Virus record (IMG/VR): IMGVR_UViG_3300042507_004091 | Coordinates: 1-38,099 of that record | Direction: 5' to 3' (one strand) | Length of the DNA: 38,099 nucleotides | Source: a virus | Program-made: the position numbers and the translations under genes | The notes under the pieces: model-generated | Told to the model about the DNA's origin: nothing | What the model saw: only the letters and a program-made list of their open reading frames with translations | Databases searched by the model: none | Shown: piece after piece, positions 1 through 38,099 of the stretch | Layout: each line of letters opens with the position of its first letter | Position numbering within the stretch: the first letter of the stretch is position 1

Positions 1-127
1 TGCAACCCGAGTGCAGACTGGATGTTGGCGATGTTCTGCTGCTGACCAGCCGTGCGCTGCTGTTGTGCGGCCATCTGGCCGGCAAACGTCTGCTGCGCTG
101 CGGTATTCCGTTGGCCAGTAGCTGCCA
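1..127. repeat. Terminal direct repeat, left copy
   Basis: Bases 1-127 are identical to 37973-38099. Both copies lie in the same orientation inside one continuous reading frame, so they are the overlap of a circular assembly and not two biological repeats. A length of exactly 127 equals a common maximum k-mer of de Bruijn graph assemblers, which supports an assembly overlap. The unit genome is therefore 37,972 bp and is either circular in the cell or circularly permuted in the virion. Confidence 0.95.
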
Positions 128-872
128 AGATGTTCTGGAACGACTGCTGGGCCATACGGTTGGCCGTGTCGCTGGTCGACTGACCAGATTGCAGGAGCCC
201 AAGCGCCTGTGCTCGGCGTCGCTCGTCGGATGACTGGATGGCCTGCGAGACGCCAAGTGCCTCACGCAGAGCCGCCGCATTGCCAAGGATGTTTCCAGTA
301 GCAGCCCCTCGAGCCCGCAAAGCCTGCTCTGTGGCCCTCTGGAGTCCGGGAGGTAGCGATCCGGCCTGAGCCAGCTCACCTGCGACCTGCTTCTCCAAGT
401 CAGCCCGCATGGACGCCGTCATTCCGGTGTCCCGCATCTCAGGAGGAGCTTCTACTCGCTCATACTCGGGAACTTCAGGGGCTCCGGTCTCAACAGCAGC
501 CTTTCCAGACTGAAGGTTTTGCAGGAACTGGTCGTAGAGCTTGTAACGCTCAGGATCTGCCGCCTCAAGCTCACGGCGCCGTTGTTCAGAAAACTCGGTT
601 CCAAATTGCTTGGCGACATCGAGCTGTTTCTGGGTCAGCTCAGGAGCCATGTCCGCCATAGCTCTGGCGATCTCGCGAGACACGTCGATGTCCGACATGC
701 CACGGAAGTCCTGGGTAACCTGTTTCCCGGTGCGAGGATCGGTGTATGTGATCTCTCGTCCTAGACGAGAAGCCGCCTCGATCTGTCGCAGCAAAGGAAA
801 CGTCTCGGCCTGAGCCAAGACCGCTTCACGGTTCGCTGCTGCCATATTTGGCGCTTCATAACTACCACCCAT
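1..872 (-). CDS. Tail/ejection-region protein, N-terminal part (gene crosses the contig join)
   Basis: This is the first 290 codons of a 440-residue protein whose end lies at 37522-37972 in the other end of the window. The frame is open from an ATG at 872 to base 1 without a stop and continues exactly in phase through the 127-base overlap. The start is chosen because AAAGGATCTCCT lies just upstream. It overlaps the stop of the acetyltransferase-like gene by 11 bases. The protein is rich in Gln and Ala, with a QQQ-rich stretch around residues 255-285 and long predicted helices. It sits between tail genes and the large internal proteins, which suggests a virion component of the tail or ejection apparatus. 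I recognise no family. Confidence 0.8.
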   Translation of the reverse strand, partial: MGGSYEAPNMAAANREAVLAQAETFPLLRQIEAASRLGREITYTDPRTGKQVTQDFRGMSDIDVSREIARAMADMAPELTQKQLDVAKQFGTEFSEQRRRELEAADPERYKLYDQFLQNLQSGKAAVETGAPEVPEYERVEAPPEMRDTGMTASMRADLEKQVAGELAQAGSLPPGLQRATEQALRARGAATGNILGNAAALREALGVSQAIQSSDERRRAQALGLLQSGQSTSDTANRMAQQSFQNILAATGQRNTAAQQTFAGQMAAQQQRTAGQQQNIANIQSALGL

Positions 873-1296
873 AGGAGATCCTTTTGTTCGTCACGAGATT
901 GAAGTATCGATCGAAGGGGTACAAGCGGTGAGCGCCCGTAGGCGTATGTCTTCCGCCGAGCAGGGTCACATTCGGGGCATTCACCTTGCAGAACCGCAGC
1001 ATGCCCAGGAACAGCGTCTGAACCGCCATGGGCTTCGTAGTGGCTACGATCTCGACCCAAGCGATGTGTCCAGAGTTGTCGGTCAGCCTTGGGTCGTTCG
1101 CTTCGTTCTCGTCCTTCAGGATTCGGACGATCCCAACCCCGACGCATCTTCCCTCATCGACGACAATTCCCAACTGACGCTTCTCGTTGAAGAATGCCAG
1201 GAAGTTGATGAGTTGCTCCCGGGTCCATCTCCGACACGTCGGCCACTTCCTCTTCAACACTGCTGCTGCTGAGATCAGTGTTGGGTGGGCCGTCAT
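862..1296 (-). CDS. GNAT-like acyltransferase-fold protein in the tail module
   Basis: A 144-residue protein. The order of elements (an N-terminal helix, a central strand VGVGIVRILKD, a strand AWVEIVATTKP, a helix MAVQTLFLGMLRF, and a late strand NVTLLGG) resembles the GNAT acetyltransferase fold. Small acyltransferase-like proteins are known near the internal virion proteins of T7-like phages, so a structural or virion role is as likely as catalysis. It starts inside the stop of the upstream tail gene (ATGA, 1293-1296), implying translational coupling. The family is inferred from the pattern, and no complete acetyl-CoA binding signature is evident. Confidence 0.6.
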   Translation of the reverse strand: MTAHPTLISAAAVLKRKWPTCRRWTREQLINFLAFFNEKRQLGIVVDEGRCVGVGIVRILKDENEANDPRLTDNSGHIAWVEIVATTKPMAVQTLFLGMLRFCKVNAPNVTLLGGRHTPTGAHRLYPFDRYFNLVTNKRISYGW

Positions 1297-3278
1297 TGCT
1301 GCGGTTTGATGTTCTGCGGGAAGCCAGTGACGATGATCGATTGCACCGTCATCTTGCCATCAGTGCAACGCTGCTTGAACTGGATCGAGTTCCAACGGCC
1401 CTTCGAGATCAGATTGTAGGACTTCTGATACTTGTAGGTGTTGTACGGAACCACGACGTTTTCACCCAAACTCGTGAATGACCCACTCATGTTGAGCGAG
1501 TAGCTCCATGACAACTCTGGTGCCCAATCGGAATATGGGTTGTCGGTGCTGAACTGAACGTTGTACCCGATCTTGTCGACCATCGGCTCGTTGAACGCGT
1601 ACGCCTTGGTGACGACGGCAGAGTTGTAGGATTGGCCTGCGTCCCTGAAGTTCGAGATCTTGGACGGATTGAACCGTGTCTCCGGGATGTAGTCGTTGAA
1701 GATGTAGATCTGTCCCGGAGCGTTCTCCACGTTGGATACGGCTCCAGAGAACATCAGCACCTGGCCCATTGAGGCGAACGATGTCGGAATGAAGTCGGTG
1801 ACCTGCCAGTTGTCCCATTCACCAAGCCATGCCTTGGCCAACAGGTGGTACACATACACCGTGTTGTTGTGCAGGATGTTGGTGACGAGATGATTGTTGT
1901 TCTCGGCAGACAGGTTGTTGCCGTTCTCCAACAGGATGTCGTAGTTGCTGTTCTGGACCTGATCCAGGTTCTTTGGAACAGCCAGCATGTACCGGTTGTT
2001 CCAGTAGACAGCGTCGCAGTACTGATACTTGGACCTGTCGATCTGCGACATGATGTCTCCGATGGGTGCGGAGATAGGCAGGCCAACGTCAGTCTGGGTT
2101 CCGGCCTGAATCTGAGCGAGTGAACGGACACCGTCTCGAGCCAGGAACATGACGTCGGCGCCGACAGCGGCGATCGAACGGTGCGAGATGCAACCCACGT
2201 TTCCGCTGATCAGCGATACGACCCAATCAGCAGGATCTTCCTGCGGGTTGGCGTCTACAGCCCAGATGGACCGCTCCTTGAAGACGAGCAGCTTGTTTCC
2301 GAACCACGAGTAGAGTCCCGTGATCGGATCGCCATCACCACCGACGCGGACAGATCCAGCAGGGTCCCAAGACTCACCGTCGAGGATGTCCGAGAAGAAG
2401 AGCGTATCCGGATAGTTGGTGGTGTTGGCTGAAGCGCAGAAGAGCCGCTGCGTATGCGTCGCTAGGAATATCGGCTGACTTGGTGGCGCAAGAGAGATGA
2501 ATGCAACAGCATGCGACTGGTTGGCTGGTGAGATTGTAACCGCAGGAGCCGTTGTATATCCGCTTCCAGGATTTATGATGTTGATCGCGACAAGGTTACC
2601 TGCACCAGTGACGACCGCTGTAGCAGTTGCGGTAACTCCCGCAGGTGCTCCAGGAGCAGGCGGAGGGGGAGCCGCTATCGTAATAGTCGGAACCGACGAA
2701 TGACCATCACCCTGGTTGATGACATCGATGCGGCTAACCTTGCCGGCAGTGATCGAGCTGTTGGCATTCGCAGCAGTGATGTAGGCCAGTGCTCCGAAGC
2801 CGTCGCAATAGTACAGCTTGTCGTTTAGCTGCGCGAAGTAGATGTACTTGGCGGAGTCCGAGAACGAACTGCCAGATATGACCGTGTAGAGGTTGTTTGA
2901 TCCGGAGTAGTACAGCCTCTGGACGTTGTTGTTCGACACCGCAACGACCAACCTTTCGGCAGCAGCCGTATCGAAGTAGAATCCGGAAACGATGCTGGCA
3001 GTGACCGGAAGGTTGGAACCCCAGTACTCAGTGACAGACTCCCAGTTCGTCAGGATCTCTTCCCAGAGCTGGTTGATCGTATCCAGCCCCTTGAAGACGG
3101 TGCATCCAGGCCGGGTTACCAGATTGCCGAAGTCATCGTAGTCGAGGTTTAGGCCATCTGAGTACGATGTGTTGGCGATGTTGTCCGGACGAGTTGCGCT
3201 GACCTGACCTGTCGTGAATCCGTTCGTGCCATCCAACAGAATCTCGTCGTCCAGACTATCGTTGGCTTTGAAAGGCAT
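1293..3278 (-). CDS. Tail tube / stabilisation protein (tail tubular protein B-like)
   Basis: A 661-residue, Asn/Tyr/Trp-rich, beta-rich protein. The N-terminus (residues about 25-65) has the pattern of podoviral tail tubular protein B / stabilisation proteins: it names a gene set with a GLNLDYDDFGNL strand followed by a Gly-rich turn. Residues about 185-255 contain two copies of a short beta repeat ending in GSGYTTAPAVTIS or DGHSSVPTITIA, separated by a Pro/Ala linker (PPPPAPGAPAG), probably an inserted decoration domain. It lies just downstream of an adaptor-like gene (3281-4051), the order found in T7- and P22-type tails. Function is inferred from size, composition and position. Confidence 0.6.
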   Translation of the reverse strand: MPFKANDSLDDEILLDGTNGFTTGQVSATRPDNIANTSYSDGLNLDYDDFGNLVTRPGCTVFKGLDTINQLWEEILTNWESVTEYWGSNLPVTASIVSGFYFDTAAAERLVVAVSNNNVQRLYYSGSNNLYTVISGSSFSDSAKYIYFAQLNDKLYYCDGFGALAYITAANANSSITAGKVSRIDVINQGDGHSSVPTITIAAPPPPAPGAPAGVTATATAVVTGAGNLVAINIINPGSGYTTAPAVTISPANQSHAVAFISLAPPSQPIFLATHTQRLFCASANTTNYPDTLFFSDILDGESWDPAGSVRVGGDGDPITGLYSWFGNKLLVFKERSIWAVDANPQEDPADWVVSLISGNVGCISHRSIAAVGADVMFLARDGVRSLAQIQAGTQTDVGLPISAPIGDIMSQIDRSKYQYCDAVYWNNRYMLAVPKNLDQVQNSNYDILLENGNNLSAENNNHLVTNILHNNTVYVYHLLAKAWLGEWDNWQVTDFIPTSFASMGQVLMFSGAVSNVENAPGQIYIFNDYIPETRFNPSKISNFRDAGQSYNSAVVTKAYAFNEPMVDKIGYNVQFSTDNPYSDWAPELSWSYSLNMSGSFTSLGENVVVPYNTYKYQKSYNLISKGRWNSIQFKQRCTDGKMTVQSIIVTGFPQNIKPQQ

Positions 3279-3280
3279 GG

Positions 3281-4051
3281 CTAAGTGATGTCGTCGAATG
3301 TCCAGTCGTAGAGCGAATCAGGAATGATACGCGAGATCTGCTGCTGTTGGCCACGCTCCATGTCCTTCATGGTCCCGACATGTGCAGCGGCCTCACCAAA
3401 CTTGGCCTGCGCTTTCCCGTACTGTCGCGAGTACTCGAGCAGATCACCCTCTGTGAATGCCATCAGCGCGTTCTCGATGCCCCGGATCTCGAAGATCTGG
3501 TTGTTGGCGATCGTGACGTCTTCGCCAAACTGCCGCATGGGCGACTGACGCTTGCCGAGGATGAACAGCGTTCCGTTCTGGTCAGGCGTAGGGACCAGCT
3601 TGATCTGAGGGATTCCAGAGTCTCCGTAGGTCGTTACGCCATCATTGATCAACCGAGATAGGTTGATGAAGTTTCCTGGCGTGGAACGGCGGGACTCAAC
3701 GTTGTTCCAGGTGTTGGGATCGAGCTGGAAGAAGGACTGCCATTCGGCCGCAGGAAGCTCGATTCCGTCACTGTTGCCATTCACCGTGAACCGGATAGCC
3801 ACAGGCATATCCAGGTACATGGAGTTGTTGATGAAGGCGCTGTAGGTGGACGTGACGTAGGTGTCCAGCTTGATGATCTCAGTCTGGGCATCGACCGACT
3901 TGGAAGCGACGCCGAGGGTGTCGTTCCACAGGCAGGAATCCCAGATCATGGAATACCTGCGGATGCAGAACTTCTTGGCCAACGCGAGAGTCGCGGAGTC
4001 CGAGAACGACAGCTTGTCGCAGGCAGCTTGCGCGATCTGGGAAGGAGTCAT
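3281..4051 (-). CDS. Head-tail adaptor / tail tubular protein A-like
   Basis: A 256-residue protein beginning MTPSQIAQAACDKLSF, with N-terminal helices and then beta strands. Size, helical ends and position directly before the tail tubular B-like gene suggest the ring that joins portal to tail. Its start codon shares one base with the stop of the upstream fibre gene (TAATG at 4049-4053). The C-terminus (EGDLLEYSRQYGKAQAKFGEAAAH) is a helical region of the kind seen in adaptor proteins. No catalytic motif is visible. The assignment rests mainly on synteny. Confidence 0.5.
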   Translation of the reverse strand: MTPSQIAQAACDKLSFSDSATLALAKKFCIRRYSMIWDSCLWNDTLGVASKSVDAQTEIIKLDTYVTSTYSAFINNSMYLDMPVAIRFTVNGNSDGIELPAAEWQSFFQLDPNTWNNVESRRSTPGNFINLSRLINDGVTTYGDSGIPQIKLVPTPDQNGTLFILGKRQSPMRQFGEDVTIANNQIFEIRGIENALMAFTEGDLLEYSRQYGKAQAKFGEAAAHVGTMKDMERGQQQQISRIIPDSLYDWTFDDIT

Positions 4052-5256
4052 TAGAGGCTAATCATCCGGAATTTGATTTTCCATTTATCCGTATCAGATA
4101 TGGGCTGCATTGACCCAGTGCTTCCGGATAGAACGTACAGAGTGCCCGCAACCGTATTAGCCCTTCTGGCGTAAATCGTATTTGCGTCTGACCATACAGA
4201 GAACGCTACGTCGTAGTTTCTTGTGTCTGCTGCGTCATTGGCTATCGCCATAACACAGTCTAGAGAGATCTCATCGTTCTGCGAGTAACCGCAATCACCA
4301 GCAGCGGCAACGCATACCAAAAACCCCTGAAACAGAGTCGGAACAGCGGCAAGGTCGTGAGGGTAAGATTGCAGGCCAGCCTGAAGAGGAATGTCTAGAG
4401 CGCCAGATTGCCTCTTGGTCACCGTCGTTCCAACTGAACTAGAAGCCACCTTCTTGATCTTGTTGGAGTCGGAGACGTCCTGAATCAGAACGAAGTCTCC
4501 AGCAGCGATCGTCTCTGTCGCTGGGTTGAACGCCGCGTTGATCGCAAGGGTATCGGTTGCGTCGCTTCCGATCGTGACGTTGCCATTGAATGTCGCCGGA
4601 GCACTGAATGTCGGCGTGGCAGCCACCGTGAGCGTGTCCGCAGATGAGTCGCCAAGCGTGATGTTACCATTCAGAGCGGCAACACTGTTGAGCGTCGTGG
4701 TGCCGTTGACGGTCAGGTTGTTGGCCAGCGTGATGTTCGAGTTGAACGTGATGCCGCCGTTGAAGATCGCTAGTCCGTTGAACGTGCTCGTTCCCGCAAA
4801 CGTGTTGGATCCACCAGCAGAGTTCTGCTGAATGCCGTAGGCGTTGTTCAGGATCACATACCCGTTGGTCGTGATATTGCCAGCAACGCTGGTGCTACCG
4901 CCAACCGTCAGTGATCCTGTCGTCAACGTCAGCGAACCAGCGCATGTGGTATTCCCGCTGGCGGCTGTGACGTTGAACTTGTTGGTGTTGATCGCGAAGT
5001 TGCCAGTGGCCGACAGGGTTCCAGCGACAGCCGTGTTGCCGCTTGCGCCAGCGACAGTCAGCTTGTCGGTCGCGATCGTGAAGTTCCCGGAAGCAGCAGC
5101 GATGTTGACGCTGGTGGTAGAGAGCTGAAGCGCGGAATCGTTGCCGGAGCCATCCGAGATGGTCTTGAGCGTGGAGTTGATGGCGCCTGTGTCGGTCGTC
5201 TTGAGCAGGCCAGTGTAGGTGCTGGCGACTGTTGAACCTGTCAGTGTGGAACCCAT
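4051..5256 (-). CDS. Tail fibre / spike-like protein
   Basis: A 401-residue protein. Residues about 30-250 consist of short degenerate beta repeats (for example FNGNVTIGSDATDTLAINAA and LNGNITLGDSSADTLTVAAT) rich in Thr, Asn, Gly and Ala, typical of a trimeric fibre shaft. From about residue 275 the composition changes to a compact knob with aromatic residues and several cysteines (CVAAAGDCGYS, LDCVMA), a plausible receptor-binding head. It is the last of four fibre-type genes in this operon and is separated from the others by membrane and lysis-type genes. The start follows one base after the lipoprotein stop. Confidence 0.75.
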   Translation of the reverse strand: MGSTLTGSTVASTYTGLLKTTDTGAINSTLKTISDGSGNDSALQLSTTSVNIAAASGNFTIATDKLTVAGASGNTAVAGTLSATGNFAINTNKFNVTAASGNTTCAGSLTLTTGSLTVGGSTSVAGNITTNGYVILNNAYGIQQNSAGGSNTFAGTSTFNGLAIFNGGITFNSNITLANNLTVNGTTTLNSVAALNGNITLGDSSADTLTVAATPTFSAPATFNGNVTIGSDATDTLAINAAFNPATETIAAGDFVLIQDVSDSNKIKKVASSSVGTTVTKRQSGALDIPLQAGLQSYPHDLAAVPTLFQGFLVCVAAAGDCGYSQNDEISLDCVMAIANDAADTRNYDVAFSVWSDANTIYARRANTVAGTLYVLSGSTGSMQPISDTDKWKIKFRMISL

Positions 5257-5257
5257 A

Positions 5258-5488
5258 TCAGTCTTTCGGAAGTGCGTACCAGCCGGCTGGAATTGTCACG
5301 CGGTTTTGAGATCGGATGCTGTTTCCCTGTGAGTCCAGCACCCAGACTCTAGCCTTGATCGGCTCGGCGATGCGAACTGGCTCGCCTTCAGGAACGAGGA
5401 TCACCCGCGTCGCGCACCCGCTGCTCATGGTCAGCAATGCGACGACGCAGGCGATCTTTGAGATCTGGCTGCTTCTTTGCGTCCTCAC
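5258..5488 (-). CDS. Small outer-membrane lipoprotein (possible o-spanin)
   Basis: A 76-residue protein starting at GTG, with an AAGGA ribosome binding site just upstream. Residues 1-25 form a lipoprotein signal: positive residues, hydrophobic IACVVALLT, then MSSGC with Cys25 as the lipidated residue. The mature part is only about 50 residues and ends GWYALPKD. A short lipoprotein beside a holin-like gene, whose start overlaps a charged small gene in another frame (5388-5558), recalls the Rz/Rz1 spanin arrangement. The lipobox is imperfect, with Ser rather than Leu at -3. A role as tail-associated lipoprotein cannot be excluded. Confidence 0.65.
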   Translation of the reverse strand: MRTQRSSQISKIACVVALLTMSSGCATRVILVPEGEPVRIAEPIKARVWVLDSQGNSIRSQNRVTIPAGWYALPKD

Positions 5489-5558
5489 TGGTCTGGTCCT
5501 TTCTCAGAAGCGACTCAACGAACTTGAGGATCGCGGTGAGGATCTGCTCGATGATCAC
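5388..5558 (-). CDS. Small amphipathic/charged protein overlapping the lipoprotein gene (possible i-spanin analogue)
   Basis: A 56-residue frame with a GTG start that overlaps the holin-like stop (GTGA at 5555-5558). It begins with an amphipathic helix (IIEQILTAILKFVESLL) and continues with a strongly charged helix (LKDRLRRRIADHEQRVRD). Its last 101 bases overlap the lipoprotein gene in a different frame. The arrangement resembles Rz overlapping Rz1, but the N-terminal helix carries Glu and Lys and is a weak membrane anchor. The stop/start coupling on one side supports translation. Function is unproven. Confidence 0.55.
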   Translation of the reverse strand: MIIEQILTAILKFVESLLRKDQTSEDAKKQPDLKDRLRRRIADHEQRVRDAGDPRS

Positions 5559-5737
5559 TGAGCAGGAGGAGTCGTGGCCTTCTTCTTGGACATGATGCCC
5601 CAGGCAGCGGCAACGAGCGTGATGATAGCACCGACAACCTCGGGAAGCTGATCGGCAGAAACGAGTCCCTTGGCGACAAGGAACCCCCCGGCAGCGGAGA
5701 GGATGTGGCGAACGAGAGACTTGACGGAATCATTCAT
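5555..5737 (-). CDS. Holin-like membrane protein
   Basis: A 60-residue protein starting at MNDSVKSL. An upstream in-frame start at 5776 would overlap the neighbour more deeply and is less likely. Residues about 10-24 (ILSAAGGFLVAKGLV) and 32-47 (VVGAIITLVAAAWGIM) form two hydrophobic segments separated by a polar turn, followed by a Lys-rich tail. This is the layout of small two-segment phage holins. Its first 8 bases overlap the stop of another small membrane gene, and the lipoprotein pair follows. Together they form a lysis cassette, although no endolysin is visible. Confidence 0.6.
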   Translation of the reverse strand: MNDSVKSLVRHILSAAGGFLVAKGLVSADQLPEVVGAIITLVAAAWGIMSKKKATTPPAQ

Positions 5738-5936
5738 GCTTTTGGTCTTTCTCTTTGAGTTTGTTGTGAAGCTCAATGACGGCCAGTGCAGCTCTCACGA
5801 GCAGCGTGAACAAGATGACGATTCCAATCGCCGCCTTTGTAAACTCGTTGATCGAGGTGTACTGAACGCCTATTCCTGCGGCACCAAGCACTGCAGAGAC
5901 GCCAGTGGACTTGGCCTGAACAACGAGCGGATCCAT
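5730..5936 (-). CDS. Small membrane protein of the lysis cassette
   Basis: A 68-residue protein with a moderately hydrophobic N-terminal segment (about residues 10-27) and a clear transmembrane helix (about 35-52, AIGIVILFTLLVRAALAV), ending in a charged tail LHNKLKEKDQKHE. It overlaps the holin-like gene by 8 bases (ATGAATGA). It could be a second holin, an antiholin or another lysis regulator. I recognise no family. Confidence 0.6.
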   Translation of the reverse strand: MDPLVVQAKSTGVSAVLGAAGIGVQYTSINEFTKAAIGIVILFTLLVRAALAVIELHNKLKEKDQKHE

Positions 5937-5941
5937 GTGAA

Positions 5942-6274
5942 CTAGCTGTTGGAGTTCCAGGGGAGAGGCGGAACGATGATCGGAGGATTGATCTGATTCT
6001 GGATCTGCTCGTTCACGCTGGTCTCAGTGTTAGCCTTGTCGATTCCAGAAGCCCACACCCAACCCAACACCTCGGCCTGAGTCAGGTTGCTGTACGGGAT
6101 GAACTGCGAGGGATCCGGGGCAACGAAGCTGGCCGTACCGTAGCAGGTGCCACTGTACGTTTTGCCACCACTGACCTGCTCGCCGTTGCAACGCCACGCA
6201 GCGGTGACAACGACGTCGGTGAGACTGCCTTCACTAGGTTTAACCCAGAGCTGTTCGATAACCCATGTGATCAT
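5942..6274 (-). CDS. Small phage protein of the fibre region (DUF7936-like)
   Basis: A 110-residue protein. It has a Trp-rich N-terminal strand region (MITWVIEQLWV), the motif LTQAEVLGWVWA, and a C-terminus ending INPPIIVPPLPW. This overall pattern matches small proteins common in tailed phages and annotated as DUF7936. Their role is unknown, but they usually sit near tail fibre genes, as here. The ATG overlaps the upstream stop by 4 bases (6271-6274). The family name is from memory of the pattern and has not been tested by search. Confidence 0.6.
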   Translation of the reverse strand: MITWVIEQLWVKPSEGSLTDVVVTAAWRCNGEQVSGGKTYSGTCYGTASFVAPDPSQFIPYSNLTQAEVLGWVWASGIDKANTETSVNEQIQNQINPPIIVPPLPWNSNS

Positions 6275-6444
6275 TGGACTTCCTTCTGTTCTTTGTTGAG
6301 TGACTCCTCTTTGGCGGCTGCCGCAGAGACAAGATCGGTGAAGAAGACGCCGGCACGAGCTGCCTGGATGCCGCCTGCTTTGACGGCCACGTCGATGAGG
6401 TTGATGAGGACTTGAGCTTGTTCTTTGTTCAGTTCGATCGTCAT
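6271..6444 (-). CDS. Small helical protein, unknown function
   Basis: A 57-residue frame (begins MTIELNKEQAQVL, ends LNKEQKEVQ). It has a helix-rich, Ala/Val-rich centre (LINLIDVAVKAGGIQAARAG) and near-identical LNKEQ motifs at both ends. It fills the gap between a fibre gene and the DUF7936-like gene, and its stop overlaps the next start by 4 bases. No membrane segment or known domain is seen. Confidence 0.6.
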   Translation of the reverse strand: MTIELNKEQAQVLINLIDVAVKAGGIQAARAGVFFTDLVSAAAAKEESLNKEQKEVQ

Positions 6445-6483
6445 AGGTGCGCGATGGTAGCTAAAGAGGGTGCTGGGGCAAGG

Positions 6484-7089
6484 TTAGTTCCAGAAGTCAG
6501 CCACGAAGGATCTGATCTCAATCTCAGCACCAGATGCTGGACTGGCCAAGGTGTTGACGCAAAGAACCCTCATGTAGAACAAGCTGGCTGAGCTTGAAAT
6601 TGATAAAGTTCCATTCGCACCAGCAAGGTTTCCTGTTGTTTTACCTTTGAAGTCTACGGTATCTATAGTGGTCCAAGTTGAATCATTGTCCGAATACTGA
6701 ATTTTAACTCCAAACTGACCAGATGAAGGCGTTGAGCCGGCCCAGTATGACGGAGCAGATATACATCTAGCTGAGAACCGATAATTTGTCGGTTTGAAAG
6801 GAACCAAAAACTTTACGCATTTAAGAATGCTGTCTGGCTGGTCAACAGCTCCAACTTGTGGCCATCCCCAACCGTCAGCCGCCGAATCAAGGTAGATTGC
6901 TGGATAAGCGGCCAAAAACAGGCCCTCATACAGCGTAATCTGGAAACTTTTACCAGAAGATCCAGACCCACCACCACCATCCGTCACCACCTGTGATGCC
7001 GTGCGTGACTTGACGGTATTACCATCCAGCACGAGCACCTTGGTGCTAGACGAGCTGGTTGCGAAGGTTGCTACGTTGAGGAAGTCCAT
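6484..7089 (-). CDS. Fibre-tip / carbohydrate-binding-like protein
   Basis: A 201-residue protein. The first 30 residues (FATSSSSTKVLVLDGNTV) resemble the short linker found at the N-termini of secondary fibre proteins. A Gly/Ser-rich hinge (GGGGSGSSG) follows at about 38-47, then a beta-sandwich-like region with repeated aromatic strands (YRFSARCISAPSYW, FGVKIQYSDNDSTWTTID) and a C-terminal strand ending FVADFWN. The pattern resembles F5/8-type or discoidin-like binding domains. It is translated directly after the giant fibre (TAATG overlap at 7087-7091), so it may cap or accompany that fibre. Confidence 0.55.
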   Translation of the reverse strand: MDFLNVATFATSSSSTKVLVLDGNTVKSRTASQVVTDGGGGSGSSGKSFQITLYEGLFLAAYPAIYLDSAADGWGWPQVGAVDQPDSILKCVKFLVPFKPTNYRFSARCISAPSYWAGSTPSSGQFGVKIQYSDNDSTWTTIDTVDFKGKTTGNLAGANGTLSISSSASLFYMRVLCVNTLASPASGAEIEIRSFVADFWN

Positions 7090-10000
7090 TAGCCGATGAC
7101 GGTGACAGTGTAGTCTGAACCAGTGACAGACGACGCGAAGATCACAGTGACAGTGTCGGTTGTTGCCATCTGAATGTCGGTGTAGACCAGATCATAGGTG
7201 CTACCAGACTTGCGAACCTGCACGGTGACATCGCGTGTCCCAAGGTTGTGCGTAACCGTGAACGAGGTTCCTGTTCCAGACAAGGCTCCACTGAACTTCC
7301 GGCTCAACTGCTGCCACGCAGTGCCGTTGTGCATCTTGAGCACATTTCCGGTGGAGTAGTACAGGTCACCAGCCGCACCAGTAGGATCCGCTGCAAGGCC
7401 TTTAAAGTTGATCTGACCTGTATTTTTTACACGAAGTCGTTCGACTCCAGTTCCAGTGCTAGATGTCGCTATTACAACGTCGTTGTAGTTGTTCTGAAGA
7501 ACCGTGGTGTTTCCATCAGCTCCCCATAGCTGATAACTTAGAATATCAGCAGTGCTTCCTCCGCTTGTAAGCGATGAAATCTTTGATCCATACGGAAGAC
7601 GCATGGACCCGTTGATTGTAAGAATGAATCCAGATGCTGGGCTAACACCCAACCCAAGATTCCCATCCTTCGTCAGCCGCATCTTCTCCGACAATGTCGT
7701 CGCAGCGGTAGTCGTCCGCGTGACGAAGATCATGTCAGAGGTGCCGTTTACATCTCCGTTGTTCAGTAGCGACTTGATGCCAACGTGCGGGCGTTGCCCG
7801 TTTGCGGTTGCAGCACCAAGTAAAAGCAAGCCGCCGTTGTTCACCCCGTTGACGGTGTCCGACAAGAACAGCGCGGATCCGTCTCCGGAGTCGGAGACCG
7901 AGGTCGTTGCTTGGCCCACGCCTTGGATCTGTGCCGCGTTTAGCGCGGTCACATTCAATCCGACAGAGAAACGACCAGAGGAGTCAATCTGAGCGCGAAC
8001 AAGAGGAGTCAAAGGCTGGTTGGCGCCAGCAGCATTGTTATCAGAACCGTAGAAGACATGTGCTCCGTTGTTTTGGTAGTATTGAGTATACCTTCCGTTC
8101 GCGTAAAACCGCCACTGGTCGGAGAAGTACCCGTTGCTGACAACGCTTGTCGTTGTCCCTGTAGAAGAAATAGCACCCGCGTTTGCAAGGTTCAGAATTG
8201 CACCTCCACCCCAGCCACTAGGAGTGACTGCCAATCCAACGTTTCCGTTTGCGGCGATGGTAAGACGCTGGGTTGTGTTATCTTGAAAAATGAAATTCCG
8301 ATTGGAATCCGTGTAAATGTACCACGGATTCGTCTGCCCGCCTGCAACGAATCCAATCGCAGCCAGTCCAGATGCGCTGGTGTTTTTGAGCCGAAGCTCG
8401 GCTTGCCCATTATACTCGACGTGTAGCGGAAGCGTTGGAGTCGCCGTCCCGATACCAAGTCGTCCCGAGGCGTCGAGGGTCATCCTCTGCGTTAAGGCAC
8501 CAGTTCCGTTTTGTGATGTATAAAACGAAAGTGAAGACCCTACAGATACAGATCCGTTTACAATGTTCCGGATTTCGCTGTTTCCGCCAGAAAATGACGT
8601 ATTGTGAAACCGAAACGATGAGTACTGCTCACTTGCTGCTCCATATCCAACTGTGCTTGCTAGAAAAACAGAACTTTGAGATGAACCGACTTCGAGTTTG
8701 TATGCTCCACTTGGCGTCACCCCCAACCCAAGGTTACCGGAGGAGTCAATTCTCGCCTTCTCACCATTGATCGAGAACGAGATGAACCGGCCAGCAGGGG
8801 CTCCGATCTCGACGTTGGTAGTTGTTCCCCAAAGATAGCCAGATGGCGTATTGTTAATGCTTAGTCCGAAGATTGCTTCGTTCGATCCAGCAGAGGTGAT
8901 GTTTCCGCGATTTGCTGCCGTGTACTGAGCGATTCCGGGTCCAACCAACAAATTCCCCGAGGCGTCGAGGGTCATCTTATTTGTCCCCGCGTCTACTGGG
9001 TCTCCGCCTTGAGCGTTCGATTGGTAGAAGCACAGATCACCAAACGCCTCAACGTTCGAGCGGATGCTCCAATTCCGAGCACTCGAAGAGGAGCTGTTAG
9101 ACGTGAGTGTCAGCGCAGATTGAACTGCTCCGCCAATGTTGAGTTTCCGTACATTCGCAGTGTTTACCGGCGTCACCCCCAACCCAAGGTTGCCAGAGGC
9201 GTCCAGCGTCATTCGATCCGTGAACGTCTGTGATCCGATCGCAGCCTGATTTGAGTTCTGGAAATAGAATGCTCCAGTTACGTTTCGGATTCTTATGCCA
9301 GCATAATTGGATGAAACGCCTGTCCACCTCTGAAGATCAATGAACGGATCATCGCTAACCTGATCGACACGAACTCGAGGAGTTCCGGCTCCAGCAGGCA
9401 TTCCGATGTCCAACTGAGAGCTTGGTGTCGTTATTCCAATTCCAAGCCTGCTGTTCGTGTTGTCCCAATTGAAATTCGCGTTGAATCCAATCGAAGAAGT
9501 GCTCGAAGCAAACGGGATGCGGCCAGCAGTGTAGTTTGTGTCCTGCGCGAAGTGAAACACCCCACCAGACAGCACCATGCCGTTTCCGGCGGTGTAGGAA
9601 CCGGCTTGAGAGAACTTAACGAACGGAACCGGAGTCGTCCCAAGCGTGCCACCAGCATCAGCCGTACATACCCATCCAGAGTCTGCATTTGTTGAACCAG
9701 TTTCGATGAACGTGAATGCACCAACCAGCTCATCCCAAGTGTTGGCATCCAGCGATCGAGTCATCGCTGAAGCAGTTCCGTTCCAGATGTAGATACCGTT
9801 CTGCTGCGACAGACTCTGGTCCTTAACCAAGATGCGGGTGGTTCCGCTGGTGAAGGTTGTCGGATTAATACCGTCGATGAATCCAGATCCGGGTGCGCTT
9901 AGGTTGATGTCCGCAGTGGAAGCCACCAAGCAGCTCGACTTGATGTCCAAACCTTGAGCGACAGAGTCAACGTAGCCCTTGGTGGCCAGCGTGGAGCCGG

Positions 10001-10964
10001 ACGATCCAGAGGTGACGTTGCCGCTGTTGATGATGTTGACCCCGGCGATGTCCAGATCCGCAGTCAGAGCGCCGAATCCGGTCAGCGAGATCGACGACTT
10101 GGCAGTGGCTGCAGGGTTGTTGGAAGCATCACCGACATAGAACTGGCCATTGGCCAGTGCCAATCTAGCCAACGGCAGCGTACCGCTGGAGATGTTTGAA
10201 GCATTGGTCGTGTCAGTAGTGGCAGAAGCGGCTAGACCAGAAACAGAGCCAGCAGGAATCGAAGCAGACCATTGAGGCTTCGTGTTGATTCCATCATAGG
10301 TGAGGATGTAGCCATCCGTTCCAACACCCAGTTTGGCAGTAGTAGCTAGACCGCTCTGGTAAAGAAGTTGACCAGCAGCCCCACCGCTAATATGATTCGC
10401 CGTCGTCGCGGTGGTGGCAGTGGTGGCCGACCCAACGCTCAGCGTTGACTGGTTGACATAGGCCGGGTTGAGGCCATTGCTGGTAAGCACCTGCCCGGCA
10501 GTCCCAACGTTTAGGAACGAGGTTGTACCGCTTCCGGACTGAACAAGGAGATCGCCAACAGCTCCTCCGGGTTTGTTGGTGGCAGATCCAACACTGAGGC
10601 TGGATTGATTGACCCACTCAGGAGCGGTTGCTCCAGAGTTGACTTTCAGAACCTGATCCGCAGTCCCGATGCCGAGAAAGGTCGTGTCTCCAGCCGTTAG
10701 TTGATACGGAAGGCTACCAGCGGCACCTCCGGAGAGATCCGCAGCGACAACTGTCGTGGAGGAACTGTCGAGGATCGTGCGGACATTGGCCCCATCCCAC
10801 CACTTGAGAACTCGGGCAGAGGCTGATCCAGTCGTGTCGGTCCAGAAGTATCCGATGTCGCCACCAGACGACAACGTCGGGTTCCCGGTGCCGATGTTAT
10901 AGACCTTGAAGTCTTGAACCTCGTTCTTGTTGAGCGTGATGGAGTTTAGAAACGGAACTGCCAT
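7089..10964 (-). CDS. Giant tail fibre protein
   Basis: A 1291-residue protein, the longest in the genome. The first 60 residues form an attachment-like domain (FWTDTTG, ARVLKWWDG) of a kind common in phage fibre N-termini. Many Gly/Ser/Thr-rich shaft repeats follow. From about residue 500 at least seven copies of a module ending in a motif like MTLDASGNLGLGVTP (variants ARIDSSGNLGLG, KMRLTKDGNLGLG) separate beta segments that differ from one another. The last 70 residues (VTHNLGTRDVTVQVRKSGS) resemble a small beta-sandwich tip. No peptidase-like intramolecular chaperone ending is visible. It probably forms the main host-recognition fibre. Confidence 0.85.
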   Translation of the reverse strand: MAVPFLNSITLNKNEVQDFKVYNIGTGNPTLSSGGDIGYFWTDTTGSASARVLKWWDGANVRTILDSSSTTVVAADLSGGAAGSLPYQLTAGDTTFLGIGTADQVLKVNSGATAPEWVNQSSLSVGSATNKPGGAVGDLLVQSGSGTTSFLNVGTAGQVLTSNGLNPAYVNQSTLSVGSATTATTATTANHISGGAAGQLLYQSGLATTAKLGVGTDGYILTYDGINTKPQWSASIPAGSVSGLAASATTDTTNASNISSGTLPLARLALANGQFYVGDASNNPAATAKSSISLTGFGALTADLDIAGVNIINSGNVTSGSSGSTLATKGYVDSVAQGLDIKSSCLVASTADINLSAPGSGFIDGINPTTFTSGTTRILVKDQSLSQQNGIYIWNGTASAMTRSLDANTWDELVGAFTFIETGSTNADSGWVCTADAGGTLGTTPVPFVKFSQAGSYTAGNGMVLSGGVFHFAQDTNYTAGRIPFASSTSSIGFNANFNWDNTNSRLGIGITTPSSQLDIGMPAGAGTPRVRVDQVSDDPFIDLQRWTGVSSNYAGIRIRNVTGAFYFQNSNQAAIGSQTFTDRMTLDASGNLGLGVTPVNTANVRKLNIGGAVQSALTLTSNSSSSSARNWSIRSNVEAFGDLCFYQSNAQGGDPVDAGTNKMTLDASGNLLVGPGIAQYTAANRGNITSAGSNEAIFGLSINNTPSGYLWGTTTNVEIGAPAGRFISFSINGEKARIDSSGNLGLGVTPSGAYKLEVGSSQSSVFLASTVGYGAASEQYSSFRFHNTSFSGGNSEIRNIVNGSVSVGSSLSFYTSQNGTGALTQRMTLDASGRLGIGTATPTLPLHVEYNGQAELRLKNTSASGLAAIGFVAGGQTNPWYIYTDSNRNFIFQDNTTQRLTIAANGNVGLAVTPSGWGGGAILNLANAGAISSTGTTTSVVSNGYFSDQWRFYANGRYTQYYQNNGAHVFYGSDNNAAGANQPLTPLVRAQIDSSGRFSVGLNVTALNAAQIQGVGQATTSVSDSGDGSALFLSDTVNGVNNGGLLLLGAATANGQRPHVGIKSLLNNGDVNGTSDMIFVTRTTTAATTLSEKMRLTKDGNLGLGVSPASGFILTINGSMRLPYGSKISSLTSGGSTADILSYQLWGADGNTTVLQNNYNDVVIATSSTGTGVERLRVKNTGQINFKGLAADPTGAAGDLYYSTGNVLKMHNGTAWQQLSRKFSGALSGTGTSFTVTHNLGTRDVTVQVRKSGSTYDLVYTDIQMATTDTVTVIFASSVTGSDYTVTVIG

Positions 10965-10970
10965 AGTGTC

Positions 10971-11495
10971 TTAGAAGTTGAGGTAAGCGATTCCGGTACA
11001 AGCACCGGGGAAGTGGACGTTTACAGTGTTTGCGGATGGATATTCTACCTCGGCCCATCCAGCTCGGTTGAGGATAGGATCAATCACCCACACCGTCGGG
11101 TAGGCGTTGAGATTGTGATTGATCACCCAGGGGTTTGCAGACACCGATTGAACGTGGGTGTAGGTGGTGGTCTGTAAGGCAGTCCTGGCGTCTACAGGCG
11201 TCTTTGTCTGTAGGTACTTACTGCCATCGGCGAAGACCACCTGATTGGCTGTCAGGTCGCCGACCTGAATGCTGCTGCCAATTAACACATCGTTACCAAC
11301 AGTGATCGTGTTGGTGACTGTCAGGTTGGTGAACTCGGCGTTGGGATTGGCCGAGAACAACTGAGCGACCGTTACCTTCTTGGTCGTCCCAGTTGGGGAC
11401 ATCGATGTATCACTGACATCGACGATTGGCAGAGGATCAACTGCCGGATCCAGTACTGTGATCGGCGCAAGACCTGTGATCTTTACGTCAGCCAC
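10971..11495 (-). CDS. Short tail fibre protein
   Basis: A 174-residue protein starting at GTG, with AAGGA about 9 bases upstream. The N-terminus (MADVKITGLAPITV) matches the short segment that begins many small fibre proteins. The middle is a Thr/Val/Asn-rich shaft. Residues about 110-174 (WVINHNLNAYPTVWVIDPIL, VNVHFPGACTGIAYLNF) match a knob in which a Trp strand and an HNL motif recur in many phage fibres. It is the first fibre in the array, followed 6 bases later by the giant fibre. Confidence 0.7.
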   Translation of the reverse strand: MADVKITGLAPITVLDPAVDPLPIVDVSDTSMSPTGTTKKVTVAQLFSANPNAEFTNLTVTNTITVGNDVLIGSSIQVGDLTANQVVFADGSKYLQTKTPVDARTALQTTTYTHVQSVSANPWVINHNLNAYPTVWVIDPILNRAGWAEVEYPSANTVNVHFPGACTGIAYLNF

Positions 11496-11506
11496 GAATC
11501 AGATCC

Positions 11507-11776
11507 TTACGAGTTGATGATACCGTTGTAGGCAATCACCGCGCCAGACGCGAGCTGGAAGCTGGTGATGGGTCCGACGATCTCTGTTCCCGCAGGAATC
11601 GTCGTTGCTGACCAGGTTCCACCAATCCCGTTTCCGGAAATGGAAGTGAACACAGCGTTGGCCACGACCTGAAGCCGGCTATACGGACCAGTCTGAAGCG
11701 TGGTTGCCGTGACAAGCGAGAAGCCTGCGCTTCCCATGCTCAACTCGACGGCCAGATCGGCATTGATTGAACTCAT
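11507..11776 (-). CDS. Small structural-type protein, unknown
   Basis: An 89-residue protein with beta-rich, Gly/Thr/Ala-rich composition and a centre like a small decoration or fibre-base protein (ISGNGIGGTWSATTIPAGTE). It lies between the FmdB-like gene and the short fibre. Its ATG overlaps the upstream stop by 4 bases. I do not recognise a family. A capsid decoration or head-completion role is possible from the position after the capsid cluster. Confidence 0.5.
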   Translation of the reverse strand: MSSINADLAVELSMGSAGFSLVTATTLQTGPYSRLQVVANAVFTSISGNGIGGTWSATTIPAGTEIVGPITSFQLASGAVIAYNGIINS

Positions 11777-12027
11777 ATTTCCCAGATCTTTCTTATTTGG
11801 TTCTTCGTGAAGGTGCTCTCGAAACGACTGCCTTGGCGCTGCTCCATGTTGTAGAAGCCGCGTTTGACTTCGTCCTTAAGCTCCGACTGCTTTGCGAATC
11901 CGACTGGGGAGATCCTGTTGATGCAGGACCTCCGCCAAGTCTTGCCTTCCAAAGTGATGGAATCGGTTCCCATCGGAACGATCTGTTCGACGGTCCTTCC
12001 ATTGTTCTCGAAGGAGTAGATGGGCAT
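11773..12027 (-). CDS. FmdB-like small protein lacking the zinc cysteines
   Basis: An 84-residue protein beginning MPIYSFENNGRTVEQIVPMG. The opening resembles FmdB-type zinc ribbon proteins (MPIYEYxCxxCG), but the CxxC residues are replaced by FENNG, and only one Cys (residue 35) is present. The rest is charged, with a helical C-terminus ending FTKNQIRKIWEI. It is coupled to both neighbours by overlapping stop/start codons. Loss of the metal site suggests the fold is kept for a structural or binding purpose. Confidence 0.5.
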   Translation of the reverse strand: MPIYSFENNGRTVEQIVPMGTDSITLEGKTWRRSCINRISPVGFAKQSELKDEVKRGFYNMEQRQGSRFESTFTKNQIRKIWEI

Positions 12028-12320
12028 TACTCGTTCTCCGAATCGTAGTCCTCGACCATCTTCCGCATGCTCTTCTCGTCCATGGACTGGCCTTCCTCCA
12101 TGTCGTACTTCTCGCCTTTCTCCTCGTATTCGGCGGGCATGCCATTGACGCTCTTGATCTCAACGTAGGCTTCGCCGTTGTCGAGTTTCTTGAGGACGCC
12201 TTTGACCTCACTCAGGGTGACTTCATCACCAACCTCGGGAGTCACATTTTCGCCATTCTCGGAATCAGTGGCGAGCGCCTCAACAGGAATAGAAATCATG
12301 GGCGGATTCTCATCGGCCAT
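12027..12320 (-). CDS. Small acidic protein downstream of the capsid gene
   Basis: A 97-residue, very acidic protein starting MADENPPM. The reading frame extends upstream to an ATG at 12419, but that extension would translate straight through the terminator-like hairpin at 12347-12377 and has no Shine-Dalgarno sequence, so the internal ATG is preferred. Residues about 30-65 (EVGDEVTLSEVKGVLKKLDN) resemble a small beta barrel, followed by an acidic helical tail. It could be a head protein or a DNA-mimic-like acidic protein. Function is unknown. Confidence 0.55.
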   Translation of the reverse strand: MADENPPMISIPVEALATDSENGENVTPEVGDEVTLSEVKGVLKKLDNGEAYVEIKSVNGMPAEYEEKGEKYDMEEGQSMDEKSMRKMVEDYDSENE

Positions 12321-12340
12321 ATCATGTCCGCAAGCGGAAT

Positions 12341-12377
12341 GAGAAAGGGGGGCACCACCTTGTCGGCGATGCCCCCC
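12341..12377 (-). terminator. Terminator-like hairpin after the major capsid gene
   Basis: On the minus strand GGGGGGCATC (12368-12377) pairs with GGTGCCCCCC (12347-12356). The stem has 10 pairs including one T-G wobble and an 11-base loop, followed by TTTCTC. It lies 47 bases downstream of the capsid stop. The U-tract is short, so termination may be partial, as at the T7 terminator after gene 10, allowing high capsid expression with read-through into the tail genes. Confidence 0.6.
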
Positions 12378-12423
12378 AGGGCCGACAGCAATCACCATGA
12401 TGGTGGCTGTCTTTTTCATCTGA

Positions 12424-13575
12424 TTACAGGGTGGTCGAGGTCTTCGTGCGGTGGACGAGGTACCAGACGGGGTTACCGGTCGAACCAGTGTTACCGGCGG
12501 CCAGACGCAGCGTGGCGAAGTAGATCTTCACGCCGACGGTGACGAGCTGGTTCAACGGGTCAGACTTGTCCGGGGTATCGGTGATCACGATCTTCGGGGA
12601 GAGCGGATCATCACCGGTGAGGTGAGGAATGCCGAACGCCTCGTTACCGAAGAAGAACGACGCGATGATGTCCTTGCTGACGGCGAGACCACCACCAGCG
12701 GCGCTGGCCTGGTAGACGAACTCATCGGCGGCGGTGGCAGAGCCAGTGCTGACGAACGAGTTGGTCTGGGTGACGACGCGGCAGCCGTAGATGGAGCCAA
12801 CCTCGCCCTTGTAGAAGGGTTGACCCTTGTTGCCGTAGTTCGAGGCATTGAGCCAGTCGCTGTCGCGCATAAGGTCGCGGGCCACACGAGGGTCGGTGGC
12901 GAGGACATAGCCGCCATTGATCAGCGGAGCGCGGTTGCGCTTCAGCCGGGTCATGGAGTCGAGGACAGCCGAAGCGGTCATCGTGGCGTCAGCAGCGGCC
13001 GTCGAGCTGTTCAACGCAGAGAAGGTCTGCGTGGTGAGCGTGGCGGGGTTGCCGTACACCTTGATACCACCGGAACCAGCGGCCGTGTTACAGGCGTCGC
13101 TGTTGTCGAAGGTACCACCACCCTCGGCAGCGGAACCGATGGAGGAACCGCTGGCGGTGAGGTTGGAACCGATCAGGGTGTTACGGATCACCGAGTCAAC
13201 CCACAGAGCCATGTCCAGACCGGAGGTCTTGGTGGCCTGCTGGAGGGAGTTGAACAGGTCCGTAGCGCGGAGGATGTCGGTGAGCCCGATGACCTGGCCG
13301 TACTGGGCAAGGGACTTGTCGAGCTTGTTGAGCGCCAGAGCGCGGTAGTTCGCGGAGCTAATCGCGGTGCCTTCAGACGCAATCGTCTGGACGCCCGAGA
13401 TGCTGGGCGACCCGAAACGGAACATGGAGATGGCCTTGTTGCCGTTGTTCTTGGGGATCGGCGCCTTCATCGCGAACTGATCGAGGATCGTCTCCTGCTG
13501 GACGATGCTGAGCAGCTCTTTGCTGAAGTAGTTCTGGAACTGGTTGGTGAGCGTGGTTGAAGTAGTTACTGGCAT
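12424..13575 (-). CDS. Major capsid protein, N4-gp56 family type
   Basis: A 383-residue protein. The N-terminus (NQFQNYFSKELLSIVQQETI followed by QFAMKAPIPKNNGNKAISMF) matches the pattern of N4-gp56-like major capsid proteins, where a helix is followed by PLPKNxGKxI. The middle contains the insertion-rich region and the conserved ATDPRVARDLM segment, and a late GCRVVTQTN strand. It follows the scaffold gene and precedes a terminator-like hairpin, as expected for the most abundant virion protein. No Shine-Dalgarno sequence is visible before the ATG (upstream bases CCGTAACTTGTT). Confidence 0.85.
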   Translation of the reverse strand: MPVTTSTTLTNQFQNYFSKELLSIVQQETILDQFAMKAPIPKNNGNKAISMFRFGSPSISGVQTIASEGTAISSANYRALALNKLDKSLAQYGQVIGLTDILRATDLFNSLQQATKTSGLDMALWVDSVIRNTLIGSNLTASGSSIGSAAEGGGTFDNSDACNTAAGSGGIKVYGNPATLTTQTFSALNSSTAAADATMTASAVLDSMTRLKRNRAPLINGGYVLATDPRVARDLMRDSDWLNASNYGNKGQPFYKGEVGSIYGCRVVTQTNSFVSTGSATAADEFVYQASAAGGGLAVSKDIIASFFFGNEAFGIPHLTGDDPLSPKIVITDTPDKSDPLNQLVTVGVKIYFATLRLAAGNTGSTGNPVWYLVHRTKTSTTL

Positions 13576-13596
13576 AACAAGTTACGGTATGGCGCC

Positions 13597-14538
13597 TCAG
13601 TCTAGTGAGCGGTCGAATTCCCGCGACGCCTTCATCAGACGTTCCCGCTGCTCCTTGAGCGGGAGTTTGGCAAAGTCACTTTCCTCTGCCTTGAGCGGTC
13701 CGGCCGGCACACTCTTACCTATGGCTGTTTTCTTCTGGAGCTTGTCTAGCTGCTCCTTGAGCGCCTTGTTCTCCGATTCAATTGCCTGAGCCCGAGACGC
13801 AGTGTCATGCAGCTTCACAAGCTCCACGGCGTGAGTCAGCCCATCAGGGATGGTGGTCAGCACCTTGTAGTTGTTCAGAAGGCCAACGACCTTCTTGTAC
13901 TGCTCGGAGTTCTGATCCTTCAGCCACGGTTCCTTCTCGCTCAGGCGGGCATATGAATCCTCCCAAGACTTCTGGAACTGTTGCTGCTGGAGTTTGACTT
14001 GGTGCTCACCGGCTGCCTTGCGAGCAGCGTCTGCCTTGGCTCTGGCGGCCTGGGCGAGTTCGCGATCCCCATCTGCATCGAACTCCTTTGCGGCCTGCTC
14101 ATAGTCTTCGGCTGTGAACCCCTTATCGTCCCGGAACTGATTGGTCTGGCTGGTCTCGGCGGTCTGCCGTGATTTCTGCCATTCCTCACGTTCGCGGGCC
14201 AACGCCTCCTTCTGGGCCTTGATAGCCTCCTTCTCAGCGTTGATTTCCGACCAGGTCTTGGCCTTGCGAGCCTCCTCCTTGGCGAACTTGGACTCCTTCT
14301 TCTGCGGTTCGGACTTGGGCTCCTGTTTCGGAGCTTCGGTCTCTTTCAAGGAACTTGCCTCTGGGGTTTCCTCGGTATTGCTGGACTCGGTGCTGGCGGA
14401 ATCCTCCACAGGAGAACTCGCATCGGGGCTCTGCGCCTCGGGTTGAGGCTCAGGGGTTTCCCGATTGTCAATATCGACACCTGCATCGAAGTCCCTCGCC
14501 ATCGAGAGCACTCCATCAGCGGTTAATGCTTCACTCAT
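13597..14538 (-). CDS. Scaffolding protein
   Basis: A 313-residue, highly charged protein. Residues 1-100 are acidic and rich in Pro, Ser and Glu (disordered). Residues about 85-190 form a long coiled coil rich in Ala, Lys, Glu and Gln (EAIKAQKEALAREREEWQKS). A second coiled-coil segment (AIESENKALKEQLDKLQKK) precedes a basic C-terminus (KEQRERLMKASREFDRSLD), the usual capsid-binding end of scaffolds. It lies directly before the major capsid gene. Like the capsid gene, it has no clear Shine-Dalgarno sequence. Confidence 0.85.
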   Translation of the reverse strand: MSEALTADGVLSMARDFDAGVDIDNRETPEPQPEAQSPDASSPVEDSASTESSNTEETPEASSLKETEAPKQEPKSEPQKKESKFAKEEARKAKTWSEINAEKEAIKAQKEALAREREEWQKSRQTAETSQTNQFRDDKGFTAEDYEQAAKEFDADGDRELAQAARAKADAARKAAGEHQVKLQQQQFQKSWEDSYARLSEKEPWLKDQNSEQYKKVVGLLNNYKVLTTIPDGLTHAVELVKLHDTASRAQAIESENKALKEQLDKLQKKTAIGKSVPAGPLKAEESDFAKLPLKEQRERLMKASREFDRSLD

Positions 14539-14554
14539 GTGCTATGTAACTCGT

Positions 14555-14578
14555 TAGCCAGACTGCACGCTCTGGCTA
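14555..14578 (-). other. Perfect 8-bp stem-loop upstream of the scaffold gene
   Basis: TAGCCAGA (14555-14562) and TCTGGCTA (14571-14578) form a perfect inverted repeat with an 8-base loop in the 56-base gap before the scaffold start at 14538. There is no U-tract on either strand, so it is not a normal terminator. A processing or mRNA-stabilising hairpin for the scaffold-capsid message is plausible. Confidence 0.5.
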
Positions 14579-14594
14579 CCGTATTTGTGATACC

Positions 14595-14918
14595 CTAAGT
14601 GATCGTATCCTGACCGGTATCATTGTCAGAATCCGAGATAGCTGATTCATCGGCCATCATCTCGATGACCTTGACCAAGCTGGCCTGACCCATGGCAAAG
14701 CCTGCTGAGTATTGCAAATGGTTTTTGTCGACCAGTGCTGACGCATTCTGCATGAGGACGGTATTGAGTAATGCATCCCTGAACTTCTTACCGGTCTCCG
14801 ATTTGAAGAAGGCGGCCAGCGCGACGGCGTCTGTCTTTTCCCATGGAAGCGGATTCACCCAGCATTGATGCCGGCTGAATGTCCATGCTGCCTTGAGCTT
14901 TGAGATGAAACGGATCAT
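14595..14918 (-). CDS. Small phage head-region protein, unknown
   Basis: A 107-residue protein. It has a Trp-rich N-terminal half (KLKAAWTFSRHQCWVNPLPW), a helix around FFKSETGKKFRDALLNTVL, an AGFAMGQASLVKVIEMM helix and an acidic tail. Proteins of this shape are common between portal and scaffold genes in podovirus-like genomes, but I know no role for them. A head-assembly factor is a reasonable guess from position. Confidence 0.6.
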   Translation of the reverse strand: MIRFISKLKAAWTFSRHQCWVNPLPWEKTDAVALAAFFKSETGKKFRDALLNTVLMQNASALVDKNHLQYSAGFAMGQASLVKVIEMMADESAISDSDNDTGQDTIT

Positions 14919-14923
14919 GCGAT

Positions 14924-15169
14924 TTACCAGGCTTTGCAGCTCCAGTGCCGAGGCGTTGTCTTGTCTGTTGCGTTATCGCAGTTGTGCCTGGCTCTGAAGT
15001 TCTTACGGCGTTCCGGGTTGTCGCGCTTGATCTCCATGTTGGGATCACCAAATCGCACCTTGATCACGGTGCCTTTGGGGCTGCGGACATAGACAGCACT
15101 CTTCTTCTTCTCGCCGGGCGTGTAGAACGGCTTGTTGAGAGTGACCTTCTTTCCTTGGTATTCGGCCAT
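14924..15169 (-). CDS. Small basic Cys-containing protein (DUF6321-like)
   Basis: An 81-residue protein starting MAEYQGKK. An upstream start at 15223 would overlap the previous gene more deeply. The C-terminal half carries the pattern FGDPNMEIKRDNPERRKNFR followed by RHNCDN and ending HWSCKAW, a highly conserved signature of small phage proteins associated with capsid or prohead regions (DUF6321-like). The two Cys and two His could form a metal or structural site. The role is unknown. The position beside the portal and scaffold genes suggests a head-assembly function. Confidence 0.7.
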   Translation of the reverse strand: MAEYQGKKVTLNKPFYTPGEKKKSAVYVRSPKGTVIKVRFGDPNMEIKRDNPERRKNFRARHNCDNATDKTTPRHWSCKAW

Positions 15170-15170
15170 G

Positions 15171-15431
15171 TTAAAGAATGGATGCCTTTTCTTTCCTAAG
15201 CCTATTGAGTTTTTCCTGCACACTCTTGGCAGTATCTGAAACCGGCTCGATCGAAACGGAGACTGGAGATTTCACACTCGTCTCCGCAGTACTCGCATTC
15301 ACCGAAATTGTCGGGCTGTACTCGCCGCACCAATCTTCCTTTTGGACGATTGGCCATGCGCTCGGCCTCCCGCTCGGGGGATACCTTCTGCATGTGTTTT
15401 GGACGAAATACCGACATTTGGTGCAGGTCAT
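15171..15431 (-). CDS. Cys-rich small protein (CxxC...C...DWCGE type)
   Basis: An 86-residue protein whose ATG overlaps the portal stop (ATGA at 15428-15431). Residues 1-38 hold Cys3, Cys6, Cys14 and Cys35 in the pattern CTKCRYF...CRRYPPSG...DWCGEY, which recurs in many small phage and bacterial proteins and probably binds zinc or an iron-sulfur cluster. The remainder is Ser/Thr/Val-rich with a charged C-terminal helix (VQEKLNRLRKEKAS). A second Cys-rich frame (15202-15417) is nested inside it in another phase, so either both are translated or a frameshift joins them. Confidence 0.65.
   Translation of the reverse strand: MTCTKCRYFVQNTCRRYPPSGRPSAWPIVQKEDWCGEYSPTISVNASTAETSVKSPVSVSIEPVSDTAKSVQEKLNRLRKEKASIL
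15202..15417 (-). CDS. Zinc-ribbon protein nested inside another gene
   Basis: A 71-residue frame starting MSVFRPKHMQKV, 14 bases after the start of the surrounding gene and in a different phase. Its C-terminal half is a convincing zinc ribbon: CEYCGDEC, then a short strand region, then FRYCQECAG. This is CxxC-x(n)-CxxC with the spacing of known ribbons. Such a pattern is unlikely to arise by chance in an unused frame. No good ribosome binding site is seen, so it may be reached by re-initiation or by a frameshift from the outer gene. Confidence 0.5.
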   Translation of the reverse strand: MSVFRPKHMQKVSPEREAERMANRPKGRLVRRVQPDNFGECEYCGDECEISSLRFDRAGFRYCQECAGKTQ

Positions 15432-17347
15432 ACGGGTAGGGCTGGCTGCTCAACGACGGGCTGTGCCGTAGGCGGTGCAGGCTGGGGAGCCTGGATCTGC
15501 TGAGCCTGCTTCTGGTTGGGCAACAGGCCAGTCGACTCGAAGTACGTCTGGATGTCCTTGCGGAGCTTGCGGGCCTCATTGGTGGCCACCTGCTCGTAGC
15601 CCTGCAGCAGCGAATCGAGCCGCTGCATGATGGCGTTCATGGCCGGCGGCGGGAACTGCTGGCCCTGCTGCTGAGCGCCTTGCAGGTACTGCATGATGAC
15701 GCCGATGCGGCCTGCGAAGTTCTGGCCGGGCTTGGCTGGCACAGGGATGCCAACGAGCAGCGTCGGGATGAGCTTGGCCTCGTCCTCGAGTTCGTCCTGA
15801 GCCTTCTGTCCGGGATCCCGTAGGAGCCGCTTTACCAGAGTCGGGTCGTCCAGCTCCATGATGGACTTGTCGAGTTCGACCTGATCCACCCAGGGGCTCT
15901 GCGCGAAGAGCTGCTTGCGTGCGATCGCCTGATTGACCATGGCCTGACGACTGACCATGTCCATGCCTCCCTTGGGCTCGAGTTCATACTGGTCATGGAG
16001 GGCCACAGGATCGGCTGAGAGCGAATCTTCTGCGAAACGGTACTGTAGACTCTGCTTGTCGTACTGGATGTAGAGGCTCCATGCCTGGCGATACAGTTTT
16101 CCGAGCGACATGCGGAAGAGCCGGGCACGCAGATCGCCAGACTGCATGGCCTGAGCATTGATCGACTTGATCTCAGTGGCAGTGCGGCGGTTGCTCTGGC
16201 CCTCGATCATCGAGTTGATGCCGTAATCCGGAGTGCCAATGCGTTGTTCAGCGATGGCCCGCGTGTTGTTCATCTCGACATCGAACGAGATGGGCGGCTG
16301 GGGCATAGTGACCGGCGCTACACCGTAGGGAAGAATCTGGCCGGGCTGGAAACGCAGGTTGATGCTGTTTGGCAACTCACGCTCGGCGCGGAACAGCGGC
16401 CGGTTGTAGAGCGTCATGGCATCATGCTTGTGATTCCACATGGAAGTCATCGACAGCTCGAACGGAGCCAGGATCTCGCAGATGCCGCGAGGCGAGAACC
16501 AACCCTTGTCCTTTATCTCGTAGGGGAAGTCGATGAAGGGGAGCTGCCCATGGTCGTAGGGAAGTTCCATAGGCTCACGCAGATCGATCGACTTGTCTGC
16601 GGGGGAATAAGTGTAGATTTCCCACTTTCCGGCCTCTGTCTTACGATAGACCTCCCAGACGATGATCATGTCCGGATTGTTGGTGTAGGTGATGCCTTCC
16701 CGGAGGTTCTTGACGTCGGACTCGACGTTGGTGCCGGGGATGTTGTCCTCCTGCGGGTTTCCTCGGATCTTGTCGATGGTGGCCTTGTCGGATTTCCAGC
16801 CCATCTGACGCGCCATGCGTTTGTAGGCGGCCACGCTCATGGGCATGACCTGAACGGCCCAGTCTGCGTCCTGCAGATCGACGGTGTAGGCAGGAACCAG
16901 GAAGTAGAGAGGATCGATGGCGTCGAACCCGACCTTCTTGTCGCCAGGGTTCCAGAAGCATTTGATGACCGCCCGACCCGACATGAGGGTGTAGTCGACC
17001 CAAGACAGGATCTCCTCCTGAAAGTTGGTCTTCTCGCGGATCTTATAGTTGAACCAGTCCTCGGCGACCTTGGTGTAGGAATTGAGCTGCTGGCGCATCG
17101 GAACGAAGCTGGCCACCACGTCCATGCCGAGTGCCTGCTGCAGGAAGAGCGGCTTAAGCTTCTCGATCTGGGTATCGATGAGCGGCCAGTGCATGTCGGA
17201 TGCCTTGAGCCACGGCTTGTTCTGGCGACGCAGGCCGTGATGCCGAAGCTCGTACCAGCGAGACTGGCGCAGTTCCCAAGGTTGCCGCTGATCGACAGCC
17301 TCTTCGATCTGACCATGCAAACCATTCCGCTGACTGGTGTTCATCAT
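15428..17347 (-). CDS. Portal protein
   Basis: About 639 residues from the ATG at 17347 (a TTG at 17356 and an ATG at 17344 are also possible). The N-terminus is Gln/Arg/Trp-rich and helical (residues 20-60), followed by repeated WP/F strand motifs and a VDYTLMSGRAVIKCFWNPGD segment typical of the portal wing and stem. The C-terminal 120 residues are Gln/Pro/Ala-rich (PPAMNAIMQRLDSLLQGYEQ), compatible with a barrel or crown. It follows the large terminase gene by 12 bases, the usual packaging order, and its length fits podoviral portals. Confidence 0.85.
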   Translation of the reverse strand: MMNTSQRNGLHGQIEEAVDQRQPWELRQSRWYELRHHGLRRQNKPWLKASDMHWPLIDTQIEKLKPLFLQQALGMDVVASFVPMRQQLNSYTKVAEDWFNYKIREKTNFQEEILSWVDYTLMSGRAVIKCFWNPGDKKVGFDAIDPLYFLVPAYTVDLQDADWAVQVMPMSVAAYKRMARQMGWKSDKATIDKIRGNPQEDNIPGTNVESDVKNLREGITYTNNPDMIIVWEVYRKTEAGKWEIYTYSPADKSIDLREPMELPYDHGQLPFIDFPYEIKDKGWFSPRGICEILAPFELSMTSMWNHKHDAMTLYNRPLFRAERELPNSINLRFQPGQILPYGVAPVTMPQPPISFDVEMNNTRAIAEQRIGTPDYGINSMIEGQSNRRTATEIKSINAQAMQSGDLRARLFRMSLGKLYRQAWSLYIQYDKQSLQYRFAEDSLSADPVALHDQYELEPKGGMDMVSRQAMVNQAIARKQLFAQSPWVDQVELDKSIMELDDPTLVKRLLRDPGQKAQDELEDEAKLIPTLLVGIPVPAKPGQNFAGRIGVIMQYLQGAQQQGQQFPPPAMNAIMQRLDSLLQGYEQVATNEARKLRKDIQTYFESTGLLPNQKQAQQIQAPQPAPPTAQPVVEQPALPV

Positions 17348-17359
17348 ATGTGTCAATGC

Positions 17360-18841
17360 TTATCCGCCGACCTCACAACCTACAAGCGCACCCTCATCGC
17401 CGCCTTCCAGAGGGCCAATTTCATCCTCCATGCGTTCCAGGAGGCTACGACCGTCCTCACCGAGTGCTTTCATGTACTCATCCATGCGTTTACCGCCTCC
17501 GCCGCAGAACGCCAGCACCATGGCGTCTGCCCGATCTGGTGACGCGATGCCTCTGGCCCTCAATTCATCTTTGGATTCAAGCGCCAACTTGCCTTTTCCG
17601 TTGGTCCTGACCTTTCGGGTGATGAACTGGTTGATCAGGATGTCGTCATTGCCTGCCGGACCCAGATTGATCTCGTTCTTCTCAACGGATCGGCCGAATT
17701 CGATCCACATCTCGGCTCCCCGGGACACAAACTGGTCATCTCGGATGGCTTTCTCGCCGAAATTGACACGGCGCACGTCCCAACCCTCCTGTTTTAGGGC
17801 GTCGCACATGACAACACCCATGCCGCCAACATCCGCGTAAATATCTTCGGATTTGAGCCCCCACTTCCGGAACTGATAGATGAATTTCCCAATGGAATTC
17901 ATGGTATCGCGATCTTTCCAGGAGATCAGACCTTTCACCGTATTTCCCTGGCGCACGCAGAGCACGCTTTCGTCGCCACCAGCGGAAAAGTCACATCCTG
18001 CGGTGAGCCGATGCGCCTTCTCGTTGCTCTCCGGAGGCTGAGAGACCGATCTCTGCCAGTCCGCAGTCCGCACGGCTGTGAGCGAACCGTCGTCCTCCAT
18101 GAACTCCGCATAGATCATGGACCGCACCAGCGGATGGTTCTCGCCCCAACGCTGGAACTGCTCGTCGATCCAGTCCTTCTTGATGTGCGGACAGTCGAAT
18201 GCGGTGACTGTGAACGTTTTCCAGCGTCCGTCGTTGCGTCGGAACACCTCGTAGAAGTATCCGCCGGAACCCCCGGGGCTGGACATCATCAGAACCCGGC
18301 TAGGCTGACAGCGTTCCATCGACTGGAAGATGCCATCTGGAACCGCCTTGGCCTCGTCGATGATGTAGAGCAGGTTGTGAGATGGTCCTTGGCAGTGCCA
18401 GCCTTCCGCCTTCTCCGGGTTTGACGCAGAGAACCCGATGCATCGGCTTTCCTCGCCCGGTTTGCAGCCTGCCCGCAGATAGGTGATCTCACCGTCGATG
18501 ACCTTGAACCCCGAATCAGGTCCGCCAAGGCCATTGGTGTACCGCTTGATGTACGGCCAGAGGGCGTCGGCCACCTGACGATAGACGCCGGCGGTGCAGA
18601 CGCAGAGGGCACCCTTGAACATGACCAGGTGCCACACCACAGCGGCTGCTGCGACGATGCTGGTCTTGCCGGAGCCGTTGGCTGCCTTGAGCGCCACCCT
18701 GGAATGCTTGGCGCACAGGGCGTCGAGCACGTTCTCCTGCCATGGATACACCTCGAGGCCCAGCATGAGCTTCGGGAAGTTCCGCAATTCGCTCGCTTCT
18801 TCGATGAGCTTCTTGCGTTTCCATGCCGGCATCTTGCTCAT
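17360..18841 (-). CDS. terL: Terminase large subunit
   Basis: A 493-residue packaging motor. The ATPase has Walker A at residues 55-61 (NGSGKTS) and Walker B LLYIIDEA with Asp162 and Glu163, followed by a coupling motif at SSPGGSG. The nuclease domain shows Asp284 (CDFSAGGDE), Asp337 (DVGGMG) and a third acidic cluster near 436-439 (SPDRADAM), the RNase H-like triad. The ATG overlaps the stop of a 58-residue gene by 4 bases, and the portal follows. All expected catalytic residues are present. The small terminase is separated from it by about 3.8 kb of small genes. Confidence 0.95.
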   Translation of the reverse strand: MSKMPAWKRKKLIEEASELRNFPKLMLGLEVYPWQENVLDALCAKHSRVALKAANGSGKTSIVAAAAVVWHLVMFKGALCVCTAGVYRQVADALWPYIKRYTNGLGGPDSGFKVIDGEITYLRAGCKPGEESRCIGFSASNPEKAEGWHCQGPSHNLLYIIDEAKAVPDGIFQSMERCQPSRVLMMSSPGGSGGYFYEVFRRNDGRWKTFTVTAFDCPHIKKDWIDEQFQRWGENHPLVRSMIYAEFMEDDGSLTAVRTADWQRSVSQPPESNEKAHRLTAGCDFSAGGDESVLCVRQGNTVKGLISWKDRDTMNSIGKFIYQFRKWGLKSEDIYADVGGMGVVMCDALKQEGWDVRRVNFGEKAIRDDQFVSRGAEMWIEFGRSVEKNEINLGPAGNDDILINQFITRKVRTNGKGKLALESKDELRARGIASPDRADAMVLAFCGGGGKRMDEYMKALGEDGRSLLERMEDEIGPLEGGDEGALVGCEVGG

Positions 18842-19014
18842 GCGAGTGGCTCAAACTTCGCCAGGAACTCCTTGTATCTGCGAACGCACATCTTGCCTTT
18901 GCGCTCGTAGATGACGACTCGTTCCTTCATCTCGCCGACCCTGAACTCGGCATTGTCGTTGAGCAGCTCGACAGTCTTTGTCGGCTCAGACCTGATCTTC
19001 CATTTCGCACTCAT
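18838..19014 (-). CDS. Small basic protein before the large terminase
   Basis: A 58-residue frame beginning MSAKWKIRSEPTKTVELL. It is basic, with a strand-rich middle (FRVGEMKERVVIYERKGKM) and a helical end (RRYKEFLAKFEPLA). It shares one base with the upstream stop (TGATG) and overlaps the terminase start by 4 bases, so it is translationally coupled to both. Small proteins of this type often precede the large terminase in phages, but I cannot name a family. Confidence 0.65.
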   Translation of the reverse strand: MSAKWKIRSEPTKTVELLNDNAEFRVGEMKERVVIYERKGKMCVRRYKEFLAKFEPLA

Positions 19015-19253
19015 CAATTGTTCCTCGAGATCCTTGTTTCCTGGACCTTGTCCATCAGCTCGCCGAGCACCTCGACGAATCGCTGCATGTCATCCTTGCC
19101 GTCCAGCGACCAGCGTTCCGTACGCAGAATCACCTGCGGTCCATCGCCGTGATCGACAATCTCGATCTCCATCACGTTCTGATCCTCTTCGGTGTCAGCA
19201 CCCGGATCGGTCGGCTGGATGAACGTGGCGTTCATGGAATAGATCTCACTCAT
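19014..19253 (-). CDS. Small acidic protein, unknown
   Basis: A 79-residue protein from the ATG at 19253 (MSEIYSMNATF). A longer frame to 19334 would overlap the neighbour deeply. It contains a strand region (MEIEIVDHGDGPQVILRTER) and a C-terminal helix (MQRFVEVLGELMDKVQETR). The start overlaps the previous stop by 8 bases. Function is unknown. Confidence 0.6.
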   Translation of the reverse strand: MSEIYSMNATFIQPTDPGADTEEDQNVMEIEIVDHGDGPQVILRTERWSLDGKDDMQRFVEVLGELMDKVQETRISRNN

Positions 19254-19368
19254 TGATGGATTTGTAATCGCTGAACCACCGCCTGACGAAAGCATCGTTG
19301 CTTGAGCGGGCCACCAGGAACCTCGCGTCCTCACACAGCCGCTTGTAGATGACTTCCCGCATCTTCAT
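19246..19368 (-). CDS. Small coiled-coil protein, possibly the second half of a frameshifted gene
   Basis: A 40-residue frame from the ATG at 19368, with GGAGG 12 bases upstream. The same frame is open further upstream, and its residues just before this start (RIEELEDKLQQ) continue the coiled coil of the preceding gene (19395-19571), which is in another phase. Either these are two genes, or one protein of about 107 residues is split by a natural -1 shift or a single-base error near 19400-19420. The C-terminus FVRRWFSDYKS is basic and aromatic. Confidence 0.45.
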   Translation of the reverse strand: MKMREVIYKRLCEDARFLVARSSNDAFVRRWFSDYKSINE

Positions 19369-19394
19369 CTGCTGCAGCTTATCCTCCAACTCCT

Positions 19395-19571
19395 CTATCC
19401 GTTGTTCCTGTCCCTCTCGACAATCAGTTCCTGACGCAGACGCAGATTCTCCCGGACCAGATGCGTGATGACGCGGTCCTGTTCCTGGATATAGGTCAGC
19501 AGTGCGGGCAACCGTTCGCATATCAGCTTGTCGTCCTCGAATCTGGGTTCCCGCCTAAACCTGTCCTTCAT
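19395..19571 (-). CDS. Small coiled-coil protein (possible first half of a frameshifted gene)
   Basis: A 58-residue frame beginning MKDRFRREPRFEDDKL and ending in a charged helix (LVRENLRLRQELIVERDRNN). The helix pattern continues without a break if the ribosome shifts to the -1 frame near the stop. The start overlaps the upstream gene by 17 bases. The coiled coil and charge suggest a protein-protein interaction role. Nothing else is recognisable. Confidence 0.55.
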   Translation of the reverse strand: MKDRFRREPRFEDDKLICERLPALLTYIQEQDRVITHLVRENLRLRQELIVERDRNNG

Positions 19572-19758
19572 TTCCTTGTGCGTCAGATGTGGGATTCCCG
19601 GCTGCGGCGGAGCCTAAATTCGCGTTCAAGCCCACCACAGGAGTGCCGCAGCCGGCATCCCCACACTCATGGGAACGAGCAGATGCTTCCTCGGTTTTGC
19701 TCTGCTTGTCCACAGTCTTGTAGGTGATGCTCACCCCTTCTTCCAGCGATAGTGCCAT
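19555..19758 (-). CDS. Small hypothetical protein
   Basis: A 67-residue frame with an ATG at 19758 inside the end of the winged-helix gene. It is Gly/Ala/Ser/Asn-rich and includes HECGDAGCG, which is too few residues for a defined metal site. Composition is low-complexity and I see no domain. It fills the otherwise empty stretch between two better-supported genes, so it is probably translated. Confidence 0.45.
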   Translation of the reverse strand: MALSLEEGVSITYKTVDKQSKTEEASARSHECGDAGCGTPVVGLNANLGSAAAGNPTSDAQGNEGQV

Positions 19759-19973
19759 GTCGGATAAACTCCTCTCCTTCCATTCGGAACGCGAAACTTC
19801 TTCTGCTCAATCGTGCCCAGATCAATCCCCTTACGCACCAGCCTGATCGTGTGCGAGTTGCTCATGCCCCATTCCTTGGCCCACTGGGTCATCGTCTTCC
19901 AATCCGCAGGCACACGCTCCGCCTGACAGCAGATGGCAGCCTTCAGTTCCTTCAGAAGCTGGGCAGAGTCCAT
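19731..19973 (-). CDS. Winged helix-turn-helix DNA-binding protein
   Basis: An 80-residue protein. Residues about 25-50 (DWKTMTQWAKEWGMSNSHTI) form a helix-turn-helix, followed by a strand-turn-strand wing (IEQKKFRVPNGRRGVYPTWHYR) rich in Arg and Lys. The two early Cys residues are adjacent (ICCQ). It could be a regulator or take part in packaging or replication. The location between phosphoesterase and terminase genes does not decide. It overlaps the phosphoesterase stop by 22 bases. Confidence 0.6.
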   Translation of the reverse strand: MDSAQLLKELKAAICCQAERVPADWKTMTQWAKEWGMSNSHTIRLVRKGIDLGTIEQKKFRVPNGRRGVYPTWHYRWKKG

Positions 19974-20692
19974 ACCTTCTCATGCTGCGGCCACTGATGC
20001 ACATAGAGCTGTGCCTTGTCGTCGGTCACCTCCCCAAAGACGATCCCATGGGACCACGCCAACGTGCCCCTGCGGCGATGAGCGTACTCCATGGCAGGAA
20101 CATCGGCCAACGTTCCGGGGGACAACGCGCACGGACCGTCACTCCGTCTACCCCAAGCTGCACCAGCCCGGTGGGCATGAGCCACGACACAGTTGCCCCA
20201 GGTCTCGGCTGAGTCCCGCAGGAAGTTTTCCGAGTAGAGTGTTCCATGTCCCCATTTGTATCCGCCCAGTTCATACCAGCAATTCGGCAACACCCCGTGA
20301 TGCTCGATGAACACTTTCGTATGCCTCTTGATCGGCTCGATCATGCGTTGCCATACAGCCTCGGCGAAACCCCTCACCACCGCGTTGTGATGAGTGAGAT
20401 ACATTTTGGCCCGCTCGTCATGGTTCCCGAGTGTGAACACCGTCGGCCGCAAATCGTTCAGGAACTTCCGACCCTGATCGATGTCGTCCATGTAGTCGTC
20501 GGCCGCATCTGCAGCGCTCGGGTTGGCCAGTGCTCCAGCTCTGAGCGCGGACAGATCGTACGCATCACCCAGGTGGATCACATGCGCCGGCTTGTAGCTG
20601 TCGCGGAAACGCAAGACCGCAGCCAACGCCTGCTTGTTGGCCCGCGATCCATGTGAACAGCCCACCGCCATCACACGTTTCCACTTCCTCAC
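19952..20692 (-). CDS. Calcineurin-like metallophosphoesterase
   Basis: About 246 residues. The metal motifs are in order: GCSHGS near the N-terminus, VIHLGDAYD, TLGNHDERA, a later GHG in WGHGTLY, and VVAHAHRAG. The usual first Asp (DxH) is replaced by Cys (GCSHG), a variant I associate with phage members of this superfamily. The start is uncertain: a TTG at 20740, GTG codons at 20692-20701 and an ATG at 20671 are all possible. The GTG at 20692 keeps the first beta strand complete. Likely substrates are phosphodiesters or phosphoproteins. The cellular target is unknown. Confidence 0.75.
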   Translation of the reverse strand: MRKWKRVMAVGCSHGSRANKQALAAVLRFRDSYKPAHVIHLGDAYDLSALRAGALANPSAADAADDYMDDIDQGRKFLNDLRPTVFTLGNHDERAKMYLTHHNAVVRGFAEAVWQRMIEPIKRHTKVFIEHHGVLPNCWYELGGYKWGHGTLYSENFLRDSAETWGNCVVAHAHRAGAAWGRRSDGPCALSPGTLADVPAMEYAHRRRGTLAWSHGIVFGEVTDDKAQLYVHQWPQHEKVWTLPSF

Positions 20693-20749
20693 CACATTCA
20701 CGATGCCGCATATACGCCACGATCCCCTAGCATCTTGCAAGGCAATGGC

Positions 20750-20971
20750 CTACTCCAGCCCCTCGTTGTCGCATTCCATGATAGTGGAGCACACCAGCTT
20801 GTACGCATACTCGAGCGCCTCATCGGCCGTCTTGAACTCATGGCCGTACTTGATCTTGCCGCGCAGATCCTGGCCCACGCCTTCGAGCCCGGCCTTGTAG
20901 GCCATACCCAGCAATGCTGCCCGATGCTCGTACTGCTCCATCGGCAGTTGGAACTCGAGGGTAGCTTTCAT
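20750..20971 (-). CDS. Small phage protein, common hypothetical family
   Basis: A 73-residue protein starting MKATLEFQLPMEQYE. The pattern (a short strand followed by LP, then two helices, then LRGKIKYGH) matches a family of small proteins often found in early phage operons. Its role is unknown. The ATG overlaps the upstream stop by 4 bases (20968-20971). A longer version to 21028 uses TTG and is less likely. Confidence 0.65.
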   Translation of the reverse strand: MKATLEFQLPMEQYEHRAALLGMAYKAGLEGVGQDLRGKIKYGHEFKTADEALEYAYKLVCSTIMECDNEGLE

Positions 20972-21147
20972 TCCACAGGCTCCATGTTCACAAATCCCAG
21001 ACGGCCTTCCTCGATCGCAATGCCGCAACCATTGCGCCTGCAGTACAGCTCCAGCATGTCGTAGATCTCATTGCCTTGATCGTCGCCCAACTTGGCTTGA
21101 AGCAGACCCTTGAGCGTTATGCGATAGACTTCCTCTTGTTCGCTCAT
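20968..21147 (-). CDS. Small hypothetical protein of the coupled gene chain
   Basis: A 59-residue frame beginning MSEQEEVYRITLKGLLQ and containing two Cys around CRRNGCG. It starts at an ATG within the cassette GGAGGCCAAGCCATGA at 21144-21159 and ends overlapping the next start. The N-terminal half is helical and the C-terminal half has short strands. The family is unknown. The coupled start and stop support real translation. Confidence 0.65.
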   Translation of the reverse strand: MSEQEEVYRITLKGLLQAKLGDDQGNEIYDMLELYCRRNGCGIAIEEGRLGFVNMEPVE

Positions 21148-21314
21148 GGCTTGGCCTCCTTCTCCAGCTTCTCAATCCTTCTCAGCAGCTTGTTGAGTTC
21201 TCGCACGATTCCTATCGGAGCAATGTCCCTGAGCCTCGTGCGATAGTCTGGACTGAAGATCGAGAACCCATGCCTCGGTGGGCAGTTGGGGTATTTTTCA
21301 ATCGTGTACTTCAT
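21144..21314 (-). CDS. Small hypothetical protein of the coupled gene chain
   Basis: A 56-residue frame beginning MKYTIEKYPNCPPRHGF and ending with the helix LNKLLRRIEKLEKEAKP. Residues 9-15 (PNCPPRH) may bind metal together with a partner, though only one Cys is present. Its start and stop both lie in the repeated RBS-overlap cassette. The C-terminus KEAKP is encoded by the next gene's ribosome binding site. Confidence 0.65.
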   Translation of the reverse strand: MKYTIEKYPNCPPRHGFSIFSPDYRTRLRDIAPIGIVRELNKLLRRIEKLEKEAKP

Positions 21315-21508
21315 GGTTTGGCCTCCCTCGCTTCATCCAGAATCGTCAGCATGTTGACAGCAATCCGACCATCTGTGCCGTCCTCAAAGAATTTGTATCC
21401 AGCCCTTTTGATGATGTCCTCCAGCCGCTTGATGCGCTCCTTCAGCGCCTTGTTCTCATCGTAAAGCTGTTCGACCAGATCCACTTGGCTTGGTGTCTCG
21501 TCACTCAT
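21311..21508 (-). CDS. Small coiled-coil protein of the coupled gene chain
   Basis: A 65-residue protein. Residues 10-38 form a coiled coil (LVEQLYDENKALKERIKRLE), followed by a short globular part and the ending DEAREAKP. It starts and ends in the repeated cassette. A similar N-terminal helix pattern occurs in the zinc-ribbon gene (21735-22076), suggesting the chain encodes several small oligomerising adaptors. No enzyme motif is present. Confidence 0.65.
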   Translation of the reverse strand: MSDETPSQVDLVEQLYDENKALKERIKRLEDIIKRAGYKFFEDGTDGRIAVNMLTILDEAREAKP

Positions 21509-21738
21509 GGCTTGATCTCCTTGTTCGCTGCGATGTCAGTGCCTAGTGTGTAGTGATCGGATAACGGCTTTTGAAGGCGACCCCACTCATCACTGCGTTC
21601 AAACCTCGACAGTTTGTCATTTAGGTCTCTAACAGCTCCGCACAGTATGTTGTGCTTTTCAATTGTTAGGATGATGTAGAACGTAAGTACCGCGCTGTAG
21701 ACCGTGAGCAGTACGATTCCAGCCATGCAGTAGATCAT
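21505..21738 (-). CDS. Small single-pass membrane protein of the coupled gene chain
   Basis: A 77-residue protein. Residues 6-27 are a transmembrane helix (AGIVLLTVYSAVLTFYIILT), followed by a cytoplasmic or periplasmic tail with a short coiled coil (RDLNDKLSRFERSDEW) and the ending NKEIKP. It might be a superinfection-exclusion, antirestriction or host-membrane effector, but that is inference from its class only. Confidence 0.65.
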   Translation of the reverse strand: MIYCMAGIVLLTVYSAVLTFYIILTIEKHNILCGAVRDLNDKLSRFERSDEWGRLQKPLSDHYTLGTDIAANKEIKP

Positions 21739-22076
21739 GGCTTTACCTCCTTGGCTCGTTGCCAGTCCATGAAGGTAAACGGATTATGGTCCTGAGCCAT
21801 CTTATCTCCAGCCTCCTCCAGGCGCTTGATGTGCGCCCTCAGATTCCGGACGTTAGCAATCAGCGCATCCTCTCCAAAGTAGGACAGATCCAAGTCGCCC
21901 TTGAGCTTTTTGTTCTCGATTTCCAGACAGGTCATGCTCCTAGCCCACTGAGGTCTGAAATTTGGCTCATACGACGACCCGCAGCGGTACCCTTGGATCC
22001 CGTTCTGAAGGCGATCCGCAGGCAATCCGCAGTGAGGGCAGATCACTGCGTTAGGCTCACCGATATGATCAGTCAT
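21735..22076 (-). CDS. Zinc-ribbon and coiled-coil protein of the coupled gene chain
   Basis: A 113-residue protein. Residues 13-32 form a half zinc ribbon (CPHCGLPAD...GYRCGS), with a further Cys at about 50. Residues about 55-95 are a coiled coil (ENKKLKGDLDL... VRNLRAHIKRLEEAGDKM). It ends with KEVKP from the repeated cassette. It could bind DNA or RNA through the ribbon and oligomerise through the coil. The specific function is unknown. Confidence 0.65.
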   Translation of the reverse strand: MTDHIGEPNAVICPHCGLPADRLQNGIQGYRCGSSYEPNFRPQWARSMTCLEIENKKLKGDLDLSYFGEDALIANVRNLRAHIKRLEEAGDKMAQDHNPFTFMDWQRAKEVKP

Positions 22077-22246
22077 GCGGCCTCCCTCCGGTCAGTCCAC
22101 CGCTCGCCAGTCACCAGCTCCTCCAGCATCTCAATGCGCTCACGCAGTTGGCCAATCTCCTCCTCCAGCTTCCGCGCAAACTCCGAATCCACTACCCACC
22201 GCTCCGGACCAATCTGCCACTCCGCATGTGACGTGCGATCACTCAT
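22073..22246 (-). CDS. Small coiled-coil protein of the coupled gene chain
   Basis: A 57-residue protein from the ATG at 22246 (MSDRTSHAEWQ). A longer frame to 22360 has a low-quality N-terminus overlapping the previous gene. Residues 20-50 form a coiled coil (EFARKLEEEIGQLRERIEML). The ATG overlaps the preceding stop (22243-22246), and GGAGGGCC provides the ribosome binding site inside the preceding gene. Confidence 0.65.
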   Translation of the reverse strand: MSDRTSHAEWQIGPERWVVDSEFARKLEEEIGQLRERIEMLEELVTGERWTDRREAA

Positions 22247-22449
22247 GCCTTGGCCCTCCTGCCCGCACGCCCACGCTTGAAGTTCAGCACCCGCCGCTCC
22301 TCCAACGCCCTCAACTCCTCCGCAAAGCTCGGATCCGTCAAGCCACGCCTCCGTAACCAAGCCCGATACTTCTCGTTGAAATACTCCTGGCTCATACCCG
22401 GATCCGCAGGACCCACGTCGGCCACCCTCTGCACAGTCATCTTGCCCAT
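22243..22449 (-). CDS. First gene of the small-gene chain, basic protein
   Basis: A 68-residue protein beginning MGKMTVQRVADV. Residues 20-68 are basic and helical (YFNEKYRAWLRRRGLTD, ALEERRVLNFKRGRAGRRAKA), a possible nucleic acid binding tail. It is the first gene after the promoter/operator at 22459-22489 and begins only about 10 bases from it, so the message may be nearly leaderless. Function is unknown. Confidence 0.65.
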   Translation of the reverse strand: MGKMTVQRVADVGPADPGMSQEYFNEKYRAWLRRRGLTDPSFAEELRALEERRVLNFKRGRAGRRAKA

Positions 22450-22458
22450 AGCAGGACG

Positions 22459-22489
22459 CAGTGTTGCACTGTGTGCGCTATGTTGTCAA
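22459..22489 (-). promoter_or_regulatory. Promoter/operator of the small-gene operon (copy B)
   Basis: On the minus strand TTGACA (22484-22489) is followed 16 bases later by GCAACACTG (22459-22467), just upstream of the ATG at 22449. The same two elements with the same spacing occur before the replication operon (32493-32523). The downstream element here forms CAGTG-caa-CACTG, an inverted repeat suited to a dimeric repressor. No good TATAAT is present, so this may be a regulator-dependent promoter. Confidence 0.6.
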
Positions 22490-22509
22490 GCGTTGCAACA
22501 GTTGGAAAT

Positions 22510-22576
22510 GGGGTGGGTGGCGGAGAGGGGGGGCTAAATCTAAACCCACCCCCCCGTGGGGGTCCCCCCTACCCCC
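22510..22576. other. G/C-tract region with G-quadruplex and hairpin potential
   Basis: The plus strand has GGGGTGGGT (22510-22518), a later run of seven G, and then the complementary ACCCACCCC (22544-22552). The minus strand reads G5, G6, G7 and G3 runs between 22576 and 22545. Both strands can form G-quadruplexes, or the two G/C arms can pair in a long hairpin. It lies between the promoter at 22459 and the parS-like palindrome in the 220-bp gene-free gap, which holds no convincing reading frame. Confidence 0.5.
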
Positions 22577-22597
22577 GTCGTCCGTCAACGGTATCAA

Positions 22598-22613
22598 TGT
22601 TCCACGTGGAACA
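22598..22613. promoter_or_regulatory. parS: parS-like centromere site (perfect 16-bp palindrome)
   Basis: TGTTCCACGTGGAACA is a perfect palindrome and fits the bacterial parS consensus TGTTNCACGTGNAACA, the binding site of the chromosome-partition protein ParB. It lies in a gene-free gap between the small terminase and the small-gene operon. No ParA or ParB gene is present in this genome. It may recruit the host ParB for partition of a carried phage genome, titrate ParB, or be bound by an unrelated phage regulator. Confidence 0.7.
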
Positions 22614-22622
22614 ATGGTGCGT

Positions 22623-22632
22623 TAGCGTTAAC
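22623..22632. repeat. Copy of the TAGCGTTAAC motif shared with the origin region
   Basis: TAGCGTTAAC occurs here and again at 24777-24786. A related TATCGTTAACG lies at 24841-24851, and a further GTGCGTTAGC core is shared between 22617-22626 and the minus strand near 23165-23174. The copies lie in the non-coding parts flanking the plus-strand island, so they may be binding sites for a replication or regulatory protein. Confidence 0.35.
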
Positions 22633-22669
22633 GAGACCCAGTTCCATGCACAGTAAAGGTTATATTCAA

Positions 22670-23104
22670 TCACCTTTCCCGTTCAGCAACTGAGCTAAGT
22701 AGTTGGTGCGCAATTGTTAGCGTGGATCCACCTTTGCCGGTATGTTCCATGGATGCTCGTGCAACGTACCCGCGGGTGCGTTCAAGCAACCATGCAGACC
22801 CTTGCCACCCTTGCCCGGCCTCACGTACAGACCGTTGCAGCTGCAATTCACCCAACACCTGTGCGTTTTTGAGCTCCGTTGCAAAGTCAGGGTGGGCATC
22901 CAGCCACCTATGCCATTGGGTTTCGTTCCCGGCCGGGAATCCGCACAGGATAGCCACCTTGTCCATGGTCATTCCTAGCGCGGCCGCATCCAGCGCGTCT
23001 TTTTTTTGGGTGGCTGACAACACCTTAGACAGGGCCCCCAGTACACCCTTTGCGCGCTTCCTTCCTGACTTGGCTACAGCTGCAGGTTCCATGCTCCCCC
23101 CCAT
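22670..23104 (-). CDS. terS: Terminase small subunit-like protein
   Basis: About 144 residues from the ATG at 23104. A TTG at 23128 with an AGGA site is an alternative. Residues about 25-65 (KKDALDAAALGMTMDKVAIL) contain the helix-turn-helix found in small terminases, followed by a QWHRWLDAHPDFATEL pattern and the helical core EAGQGWQGSAWLLERTRGYV, where a Trp and LLER recur in this family. It would bind the packaging site and recruit the large subunit. It is transcribed alone from a divergent promoter region. Confidence 0.7.
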   Translation of the reverse strand: MGGSMEPAAVAKSGRKRAKGVLGALSKVLSATQKKDALDAAALGMTMDKVAILCGFPAGNETQWHRWLDAHPDFATELKNAQVLGELQLQRSVREAGQGWQGSAWLLERTRGYVARASMEHTGKGGSTLTIAHQLLSSVAERER

Positions 23105-23179
23105 ACCCAAAAAATTCCCCCTTGCCAAGTCTCGGTTCCTGACGTAGAACCTCTCCCGTCTTAGCTAACGCACTACACT

Positions 23180-23272
23180 ATGCTCAACAAAAACACTCTC
23201 GAAACCCTTGGTGCAATCCTCGTGATGCTTCTCGGAGCGGCCGCTCTATGGCTTGCGTTCGTGATCCTGTAA
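23180..23272 (+). CDS. Tiny single-pass membrane protein
   Basis: A 30-residue frame: a short N-terminus (MLNKNTLETL) and then a single hydrophobic helix (GAILVMLLGAAALWLAFVIL). It is the first gene of the plus-strand island, followed 18 bases later by another gene through the leader TAACCCTCAACC. A second tiny membrane protein closes the island (24637-24714). Very short frames can be chance, but both carry strong membrane helices and sit tightly in the gene order. Confidence 0.45.
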   Translation: MLNKNTLETLGAILVMLLGAAALWLAFVIL

Positions 23273-23290
23273 CCCTCAACCCCTAAGCCT

Positions 23291-23551
23291 ATGTATTACT
23301 CAATCCACACGAAGTTTCTTCCCTGCACCGACACCAAAGGCGCACGCATCCGCGCAACGATGGACCGGCATTCAATGACCATCCCTTACCCATACGAGCA
23401 CACCGGTGGACTCTGTCACCGCGCTGCCGCTGAAGCATTGCAGGCCAAACTGAGGACCACCCACGACACCGGCGGCTGGTATCCATGGGACCGGCCGTTC
23501 GTCTCCGGAGAGCTCCCGGACGGCTCTTGGTCCCACGTTTTCCTCGCTTAA
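23291..23551 (+). CDS. Small phage protein of the plus-strand island
   Basis: An 86-residue protein. The opening (MYYSIHTKFLPCTDTKGARI) and the middle (HRAAAEALQAKL) match a common family of small phage proteins whose members begin with a HTRFLPATNTRG-like stretch. Their role is unknown. The leader before the ATG is A/C-rich without a Shine-Dalgarno sequence. Confidence 0.65.
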   Translation: MYYSIHTKFLPCTDTKGARIRATMDRHSMTIPYPYEHTGGLCHRAAAEALQAKLRTTHDTGGWYPWDRPFVSGELPDGSWSHVFLA

Positions 23552-23569
23552 CCCTCAACCTACCACACA

Positions 23570-24265
23570 ATGAACGTCCACCTTACCCTAAAGTCCACCA
23601 ACGCAAAGACCGGACCGATTCCCGTCTCAACCTCCCCAAACTCAACCTGCCCTCCGGCTTGCCCCTTCCTCGGCGAAGGATGCTATGCTGACAATGGCCC
23701 GCTGAAAATCCACTGGTTGCAAGTCAGCAAGAGAACCCGCGGTGAACCTTGGAAGGTCTTCCTGTCCCGTGTCCGTAGCCTTCCGGAGTCTCAACTCTGG
23801 CGCCACAACCAAGCCGGGGACCTTCCCGGCGCCGGAAACCGGATTGACGCCGTCCGGCTGAACCAGTTGGCCAGTTCCAACAAGGGAAGGAAGGGCTTCA
23901 CCTATACCCACAAGCCTGTGATCCGGACCGAAGGCGTTCCTTCCAAAGTCGTCCAGGGCAATTTGCGGACAGTCAAAGCGGCCGTTGCCAAGGGCTTCAC
24001 GGTCAATCTGTCTGGGAACAACGTAGAGCATGCTGACCGCCTTGCCCGAACCGGCCTTCCGGTCGCGACAGTTGTCGCTCCTGGTGCTCCCGCTCGTTTC
24101 CTGACACCGGCCGGGAACAAGGTGGTCATTTGCCCCGCGCAGCGTTCGGAAACCACCACTTGCGCGACGTGCCGACTTTGTTCGCGAGCCGATAGGGGTT
24201 TCATGATCGGATTTTTACCCCACGGAACCGGAGCGAAGAAAGTCTCGGCCGTAGCCTGCCAGTAG
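23570..24265 (+). CDS. Cys-rich phage protein (DUF7227-like)
   Basis: A 231-residue protein. N-terminal cysteines form STCPPACPFLGEGCYA, which looks like a metal or Fe-S site. A central helical region follows (VVQGNLRTVKAAVAKGFTVN), and the C-terminus holds CPAQRSETTTCATCRLCSRA with four cysteines. The order matches an uncharacterised phage family annotated as DUF7227. The dense cysteines suggest iron-sulfur or radical chemistry, but no canonical CxxxCxxC SAM motif is seen. It is preceded by an AACCTACC leader instead of a Shine-Dalgarno sequence. Confidence 0.65.
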   Translation: MNVHLTLKSTNAKTGPIPVSTSPNSTCPPACPFLGEGCYADNGPLKIHWLQVSKRTRGEPWKVFLSRVRSLPESQLWRHNQAGDLPGAGNRIDAVRLNQLASSNKGRKGFTYTHKPVIRTEGVPSKVVQGNLRTVKAAVAKGFTVNLSGNNVEHADRLARTGLPVATVVAPGAPARFLTPAGNKVVICPAQRSETTTCATCRLCSRADRGFMIGFLPHGTGAKKVSAVACQ

Positions 24266-24273
24266 GTTCCCCG

Positions 24274-24307
24274 CCGTTCCCCCTTAGGAAACTAGGGGGG
24301 AAAACGG
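24274..24307 (+). other. Strong GNRA-capped hairpin between plus-strand genes
   Basis: CCCCCTTAG (24279-24287) and CTAGGGGGG (24292-24300) pair over 9 positions including one wobble around a GAAA tetraloop. The stem is extended by CCGTT (24274-24278) with the downstream AAAACGG. There is no U-tract after it on the plus strand. It lies between the Cys-rich gene and the next start at 24329 and may stabilise or divide the transcript. Confidence 0.5.
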
Positions 24308-24328
24308 GCAATCTATGCCCATCTACAT

Positions 24329-24637
24329 ATGCAAACACAAGAGAACCCACTACCTATCACCCTCAACACCCCTGAAGGCGTGATGCAACGCAAAATCACC
24401 CGTGATCTCCTCCGCTACCAGTGCGGGCGCCAAATGTGGTGCCCAGTGTGCGAAGGGCTGCTGGATATCCGGAGGGTGGCCAGTGTGGACCTCATGCGCG
24501 GTTCCGATATCGTGGCAACGCGAGCCTACTGCGACTCATGCTGGCGTGAACACGGGGAATCGCACATCCGCAGTGTGCTCGCCACCCCGGCTGGCGCTGG
24601 AATCACCATCACGCTCACGCTTGGAAAGGGCCTGTAA
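24329..24637 (+). CDS. Small zinc-finger-like protein
   Basis: A 102-residue protein. Residues about 32-75 hold CGRQMWCPVCEGLLDIRRV and later YCDSCWREHGE, a split four-Cys zinc site (CPVC ... CDSC). The C-terminus is strand-like (AGAGITITLTLGKGL). It could bind DNA. It ends with TAATG, overlapping the next tiny membrane gene by one base. The ATG follows the leader CATCTACAT. Confidence 0.6.
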   Translation: MQTQENPLPITLNTPEGVMQRKITRDLLRYQCGRQMWCPVCEGLLDIRRVASVDLMRGSDIVATRAYCDSCWREHGESHIRSVLATPAGAGITITLTLGKGL

Positions 24638-24714
24638 TGACACCCCTTCTAGACGGCATGCTCGCCATTGCCCTGATGTGGGTGCTTCTGTGGACTTGGC
24701 TTCTGCTCCCGTAG
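24637..24714 (+). CDS. Tiny membrane protein closing the plus-strand island
   Basis: A 25-residue frame: MTPLLDGM followed by a hydrophobic Trp/Leu-rich helix (LAIALMWVLLWTWLLLP). Its ATG overlaps the preceding stop (TAATG), suggesting coupling, and a terminator follows 19 bases later. Short holin-like or membrane regulatory peptides have this form. Function is unknown. Confidence 0.45.
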   Translation: MTPLLDGMLAIALMWVLLWTWLLLP

Positions 24715-24733
24715 CCTAGACCAACCCACCCCA

Positions 24734-24763
24734 CCCCACCCTAGCAAGGTGGGGCTTTTCTTT
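24734..24763 (+). terminator. Rho-independent terminator of the plus-strand island
   Basis: CCCCACC (24734-24740) pairs with GGTGGGG (24748-24754) around a 7-base loop, followed by CTTTTCTTT. Position and orientation fit the end of the 23180-24714 transcript. Confidence 0.8.
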
Positions 24764-24775
24764 GCCCAGATTCCG

Positions 24776-25354
24776 ATAGCGTTAACCTGTAGCCAGCCGA
24801 TACCCCTATCCTTTATCGTTACCGGTTAACGTTAAACCTTTATCGTTAACGCCCGGTACTCCATTGGAGTAGGCCACTCCCCCCCCCATGGGCTGGGCAA
24901 CCTACGAGGAATCCTCGTGAGTTCGATTCCCCATAGAGACTCTGAAAATTCGGGTGGCCCACTTCTGGTTCCGAACCCCCCATAGGCTTCCTGGAAATTC
25001 GGAAATCTGGAAATCCGTTTTAAGACCCCCATACCCCATTTCCGCTGTCATCTACCATCCCGCCCATCAAAACGCCTCCTAGGCCCCTTTCCGGCGCAGC
25101 AATCGCCATTCCCGCCCATGGACCCAACCCCATTCCTGCACCCGCCTGCACATGAGCAGCATACGACCTTACCTCCATATGCGGCATATGCAGCATAGAG
25201 GAGGGGAGCTCCGGGGCCTCCGCCGCTTGGCCTCAAAAGCCAAGAAGCAGGCGAGGGGGACCCCGGAGCAGCCTACTTATTAGGTAGGCGTTATTGCCTC
25301 CCTATTAGGGGAGGATAGGCACCTTCTCTAGGTATTTGTTGAGAGCGGTGCCTA
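24776..25354. other. Candidate replication origin / structured non-coding region
   Basis: This stretch contains no convincing gene. It holds TAGCGTTAAC (24777-24786), two copies of CCTTTATCGTTA (24810-24821, 24837-24848), three perfect 15-base palindromes with one-base centres (24857-24871, 24904-24918, 25176-25190) and a 25-bp imperfect direct repeat (24929-24953, 24978-25002). Four consecutive hairpins follow (25208-25354). It is the largest gene-free region, lies where transcription direction changes, and adjoins the primase-helicase gene across one plus-strand gene. These traits together suggest an origin. Confidence 0.5.
25208..25354 (+). other. Four consecutive stem-loops before a promoter
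   Basis: Hairpin 1 (25208-25269) pairs GCTCCGGGG with CCCCGGAGC and has inner stems CGCC/GGCG and CTTGGC/GCCAAG around CTCAAAA. Hairpin 2 (25271-25289) pairs GCCTAC with GTAGGC. Hairpin 3 (25297-25314) pairs CCTCCC with GGGAGG. Hairpin 4 (25316-25354) pairs TAGGCACC with GGTGCCTA and has an inner CTCT/AGAG stem. Loops 2 and 3 both carry TATTAG or a close variant. There is no U-tract. It could be single-strand origin structure, an RNA element or a protein-binding array. Confidence 0.55.
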
Positions 25355-25372
25355 CGACTCTCCAAAATTAGT

Positions 25373-25401
25373 TTGACCGTCTTCTCCTTTTCAACTATCG
25401 C
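25373..25401 (+). promoter_or_regulatory. Promoter of the coiled-coil gene
   Basis: TTGACC (25373-25378), a 17-base spacer, then TATCGC (25396-25401). The predicted transcript would start only a few bases before the ATG at 25411, giving an almost leaderless message. The -10 match is moderate. Confidence 0.45.
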
Positions 25402-25410
25402 TTACATCCT

Positions 25411-26037
25411 ATGGCCTACATCTACATCGACGGCAAGACTACCACACTGCGTGCTCAGTTCAGCAGCATGCCCCCAATGACCCATGATCCGAACCCGGAG
25501 GACTCCGATGTTCTGGCCCACATCATGGAAACCATGGATGTGCCCATGGAGGTGGCTCAGAAGGCGTTCAACTCCATGAGGAATCCCAGCAGCCGGGTTC
25601 TCATCTACGATCGCGTGCATGCTGCATGGCATGGCTGCGAATGGCTTCCTGATACGGAGAAGGACGCCGACCTGATGATGAACCGCAAGCTGGGGGAGAT
25701 TAAGAAGGACATCCAGCGCGACAAGACCTGGACCCGCAAGCGCGAGAAGGAGATCAAGAAGCTCAACGAGGACATGGACGAGATCTACGCCCGTGTGGAC
25801 GCGATCAATGCCACCCTGGCTGAATGGAAAAACCTCCTGCCAAGCCTCGAGAAGACTCTCGGTGGGCTACAGCAGGAGGTGAAGACGCTCAGCGATCTGA
25901 AGGCGGAAGTTGGTTCAAAGTACCGCTTCCTGATTGGCTCTGACGAGCTGCAGGACGAGCGCCTCGCCTTCCTCGAGAAGCGCCTTGGGATTGACTATCT
26001 TGCCGGAACACCAGCGGATTCCACTCAACCCAGTTGA
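25411..26037 (+). CDS. Coiled-coil protein of unknown function
   Basis: A 208-residue protein. The N-terminal 70 residues are a small globular region (MAYIYIDGKTTTLRAQFSSM). Residues about 85-190 form a strongly charged coiled coil (KKDIQRDKTWTRKREKEIKK, LAEWKNLLPSLEKTLGGLQQ). It is the only large plus-strand gene outside the island. Its 3' end overlaps the convergent primase-helicase gene by 149 bases. A structural or replication-associated role is possible. No domain is recognised. Confidence 0.65.
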   Translation: MAYIYIDGKTTTLRAQFSSMPPMTHDPNPEDSDVLAHIMETMDVPMEVAQKAFNSMRNPSSRVLIYDRVHAAWHGCEWLPDTEKDADLMMNRKLGEIKKDIQRDKTWTRKREKEIKKLNEDMDEIYARVDAINATLAEWKNLLPSLEKTLGGLQQEVKTLSDLKAEVGSKYRFLIGSDELQDERLAFLEKRLGIDYLAGTPADSTQPS

Positions 26038-27754
26038 TTCCCTCGGAGGAATGGGCAATGGGCAGTACAGCCCGTGGGAGGCGGCCGCCACGCTTACAGA
26101 ACGCGAGCCTGAACTTGCGTGGGGTGTGGTGGCCGACCTCCTGTATGACAGCGATCTCGCGAGCCCAGTTGGTCAGCTCGCTGGATCCGAAGCCTGAGTA
26201 GGCCAGCTCCATGAGGGTTGGCGGCTCCCCATCGCGTTCCTTGGCCGGCTTGGCGATGTGATGGATCCAGATCCAGCAGACTCCGGTGGACTGCAGGATG
26301 GGCTGGAGCTGGTTGCGTAGGAACAGAGAGACCGACTCTTGGTTCGATAGGTCCGATCCGAAGTAGGACAGGAGCGGGTCGCAGATGATCATGTCCAGCT
26401 TGGCCTTGATGATGAAGCGCCGGGCGTAGTCGAGGAATGCGGCGCCGGTGCGGACGGTCTCGGTCCGGAAGGATAGGTTGGCCCGCAGACGCTCGTGCTC
26501 CTCAGGGTTGAGTCCTAGACCCCGGGCGACACCCTGGAAGGCTTCTGCGAGATCACCGGTGTTGTTCTCGGCCTGCACGACGCCGATGCGTAGCGGTCGT
26601 TCGCCGCCGATGCCGAAGAAGTCGCGGCCGACTGCCCACTGCATGCAGAGCTGCATCAGGAGCGAGGACTTACCGATGCCGGATCCACCGGACAGGATCA
26701 TGGAGGAGCCGCGTGTCAGCCACCGGTTGCCGACGAGGTTGTCGGGATCGTTGGTGGGCGAGAAGGCGATGAGGTCATCGACCGAGACGGCGGTGTCGGT
26801 GTCGCCGGCCAGCTCGAGGTTCTGCTGCCACACCTCGAATGTCTCGGCTCCGACATGAGTGGCGAGCAGGCGTTGTCGTTCCCCGGATCGGTGGGCGCCG
26901 GGCAAGCGTGAGTAGCGTGATGGGTTCTTGTTCTTGGGATCGATGCCCTGGGCTGCGAGCGTGTTGTAGATGATGTCCCGACGCTCGTCCCACTGGGCGC
27001 GGTCGACGGCATCGACGCGGACCCATGCGTGGATGGACTTGCCGCCTGAATCGATCAGGACGGTGATGGGTAGGCCGGAGTCGACGAGGATCTTGCGCTG
27101 CTCTTCCTTGGCCGACGCATCCATCTCGACGAGCACATGTCGGTAGGAGGACACAGCCTTGTCAGCGCCCGAGTAGTCGTTGGCGATGAATGGATTGATG
27201 CGGACGAATGCGCCCATGCCGGCGGGGCTCAGGAGCGGAGAGTCTGGCCCACTGAACCGTTCGATCCACTGCTCGCGAGTCAGGAAAGAACCGGTGCTCT
27301 GAGGCTTGCCCTCGTCGGACACATCATTGCAGATGCAGACCACCTCATCCTGAACGAATGCCGCCTTTAGGAAGGCCACGAACTCCTCCCCGGGAATCTG
27401 AGGCTGGCTGGACTCAGTCATCAGCACAGGCGTCTTGCTCGGTAGCTTGTAGCGCGTGATGTCGACCTTGGCAGCCGGCGTGGACTCGTGCCCTGCGTTG
27501 AGCAGGTAGCCGCGTGGAAATCCGAACGGCTGCGTGGACGCCTGCTTCAGCTTGTGAGTGAGATCCCGCGAATGCCATGGTGGTTGGCAGGACCGGTTCC
27601 ATTCCTCGAGGAGATCGTAGGCGTCTCGGATATCGAGGCAGAATCCCCAGCACAGGCCGCGTGCAGCGGTGAAGGTCTGGTTGTGGCCACCTTGACCCGA
27701 GATGGCAGGAGGGAGCTTTGCGAGCCAGAGTCTGGCCCGCTCAATGGGTGTCAT
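25889..27754 (-). CDS. Primase-helicase (AEP-type primase with RepA/DnaB-like ATPase)
   Basis: A 621-residue protein. Residues 16-72 resemble the helical PriCT-type primase domain (ending WNRSCQPPWHSRDLTHKL). Residues about 205-290 fit an archaeo-eukaryotic primase core: a strand ending LVEMD, the SGGKSIHAWV motif and SRLPGAHR. A RecA-like ATPase follows with Walker A GGSGIGKS (356-363) and Walker B LDMIICDP (453-460), plus a WIHHIAKP segment. The C-terminus is a basic, low-complexity tail. A GGAGG site lies before the ATG. It would prime and unwind the phage genome and hand over to a host polymerase, since none is encoded. Confidence 0.8.
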   Translation of the reverse strand: MTPIERARLWLAKLPPAISGQGGHNQTFTAARGLCWGFCLDIRDAYDLLEEWNRSCQPPWHSRDLTHKLKQASTQPFGFPRGYLLNAGHESTPAAKVDITRYKLPSKTPVLMTESSQPQIPGEEFVAFLKAAFVQDEVVCICNDVSDEGKPQSTGSFLTREQWIERFSGPDSPLLSPAGMGAFVRINPFIANDYSGADKAVSSYRHVLVEMDASAKEEQRKILVDSGLPITVLIDSGGKSIHAWVRVDAVDRAQWDERRDIIYNTLAAQGIDPKNKNPSRYSRLPGAHRSGERQRLLATHVGAETFEVWQQNLELAGDTDTAVSVDDLIAFSPTNDPDNLVGNRWLTRGSSMILSGGSGIGKSSLLMQLCMQWAVGRDFFGIGGERPLRIGVVQAENNTGDLAEAFQGVARGLGLNPEEHERLRANLSFRTETVRTGAAFLDYARRFIIKAKLDMIICDPLLSYFGSDLSNQESVSLFLRNQLQPILQSTGVCWIWIHHIAKPAKERDGEPPTLMELAYSGFGSSELTNWAREIAVIQEVGHHTPRKFRLAFCKRGGRLPRAVLPIAHSSEGINWVEWNPLVFRQDSQSQGASRGRRGARPAARQSQSGSGTLNQLPPSDR

Positions 27755-27766
27755 GGCGGTTCCTCC

Positions 27767-27970
27767 TTACTCGACGAACCGAGTGAATGTCATCAAGAGG
27801 AAGTAGATGCCAAGGAGGCAGAGCCCGACGCCGAGTCCGAAGGACAGGACAAAGCGACGAGCTTCCTCTCTGAGCTGCACGAAATAGATCAGCACCCAGG
27901 ACACCGCGATGAGTGCGGATGCAAAGACGCCGAAGCCGTTGATGATTGCGAAGAATTCTTGTGAGGTCAT
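27767..27970 (-). CDS. Small two-pass membrane protein
   Basis: A 67-residue protein with hydrophobic helices at about residues 8-30 (INGFGVFASALIAVSWVLIY) and 42-62 (LSFGLGVGLCLLGIYFLLMT), joined by a charged loop LREEARR. It lies in the replication operon between the 44-residue gene and the primase-helicase. The leader carries CAACCTACATC. A superinfection or membrane-signalling role is possible. No family is recognised. Confidence 0.65.
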   Translation of the reverse strand: MTSQEFFAIINGFGVFASALIAVSWVLIYFVQLREEARRFVLSFGLGVGLCLLGIYFLLMTFTRFVE

Positions 27971-27988
27971 TGGATGTAGGTTGGTAGC

Positions 27989-28123
27989 CTAGTCTTTCTT
28001 GTTCTTGAAGTACTCGACCTGAAGCATGCGCTTGATGGCCTGCTTCTTGGATGGGTAAGTACCCATCTCCTTCTTGTGGGTCTTAGAAACGACGGTGTAA
28101 CCCTTTTTGGATTTCTTGATCAT
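27989..28123 (-). CDS. Small basic protein
   Basis: A 44-residue frame: MIKKSKKGYTVVSKTHKKEM and then GTYPSKKQAIKRMLQVEYFK. It is very basic. The pattern (a strand hairpin, a Tyr-Pro turn, then a helix ending QVEYFK) is one I recall in tiny phage proteins that probably fold like small nucleic-acid-binding domains. It overlaps the preceding gene by 41 bases. The frame is too short for standard gene-length cut-offs. Confidence 0.6.
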   Translation of the reverse strand: MIKKSKKGYTVVSKTHKKEMGTYPSKKQAIKRMLQVEYFKNKKD

Positions 28124-28334
28124 AGTGCTTCTTCAGGTCTGCGACGGTGAGCTTCTTCTGGTAACTCATCCAGCCGCGATCGATGGCCTTCTGGACAATG
28201 CTCTTTGCCTCGGCGAGTAGATCACTGTTGGACATGTGCAAGGTGCTCTTTTCAGTAGTTGTCATGGGACGAGGTTTCTTTGCCTCTTCGAGGCGATGTT
28301 TGTACCAAGCGGATTCTTTGCGGTCCCGTTTCAC
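28083..28334 (-). CDS. Small basic helical protein after the resolvase
   Basis: An 83-residue protein starting at GTG, which overlaps the resolvase stop (GTGA at 28331-28334). Later ATG codons (MTTTEKST at 28265) are an alternative. It is Lys/Arg-rich and helical (HRLEEAKKPRPM, LLAEAKSIVQKAIDRGWM). It could bind DNA or assist the resolvase. The family is not recognised. Confidence 0.55.
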   Translation of the reverse strand: MKRDRKESAWYKHRLEEAKKPRPMTTTEKSTLHMSNSDLLAEAKSIVQKAIDRGWMSYQKKLTVADLKKHYDQEIQKGLHRRF

Positions 28335-28786
28335 TTCTGATTTTGCCTTGCGTAACTCAAGAGCAGCAGCGCGTCTGCGTTTTGCAAGGTGACATCGATC
28401 TGCGGGTACAGTTCCTGCGCTTTGTTTCTGAGCTTCCGCTTCCATTCAGGCTGCGTTGCACAGGACTTGCGACCACCGAGCCCGAGCGGCTCCTGCCACT
28501 TGACGGGAGGCACACGATGCAGGGAATAGCCGAGGGCTACAGCAGCGCCTTTGATGATGCCGAAGTTGTCGAACAGGACAGCGGTTGTGGAGGACGGGAT
28601 CGCTTTGCCAGCGAACTTCGGGATGTCCTCGATCCACAACTCCGAGACAGAGGTTTTGTTGAGAGACAGGAGCCTCACGATGTCGGTTAGGGTGTCCGGC
28701 ATGGAGTGTGTTGCGATCTCGTTGTCGATCAGGCAGGCGAAAGCGCCGGAGACGCCGGGGTCGCAGGCGATGATGGTCTTTTGCAT
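28331..28786 (-). CDS. RuvC-like Holliday junction resolvase
   Basis: A 151-residue protein starting MQKTIIACDPGVSGAF. The first strand with Asp9 (IIACDPGVSGA), Glu53 (LWIEDIPKF) and Asp138 (QNADALLLLSYA) match the RNase H-fold RuvC/poxvirus A22-type catalytic residues. It would cut branched DNA during recombination or before packaging. The start lies inside the helicase 3' end (58-base overlap). A longer upstream frame is not credible because its N-terminus is the antiphase of the helicase. It is flanked by recombination genes. Confidence 0.8.
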   Translation of the reverse strand: MQKTIIACDPGVSGAFACLIDNEIATHSMPDTLTDIVRLLSLNKTSVSELWIEDIPKFAGKAIPSSTTAVLFDNFGIIKGAAVALGYSLHRVPPVKWQEPLGLGGRKSCATQPEWKRKLRNKAQELYPQIDVTLQNADALLLLSYARQNQK

Positions 28787-30270
28787 AGTTGCGCGATGTA
28801 GGTTGATGCTTGTTGTTTTGAGTAACGGGAAGCGAACTTGTGGCCACGCTGCATGAGCAGCTTCACCTGCTTCGGTGTAGCCAGCTCGCGGCGTCCGCGT
28901 GCCATGAGAGAATCGATCAGTGCAGAGGCTTGGCCCTTGTTGGCAATGCGACGAGCGTCGAATCCGTAGCTGGCCAGAAGTGCAGCCTGCTTCTCGGAAA
29001 CGGGCTCCAGGTGCCACTTCATGGTGGCCTCGTAGTCGACGACGTTTGCGTCTGCGGTTGCCATGCCCCACTCGATCGGATCGATCAGTCGGCCAGCGAA
29101 ACGCTTTTTCTTGGCCAACTCCGCAGCCAGCTTGGCCTCGCGTTCCTTGCGTGCCTCATCAGCCGCTGCCTCTGGATCGAACTCACCCTGGGTGGTGGTG
29201 TTCTTGTCAGCGATCTCAGCGACCTCGCCATCAGCGAACAGCGACGTGGGTCGGATGAGCCGGTGTTTACCAGTCATCCACAGAAAATCCAAAATGAGCA
29301 GGTTCTGTTTGCCGTCCGCCAGCCGGGTTCCTCGACCAACAATCTGGGTGTAGAGCGCACGGCTCTTGGTGGGCCGCAGGCAGACGATGGTGTCGATGGT
29401 GGGCTCGTCGTAGCCTTCGGTGAGCAGCATGGCGTTGCAGAGGACGCCGGAGTCCACCTTGGCGAACCACTCGATGGTCTGTGCCCGGTCGTCCGATGTG
29501 CCGTCCACATGCCGGGCATTGAAACCACGGGCTGTGAGCATCTCGGTCATCAGCTTTGAGGTGCTGATGAGCGGCAGGAACACGAGGACCTTCTTGCCGC
29601 CGTACTTCTGTATCTGCTCGATGATCTGGGCGAAGAGCGGCTCGATGGCGTTGGCGCACTCGCTTGCCTCGAAGTCTCCGGCACGAATGGCGACCTTGGT
29701 CAGGTTGATGGACAGGTCACAGACGCGGACTCGGATGGGAGCTAGGAACCCCTGCTTGATCAGGTCGGCCAGAGTCAGCTCGTAGGCGACATCGTCGAAG
29801 TGATCGCCGAGGCTGCGCTGGTCAGCACGGTCAGGTGTGGCAGTGACACCCAGCAGCCTGGCACCGCTGAAATGCCGAATGACAGCTTGATAACTGTCTG
29901 CGGCGACGTGGTGCGTCTCATCGATGATGATGTGGGTGAAGTGATCGGGCGCCCACTGCGTGCAACGGCGCATGAGGGTCTGGATGGATCCGACGACCAC
30001 CTTGGCATCGCGATCGCCAACGCAGTCTGCACGCTCTAGGGATGCCTTGAGTCCGGTCGCAGACTCCAGCTTGGCGATGGCCTGATTGAGAAGTTCCTCA
30101 CGATGCGCCACGATCAGGACCCTGCCGGGCAGGCGATTGGCGATGTGGGAGAAGATGATGGTCTTGCCAGCCCCGGTTGGCAGGACAACGAGGAGCCGGC
30201 GGAAGTCGTTCCACTTGGCCAGCACTTGACTGACACACTCCTCTTGATAGGGTCTGAGCCGCAGTTGCAT
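28729..30270 (-). CDS. SF2 (DEAD/DEAH-box type) helicase
   Basis: A 513-residue protein. Motif I is LPTGAGKT (30-37), motif II is DETH (117-120) followed by His121, TATP (143-146) is motif III, and motif VI is QIVGRGTR (309-316). The N-terminus carries the Q-like motif RPYQEECV. The C-terminal region (LATPKQVKLLMQRGHKF) is a small helical module seen at the ends of several phage SF2 helicases. It probably remodels recombination or replication intermediates. The leader is AAACCTACACAAGAACA without a Shine-Dalgarno sequence. Confidence 0.85.
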   Translation of the reverse strand: MQLRLRPYQEECVSQVLAKWNDFRRLLVVLPTGAGKTIIFSHIANRLPGRVLIVAHREELLNQAIAKLESATGLKASLERADCVGDRDAKVVVGSIQTLMRRCTQWAPDHFTHIIIDETHHVAADSYQAVIRHFSGARLLGVTATPDRADQRSLGDHFDDVAYELTLADLIKQGFLAPIRVRVCDLSINLTKVAIRAGDFEASECANAIEPLFAQIIEQIQKYGGKKVLVFLPLISTSKLMTEMLTARGFNARHVDGTSDDRAQTIEWFAKVDSGVLCNAMLLTEGYDEPTIDTIVCLRPTKSRALYTQIVGRGTRLADGKQNLLILDFLWMTGKHRLIRPTSLFADGEVAEIADKNTTTQGEFDPEAAADEARKEREAKLAAELAKKKRFAGRLIDPIEWGMATADANVVDYEATMKWHLEPVSEKQAALLASYGFDARRIANKGQASALIDSLMARGRRELATPKQVKLLMQRGHKFASRYSKQQASTYIAQLCKRPSSPATPASPALSPA

Positions 30271-30288
30271 TGTTCTTGTGTAGGTTTA

Positions 30289-30326
30289 CCCCCGAGGAGT
30301 TGGTAGCTCCCCGGGGGTTTTTGTTT
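30289..30326 (+). terminator. Rho-independent terminator facing antisense to the replication operon
   Basis: CCCCCG-A-GGAG (30289-30299) pairs with CTCC-C-CGGGGG (30307-30317) with one A-C mismatch and a 7-base loop, followed by TTTTTGTTT on the plus strand. All nearby genes are on the minus strand, where the hairpin is preceded rather than followed by the A/T tract. It would therefore stop plus-strand (antisense) transcription coming from the 26 kb side. Confidence 0.7.
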
Positions 30327-30344
30327 CCCCACCTTGCCTTTCGG

Positions 30345-30731
30345 CTAGAAAGCCTCTTCGGGCGCCTTATTGAGGCGCTTCACGCGCAGGTAATCTCCGT
30401 CCTGATCGACAGTGATCGACAGCCGTTGGCCAACCCAATGGGTCAGCAGGTTGGTGAGAGATCCGGGCTTGGACAGATCGAACTCCTGGCCATCAGGCAG
30501 ATCGACGTTGGTGACAGACGCCAGCAGGTTGATCCGCCACATCTGGGTCTCCTTGGCGTAGAACCTATCGGTGATGGAGCAGCCATCATCGGAGCGGTAA
30601 CGCAGCAGGGTTGGGATGTCTCCGTTGCGGTCCAGAGGACCATCCTTCACGGACTGGATGCTGACGGTGTATGTGCCGGGACCTGCAAAGGTCTTGGTCT
30701 CGGCTTCGGAACGGTTGAGTGTGAACTTCAT
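30345..30731 (-). CDS. Single-stranded DNA-binding-like protein (DUF669-type)
   Basis: A 128-residue protein from the ATG at 30731 (MKFTLNRSEAETKTF). A longer frame to 30908 overlaps the exonuclease deeply. It is beta-rich, with the pattern AGPGTYTVSIQSVKDGP, then RYRSDDGCSITDRFY and GSLTNLLTHWVGQRLSITVD, typical of DUF669-like proteins found beside RecT and exonuclease genes. It would protect single-strand DNA made by the exonuclease. The start follows the exonuclease stop by 2 bases. Confidence 0.65.
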   Translation of the reverse strand: MKFTLNRSEAETKTFAGPGTYTVSIQSVKDGPLDRNGDIPTLLRYRSDDGCSITDRFYAKETQMWRINLLASVTNVDLPDGQEFDLSKPGSLTNLLTHWVGQRLSITVDQDGDYLRVKRLNKAPEEAF

Positions 30732-30733
30732 GT

Positions 30734-31534
30734 CTATTCTTGGGTTGTAGGTTTGAACGCCCAGTTGGGCAGTGTTAATTTCTCCACCGCTGTGGAATAT
30801 CCAGGCCATGAGTTGAATTCCTGGCAGGATTTGAAGAACTCGAGCTGCTTGTCGATCTCGGCGTTGCCTTGGTCGATCGCAGCCTGATCCATCTCGTAGA
30901 CCGCGCACTCATAGGGTGCTGTCTTCTCGATGGCGATGAAGATGAAGCGCCGCTTGTTTGGGAAGAAGCGCAGATACCATGCGGCCTGCACATGATACCG
31001 AAGCTGGGCGGCAGTCTTGGCGAAGGCAGCCGGGGAGGCGTCCTGTGTCGTCTTGATGTCGGCCAGTGAATCGTACAGCTCACGATGATCCGGGAGCAGG
31101 TCGATGCGTGCCTTGACGTTGATCGTGTCGAAGGTTCCGAATGCGGACACTTCTGTGTCGCCGGCGTAGAGTGCCTTCCCTGCAGCCGGATGTGACATCA
31201 GGGACAGTTTCATGGCCTCGATGCTATCAGCGGTCTCCCGTGTGATGATCGTGGCTCCTGACCCCTGAAGAGCCTCGTAGGCTTCCTTGCCGCCCTTCGT
31301 GCGACGATCACCCTCGAAGATGACGTACCGCTTGGCGTACTCATCACGCTCTAAGACCGCGCAGTGGAAGGCAGAACCGAAGACCATGGCAGGAGTTGCC
31401 TCCTCCTTAGCTCCTTCGAGCCAAGCCTTGTAATGGGCAGGCGACCGCTGGAACTGATCCAGCCCGGACTTCGAGAGGGCCACAGTGCTGTGGTACTGCT
31501 CGGCCGGCATGTGATAGACCAGCTTGGCGCTCAT
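30734..31534 (-). CDS. RecE/exonuclease VIII-like nuclease
   Basis: A 266-residue PD-(D/E)XK nuclease. Residues 53-57 (GSAFH) match the N-terminal GxxxH motif. Catalytic residues are Asp145 (KARIDLLPD), Asp159 and Lys161 (LADIKTTQ), and Gln177 with Tyr180 (QLRYHVQAAWY). It would resect double-stranded ends to give single strands for the RecT-like partner, whose stop overlaps this start (ATGA at 31531-31534). The start carries GGAGG. Substrate polarity is assumed from the family. Confidence 0.85.
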   Translation of the reverse strand: MSAKLVYHMPAEQYHSTVALSKSGLDQFQRSPAHYKAWLEGAKEEATPAMVFGSAFHCAVLERDEYAKRYVIFEGDRRTKGGKEAYEALQGSGATIITRETADSIEAMKLSLMSHPAAGKALYAGDTEVSAFGTFDTINVKARIDLLPDHRELYDSLADIKTTQDASPAAFAKTAAQLRYHVQAAWYLRFFPNKRRFIFIAIEKTAPYECAVYEMDQAAIDQGNAEIDKQLEFFKSCQEFNSWPGYSTAVEKLTLPNWAFKPTTQE

Positions 31535-32304
31535 CCGACCACCTCCGCAGTCTCGATCTTGGGCAGCTTGGAGAGGATCAGGTCAGGCTTGCTGATGACC
31601 TTGCTGGCCACATCAGTCGGGAGGTCGCGGAAGTTCTGGCCTTCCTTGATCTTGCCGGTGGTGACGAGAAACGCATTGACCTCTTCCTCGCGGGCCTCGA
31701 ACAGGGCCTCGAGCTTACCGATGACAGCAGAGTCGTCGGCCTTCGCAACAGTGACCTTCGGCGACTCGGCACCGAAGTCCTGAGCTTCCTCCGGGGTGTA
31801 GATGCCCATGACCACCTCTGGGGCTATCATGCGGATCGCCTTTGAGATCAATCTGGCGCGGAGCATGGCGGCAGGATCCTTCTGCCAACCGGAACCCGGC
31901 TTCCCGGGATACAGACCAGCAGCCTTGGCGTCGTCGAGTGAGTAGCTGATGTCGATCTCGTTGCCGTCGTACTTCCATGTGGCCGAGGCGATCTTCGAAT
32001 CGAACTGCTTCCAGATGACCTTGCCTCCCCGGGCACGGTAGCCGGCGAGCATGGCGTCAGCCCGCATGGTGGGCTGTCCATTCACCAAGTGGTAAGTGCG
32101 CTTGATGTCGAAGGGCGACTTCTTCTCAGCCAGGCACTGCATGGCGATGATGTGACCCTGTTCGACCTTGGTGCATCCGAACATTCCAGAGGAAGAGATC
32201 CACTCTCCGAGCTGGGCAATGGCGCTGATGGGTTCAGCGATACGGTCGTAGACTTCATTGGCAGCCGAAGGGGCAGCCACTGCGAGTTGCATGTTGTTGT
32301 TCAT
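31531..32304 (-). CDS. recT: RecT-like single-strand annealing protein
   Basis: A 257-residue protein. The core has FDIKRTYHLVNGQPTMRADA, then a strand set (KVIWKQFDSKIASATWKYDG) and the helical motif WQKDPAAMLRARLISKAIRM, which is the signature of RecT/Redbeta-type annealing proteins. The C-terminus is variable and acidic. It pairs with the RecE-like exonuclease and the single-strand binding protein for strand annealing. The ATG overlaps the stop of the helix-turn-helix gene, and the leader is A/C-rich. Confidence 0.85.
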   Translation of the reverse strand: MNNNMQLAVAAPSAANEVYDRIAEPISAIAQLGEWISSSGMFGCTKVEQGHIIAMQCLAEKKSPFDIKRTYHLVNGQPTMRADAMLAGYRARGGKVIWKQFDSKIASATWKYDGNEIDISYSLDDAKAAGLYPGKPGSGWQKDPAAMLRARLISKAIRMIAPEVVMGIYTPEEAQDFGAESPKVTVAKADDSAVIGKLEALFEAREEEVNAFLVTTGKIKEGQNFRDLPTDVASKVISKPDLILSKLPKIETAEVVG

Positions 32305-32486
32305 TTGTGTTTCGGTGCCGATTTGGTTGCCTGAGTCATCAAGGACTCAAGGACTTCACTGCGGACTCGGATGGTGCGTGCAGTGGCCTTGATGGCCGGC
32401 ACTTTACCACTTCGTATCCACCGTCGCACCGTCTCGGGGTGAACCCCGAGTGCATCCGCCACTTGGCGGGGAGACAGCAGCTTCAT
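32301..32486 (-). CDS. MerR/excisionase-like helix-turn-helix protein
   Basis: A 61-residue DNA-binding protein. Residues 4-30 (LSPRQVADALGVHPETVRRW) form the helix-turn-helix, and IRSGKVPAIK is the short wing typical of excisionase or HTH_17-type domains. The C-terminus is basic. It is the first gene after the promoter/operator at 32493-32523 and probably autoregulates. As the same operator precedes the small-gene operon, it may control both. Confidence 0.75.
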   Translation of the reverse strand: MKLLSPRQVADALGVHPETVRRWIRSGKVPAIKATARTIRVRSEVLESLMTQATKSAPKHK

Positions 32487-32492
32487 CGGGGA

Positions 32493-32523
32493 CAGTGTTG
32501 CAACAGTTTGCTACACTTGTCAA
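32493..32523 (-). promoter_or_regulatory. Promoter/operator of the replication operon (copy A)
   Basis: On the minus strand TTGACA (32518-32523) is followed 16 bases later by GCAACACTG (32493-32501), which overlaps the palindrome TGTTGCAACA. The spacing is the same as in copy B (22459-22489). The gene starts only about 7 bases downstream of the last element, so the transcript may be leaderless. Confidence 0.65.
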
Positions 32524-32531
32524 CACCGAGT

Positions 32532-35500
32532 TTAGGGTGTCTTGCTGGTTCCGAAATCGGGCTCCTTTCCGGTATTGGCGTACTCGGTCAGAGCGGAAAG
32601 AGCTTGAGCCGTTGGGATATCCTTCAATTTCTCAAGCATCCTGGCCGTTTTCTCGACGTTCCTGATGCCTGTGGCTCCAACGGTTCTGGACAGGAACTTG
32701 GACGCGATTGCAGGGCCGGCATAGTTTGCAAGAACGCCAGAGGCGAATCCGATTCCACCTCCAATAACTGCTTTTCCTACATTGCCAGTTGCCATGGCTG
32801 TTCCGGCACCACCAACGGCTGCTGCGGTAAGGTTGCTGGCCAACTGCCCGTAGGTCTGGCCTCTCTGAGTGATTCCAGCACCACCTGCGATTTGTTCAGC
32901 GCGTTTGATTGCAGTGAGCCCCGGGATCAGATCCGTCTCGACTCTTCGGAGTAGATTTCGACCAAGCATCTCCTCGTACTGATTTCTGAGGTCCTTGTTG
33001 GCCAAGTCTCTTTGAAGCTGTTCTAGATCTAAGCTACCCAAACCCTTGGATACACCCTCTTTTGTTCTTCCAAACAGCATGTCCTCGAGAACCACTGCCC
33101 GAGTATTGTGAATCGCGTCTTGAGCGGCTTTACGAGTTGCCGGACTCGCTGCCGCTGTCGACATCGTCTCCAGATTCCGCATCACTGTTGCGATGTCCGT
33201 GATATTGTTCAGCATCGGAGTCAGGGCGGGAATCATTCGCATTCCAGCAGCGGAATCCAGCTTGGTCACGTTCTCCAGTGTCTTGGCAAGGTTCTCTGAC
33301 TTAACTAGAGAGCCTGATGCCCTTTGAACTTGATCGAACTTCTTTGCCAGATCTTTCAGTTCGCTTGGAGTTCCGAATCCCCAAGCCTGCATAGATCCAG
33401 GATTCCGTTCTTCAAACACCGTAATCCTAGTCAGGAAATCCTTGAAGTCAGCGCCTGTCGGTTTCATCAGGCTGCTCTCAACCATGTTGTTGAGACTGTT
33501 GAACTTGTTCAGTTCAGAAACATCTCCAAGACCCAACTTAGCAAGCGAACCGGCCGACTTGGATTCGATAGTGGTCAGAATGTTGGCCAGCTTGTTCCTG
33601 TCGTTTCCTGCCTTGGCCATGATGTAGCCCCTGATCATGTCATTGACACCGCTGACATCAGGAACGTTTACCCCTTCAGCCTTAAGCTGAGAGACAAGAT
33701 CCATCAGGTTGGTGTAAGCCGGAGCCGCAGCGCCTTCTTTCTCAATCGCCTGACCAAGCGTTTCAGCCATGGTTCCAGGCTTCGCCTTGATGTCTGCGAA
33801 CGCCTTGTTGACGAAGTAGCTATCCCACAACGGGCGAATCTTCTTGTATGTTTCGTTCGCCTTGAAGAGTTCATCTGCAATGTTCTGTCCGAATGCGGAT
33901 GCTGCTTGCGATTCGATGGTATCGTTGATCGCGTCGGCTAACTGCAAAGTCTCAGCCTGTATAGGTTTGCCATAGGCTTGGCCACCGTAATTTGAGAACG
34001 CGTAAACCTTATCCCTGAGTTTCCTCAGTTGAGTCAGTGAAACGTTCTTAGGAACATCAACATCGTCGACAACATCCTTGAGCGTTTCAGAGAACTGCTT
34101 GGTGTTGATTCCGTATGATGGAAGCTGTTTCTCGAATCTGTTTACGACATCAATCAGCGACTCTCCGCTGCTTGTGGCGACAGATGGATCAAATGCAGGA
34201 TTGTCCTGAACAGTCCTGACGTTCTTGTACAAGTCATTCTTGAACGTGTCCCAAGATGACTTGAGGCTTCCAGTTTCTCCACCGATCAAGTTCTCGAGTT
34301 CGTATCCAGCTTGAATCGGTTCGTATTTCTTTGGTGTTCCTGCCGGGAAAGCTCTTCCAACAGCAGCCTGCTCCATTCCTGGCAATGCAGCTTCAGCCCT
34401 TTTACCCAAAGACTCGCGCTGCGCTTCCGCAGCTCCCTGAGTGGATCTGATGTAGTCCTTGATCTTGGACTGGCCAGATCTTAGACCTTTAGCCCTAGCT
34501 TCAGCCGTCGCCGTCAATGCTCCAGTTCCAGCAGCAGCGGCAGTCTGTGCAGCCTCTTCGGCTCCAGACTTCATCTTCGATATGGCGTCGGTCAATGCGT
34601 TGACAGCGTTTTTTGCATTGGTCGATTTTGATACGATCGACTGCACTTCAGGCACGCCAAGCAGATCGATGACGTTCTTGTAGACATCCTGGACACTGGG
34701 ACTTGCTAATGCAGATCCGCCAGGAAGCGCAGTGATTTGCCTTTCAAGATCACGTTGCTGTTGAGCCAAGATGTCTGAATACCTTGTGGATCCCAGCTTA
34801 GCTTCAGCACGTTGAAGGACGCCGGCGCTTTCTGGAAGCACCTGCGGCAACGTCGGCTTCACACCCAACTTCTCGATCGTTTCAGCAAGTTTGACAGCTC
34901 TCTCTGCAGCCCTTCTTACAAACCCTGCTCCCCTTCCAACACCAGAAGGAGCGCCAACGATTGCGGATGGCAACACCACGTCCTTTGCGATCTCCGTTGG
35001 GCTGAAAACATCTTTGCCCTCCATACCGCGTTGCACCATACCACCCAGGGCGCTTGTGCCTGCGGTCTGAGCCATGATGGATGGAACACGCCCTCCAGGA
35101 ACGACGGCGCTCCTGATTGGAGCAGCAGCCAGCTCTGCAGGACGATATTTTCCGGGCTCAACGGTCTGCCCAAGGATTTCTCCGACCTCTCCAAGCCCAG
35201 CATACTTCAGCAACTGAGCCGCAGTGCTAGGAGATGGCCTTCCTCGACTGGCAACAGCCTCAATGAGGAACGGAGCCACTCGAGCAGCCATTCCACCCAT
35301 TTCGCGAGCCGTAGTAAGCCTGCCACGCTCTTCGGCGAGGCTTTGAGGCTGACGAGTCATCCCGTACCCGGCAGCAGCCGATGGCGGAGCAGCAGTCATC
35401 CTTGGCTTCTCAGCCTCGGCCTGCTCCATTGCTGCCTTAGCCCGCTGCGTGTATTCCGCAATGACCTTGGCTTTGACTTCCGGAGAGACGTCAGAATCGA

Positions 35501-35543
35501 ACTCGAGTTCTGGACCTCCAGGGATTTGTACGACTTCAGCCAT
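32532..35543 (-). CDS. Large internal virion / DNA-ejection-like protein
   Basis: A 1003-residue, mostly helical protein rich in Ala, Glu, Lys and Gln. It starts MAEVVQIPGG with a helix up to residue 60, has several long coiled-coil regions, and near residues 910-950 a Gly/Ala-rich stretch (GGAGTAMATGNVGKAVIGG and then GIGFASGVLANYAGPAIAS) that may insert into membranes. This shape fits internal virion proteins ejected to form a channel. It is the last gene of the tail/internal series, just before the replication operon promoter. No transglycosylase motif is visible. Confidence 0.6.
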   Translation of the reverse strand: MAEVVQIPGGPELEFDSDVSPEVKAKVIAEYTQRAKAAMEQAEAEKPRMTAAPPSAAAGYGMTRQPQSLAEERGRLTTAREMGGMAARVAPFLIEAVASRGRPSPSTAAQLLKYAGLGEVGEILGQTVEPGKYRPAELAAAPIRSAVVPGGRVPSIMAQTAGTSALGGMVQRGMEGKDVFSPTEIAKDVVLPSAIVGAPSGVGRGAGFVRRAAERAVKLAETIEKLGVKPTLPQVLPESAGVLQRAEAKLGSTRYSDILAQQQRDLERQITALPGGSALASPSVQDVYKNVIDLLGVPEVQSIVSKSTNAKNAVNALTDAISKMKSGAEEAAQTAAAAGTGALTATAEARAKGLRSGQSKIKDYIRSTQGAAEAQRESLGKRAEAALPGMEQAAVGRAFPAGTPKKYEPIQAGYELENLIGGETGSLKSSWDTFKNDLYKNVRTVQDNPAFDPSVATSSGESLIDVVNRFEKQLPSYGINTKQFSETLKDVVDDVDVPKNVSLTQLRKLRDKVYAFSNYGGQAYGKPIQAETLQLADAINDTIESQAASAFGQNIADELFKANETYKKIRPLWDSYFVNKAFADIKAKPGTMAETLGQAIEKEGAAAPAYTNLMDLVSQLKAEGVNVPDVSGVNDMIRGYIMAKAGNDRNKLANILTTIESKSAGSLAKLGLGDVSELNKFNSLNNMVESSLMKPTGADFKDFLTRITVFEERNPGSMQAWGFGTPSELKDLAKKFDQVQRASGSLVKSENLAKTLENVTKLDSAAGMRMIPALTPMLNNITDIATVMRNLETMSTAAASPATRKAAQDAIHNTRAVVLEDMLFGRTKEGVSKGLGSLDLEQLQRDLANKDLRNQYEEMLGRNLLRRVETDLIPGLTAIKRAEQIAGGAGITQRGQTYGQLASNLTAAAVGGAGTAMATGNVGKAVIGGGIGFASGVLANYAGPAIASKFLSRTVGATGIRNVEKTARMLEKLKDIPTAQALSALTEYANTGKEPDFGTSKTP

Positions 35544-35548
35544 ATGTC

Positions 35549-37102
35549 TTAGTAAGCTGTTCCAGCACTATTGATGCGAACCCGATTGGTAGCCCCAGTA
35601 GATCTAGCGGGTTGAGGTGCAGGCAAAGCAGGCGCAACCTGCACTGGAGCGTTTTCAGTAATCAGTTCCTCGAACGGAGCCCAGTTGATCTTCGATCTCT
35701 CGGCCTTGTACGCATTGATTATTGGATCGACAGCATCATCGTACACTCCCATTCCGGAATACATGCCCCACCGCTGAGAAGGCTTGTTCCTGAAGATTTT
35801 ATCCATGAATTGGATCGCTCGCGGCAGGAACTCAGCAGACTCCTTGTTGCCAAACAGGTCCAGCGCACTAGCAAGCTCGCTATTGGTTAGCGATGCACCG
35901 AAAAGAGTCTTCCTTTCTTTAGAAACGATACCTTCAAACTCTTGGACAATAGATCTGACAGCTTCCCTCTGTTTGTCGTTTCCAAAGTAAGCGGATCCAG
36001 CCTTGTCCAGCTTGGCCTTCAATGTTGCAAAATTTTCAGCAGATATCTCGGCAAGATTCTTTGATCCAGAAAACTCAGAGACCTTTTTGATAAACCCAAG
36101 AGCATCCATCATTTGCCCCGGAAGCTCATCAAGTGTCTTTCTAAGTGCCGTGTTTTTAGATATAGGCTGTTTAACTCGCAGGATATCCTGCATGCGATTA
36201 TCCATCCTCACCGCTGAATAAGGAGATGTGTCAAACAGGTATTTAGCCTTATCAGCATCACCGCTGTTGTATGCATCCAATATGTCTTTATATCTTTTCT
36301 CTATTGCTTTGGCATTCTTCTCTGCTGCCGTCTCCTTGTTTTGTTCGATCATCCTCTCTGCGGTGCTCTTTGCAGCGATGACTTGAGCATTGTTAAGCCC
36401 TTCAGTTGTGATCTTTTGATCTTCAGGGGCTGAAGCATTGTACCTGTTAAGCCACTCTCTTGCGATATCAGCCTGACGATCATAAGAGTATTGGGATGAT
36501 TGCTCTTGAGAGAGCACTGCTTTCTTTCTGGAAAGCAACGCATCAAGTCCCGCTGTGGGTGTGGCAGGATCAAACTTAACATCCAATGCGTTTAGCTGGG
36601 CAATTATTCTTGGCCGGCTCATCTCTTCTTCAGCCAGAGTTCTGGCCCTCATGCCATACATTTCAGAGGCAGCCTTAGAGGCTGCGGTTTGGAATGCTGG
36701 GCTCGCAGCCTGTTCCTGAGTCGGGATATCCGAATATCCGAATCCAGTACGAGTTCCAGCTTCAGCCATGATCGCATTCTTGGCCTGCTGAGATCTCAGC
36801 ATCTGAGCCATGTCGAACACATCCATCTTCTCGGGCTGTTGACCCGGTTGAAGCTGAACCCCTTCAGTGAGCATCTGACCGATCAGTGCTCGTCGCATTT
36901 GACGATCAAGAGATCGTTCCTCACCTCGCTCGCTGAAAGTCTCCTGCCGAAGCATCTGCCGAAGCCGCTCCGCCTCCTGAGCCTGGCGGGTCTTTCCAGT
37001 GACGCCTCCATAGATCCCGCCGGTAAGCAGGTTCAAGATGTTGGCACCAACACTAGGCGTATATTCGGCTGCCTTTTCGATGTCTTGAAAGGTCTGGGCC
37101 AT
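35549..37102 (-). CDS. Internal virion / ejection-region protein
   Basis: A 517-residue, mostly helical protein. The start (AEYTPSVGANILNLLTGGIY) resembles a motif in the neighbouring 141-residue gene (MSRLGNLLTGGLLGEATGTN), suggesting a shared ancestor or a repeated binding module. The rest is rich in Gln, Ala and Lys with coiled-coil segments (LRQMLRQETFSERGEERSLD). It is placed between the large internal protein and the 141-residue gene, the usual site of podoviral ejection proteins. Confidence 0.6.
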   Translation of the reverse strand: MAQTFQDIEKAAEYTPSVGANILNLLTGGIYGGVTGKTRQAQEAERLRQMLRQETFSERGEERSLDRQMRRALIGQMLTEGVQLQPGQQPEKMDVFDMAQMLRSQQAKNAIMAEAGTRTGFGYSDIPTQEQAASPAFQTAASKAASEMYGMRARTLAEEEMSRPRIIAQLNALDVKFDPATPTAGLDALLSRKKAVLSQEQSSQYSYDRQADIAREWLNRYNASAPEDQKITTEGLNNAQVIAAKSTAERMIEQNKETAAEKNAKAIEKRYKDILDAYNSGDADKAKYLFDTSPYSAVRMDNRMQDILRVKQPISKNTALRKTLDELPGQMMDALGFIKKVSEFSGSKNLAEISAENFATLKAKLDKAGSAYFGNDKQREAVRSIVQEFEGIVSKERKTLFGASLTNSELASALDLFGNKESAEFLPRAIQFMDKIFRNKPSQRWGMYSGMGVYDDAVDPIINAYKAERSKINWAPFEELITENAPVQVAPALPAPQPARSTGATNRVRINSAGTAY

Positions 37103-37103
37103 A

Positions 37104-37529
37104 TCAGAAGTAGTTCGGTGTTACAGGAGCCATGTCGTTCTGCGTGAACGCTCCACCCTGCATCGTGTTCATGGGAGTGAATGGCTGAGGCGACACCTTC
37201 ATTGCCATGCGATCCAAAAGCCTTCGCTCGATCTCAGCCTTGCGCTTTTCAAGTTCTTCTTGGCGGATCAGATCTGAAGCGGTGTTTGACCTGCGCTCAA
37301 GAGCATTGGTTCCAGTAGCCTCACCAAGGAGACCGCCAGTCAGCAGGTTACCCAGCCTGCTCATAATGCCAGGATCGTAGGCGGCGATCTTCTTGAGATC
37401 CTCTACGTCTTTCCCATAGAGGTCTTCGTTGGGAAGAGGCTGATCCGTCTTCTTTTTGCTCAACGCATCAAGGATCCCACCAGTGGCGAGATTCCCGAGC
37501 CCTTGTGCGATTCCAGCGAAACTAGCCAT
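37104..37529 (-). CDS. Small virion-type protein with NLLTGG motif
   Basis: A 141-residue protein. It shares a Leu/Gly-rich motif (LGNLLTGGLLGEATG) with the next gene and carries a second related stretch near its N-terminus (GLGNLATGGILDALS). A charged helix follows (RQEELEKRKAEIERRLLDRM), with a Pro/Met-rich C-terminus. Its ATG overlaps the preceding stop by 8 bases (ATGGCTAG). It probably assembles with the neighbouring internal proteins. Confidence 0.55.
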   Translation of the reverse strand: MASFAGIAQGLGNLATGGILDALSKKKTDQPLPNEDLYGKDVEDLKKIAAYDPGIMSRLGNLLTGGLLGEATGTNALERRSNTASDLIRQEELEKRKAEIERRLLDRMAMKVSPQPFTPMNTMQGGAFTQNDMAPVTPNYF

Positions 37530-38099
37530 GGGTCACCTCCGAGATCTTTGAGCGCATCCACTTGGCCACCAGCTTCTGCAGCGTCGGCTTGTTGGACAGC
37601 CAGCCAGCGACAGCCTTGGAATGCGTATTGTACAAATTGCGGAACCAGTCAGGAGCGAGCAGCTCCTTCCAGAAGTAGAACGCTTCCCATTCGTCGGGAA
37701 CGCAGAGTCGAGCGACGTGGCAGCCAGCAAGACCTCCGACGCCTTTGCCGAGGTTTCCGATCGCATTCGTGATCGCGCCAAGATAGGCGAACCCACTGTT
37801 GGCCTGCGACGCCTGAAACTCGTTCTGCGCGTTCTGCATGGCGAACTGCGAACCCATGCCGAGAAGCTGGCCAGGGCCTGCCTGCTGCATGCCTTGGACG
37901 TATTGTCCTTGGGCAAACGGTGAAGCGCCCTGCTGCAGACCACCCAACTGAGCAGCCTGAGAGACAATCGGCTGCAACCCGAGTGCAGACTGGATGTTGG
38001 CGATGTTCTGCTGCTGACCAGCCGTGCGCTGCTGTTGTGCGGCCATCTGGCCGGCAAACGTCTGCTGCGCTGCGGTATTCCGTTGGCCAGTAGCTGCCA
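37522..38099 (-). CDS. Tail/ejection-region protein, C-terminal part (continues at 1-872)
   Basis: This is the end of the 440-residue gene that starts at 872 in the other arm. In the circle it is one continuous 1,323-base gene. The C-terminus contains a Gly-rich helix (LGAITNAIGNLGKGVGGLAG), then an aromatic cluster (DEWEAFYFWKELLAPDWFRN) followed by a basic helix. The aromatic cluster could contact membrane or another protein. The start at 38046 seen in isolation is an internal ATG. Confidence 0.8.
   Translation of the reverse strand, partial: AATGQRNTAAQQTFAGQMAAQQQRTAGQQQNIANIQSALGLQPIVSQAAQLGGLQQGASPFAQGQYVQGMQQAGPGQLLGMGSQFAMQNAQNEFQASQANSGFAYLGAITNAIGNLGKGVGGLAGCHVARLCVPDEWEAFYFWKELLAPDWFRNLYNTHSKAVAGWLSNKPTLQKLVAKWMRSKISEVTHG
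37973..38099. repeat. Terminal direct repeat, right copy
   Basis: Identical to bases 1-127. One of the two copies must be removed before the genome is treated as a circle, so positions 1-127 and 37973-38099 are the same DNA. Confidence 0.95.

Follow-up and report, generated by a model that had tools for sequence, protein, structure and literature searches.

A predicted host-type parS site in a phage genome with no recognised ParA or ParB gene

What might a phage that encodes neither ParA nor ParB do with a perfect copy of the bacterial centromere sequence parS? The question is raised by IMG/VR record IMGVR_UViG_3300042507_004091, all 38,099 nucleotides of which make up the stretch of DNA analysed here (the window). 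At 22598-22613 a 16-bp perfect palindrome, TGTTCCACGTGGAACA, matches the bacterial parS consensus TGTTNCACGTGNAACA exactly, as the first-pass annotation had proposed. It had also placed the palindrome in a gene-free gap, and this is borne out: in the 220-bp stretch 22450-22669 a mechanical 61-aa ORF is the only frame that crosses the palindrome. The features referred to below are as follows.

1..127, plus strand: end repeat, identical to 37973-38099
17360..18841, minus strand: terminase large subunit gene (TerL; PHROG 2, E=6e-35), used as query for relatives
22243..22449, minus strand: small leftward ORF, the first past the gap, without a family match
22450..22669, no strand: non-coding gap of 220 bp with the palindrome; conservation is strong in its left part (22451-22504), and about half of the columns around the site are variable
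22451..22504, minus strand: block preceding the leftward operon, conserved in the alignment, with a TTGACA-like box (22489-22484) and GTTGCAC/GTTGCAAC repeats (22463-22469 and 22492-22499)
22598..22613, no strand: parS-like 16-bp palindrome TGTTCCACGTGGAACA, invariant in L191/L193, L197 and L220
22670..23128, minus strand: terminase small-subunit-like gene (terS), with a weak PHROG 4102 match (E=4.6e-4)
23570..24265, plus strand: DUF7227 gene on the far side of terS (PF23872, E=4e-84), used as query for relatives of the slot

The gap is bounded by the leftward ORF at 22243-22449 and the leftward terS-like ORF at 22670-23128, and small and structural genes follow beyond it in a leftward series. 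The palindrome is downstream of terS, with 57 bp between its end and the terS stop codon, and the leftward operon starts ~150 bp away from it. Even with up to three mismatches allowed, where chance alone would give about 1.3 matches, the 38.1-kb window holds no further match to TGTTNCACGTGNAACA; the chance expectation for an exact 14-letter match is about 1e-4 (38 kb/4^14). The single copy reported at first pass is thus correct for this genome, and a close relative (L197/G004) has two, the second being exact, 471 bp away and inside terS. An A adjoins the site on each side (the right-hand one being T on the other strand), in keeping with the flank preference of chromosomal parS (A or T at position -1, with C avoided). 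We also considered the palindrome as an intrinsic terminator and rejected this, since a terminator scan calls none there. The conserved block at 22451-22504 is a possible leftward control region, judging from its alignment; a consensus scan of the block found no promoter. The GTTGCAC/GTTGCAAC repeats around the TTGACA-like box may be the operator of some repressor.

The first 127 bases of the record are the same as the last 127, an exact overlap. The window is therefore a complete circular or terminally redundant phage genome of ~38 kb, and the statement that it has no ParA or ParB holds genome-wide. Its recognised phage genes include terminase, portal, capsid, tail, primase, helicase, exonuclease and RecT; no lysogeny or plasmid-maintenance gene was recognised in the window, and the phage collection holds no DNA match to it. 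The first-pass annotation had seen no ParA/ParB gene, and the profile searches agree over the complete genome: neither ParB_N (PF02195) nor the ParA-type AAA_31 (PF13614), which was positive in 14 of 14 control genomes, has a match in the window, and a profile built from Verrucomicrobiota ParBs has no hit at E<10 in any of the six frames.

The same absence extends to other site-bearing viral records, none of 50 of which has a ParB_N match. The first filter of the genome search was lossy and missed a weak integrase in L010/G043, and because of this the loci were searched again for ParB with our own profile, which gave a single weak match (L020, E=1.4e-4). For the same reason an integrase census (PF00589, 0/49) was discarded. 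One relative with 76% TerL identity contains a ParB_N-like domain (G026:C1:26406-26642) within a 1692-aa open frame, probably a polyvalent protein. From these sequence comparisons, a predicted host-type parS in a phage without ParA or ParB is well supported.

If the palindrome matters to the phage, one might expect its relatives to keep it. Relatives were gathered by large-terminase and DUF7227 searches, and four different phages, namely the window phage, L191 (=L193), L197 (=L221) and L220, were found to share the gap. All 16 bases are exact in all four, as against 51 invariant columns among the 100 nearby (40 bases to the left and 60 to the right of the site); 16 invariant columns in a row would have a probability of about 2e-5 ((0.51)^16), a rough figure that assumes independent columns. 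Between the window phage and its group TerS is only 45-48% identical, yet the 16 bases do not differ. That the palindrome is kept in the closest relatives while its flanks drift points to evolutionary maintenance.

A sister group (DUF7227 identity 55-58%) carries the palindrome in the same slot, at the 3' end of terS, as an exact site in L249 and with one mismatch in L247 and L260. At up to one mismatch, the 80 DUF7227 loci (689 kb in all) contain six parS sites, versus none for five control motifs. These three are the only sister loci, out of 40, with a site at the slot; the other 37 lack it, though their TerS is homologous. Three near-full-length relatives with 76% TerL identity (G008, G009 and G027) have no site at up to two mismatches. 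The first-pass annotation had named absence or drift in close relatives as evidence against its reading, and the outcome is divided: the closest four phages show no drift, but the site is missing at the slot in the 76%-TerL relatives and in most sister loci. This distribution suggests that the site is kept within some lineages and quickly gained and lost between lineages.

Five 76%-TerL relatives (G016, G022, G026, G035 and G036) carry CGTTCCACGTGGAACA sites, which were rejected as relocated parS because, where read, they are coding (codons TGT TCC ACG TGG AAC, one mismatch) and a synonymous change breaks that of G030. Near TerL homologues in Verrucomicrobiota genomes, within the short loci available, there is no exact or one-mismatch parS.

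Bare parS sites extend well beyond this family. At least 120 viral contigs hold the exact 16-mer, compared with 12, 2 and 1 for three permuted palindromes of the same composition. An 18-mer containing the 16-mer occurs in 52 contigs, and that flank is found at 2 of 127 sampled sites; the extrapolated total is ~3,000 viral contigs with the 16-mer, a rough value with a very wide error. Among the matches listed, 120 contigs fall into 101 clusters that are unrelated around the site, and the sites lie outside ORFs of at least 100 aa more often (45%) than do positions drawn at random from those contigs (19%; p=3e-9). Most phage records of a set of 39 longer ones (~2.4 Mb) have one exact copy; together they hold nine exact copies beyond the one that retrieved each record, while the reversed pattern is not found even at one mismatch. 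Viral contigs may include some host DNA; the neighbours of the site in unrelated contigs are varied (capsid, tail sheath, terminase, portal, sigma factor and integrase), and where capsid, tail sheath, terminase or portal genes stand beside it, these are therefore phage regions.

Isolate phages point the same way. Among isolate-collection records, 159 have the extended CC/GG motif, most of them from phages of Pseudomonas, Mycobacterium and Bacillus, and 356 have the TT/AA form, including phages of Microbacterium, Arthrobacter, Gordonia and Lactobacillus (two controls: 7 and 0); the counts are redundant, include suspected host contigs and should be read for direction only. The parS-rich records named 'Listeria phage LM 4-11-1/4-14-1' (OR846716-OR849501) were excluded, as these contigs (1-65 kb, without annotation) resemble those of a host draft genome. 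By the viral-contig counts, a bare host centromere in phages without ParB appears to be far commoner than chance across many phages.

Several individual records deserve mention in their own right. A 29-kb viral contig (IMGVR_UViG_3300003650_000024, L105) has five exact parS sites within ~6 kb (4324-10457) and no ParB_N match, which makes it a promising candidate for a clustered phage centromere. The Xenohaliotis phage KY296500 (L410), whose host is intracellular and rickettsia-like, has exact sites at 15413, 15822 and 17747 and no annotated ParAB. In phiPsa374 (KJ409772, L409) the site at position 389 falls within the direct terminal repeat of Otagovirus phages and is probably present at both genome ends. 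Several records of Microviridae, which are small ssDNA phages (H29, H132, H141 and H147-H151), match the parS query over at least 16 bases, and their replicative form might bind host ParB.

The bases just outside the 16-mer, two of which were considered, were not part of the search pattern, and they are biased. At position -1 the viral sites have A in 53%, T in 28%, G in 16% and C in 4%, against 53%, 34%, 9% and 3% at 32 Verrucomicrobiota chromosomal sites; at -2, A is found in 44% of the viral and 55% of the chromosomal sites. Intergenic viral sites alone keep the bias at -1 (A in 41 of 82, C in 5 of 82), so codon effects are not its whole cause. ParB as a shared reader would be the simplest cause of a common flank bias.

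Verrucomicrobiota are a plausible candidate host of the window phage. Relatives of its TerL in genome assemblies come from two Verrucomicrobiota MAGs and two Chloroflexota MAGs, the latter on short contigs, and more distant TerL homologues lie in long Verrucomicrobiota contigs. The parS consensus is present in 107 of 195 Verrucomicrobiota genomes, with those listed being of the CC/GG form, while the reversed control is present in two; a strong ParB is encoded in all 20 Verrucomicrobiota genomes checked.

We favor the explanation that the palindrome functions as a parS read by host chromosomal ParB, which stations or co-segregates the phage genome in a delayed infection, and give it a probability of about 0.55. 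Its first element, that host ParB would bind at the site, is well supported, albeit indirectly. After infection, host ParB-CTP clamps would load at parS and slide onto the neighbouring phage DNA, and the loaded ParB would couple this DNA to ParA (and SMC) of the host. In this way the phage genome could be placed with the host origin region and, in a delayed lysis, be inherited by daughter cells, as is reported at second hand for phi29 and Spo0J. Since terS lies on one side of the site and the leftward structural operon on the other, the ParB load may also restrain late transcription or packaging until replication raises the copy number and dilutes ParB. Most likely, ParB would tie the position and inheritance of the phage to the host segregation system during a delayed or slow infection. 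Against this explanation stand the missing sites in G008, G009, G027 and 37 of 40 sister loci, the lack of any recognised lysogeny or plasmid-maintenance gene that would show when partition matters, and a single copy where phi29 has four.

Granted that ParB binds, its benefit might lie in the control of transcription or packaging itself, with clamps spreading from the gap between terS and the leftward operon to silence late genes or block terminase early. The spacing of the site (57 bp past terS and ~150 bp from the operon start) and its use of the same slot in the sister group speak for this, but the neighbours in unrelated contigs, from capsid, tail sheath and terminase to sigma factor and integrase, offer no common regulated gene, and the phi29 sites are scattered over connector, lysis and early regions; we consider it rather unlikely as the main benefit. 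Alternatively, replicated phage genomes might act as a decoy, titrating ParB (and SMC) from host parS and upsetting chromosome segregation or division. Copy number does climb with replication, and in the analogous SGI1, parS-like sites serve to destabilise the helper plasmid (PMC10954446); nevertheless, one site per genome, the usual number in the phage records, makes a weak decoy, and the phi29 precedent, as reported at second hand, favors positioning, which leaves a decoy improbable. Both functions proposed at first pass, partition as a plasmid-like episome and the trapping of ParB, are compatible with the sequence.

The remaining explanations do without ParB. A phage protein, TerS or a repressor for example, could use the palindrome as its operator or packaging signal, the likeness to parS being coincidental, and the palindrome does adjoin terS in two phage groups, in a gap that has other conserved repeats. 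To this we give little credence: the 16 bases stay identical in the window's group while TerS falls to 45-48% identity, 37 of 40 sister phages have a homologous TerS and no site, and the same 16-mer is enriched beside unrelated genes with the flanks of chromosomal parS. A chance origin is rejected on the control palindromes and the relatives. More broadly, a functionless site, arisen by chance or by recent hitch-hiking of host DNA, would fit the absence in relatives, by which the site is dispensable over evolutionary time, but conservation under drift, the two copies in L197 and the enrichment in viral contigs over controls make this very improbable.

Extending the favored explanation, that host ParB reads the site, to other phages calls for more caution. 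The bare host centromere may be a widespread and repeatedly evolved strategy of ParAB-less phages in many phyla, mostly with non-sporulating hosts, by which ParB (perhaps with SMC) would station the genome, restrain late functions or share the genome between daughters in deferred lysis, with neither integration nor partition genes of the phage's own; we put this forward tentatively, at a little short of even odds. Prior surveys of parS in phages may exist beyond the open-licence literature drawn on here. Phage phi29 is usually regarded as an exception linked to sporulation. Should a bare parS recruit host ParB in many phage contigs, a phage that lacks lysogeny genes may still owe its inheritance or its position to the segregation machinery of the host; this would supply a mechanism for pseudolysogeny and carrier states, conditions that lack defined genes. 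The site would also predict a host trait, namely a ParB of matching specificity.

Among known systems, the chromosomal parS of ParABS is the closest in sequence, with an identical 16 bp and the same flank preference; it differs in that the window site is on a phage, with no parAB operon and no cluster of sites near oriC. The phage-plasmids P1 and N15 and the cyanophage Mic1 have their own ParA, ParB and parS. They resemble the window phage in that a ParB/parS system acts on the phage genome (a prediction for the window phage), but the genes for ParA and ParB, which they carry, are missing from the window phage. The parS mimics of SGI1 bind the ParB of its helper IncC plasmid and raise SGI1 stability (PMC10954446). 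Here too a mobile element carries a parS mimic alone and borrows the ParAB of another replicon, although the mimic is of the helper's plasmid type and in two copies, and SGI1 is an integrative element and not a phage using chromosomal ParB.

The best parallel is with phi29 (NC_011048, L406), a virulent phage whose annotation has no ParB gene and whose genome holds four exact TGTTTCACGTGGAACA sites (10445, 15903, 17243 and 18760), where 0.09 would be expected by chance even at two mismatches. These are spread over the connector, lysis and early regions, and one comes directly after the terminase gene. Host Spo0J/ParB is reported to entrap the phi29 genome in the spore (Meijer et al. 2005, as cited in PMC9437464). 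Phi29 and its Salasvirus relatives share with the window phage an exact host-type parS and the lack of a phage ParB; they differ in the protein-primed linear genome, the sporulating host with Spo0A control and the four sites, whereas the window phage is unrelated, has a single site and gives no indication of a spore-forming host. With phi29 as precedent, an orphan host-type parS on a phage is not new in principle.

Follow-up and report, generated by a model that had tools for sequence, protein, structure and literature searches.

What is the function of the gene-free region at positions 24776-25354 of a freshwater phage genome? The window analyzed here is the whole stretch of 38,099 nt that makes up the IMG/VR virus record IMGVR_UViG_3300042507_004091. 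Its two ends are identical over 127 bases and it therefore closes into a circle of 37,972 bp. The same 127-base end overlap is present in the relative G026. Presumably, it is the assembly overlap of a circular graph and not a natural repeat.

The window encodes a terminase, a portal, a major head protein, an exonuclease, a RecT-like protein, a helicase and a primase-helicase. The nearest matches of the large terminase are found in Akkermansia phages, which makes a host from the Verrucomicrobiota a reasonable guess. One relative of the gene adjoining the region (25411-26037) resides in a Pirellula bin and may point to a different host. No prophage was found by a search with the primase profile, and a nucleotide search in named phages gave no match. 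Two large genes (32532-35543, 1003 aa, and 35549-37102, 517 aa) have no PHROG match and no Pfam match above the cut-off.

The initial annotation proposed a replication origin on account of repeats, palindromes and hairpins. According to the sequence comparisons and analogies reported here, the region is probably a phage replication origin of the stem-loop kind that would operate with a primase of the archaeo-eukaryotic (AEP) type.

Features of the gene-free region

All features of the proposed array exist, at the positions given or very close to them (Table 1). The three 7+1+7 palindromes are exact, the two 12-base direct repeats and the four adjacent hairpins were located, and the 25-nt imperfect repeat pair (24929/24978) shows 76% identity. 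A second imperfect pair is located at 25043/25095 (72%). The region was described as free of genes, and nothing convincing was found in it; two small minus-strand ORFs are crossed by indels in close relatives. The primase-helicase gene indeed points at the region, with a 208-codon plus-strand gene lying in between and overlapping the end of the primase-helicase gene. The array is flanked by a terminator and by the promoter of this plus-strand gene.

The clustering of these features exceeds chance. Three of the 11 perfect palindromes of the window (arms of at least 7) are located within the region, where 0.098 are expected on average from a Markov-1 model of the region; three or more occurred in 0 of 3000 simulations. 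Furthermore, the right half folds 5 SD better than its shuffles (z about -5), as DNA or RNA and on either strand.

Table 1. Features of the gene-free region and its flanks
Feature	Position	Strand	Remarks
Intrinsic terminator, closes the upstream plus-strand operon	24734-24754	+	Stem sequence replaced in L003, stem kept
GTTAACG/CGTTAAC cluster, including the 12-base repeats CCTTTATCGTTA at 24810 and 24837	24777-24851		Deleted in L003 and L004
Palindrome 7+1+7, perfect	24857-24871		Arms partly altered in relatives
Palindrome 7+1+7, perfect	24904-24918		Both arms invariant in the 6 close relatives covering the site
Three copies of the 11-mer CTGGAAATTCG, iteron-like	24942, 24991, 25007 (24942-25017)	+	About 90-95% conserved, close clade only
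Conserved block CATCAAAACGCCTCCTAGGCCCCTTTCCGGCGCAGCAATCGCCAT	25065-25109	+	Best-conserved primary sequence upstream of hairpin A in 17 aligned representatives
Palindrome 7+1+7, perfect	25176-25190		Disrupted in L002 and L008
Hairpin A, a stem-loop with bulges; outer stem GCTCCGGGG/CCCCGGAGC (25208-25216 with 25261-25269)	25208-25269	+	Fold, covariation, shuffles
Hairpin B GCCTACTTATTAGGTAGGC	25271-25289	+	Usually ACTCCC..GGGAGT in relatives
Hairpin C CCTCCCTATTAGGGGAGG	25297-25314	+	Followed by (R)TAGC in most relatives
Hairpin D TAGGCACC/GGTGCCTA	25316-25354	+	Long in the window's own clade only
Promoter TTGACC-17-TATCGC, sigma-70-like; ATG 9 nt further	25373-25401	+	Same layout in most relatives
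Gene with predicted winged-helix N-domain and long coiled coil; candidate origin-binding factor	25411-26037	+	264 relatives
Primase-helicase gene: AEP/PrimPol primase and T7 gp4/DnaB-like helicase	25889-27754	-	Convergent with the plus-strand gene

Conservation among close relatives

Seven contigs, in which the amino-acid identity of the primase is 97-99%, are regarded as close relatives. An unrelated sequence in place of the region would have spoken against an origin, but no such replacement was found. Most of the noncoding region shows a nucleotide identity of about 90-96% in the contigs covering it, similar to the neighboring genes. Among these genes, one of the better conserved (23570-24265) strongly matches Pfam DUF7227 (E 4e-84), a family whose function is not known. 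In L002, an insertion of about 600 bp is present within the noncoding region (8300-9100 of that contig).

The individual features are of unequal importance. The GTTAACG motifs and 12-base repeats are missing from two close relatives, L003 and L004, and are therefore not regarded as essential. Hairpins A-C are retained in all relatives, unlike the repeats and the palindrome at 25176. Hairpin A of L002 and L008 has a different outer stem, ACAGCGGG/CCCGCTGT, which pairs equally well. This replacement with retained pairing pointed to the hairpins as the part under selection. The repeats and palindromes of the proposed array are clade-specific and partly dispensable. Apart from the hairpins, the 45-base block 25065-25109 is the only clearly conserved primary sequence upstream of the element.

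A three-part hairpin element with conserved structure

The core of the region is a three-part structure (25208-25314), in which a bulged hairpin with a perfect outer stem of 9 bp is followed by two short hairpins. The unpaired bases of the inner stems of hairpin A are mainly on the 3' side. For distant comparison, 264 relatives of the adjoining gene were collected from viral contigs and the best 80 of the 264 were kept. A descriptor, in which an outer stem of 7 bp or more precedes two short hairpins, was run on loci L055-L131. In each of the 75 kept loci that have upstream DNA, it located the element 94-143 nt upstream of the gene. In G002, G003, G005 and the contig from the Pirellula bin the element was identified by eye. 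In total, 44 distinct element sequences were obtained.

The outer stem occurs in 12 different (unrelated or altered) sequences, all of which are perfectly paired, whereas shuffled partners never pair; as most of these arms were picked by a descriptor that requires pairing, covariation and descriptor shuffles serve as the unbiased controls. In an 11-sequence alignment the covariation is 0.440, compared to 0.133 ± 0.029 after shuffling (reached in 0 of 500) and 0.06-0.15 with the partners slid. The observed descriptor scores are attained by 12 of 12 real representatives and by 0 of 300 dinucleotide-model shuffles. When both strands of seven long contigs were scanned, the element was found once in each, with two other hits in total.

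A covariance model trained on other clades found held-out elements of four groups with E-values from 2e-11 to 1e-4, at the right place and on the right strand. Most of the clades held out were recovered by model R1, which missed the window, G002 and G003; its register is wrong in hairpins B and C. MAFFT over all clades misaligns the stems as well. For these reasons, the analysis relies on the descriptor scan and on direct pair counts. The primary sequence is conserved in a loop (TTTAG) and a tail (TAGC). A search of Rfam 15 at gathering and relaxed thresholds yielded no family match, only hits at chance level (e.g. mir-296). The element is real, strongly conserved in structure and undescribed both in Rfam and in the literature found.

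Such a structure may also be that of an RNA. In the interval from the terminator to the winged-helix gene's promoter, the plus strand could be transcribed into a structured noncoding RNA that controls replication or has a target in trans, such as a host defence or the primase. The strong covariation, the bulged-stem architecture typical of RNA, a recurrent T.G pair of hairpin C on the plus strand and the conserved loop and tail argue for it. The plus strand folds better than the minus strand in 14 of 15 representatives, which fits a plus-strand RNA at least as well as DNA. On the other hand, sigma-70-like promoters upstream of the element did not exceed chance in a plus-strand scan, while the gene's own promoter stands out in most cases, and in this clade a terminator lies just upstream. 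The lack of any Rfam match is also unfavorable, as is the absence of G.U from 96 outer-stem pairs of 12 clades (mostly picked with a Watson-Crick descriptor), which is unusual for RNA. Altogether, an RNA is rather unlikely. If it were one, the element could tentatively be assigned to an undescribed structured RNA class of a large group of freshwater phages, coupled to an undescribed family of winged-helix genes, and would represent a new, widespread phage RNA.

The location just before a promoter would also suit a double-strand transcription insulator or terminator between the two operons that has no role in replication. A T run is found at the end of the outer stem in several clades (AAAAACCGC..GCGGTTTTT). 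However, the stem lacks a following T run in the window, L059, L062, L073 and G003, so that in the window and the three L loci the arrangement of an intrinsic terminator, a stem and then a T run, is lacking. In addition, a good terminator is already present 450 nt upstream in the window, and conserved inner bulges are not expected of a terminator. This function is quite improbable.

The adjoining gene and the primase-helicase

In the predicted structure of the product of the adjoining gene, the N-terminal domain is made up of helices and a beta wing, and a long coiled coil comes next. Its best fold matches are weak and belong to winged-helix proteins (best E 0.005-0.04); a match to a phage AAA-domain protein has a probability of 1.00 but an E-value of 0.005. 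The product thus looks like a winged-helix/coiled-coil protein in the predicted model. Named phages and plasmids contain no match to the gene, and its sole match in the genome collection is a 3.3-kb contig of the Pirellula bin, in which the element is also present.

Compared to solved structures, the primase-helicase profile matches the PrimPol AEP domain 6zp9 (E 6e-5) and T7 gp4. For the helicase domain, the matches are T7 gp4 and Pfam AAA_25 and not SF3. With a pLDDT of 51, the AlphaFold model of the primase was too poor to be used. The winged-helix profile and the primase profile do not match each other.

Among the 60 loci with enough downstream DNA, the primase gene is directly convergent on the adjoining gene in 47. 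In the remaining 13 the replication module is oppositely oriented, and the primase is located elsewhere in every examined contig of at least 35 kb. The primase is present in all examined contigs of this length, and all carriers of the element that are complete enough to judge encode an AEP-type primase fused to a T7-like helicase. In both orientations of the module the element stays before the winged-helix gene. The module of the window, from primase to RecT (25889-32304), has the opposite orientation to that of relatives such as G002, G003 and G005. One boundary of the inversion lies between the winged-helix gene and the primase gene, the ends of which overlap in the window.

Hairpins and palindromes also mark packaging starts and sites of site-specific recombination, and the region could in principle be either. 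Nothing found here points specifically to one of them, the genome encodes no tyrosine integrase or serine resolvase, and the element travels with the winged-helix gene by the replication module, not with the terminase genes. A packaging or recombination site is therefore highly improbable.

GC skew

An inflection of the cumulative GC skew had been named as a check of the origin. The minimum is indeed near the region, at about 25,524, which is 113 nt past the start of the adjoining gene. Excluding G005, which starts too near the element, 14 contigs can be compared: 8 have the minimum at most 300 nt from the gene start, and 13 have it at most 2.5 kb away. The agreement is weak in genomes with an inverted module, where the minimum is mostly 1.1-2.5 kb upstream; in the fragment G020 it is 4.4 kb downstream.

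For minus-strand genes, the all-position skew on the plus strand is -0.129 to the left of the region and +0.076 to the right. As genes of the same strand have opposite skew on the two sides, a change of transcription or coding strand alone is insufficient as an explanation. The third-position skew to the left is near zero (-0.031). Further turns of the skew are located near 17 and 32 kb in the window. Due to these additional turns, the skew supports an origin but does not prove it.

Proposed mechanism of the probable origin

An origin remains the best explanation of the region. In agreement with it, the structure is kept by compensatory changes, its position in front of the winged-helix gene is constant, it occurs together with the primase-helicase and a skew minimum lies nearby. 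The initial proposal is nevertheless supported only in part, because the skew has further turns, because the conserved part consists of the hairpin cluster and the block 25065-25109 and not of the palindromes and repeats, because the structured RNA still competes with it and because we infer the origin activity itself.

For binding, opening, priming and the strand used, we infer the following course. An initiator would bind to the conserved block and, in this clade, also to the iteron-like 11-mers. Most likely, the initiator is the adjoining winged-helix/coiled-coil protein. The duplex would then open and hairpins A-C would be extruded. Finally, the primase-helicase would be loaded and lay the first primers beside the structure.

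A parS-like palindrome

A perfect 16-bp palindrome, TGTTCCACGTGGAACA, is located at 22598-22613. It is identical to chromosomal parS2/parS3 of Pseudomonas aeruginosa (PMC4368675). L003, L005 and L006 have the exact 16-mer between differing flanks, and it is absent from the other 28 contigs with the hairpin element. In viral contigs it occurs at least 120 times, compared to 54 times for a control palindrome. No ParB_N domain was found in the phage. SGI1 borrows the ParB of its helper plasmid (PMC10954446) and, by analogy, the phage may borrow that of its host. The motif GTTAACG/CGTTAAC is confined to two gene-free stretches of the window, 24777-24851 and 22619-22633, the latter adjoining the parS-like site. 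Possibly, these stretches are a shared operator.

Comparison with known systems

No DnaA boxes (TTATNCACA) are present in the window, and the region therefore does not correspond to a bacterial DnaA-box origin. With Rfam families of structured RNAs the element shares covarying stems and conserved loops, but it matches none of them beyond chance, either at the gathering threshold or at relaxed E-values.

In RSF1010, RepB' primes at the hairpin sites ssiA and ssiB, together with the RepA helicase (PMC4434180). Both systems combine an AEP-type primase with a hexameric helicase, and the short hairpins that serve as priming sites in RSF1010 (PMC4434180) have a predicted counterpart here. Unlike RSF1010, in which each strand has one ssi whose priming starts at a GTG located 3' of the stem, the phages have a single element on one side, oriented and present once per genome in the seven contigs scanned. 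The structure is much larger, the GTG start motif of the pRN1 and RSF1010 primases is not conserved in it and no iteron origin with RepC was identified across clades. Because the element is single and oriented and the GTG is not conserved, it is outside the ssi type.

The closest analogue is the Sulfolobus plasmid pRN1, which needs a 100-bp stem-loop located 3' of its AEP primase-helicase gene in order to replicate (PMC4234260). The shape of this stem-loop is conserved and its sequence is not, and the symmetry of the stem mattered experimentally (PMC4234260). Similar stem-loops were proposed for phages, including phage BIP-1 (PMC4234260). As in the orf56/orf904 replicon of pRN1, a noncoding stem-loop with conserved flanks, whose structure is conserved and whose sequence is poorly so, is found near the gene of an AEP-type primase-helicase in the same replicon. 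This analogy favors a stem-loop origin over a structured RNA. The element may work like the pRN1 stem-loop or the RSF1010 ssi sites.

There are also differences to pRN1. The phage element comprises two further hairpins besides the bulged one, and its companion is the winged-helix gene instead of the primase gene. The SF3 helicase and winged helix that are united in one protein of the pRN1 type are not found in that form; the helicase is T7/DnaB-like and the winged-helix domain looks like a separate protein. Since the helicase is not of the SF3 type, the element is outside the pRN1 type as defined.

The origins of most metagenomic phages are not recognizable by sequence. Here, shape, position and partner gene would define one, and together they provide a search signature across highly diverged genomes; the candidate fragment is 350 bp in length. 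If the proposed origin is correct, the pRN1 style of stem-loop origin extends to phages with a DnaB-like helicase, which would suggest that the origin-binding domain became a separate protein.
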